Notes under the pieces: model-generated | Told to the model about the DNA's origin: nothing | The model's database searches: none | Seen by the model: only the letters and a program-made list of their open reading frames with translations | In this document: positions 1 through 7,776 of the stretch, piece by piece | How the letters are laid out: every line of letters starts with the position of its first letter | Numbering within the stretch: position 1 is the first letter of the stretch | Assembly (NCBI GenBank): GCA_012514615.1 | Contig: JAAYZY010000584.1 | Location: 1-7,776, forward strand | Reading direction: 5' to 3' | Source of the DNA: Chloroflexota bacterium | GTDB taxonomy: Bacteria > Chloroflexota > Anaerolineae > DTPP01 | DNA: 7,776 nt | Made by a program: the position numbers and the translations under genes

Positions 1-1
1 C

Positions 2-184
2 TACACCCGGCTCATCCTGGGCGGCTTCGCCATCCTGCTGGTGGTGGGCGGCGGGCTCATCTGGCAGATCTACGGACCGGGGGCGGCCTTTACCGGCGTG
101 AGCTGTCTGGCGGCGTCCATGGCCATCTTCGCCTCCGTCTTCGGCCTGCTCAAGCTGGTGGAACGGTGGATCCGTGACGACTGA
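2..184 (+). CDS. C-terminal part of a small two-helix membrane protein (5' end outside window)
   Basis: An open frame enters from the left edge and ends at TGA 182-184, leaving 60 visible residues. They form two hydrophobic stretches. The first is rich in Leu/Val/Gly (about visible residues 4-23) and ends in a Trp-Gln-Ile-Tyr-Gly-Pro turn. The second (about 28-53) ends in the basic, amphipathic Lys-Leu-Val-Glu-Arg-Trp-Ile-Arg-Asp-Asp. This hairpin of two helices resembles small uncharacterised membrane proteins I associate with Anaerolineae, but I cannot name a family or function. The last 11 bases overlap the GTG start of the M28 peptidase gene, so the two are probably co-transcribed and may be translationally coupled. 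How much of the N-terminus is missing is unknown. Confidence 0.7.
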   Translation, partial: YTRLILGGFAILLVVGGGLIWQIYGPGAAFTGVSCLAASMAIFASVFGLLKLVERWIRDD

Positions 185-1904
185 CGCTCGTTGGCGCTGG
201 GGCCTGCTCTGCGCCCTGTGGCTGGGCCTGTGGACGGGTGTGGCGGCCCCCGCGGCCGAGGCCGGGCCCCATCAGCCTGCAGCAGCTCTGGCCCCCCCGC
301 CTTGGGTTGCCGTCGAAGACGCCCTCACCCCGGACCCCCGCATCCAGGAGATGATGGCCCAGGTGCGCACCGACCTGCTGCTGGACCACTTGCTGGCCCT
401 CAGCGGTGAGCGCCCGGCGCTCATCGGTGGGCAGCTCTACACCGTGACCACCCGCTACGCCGATGGTGTGCCCGGCGGCACCGAGGGGCTGCAGAAGGCC
501 GCCCAATACCTGCTGGAGCGCTACGCCGAGTGGGGCATCCCTGCGGAGGCCCAGCGCTTCTCCACCTATCGCTGGCAGAACGTGGTGGCTACGCTGCCCG
601 GGGCCGTGCACCCTGAGCGGGTGCACCTCTTCACAGCGCACTACGATTCGGTGTCGGAACAGCCGCTGCTGCGGGCTCCTGGCGCCGACGACAACGGCAG
701 CGGCGCCGTGGCGGTGCTGCTGGCGGCCAGCATCCTGAGGGACTACCAGTTCGCCGATACCATCCGCTTCATCCACTTCTCGGCCGAAGAGCGCGGCCTG
801 CGGGGGGCGTGGGCCTACGCTCAGGCCGCGGCTTGGCGTGGGGAAGAGATCGTGGATGTTGTCAACCTGGATATGATCGCCTGGGACGGCTGGGGCGGGC
901 CCGACATGGACCTGCACGCCAGTGACGCCGCCTCCCAGGCCGTGGCGGATGACTTCGCCGCGGTGATCGAAGCCTACGGCCTCAACCTCATCCCGCAGAA
1001 GGTCTACGGCGCGGCCGCCGCCACGGCCAGCGACCACTCGCCGTTCTGGAGCTACGGCATCCCAGCCATCCTGGCCATCGAGGACTACCACTCCAGCGGG
1101 ATGGATTTCTGCCCCTACTACCACCGCACCACGGATCTGGCGGCCAACCTCCAGACGCCCACTTGCGCCAACTGCTTGGGCTACTTCACCGAGTTCAGCC
1201 GAGCCGCCCTGGGCGCCGTGGCCCACCGGGCTGGCCTGCTGCCCGCTGGGTTCCCTACCCCCACGGCCACCCCTACGGCGACCGCCACCGCCGTCCCCAC
1301 CTGCGGCAGCATCCTGGTCGATGGCGGGTTCGAGGCCGGGCCGACCGGGGGCGCTTGGACGACGAAGCCGCCGAACCAGCCGATCATCACCGGGAACGGG
1401 GCGCGCAGCGGGGCCTGGGGCGCCCAGTTGGGCAGCACCGTCAACAGCGCCGACCGACTGTTCCAACCGGTGGCGCTGCCCCCAGATGCCCACGACGCCA
1501 CCCTGGCCTACTGGTGGCAGATGGAGAGCAACGAGTGGCAATGGGGCGCAACGCTGACGCGTCGGCCCCGCGACCGCCTGTGGGTGCAGTTGCTGACGCA
1601 GGAAGGGCACCTGCTGCAGACCCTGGAGGTGCTCACCGAAGAGCCGCCGCAGGGCCAGTGGGCCTTCTCTTCGTGGGATGTGGGCGCCTATGCCGGGCAG
1701 ACGGTGCAACTGCGTTTCGCCGCCGACACCGACGGCAGCGACGTTACGCGCTTCTTGGTGGACGACGTGACCTTGCGCACCTGCGCCGTTGCCGCCCCGA
1801 CCCCCACCGCGACGGCTACCGCCACAGCGCCTGCCACATCCACCGCCACGCCGCCAGCGGTGCAGCAGCAGCGCCTCCCGCTGATCTTGCGGGCGCACCC
1901 CTAG
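174..1904 (+). CDS. Secreted M28-family zinc aminopeptidase with C-terminal beta-sandwich domain and LPLILR-type tail
   Basis: 576 residues. M28 enzymes are two-zinc exopeptidases that remove N-terminal residues from peptides. Residues about 8-30 look like a signal peptide: Arg/Trp start, Leu/Trp/Gly/Ala core and an Ala-x-Ala-like end, so the product is exported. The catalytic domain spans about 55-350. Candidate metal and catalytic residues are His156 (AHYDSV), Asp172 (GADDNGSG), catalytic Glu205 and ligand Glu206 (SAEERG), Asp233 (NLDMIAWD) and His317 (YYHRTTDL). A Pro/Thr/Ala linker (361-376) leads to a jelly-roll-like domain (about 377-537), flanked by Cys377 and Cys537, which may form a disulfide. 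A second Pro/Thr/Ala linker (542-562) precedes the tail RLPLILRAHP. The GTG start is chosen because the signal peptide follows at once; the ribosome site is weak (GGTGGA, 165-170). It overlaps the upstream gene by 11 bases. The family is secure; the substrate and the role of the extra domain are unknown. Confidence 0.93.
   Translation: MTTDARWRWGLLCALWLGLWTGVAAPAAEAGPHQPAAALAPPPWVAVEDALTPDPRIQEMMAQVRTDLLLDHLLALSGERPALIGGQLYTVTTRYADGVPGGTEGLQKAAQYLLERYAEWGIPAEAQRFSTYRWQNVVATLPGAVHPERVHLFTAHYDSVSEQPLLRAPGADDNGSGAVAVLLAASILRDYQFADTIRFIHFSAEERGLRGAWAYAQAAAWRGEEIVDVVNLDMIAWDGWGGPDMDLHASDAASQAVADDFAAVIEAYGLNLIPQKVYGAAAATASDHSPFWSYGIPAILAIEDYHSSGMDFCPYYHRTTDLAANLQTPTCANCLGYFTEFSRAALGAVAHRAGLLPAGFPTPTATPTATATAVPTCGSILVDGGFEAGPTGGAWTTKPPNQPIITGNGARSGAWGAQLGSTVNSADRLFQPVALPPDAHDATLAYWWQMESNEWQWGATLTRRPRDRLWVQLLTQEGHLLQTLEVLTEEPPQGQWAFSSWDVGAYAGQTVQLRFAADTDGSDVTRFLVDDVTLRTCAVAAPTPTATATATAPATSTATPPAVQQQRLPLILRAHP
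1254..1301 (+). repeat. Pro/Thr/Ala low-complexity linker coding repeat 1 in the M28 peptidase
   Basis: Codons 361-376 encode a Pro-Thr-Ala-Thr-type repeat between the peptidase domain and the beta-sandwich domain. Such linkers separate folded domains in exported proteins and are often flexible or glycosylated. The glycosylation part is inference. Confidence 0.75.
1797..1859 (+). repeat. Pro/Thr/Ala low-complexity linker coding repeat 2 in the M28 peptidase
   Basis: Codons 542-562 encode a second run of Pro, Thr, Ala and Ser after the beta-sandwich domain. It holds the last 14 residues, which contain the hydrophobic LPLIL core, away from the folded part. The placement resembles the spacer before a C-terminal sorting signal. 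Confidence 0.75.
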
Positions 1905-1918
1905 GGGGCCGAAGCAGA

Positions 1919-1943
1919 CGCCCCTGCAGGTTCAGCGGGGGCG
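1919..1943 (+). terminator. Weak hairpin after the M28 peptidase gene
   Basis: CGCCCC (1919-1924) can pair with GGGGCG (1938-1943) across a 13-base loop, starting 15 bases after the stop codon. There is no T run after it, so it is at best a weak terminator or a 3' end stabiliser. Confidence 0.25.
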
Positions 1944-2009
1944 CGCCAGCTAGCACTCGGCCGTTCTCTGAGGGGAAGTCCGCCTTCACGGTGGACAGCG
2001 GCAAGACAA

Positions 2010-2035
2010 GGGGCGGAGTGTCGCCCACCCGCCCC
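2010..2035 (-). terminator. Candidate terminator downstream of the C1 peptidase gene
   Basis: GGGGCGG (2010-2016) and CCGCCCC (2029-2035) form a 7-bp all-GC stem with a 12-base loop. Read on the minus strand the hairpin is followed by TTGTCTTG, a loose T-rich stretch, about 50-80 bases after the peptidase stop. The position between convergent genes fits a terminator, but the stem is short and the T run is poor. Confidence 0.35.
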
Positions 2036-2051
2036 AGCCATCCCTTCGTGG

Positions 2052-2063
2052 AACCGATCGGTT
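2052..2063. other. 12-bp perfect palindrome AACCGATCGGTT in the convergent gap
   Basis: AACCGATCGGTT reads the same on both strands and lies about 24 bases beyond the C1 peptidase stop. It is non-coding, has moderate GC in a GC-rich setting and is not part of the hairpins noted nearby. It could be a protein-binding half-site pair or chance; no function can be assigned. Confidence 0.3.
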
Positions 2064-2086
2064 GGCATCCCCTGCCGCCTGCCCGG

Positions 2087-3995
2087 TCAGACGGCGGCAG
2101 CTACCACCTCCAGATTGATGCGCCCCACTTCCAGGTGATCCAGCGCCTGGGTGAAGAGGAGCGCGTGGCGGCTGCCCAACGGGGTGTCCGGCGGCAGCGC
2201 CACTCGCACCTGTACCCGCACGCGGTCGCTGGGCTTCAGGCTCAGCCGCCGGAGCACGTTCGTGCCCACATCGGACCAGACGCCGGCCGTGGCGTAGACT
2301 TGGTTCTCCGCCGTGACCCCTATGCCATCCAAGACGGCATCCTCCAGCACCCGGCGCACCATCTTCACTTCCACCAACCCGTCGCTGGGGAAGCAGCTGC
2401 GGTCCACCTCCAGGTCCAGCGCCACCGGGTCGGCCCGCACGCCGCGCATGACGAACTCCACCTTGGCCTCTTGGCCGGGAACGACCTCGATCAGGTGGCT
2501 GTTCCGCTGGGCCACGTTGTTATCCCACTTCACCGACCAGTCGTGCTGCAGAGGGTCCTCCTGGGATTCCAGCCGGGCCAGGAAGCAGGCTGGCCCGCTC
2601 TCCTGGGGCTCCCAGGCCAGCTTGACCACCTTGTGGCGCCCGGCTGGGATGGAGGCCAGCTCCAACGTGGCCAGGAACTGCCACTTGTCGGGCCAGATCG
2701 AGGGCGAGTAGGGGTGCTGGTAAAGGTGCACCCGCACGCCGTAGGCCGTGGCCGGCCCGCGGTTGTGCACCCGGGCGAAGAGGTAGTTGGCCTGCCCGGC
2801 CAGGGGCGGCTGGTGCTCTGACTCACCGTCGTCGGCGTTGCGCACCCAGAGGTCAGGGCTGTTCCAGTATGGGCCGGGGGTGGGCACCAGGCCGGTGTCG
2901 TCTTCGCTGTCGCGCATCCAGATGTCGGCTTCCGAGAGGCGGTCGGCGCTGAAGGCGGCTTGGTTGTAGCCGCTGATGTAGGTGTAGGGGATGGACCCGT
3001 AGCCGGGGCCCCAGGTGCTCTGCTCGCCCCAGGGGGGCCCACGAGTTGCGGATGATGAAGTACCCCCCGCCGGGGGCGTTCTCGTCATCCACATAGCCCA
3101 CCATGCACATGGCATGGCCGCCGGCCACCGTGTCGCCGGGCAGCGGCATGGTGATCTTGCCGAAGCGCCGCGACGCCTCAGAGCGGTACCAACTGGTGTA
3201 GACCGGGATGGCGAAGGCCACCACCTTGCCGTCGGCTAGGCAGGTCTTGATGTCTTCCACGGCGCGGGGGTTCAGCGTGATGGTGCGCGCGGTGCGGAAC
3301 GGCGCGGCCTCATGGGCGGCGTCGGGTGGGGGCGGCCCTTGGCCCTCGTCGCCGGGCGTCTCCTGGGGGTTGTAGAGCCAGACCTCCTCAGGGGGGACGC
3401 CAGCCTGCAGCAGGCATTCCATCCCCAGCCGCGGGTAGGTGCCGCTCTCGTCGGGGATGCCGTCGTGCTCTTTGCACCACCAGTAGACGAACTGCTCCGA
3501 AAGGTCCAGCTCCGCGCTGCCGGCCACCCGTTCCAGGTACTCTCGCACGGCCACGCTGGCCTGGGCCACGCAGGTGCCCCGCTCTGCCTGGTTGCGCACC
3601 GGGCCCATCAGCTCCCGGTAGTCCACCGTGGCTGGCAGCGCGGTAGGGTGCGTCACGGTGACGTAGGGGCTGAGGGAGGTAGCGGCCACGAACTCGGCTT
3701 CGGCCGGGGCCAGGCTGCCCATGCCGTAAGCCATCTCGGCCAGGTGGGCGCCGCCGGAGCGGGCTGCCGCCACCATAGGCAGGTGCATCCGGGCGGCTTC
3801 CAGCAGGTCTTGCAGCGCTGGGTCCTCCACCCCCAAGTAGTTGGCCAGGCTGGCCTGCCCTTCTGGCGTCTCGGCCAGGGCCACCAGCTCTTGGACGGTG
3901 TCTATCCACAGCTCGCGGAGCTTGCTCAGGTGCGCATCGGGGATCTCCGATACCTCAGTCAGCGGCACGCCGCGGCGGATCAGCTTGCGGGTCAT
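2087..3995 (-). CDS. Papain-family (C1) cysteine peptidase with N-terminal helical and C-terminal beta-rich domains, frameshifted
   Basis: Start ATG at 3995, behind a strong AAGGAGGA ribosome site; no signal peptide is visible. Residues about 10-73 are an all-helical region like the protein encoded just upstream. The C1 core spans about 125-345. It shows oxyanion-hole Gln136, Cys142 in RGTCVAQ, the LSEQFVYWWCK helix (about 165-175), His294 in AGGHAMCMVGY and Asn317 in IIRNSWA. The frame breaks right after codon 321, in six C on the coding strand (3037-3032). Reading resumes one base on with WGEQSTWGPGYGSIPYTYI, the expected end of a bacterial C1 domain. Next come DIWMRD- and DLWVRN-type segments, then a beta-sandwich with ARVHNRG (CARDB-like by eye) and a last beta-rich domain ending at 2087. 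Joined, it is about 635 residues. Unjoined, the first frame stops at 2853 after 380 residues, the last 59 of them aberrant. The break may be a sequencing error, a real mutation or, less likely, programmed. Family sure; substrate unknown. Confidence 0.85.
3032..3037 (-). other. Frameshift site: run of six C in the C1 peptidase gene
   Basis: The frame before the run is TGG GCC CCC CTG (Trp-Ala-Pro-Leu); the frame that continues the family needs TGG directly after the C run. Removing one C gives NSWAPWGE. Adding two gives NSWAPPWGE, which restores the three-residue gap between the two Trp seen in papain-type NSWGTxWG motifs. Both flanking frames remain long and family-like, which points to a very recent change or an error in reading the homopolymer. 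Confidence 0.85.
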
Positions 3996-4000
3996 GACTT

Positions 4001-4008
4001 TCCTCCTT
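4001..4008 (-). promoter_or_regulatory. Ribosome binding site of the C1 peptidase gene
   Basis: AAGGAGGA on the minus strand ends 5 bases before the ATG at 3995. This near-perfect Shine-Dalgarno site settles the start codon against the long in-frame extension upstream, which overlaps the preceding gene in another frame. Confidence 0.8.
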
Positions 4009-4025
4009 GCCTTCAGCCGCGTCCC

Positions 4026-4044
4026 CGCCTGCCAGCCGCAGGCG
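4026..4044 (-). other. Intercistronic hairpin between the helical protein and C1 peptidase genes
   Basis: CGCCTGC (minus strand 4044-4038) and GCAGGCG (4032-4026) form a perfect 7-bp stem with a 5-base loop. It lies between the stop of the 118-residue gene and the ribosome site of the peptidase gene. No T run follows, so it is more likely an mRNA processing or stabilising element, or a tuner of the ratio of the two products, than a full terminator. Confidence 0.4.
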
Positions 4045-4053
4045 CGGCGAAGC

Positions 4054-4410
4054 TCACGCTTCCTGTTCGGTGGGCGGTTCTGGGGCATGGTCATCGTCCT
4101 CCCACAGCGCGCCCAGGGCGAACGCCTCGTCGGCTTCCTGGGCGAAGGCCTGCGCTTCGTCCGGCGGCAGGTATTCGCTGGCGATCTCCACCAACGTCTC
4201 CACCTCGTGGGAGTCCATCTCCAACAGGCGGGAGAGGCCGTCAAGGCCCTTGGGGGTTGCCGCCAACGAAACCAGTTCTTCGGCGGTGATGACCCACAGG
4301 CCCGCCAACTGCTGCGCACGCTCTGGGGGGAAGTCGGGGATGGAGCGGAGGGGCATACCAAAGCGGTACAAGGGGCCCTGGGCGCGACCCCGGCGCTTCC
4401 TTGCGTTCAT
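4054..4410 (-). CDS. Small all-helical protein, paralogue of the N-terminal domain of the adjacent C1 peptidase
   Basis: 118 residues. The ATG at 4410 is chosen because AAGGAGGG (4417-4424) precedes it by 6 bases; longer in-frame starts upstream run across the promoter. The N-terminus is basic (MNARKRRGRAQ). Residues about 20-83 look helical and align without gaps to residues about 10-73 of the C1 peptidase, with about 22 of 64 identical by hand count. Shared anchors include EL-W near residue 38, T-EELVSLA-TP-G (42-55), L-x3-L (59-63) and a final LP (82-83). The C-terminal tail is very acidic (EAFALGALWEDDDHAPEPPTEQEA region). There is no signal peptide or membrane segment. It sits first in a two-gene unit, 58 bases before the peptidase. 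I do not recognise a named family; the motif pattern could be a helix-hairpin-helix-like interaction module. An inhibitor or adaptor for the peptidase is inference only. Confidence 0.75.
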   Translation of the reverse strand: MNARKRRGRAQGPLYRFGMPLRSIPDFPPERAQQLAGLWVITAEELVSLAATPKGLDGLSRLLEMDSHEVETLVEIASEYLPPDEAQAFAQEADEAFALGALWEDDDHAPEPPTEQEA

Positions 4411-4416
4411 CGCGCA

Positions 4417-4424
4417 CCCTCCTT
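4417..4424 (-). promoter_or_regulatory. Ribosome binding site of the small helical protein gene
   Basis: AAGGAGGG on the minus strand, 6 bases before ATG 4410. It fixes this start in preference to the upstream in-frame codons. Confidence 0.75.
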
Positions 4425-4463
4425 TCGGCTGACCGCGAGCCCGCAGGCCTCGCGCTGCCTTTC

Positions 4464-4481
4464 TGTGGCAATTATACCACA
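4464..4481. promoter_or_regulatory. Inverted repeat over the minus-strand -10 and start site (possible operator)
   Basis: TGTGG (4464-4468) and CCACA (4477-4481) are inverted arms 8 bases apart. They enclose the TATAAT and the predicted start point, so a dimeric repressor bound here would block the promoter. The arms are only 5 bp and no cognate regulator is in the window. Confidence 0.35.
4471..4479 (-). promoter_or_regulatory. Extended -10 promoter for the minus-strand helical protein/C1 peptidase operon
   Basis: The minus strand reads TGGTATAAT: a consensus TATAAT (4476-4471) with the TG of an extended -10. No convincing -35 is seen 16-18 bases upstream, as is usual for extended -10 promoters. 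Transcription should start near 4464, giving a leader of about 54 bases before ATG 4410. The spot is the most AT-rich point of the intergenic region. Confidence 0.65.
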
Positions 4482-4577
4482 ATTCGCGGCGCTGTGCGTG
4501 CGCAGCCTTGCCGACGCCGGCCCGTAGGTGAGGCGGGCGCTGGGCTGCGGCCACAGACAGAGCCGACGCTCCGCCGC

Positions 4578-4606
4578 TTGCCGCGGGGTCGGCCAAGGTG
4601 TATACT
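4578..4606 (+). promoter_or_regulatory. Promoter of the Ser/Thr kinase gene
   Basis: TTGCCG (4578-4583, 4 of 6 to the -35 consensus) and TATACT (4601-4606, 5 of 6 to the -10) are separated by exactly 17 bases. The predicted start near 4613 leaves a leader of about 25 bases before the ATG. A housekeeping-sigma promoter is the simplest reading. Confidence 0.6.
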
Positions 4607-4626
4607 CAGGGCAAGCGCACCGTCGT

Positions 4627-4634
4627 GGAGGAGG
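4627..4634 (+). promoter_or_regulatory. Ribosome binding site of the kinase gene
   Basis: GGAGGAGG lies just before ATG 4638; its first GGAGG has a 6-base gap to the start. It selects this ATG over the longer in-frame extension that would run back through the promoter. Confidence 0.75.
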
Positions 4635-4637
4635 CCC

Positions 4638-5534
4638 ATGACCAAGGGGCTGCCGGCCGGCGCCGTGCTGCAGGGACGCCACGGGGCATACATGGTCACC
4701 AGGGAGGTAGCCCGGGGCGGGATGGGCGCCATCCTGGAAGCGCAGGAGCAGGGAAGCGGCCGCGTGGTGGCCGTCAAGGCTGCTTGCCTGGACCCGGCCT
4801 TCTGCGAAGGGAAGCGCGAGGTGATCCGCGAACGCCTGCTCCAGGAGATGAGCGCCCTCCTGCCGTTGGAGCACCCCAGCCTGCCCCGTGTCGTCGACCA
4901 GTTTTCCAGCGCAGACAACGAATTCCTGGTGATGGAGTTCGTGGCCGGCCAGACGCTGAACAAGATCCTAGACCGCGCCATCCGTGAGAAGCGTCTGCTG
5001 GAGGAAAGCCGCGTCGTGGGCTGGGCGCTGCAGGTCTTGGACGCCTTGGCCTACCTCCACGGCCAGCCCAAACCGATCATCCACCGCGACATCAAGCCCG
5101 ACAACCTCATCCTGACGCCGGACGGCCGGGTGGTGCTGGTGGATTTTGGCCTGATGAAGCAGGTGGAACGCAGCCTGCAGAGCGGCCCGCTGATCCATGC
5201 CGTGGGTACGGTGGAGTTTGCCCCGCCGGAGCAGTATGCCGAGGGGAGCGGCGGCACCGACCAGCGCACCGACATCTACAGCCTGGGGGCCACCCTCTAC
5301 TACCTGCTGACCAGCCGCCTGCCGCCCCGCTCGGTGGAGCGGATGCTGCCGTTCTCCATGGGCGCGGTGAAGAAGCTGCCCTCCGTTCGGGCGGCCAACG
5401 CCACCGTCTCGCCACAGACCGAACGGGTGGTGGCGAGGGCCATGGAGATCGACCCGGCCGACCGCTACCCCACGGCGCAAGCCATGCGGGAGGCGCTGGC
5501 GCCCCGCCGGCGCTTCTTCACGCTGCCGTTCTGA
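4638..5534 (+). CDS. Stand-alone Hanks-type serine/threonine protein kinase
   Basis: 298 residues, essentially one kinase domain. Visible motifs in order: the Gly-rich loop ARGGMGA (25-31), VAVK with ATP-binding Lys47, the alpha-C Glu near 70, IHRDIKPDN with catalytic Asp151, Lys153 and Asn156, the metal-binding DFG (169-171), a GTVEFAPPEQY activation-loop end (190-200), DIYSLGATLYYLLT (212-225) and the late Arg276 in DRYPTA. All residues needed for phosphotransfer are present, so it should be active. There is no transmembrane helix, PASTA, FHA or TPR region, so it is predicted cytosolic and its input must come from partners. It is the only gene of its unit: it has its own promoter, and a strong hairpin begins 3 bases past the stop. 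It is divergent from the peptidase operon with about 227 bases between the starts. Substrates are unknown, and calling it PknB would overstate the match. Confidence 0.93.
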   Translation: MTKGLPAGAVLQGRHGAYMVTREVARGGMGAILEAQEQGSGRVVAVKAACLDPAFCEGKREVIRERLLQEMSALLPLEHPSLPRVVDQFSSADNEFLVMEFVAGQTLNKILDRAIREKRLLEESRVVGWALQVLDALAYLHGQPKPIIHRDIKPDNLILTPDGRVVLVDFGLMKQVERSLQSGPLIHAVGTVEFAPPEQYAEGSGGTDQRTDIYSLGATLYYLLTSRLPPRSVERMLPFSMGAVKKLPSVRAANATVSPQTERVVARAMEIDPADRYPTAQAMREALAPRRRFFTLPF

Positions 5535-5537
5535 GCC

Positions 5538-5567
5538 GCCGGGGGCCGGGCTCGCCCGGCCCCCGGC
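5538..5567 (+). terminator. Strong GC hairpin terminator after the kinase gene
   Basis: A perfect 13-bp all-GC stem (5538-5550 with 5555-5567) closed by the 4-base loop CTCG starts 3 bases after the kinase stop. Only a few T follow (TCTGCCTGAT), so it is of the T-poor type common in high-GC bacteria. Being symmetric, it could also stop transcripts coming from the minus-strand gene that ends at 5622. Confidence 0.75.
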
Positions 5568-5621
5568 TCTGCCTGATCGGCGCCTGCGGCGTGTGGCAGG
5601 TTCGCCCCGTGCGGATCGCCC

Positions 5622-6206
5622 CTAGGCCCGCTTCGTCCGCACCTCCCAGACCAGGGAAGCCGCCACCGCCAGCCAAGCCAGGGCCAGCCCCGCCCACAGG
5701 GTGCGCGTGGCCCGGTAGGTGGCAGGGTCGTCGGCCGCGTTCAGGGCGTAGACATCGTCGCCCAGCGTCAGACCGTAGGTCTCGGCGAAGAGATCTCCCA
5801 CCTGGCGGGAGAACGGTACGTCGTCCCAGGCGCCCAAGCGCCCGTCGATGGGGATGGCCGCCCCGGGGGCCTGGACGTCGGCCGGCAGCTCCCACTGGTC
5901 AGCCCGCACGATCAGGCGATCGTCGGCGCCCAGCAGGGGGAAGAAGGTGGTGGCCCAGGCCCCGTAGCGCACGTAGGTGAAGGCGCGGCGGTAGTCTGGC
6001 TGTGCTGTGAGGCGGATGTAAGCGCCGCTGTGCACCTGGCCGGCCAGGACGACCTCCACGGTGGTCTCCAGCGGCTGGGCGCTGCGGAAGCTGTACAGGG
6101 CGTTGCCGGAAAGGCACAGCACCAACGGCGTGAAGAAGAGCAGCAGCGCCAGCTTCAGCGCCACCGATTTGCGGATGCGTCTGGGTGTGGGCATGGTGGG
6201 TGTCAT
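5622..6206 (-). CDS. Two-helix membrane protein of unknown function, next to a CydA homologue
   Basis: 194 residues from the ATG at 6206. The basic N-terminus (RRIRK, 9-13) precedes a first membrane helix (about 17-34), which could also be an uncleaved signal. An extracytoplasmic part of about 130 residues follows. It contains a beta-rich stretch (TTVEVVLAGQVHSGAYIRL, about 48-66), a Tyr/Trp-rich YVRYGAWATTFFPLLG region and a WDDVPFSRQVGDLF segment. A second helix (about 168-187) leads to a basic end (RTKRA). By the positive-inside rule both ends are cytoplasmic. I recognise no family, and it is not CydB, which has far more helices. It lies 64 bases after the CydA-like gene on the same strand, so it may be an accessory subunit. 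Start choice is uncertain: no ribosome site is strong (GAGCGAGG is close to 6206), ATG 6194 is possible, and ATG 6251 sits in a hairpin loop. Confidence 0.72.
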   Translation of the reverse strand: MTPTMPTPRRIRKSVALKLALLLFFTPLVLCLSGNALYSFRSAQPLETTVEVVLAGQVHSGAYIRLTAQPDYRRAFTYVRYGAWATTFFPLLGADDRLIVRADQWELPADVQAPGAAIPIDGRLGAWDDVPFSRQVGDLFAETYGLTLGDDVYALNAADDPATYRATRTLWAGLALAWLAVAASLVWEVRTKRA

Positions 6207-6238
6207 GGCCTCGCTCGGTTGGGTTGGGCAAGGAACGA

Positions 6239-6257
6239 GGGGCCGCTGCATGGCCCC
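6239..6257 (-). other. Intercistronic hairpin after the CydA-like gene
   Basis: On the minus strand GGGGCC (6257-6252) pairs perfectly with GGCCCC (6244-6239) over a 7-base loop, starting 13 bases after the CydA-like stop. It is followed by TCGTTCCTTG, mildly T-rich. It may act as a partial terminator or mRNA stabiliser that lowers expression of the downstream gene. It also hides the alternative ATG at 6251 in its loop. Confidence 0.4.
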
Positions 6258-6270
6258 CCCTGGGGTCCGG

Positions 6271-7776
6271 CTACTGGCGGCTGGCCACGGCCGGCGGCTC
6301 CGCCTCGGCGCTGTCGCCGAAGGCGATCCACAGGCCCACCAGCGAGAGCAGGACCACCATGGCCGAGTTGAAGACGATGAACCCAAGCATGTTGGGCAGC
6401 GGCATGGGCGTTGTGCTGCGAATCACCGTCTCGAACGGTTCTTCGGAAGCCCGCAGGATGTTGTAGATGAGGAAGGGCGCGCGCGCCCCCTCTCGGGCGA
6501 AGCCCATTACGTTCATCATGAACAGGCTGAAGAGCGCGCCGGCCATGAGCACCGTGCTGCTGAAGCGCTCCCGCAGCTCCCTGGCCACGTGCCCCCGCGC
6601 CCGCAGGTAGATCAGCACGTTGGCCAGGGTGAGGGTGGTAATGCCGATGAGGGTGGCGAACTTCCAAGGCCACATGCGCCCGATGGGGATGGTGATGCTG
6701 CCTTGGCGGTAGGGGACGATGGCGATGAGGGTGCAGAGCAGTACCGCCAGGGTAACCACCCGGCTGACTCGGCCCCACTGCCCTCGGCCCAGACGCCCCA
6801 CCAAGACGGCCACCACCGCATAGAGCCCAGCCACCAGGGCCAACGTCGCCAGCGCGTCGGCGGGCGTGGCGGCCGACCCAGGGCCGGCGCCCCGCAGCGC
6901 CAGGCCGCCGGCTGTGAGCAGGGCCAGGGCCGCGCCGGCCGCCACCGCACCCAATGCCGGCCGGGTGGCATCGCCCCCGGCGCCGGCCGGCGCCGACTGC
7001 AGCAGCCGCGTCAGGTAGAAGTTGGAGCCGGCAAACAGCAGCGTCAGGAAGAAGATCTGCAGGTTGAAGACATAGCGGTAGTCGCCGATCATCAGGTTGA
7101 GGAACGCTGGCAAGACCGCCTGCTGGATGTCGTGGACGTAGAGGAAGCCGATGAACGGCATCAGGAAGAGGTTGACCATGCCGATCATGAAGGTCCAGTT
7201 GGTGGCCCAGGTGAAGTAGCGCTTCTCAGAGCCGCTGGGGAGCCGCCAGGCCTGGAAGGCGGTGACGGCGGCCACGCACATGCCCATGAACGCCAGCCCC
7301 CCCACCAGACGATGCAGCGTCAGGGCCACGTAGGTGGGGTTTTCCAGGTAGAGCCCCTGCAGGCTGCGGTCGAAGGGATGCTCGCCCAGGCCGGCCGAGG
7401 TGAGCATGGAGGCCGCCACCCCGTTGATGATGAGGGGCGTGACCATGCCGAAGAAGGAAGCCAGCAAGCCGATGCCGATGTGCAGGCGCTTGCGGCGGCG
7501 GAAGCGGTTCCAGGTGTAGAAGTAGGCGTAGACGGTGATCCCTTCCAGCAGGAAGTTGACCACCTCCACCACCATGGGCCACAGGTAGAGGTTGAACATC
7601 TGCGCCCACAGTCTGGGCCAGAAGCCGACCAGCGTGGCCACCAGGCCCACGCCAAAGAGGGCGCCGATGCTGAAGACGGCCACGTTGAACTTGGCCACGG
7701 TGCGCGCCAAGCGGTCGTGCCAAGCGCTGCCCCGGCGGTGACCGATGATCTCGGTGAAGGCGGCGATGATGGGGCC
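6271..7776 (-). CDS. Cytochrome bd-type quinol oxidase subunit I (CydA) homologue, divergent, 5' end outside window
   Basis: 501 residues are visible; the frame is open to the window edge, so the true start lies outside. CydA subunits oxidise quinol and carry the hemes of bd oxidases in the cytoplasmic membrane. About 13 hydrophobic helices can be counted. Matches to CydA, by visible residue number: a first-helix end GPIIAAFTEIIGHR (1-14); PMVVEVVNFLLEG with Glu71 and Glu78, like the two acids of the proton path; VALTLHRLVGGLAFMG with His155, the likely heme b558 ligand; and MGFAREGARAPFLIY with Glu429 and Arg432, the ExxRxP motif of the CydA C-terminus. The first-helix His that binds heme b595 would lie outside the window. 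The quinol-binding Q-loop of classical CydA is not obvious; residues about 258-325 are instead Ala/Gly-rich helices. It is the first of at least two genes, and the next is not CydB. It may be a bd-like redox protein with another partner rather than a true O2 reductase. Confidence 0.8.
   Translation of the reverse strand, partial: GPIIAAFTEIIGHRRGSAWHDRLARTVAKFNVAVFSIGALFGVGLVATLVGFWPRLWAQMFNLYLWPMVVEVVNFLLEGITVYAYFYTWNRFRRRKRLHIGIGLLASFFGMVTPLIINGVAASMLTSAGLGEHPFDRSLQGLYLENPTYVALTLHRLVGGLAFMGMCVAAVTAFQAWRLPSGSEKRYFTWATNWTFMIGMVNLFLMPFIGFLYVHDIQQAVLPAFLNLMIGDYRYVFNLQIFFLTLLFAGSNFYLTRLLQSAPAGAGGDATRPALGAVAAGAALALLTAGGLALRGAGPGSAATPADALATLALVAGLYAVVAVLVGRLGRGQWGRVSRVVTLAVLLCTLIAIVPYRQGSITIPIGRMWPWKFATLIGITTLTLANVLIYLRARGHVARELRERFSSTVLMAGALFSLFMMNVMGFAREGARAPFLIYNILRASEEPFETVIRSTTPMPLPNMLGFIVFNSAMVVLLSLVGLWIAFGDSAEAEPPAVASRQ
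6978..6995. repeat. 18-bp perfect GC palindrome inside the CydA-like gene
   Basis: CGGCGCCGGCCGGCGCCG is fully self-complementary. It falls in codons for the Ala/Pro/Gly-rich cytoplasmic or periplasmic linker between helices, where sequence constraint is weak. With no loop it would form a cruciform or be a binding site. Chance in a GC-rich linker is the simplest explanation. Confidence 0.4.

Follow-up and report, generated by a model that had tools for sequence, protein, structure and literature searches.

A free homologue of the pro-region of a papain-like C1A peptidase, encoded beside the peptidase gene and putatively acting on it in trans

The window analysed here, that is, the whole stretch of 7,776 nucleotides of contig JAAYZY010000584.1 from a Chloroflexota bacterium (assembly GCA_012514615.1), harbors on its minus strand the gene of a small protein, P0001, followed by that of a papain-like peptidase, P0002, whose reading frame is interrupted. 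The features of the pair and its neighbours are the following:

174-1904, convergent neighbour: M28 peptidase, weakly InhA-MAM-like in one part, with linkers rich in Thr and Pro (Pfam)
2087..3040, minus strand: 3' part of the C1A peptidase in the shifted frame, with the remaining core and a CARDB-like beta region, within P0003
2853..3995, minus strand: 5' part of the C1A peptidase, P0002, with the pro-region, the core up to RNSW and then 61 out-of-frame residues (Pfam, translation)
3711..3725, minus strand: GMGSL motif of the peptidase pro-region, residues 91-95 with G93, equal to the invariant G94 of the relative P0004 in alignment A1
3774..3992, minus strand: helical module of the peptidase, residues 2-74 (profile match, 88.2 bits)
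4054..4410, minus strand: free pro-region protein P0001, 118 aa (open reading frame, translation, Shine-Dalgarno-like AAAGGAGG)
4057..4104, minus strand: acidic C-terminal tail of P0001, behind the motif (translation)
4105..4119, minus strand: ALGAL motif of P0001, residues 98-102 with G100 (alignment A3, tail test)
4165..4365, minus strand: helical HhH/DUF4332-half-like module of P0001, residues 16-82 (profile match over these residues)
4638..5534, plus strand: Ser/Thr protein kinase gene, divergent neighbour of the pair (Pfam Pkinase, E 1.2e-39)

Further along lie a 191-residue protein (5622-6197) and a 479-residue protein (6271-7710), the latter a multi-helix membrane protein by eye, neither of which has a Pfam match at E<=1. 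The open reading frame of P0001 starts with an ATG at 4410 and stops at 4054-4056; the boundary at 3996 drawn in the first-pass annotation takes in the 58-base gap that separates it from the peptidase ATG at 3995. Both starts are preceded by a Shine-Dalgarno-like sequence. P0002 matches the Pfam family Peptidase_C1 (PF00112, E 2.3e-10) and carries the whole catalytic set (oxyanion Q136, C142, H294 and N317) ahead of the frameshift, and in P0004, an intact relative, Q137, C143, H295 and N318 are invariant in alignment A1. The frame is lost at about 3030-3041, directly behind the RNSW (W319) of the catalytic Asn, and the window peptidase is thus split over two frames; the CARDB match of the shifted part is weak (E 0.00089, below the cut-off). 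The best 20 peptidase relatives are open and longer (619-649 aa) and, because the four closest (71-75% identity) are 637-639 residues long, the frameshift must be of recent origin or else stem from an error in the assembly. By eye, a signal peptide is absent from the window peptidase and its relatives.

The resemblance of the small protein to the N-terminus of its neighbour had been proposed from a hand count of 22 identities in 64 residues, with which BLASTP agrees: residues 14-102 of P0001 align with residues 5-95 of P0002 with 31 of 91 positions identical and two gap positions, at an E of 2e-12 that refers to this one comparison. In addition, a profile of 33 peptidase N-termini (A1), built without P0001, gives the protein 55.0 bits against 9.2 for the best of 5000 P0001 shuffles, so that the similarity of the two regions is significant at the profile level too, and both the homology and its adjacency to a papain-like peptidase are established. 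The similarity does not end at the LP where it had been thought to stop; it continues for about 20 residues, up to the FALGAL of P0001 (G100), which equals the YGMGSL of the peptidase (G93). P0001 is hence a homologue of the pro-region, helical module and Gly motif included, without the catalytic core. The acidic stretch that had been described as the tail of the lone module is present; the Gly motif, however, comes first and the acidic part lies behind it. The AF2 model of P0001 places helices between residues 29 and 90, with block-mean pLDDT of 91-98 over residues 21-90 and low values (64-79) from residue 101 on.

The Gly motif deserves attention of its own. The column of G100 is invariant across the 36 rows of alignment A3; the pattern is missing in 4 of 14 free tails (GEV in L002, GAE in L003, GLT in L037 and GLQ in L040), and within alignment A6, which has free proteins only, the L001 copy is shifted out of register. 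The tail behind it is not conserved. In xylellain, the N-terminal stretch blocks the active site of the enzyme. The Gly motif of the pro-region corresponds to this stretch both by structure and by sequence, the latter via a Priestia peptidase. Xylellain (3ois) is the closest solved core and has the N-terminal stretch GxG.I/L.P in common with the window peptidase family, with the difference that the match begins at chain residue 31 and leaves no room for a module. The Priestia peptidase (locus L165, P. megaterium plasmid NZ_CP085450.1) likewise has the pre-core motif without the HhH module, and is directly followed by a gene for an I42 chagasin-type inhibitor. This inhibitor gene adjoins a related C1 peptidase, as the gene of P0001 adjoins its peptidase in the window, and sets an example, within this C1 branch, of a peptidase with its own inhibitor encoded next to it. 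A query with one I42 sequence detected no I42-like reading frame in those loci of module-bearing peptidases that were fetched, and the I42 genes found in 6 of 30 genomes are all on other contigs than the module-bearing peptidases. The suggestion that the small protein could inhibit the peptidase is strengthened because P0001 also copies the pre-core motif that equals the xylellain stretch; against a simple reading of it stand the lack of an I29 prodomain among the Pfam matches of the 36 A3 members (E<=0.1) and the 15 A6 members (E<=1), and the fact that most Chloroflexota loci are unpaired. By analogy, P0001 is somewhat more probably than otherwise a pro-region that acts in trans on the C1A peptidase encoded next to it, an inhibitor or regulator, with inhibition as its presumed effect.

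Concerning the fold, which is assigned by prediction, hhalign matches the module to the first half of DUF4332 proteins over 61 columns (97%, E 1.1e-10). P0001 itself gives no match to DUF4332 (PF14229), P0002 reaches 12.4 bits against a family cut-off of 23.2, and matches to the family are weak in 9 of the 36 A3 members (best E 0.00024). Judged by sequence, the module is kin of the first half of DUF4332 rather than a member of that family. N-terminal domains of the RAD51 type come closest to its model, with RAD51 and Dmc1 as best structural neighbours and Pol iota and NusA AR2 further down, and the earlier guess of a helix-hairpin-helix-like module fits both results. These neighbours would also suit a nucleic-acid-binding HhH module, the free protein then being a DNA- or RNA-binding partner of the peptidase or an autoregulator of the operon, and a protein upstream of the L072 peptidase combines an HTH_17 domain with a weak module; we consider this reading very improbable. 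Several weak resemblances were set aside. The TAL-effector matches of profile A3 in PDB sequences have no passing stretch and a length of about 20 residues, FADD, matched by the same profile, is too weak (E 0.4-0.6), and other weak Pfam matches of A3 and A6 members (PhyR sigma-like, Xre-like HTH, singletons) were treated as noise. Eight of 18 weak module matches from a search of 30 genomes were inspected, seven being DUF4332 proteins and the eighth, by eye, an RNA polymerase subunit. L132 and L133 encode proteins whose module is followed by a hydrophobic segment and by Ig domains of bacterial type (Pfam for L132 only).

A genome scan yielded 79 loci, in 65 of which the module sits on a C1 peptidase; a free copy adjoins the peptidase at 13 of these 65. 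According to the titles of the MAG records, from which all taxon labels are taken and which may be wrong, the pairs belong to Chloroflexota (L001-L004), Clostridia (L029), Methylococcaceae (L031), Phycisphaerae (L032 and L034), Verrucomicrobia (L033, L040 and L048) and Cytophagaceae (L041), L037 being the remaining pair; as to the labels, L017, titled Thermodesulfobacteriaceae, has the frame length and the scores of L016, whose title is Caldilineae. With L163, an extra pair from the sample of the class of G002, and the window, the pairs number 15. L072 was kept outside the pair counts, the module of its peptidase having an E of 0.23 and its upstream match being the HTH_17 protein (7042-7581, weak module behind the DNA-binding domain). 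At the remaining 52 of the 65 loci the module-bearing peptidase is not accompanied by a free copy, several of them having little upstream sequence. Linkage of the two genes across Chloroflexota, as had been envisaged, is seen in L001-L004, L163 and the window, whereas most Chloroflexota loci are without a free copy. In 13 of the 15 pairs the two genes share a strand and the free one comes first, L029 being head-to-head and L041 tail-to-tail; the intergenic gap ranges from -26 to 359 bases (eleven same-strand pairs, with starts chosen by the analyst), and in three pairs (L032, L034 and L037) stop and start overlap as ATGA. In L031 (1494-2282) the free module lies behind an N-terminal part that is lipoprotein-like by eye and without a Pfam match, an oddity that is a poor fit to a cytoplasmic partner.

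In a set of 30 genomes, module matches at E<1e-8 comprised C1 peptidases and their free neighbours only, and the free copies, present in 13 of these genomes, always adjoined the peptidase. The module is sparse: at E<=1e-8 it occurs in at least 23 of 400 genomes of the G001 phylum, at least 1 of 288 of the G019 phylum, at least 2 of 294 of the G018 phylum and at least 36 of 298 of the G002 class, three of the last 36 having weak matches in 144-183-residue frames only; the samples include already known genomes, and at most 14-19 candidates were scored per genome. As sole query in a protein search, P0001 retrieved itself only among 34 candidates under a strict word filter. The alignment of free proteins retrieved seven more, of which P0124 and P0125 are the free proteins of L004 and L163, P0123 is nearly that of L037 and four are new. 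No relative was found in the viral contigs searched; none of the 21 plasmid and 3 phage records that match P0004 covers 80% of it, and the matches listed (13) start at residue 92 or later.

The frameshift of the window peptidase could be taken to mean that the pair is a functionless recent duplication, P0001 being what is left of a decaying copy of the peptidase gene's 5' end. In a tree of 59 modules, based on few columns and leaving out L072 and 22 rows similar to others (21 of Chloroflexales type plus L017), free and peptidase modules nevertheless mostly group by type, with 4 label changes against 13.4-13.5 after shuffling, which places the split far back; moreover, distant relatives also keep an open reading frame for the free protein, in three cases with the overlapping stop and start codons. 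Such a duplication is thus extremely unlikely. The peptidase modules of the window and of L001-L004 form one group (93/89, below the starred level). Distances among free proteins correlate with those among peptidase cores (r 0.56 over 14 pairs, reached in 0 of 20000 permutations), and the free module is closest to the module of its own peptidase in just 1 of 14 pairs. From the tree grouping, the distance correlation and this lack of own-pair closeness it follows that the duplication is old and that the two genes were inherited together; the correlation reflects joint inheritance, from which contact between the proteins does not follow.

A role in conflict or cell death is hinted at by the surroundings of some loci. 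In L032, L033, L034 and L048 the flanks fetched with the pair include caspase-domain (C14) genes, their products carrying FGE-sulfatase (L032 and L033), GYF_2 (L032 and L034) or Sel1 repeats (L048). Proteins of a Chloroflexales type, about 950-1050 residues long and encoded at ten loci (among them L053 7950-10793), join the module and the C1 peptidase to a further region that is read as C25-like because of weak Pfam E-values (0.0019, 0.038 and 0.046, below the cut-off) and of an HG and an AC that are invariant in the ten aligned proteins; a profile of this C-terminus (A4) had no gingipain match by sequence. A MAG titled Myxococcales encodes module, C1 peptidase and DEAD helicase in one frame (L051 1-3288), the helicase matching the SngC and BrxHI models. 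The window itself contains no caspase gene, C25-like region or helicase and has the kinase only. The best PADLOC models of this kinase are PD-T4-6 kinases, probably by generic kinase similarity, and PADLOC returned nothing for P0001, P0002, P0004 and the L053 and L048 peptidases. A kinase link to the pair, seen in the window and in L037 only, where kinases with FGE-sulfatase domains flank the pair, was judged too thin. Near C1 peptidases were also observed a Snf7 (ESCRT-III-like) match in L048 (11275-11997), an AAA ATPase match in L037 (1742-3091) and genes similar to both in L072 (5048-6950).

Such surroundings bear on a possible, if rather unlikely, alternative, in which the free protein would be a homotypic adaptor whose module pairs with that of the peptidase and recruits or clusters the enzyme in a conflict or cell-suicide pathway. 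Effector-associated domains (EADs) have been proposed to act by homotypic recruitment (PMC7159879), and the window module resembles them as a small non-catalytic domain present in two adjacent genes, one of them enzyme-fused. The two modules of the L001 free protein, the restriction of the match to the first half of DUF4332, the caspase-domain neighbours, the C25-like region with its invariant HG and AC and a weak Pfam Death match in one A6 member (E 0.14) would all be in line with an adaptor. However, none of the 15 A6 or 36 A3 members matches an EAD model of Pfam, in a library that contains EAD1 (a search of 8 genomes with EAD1 stayed silent throughout, in the controls too, and so carries no weight on absence), and adjacent copies are not the closest to each other, as shown by the single own-pair case in 14, in contrast to the tendency described for EAD copies (PMC7159879). 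The matches of the module at E<1e-8 in the 30 genomes, moreover, comprise C1 peptidases and their free neighbours only, the one NTPase link being L051, where the C1 protein itself runs on into a helicase, and homotypic pairing leaves the copying of the pre-core motif unexplained.

For the trans-acting pro-region that we favour, the binding, the inhibition, the location and the pathway of the free protein are what we infer. The HhH/DUF4332-like module of the free protein would dock on the peptidase, and its ALGAL segment would sit in or beside the active-site cleft, like the cis copy and the xylellain stretch; the free protein may thereby hold the apparently non-secreted peptidase inactive, or aid its folding, until a signal releases it, with cis pro-region and free copy as two layers of control. 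It might instead be a substrate or decoy, cut by the peptidase so that a signal peptide is released or the protease is titrated. The copied stretch would be the usual processing region of a C1 zymogen, and the tail is acidic and of low confidence in the model; nevertheless, no cleavage site is identifiable and the tail behind the motif varies, and this reading appears improbable. A wider generalization of the trans-acting pro-region, speculative and on the whole doubtful, would be that sparse but widespread bacterial inhibitors derived from pro-regions, built on a half-DUF4332/HhH fold and each dedicated to one non-secreted papain-like protease, serve as the safety lock on a pathway of defence or proteolytic self-destruction, in which the papain-like protease acts together with caspase-family proteases and, in a single protein of Myxococcales, with a helicase of defence type; its caspase-family link consists of neighbour genes in Verrucomicrobia and Phycisphaerae and of the fused C25-like region in Chloroflexales. 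If P0001 is indeed a trans-acting pro-region, it makes a readily testable two-gene protease-inhibitor pair, gives a function to a DUF4332-type module and may be part of a regulated cell-death switch.

Among the titles and abstract openings surveyed in an open-licence library, no description of such a pair appeared, and DUF4332 is named in one paper of that library. Compared with DUF4332 and HHH_5 proteins, a single half is present here, behind which come the Gly motif and, in the second gene only, a peptidase. Animal cathepsins and SpeB have free inhibitors that resemble propeptides. P0001 resembles both kinds in being homologous to a pro-region while lacking the core, and resembles Spi in being encoded beside the protease. 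In the SpeB-Spi system, a small gene that adjoins the cysteine protease gene and is co-transcribed with it encodes a propeptide analogue (PMC2873492), which by description resembles the arrangement of the window pair; SpeB differs in being a C10 and not a C1A protease, and the peptidases studied here are by eye without a signal peptide. The MEROPS I29 proteins (CTLA-2alpha, crammer, BCPI) are likewise free and propeptide-like, and the function of such inhibitors depends on residues near their end (PMC4089206); P0001 differs from them in its HhH/DUF4332-like module, in matching no Pfam I29 model and in belonging to a bacterial gene pair. Taken together, an unrelated fold seems to have given rise to a free propeptide-like device, for papain-like proteases that occur in MAGs from several phyla.
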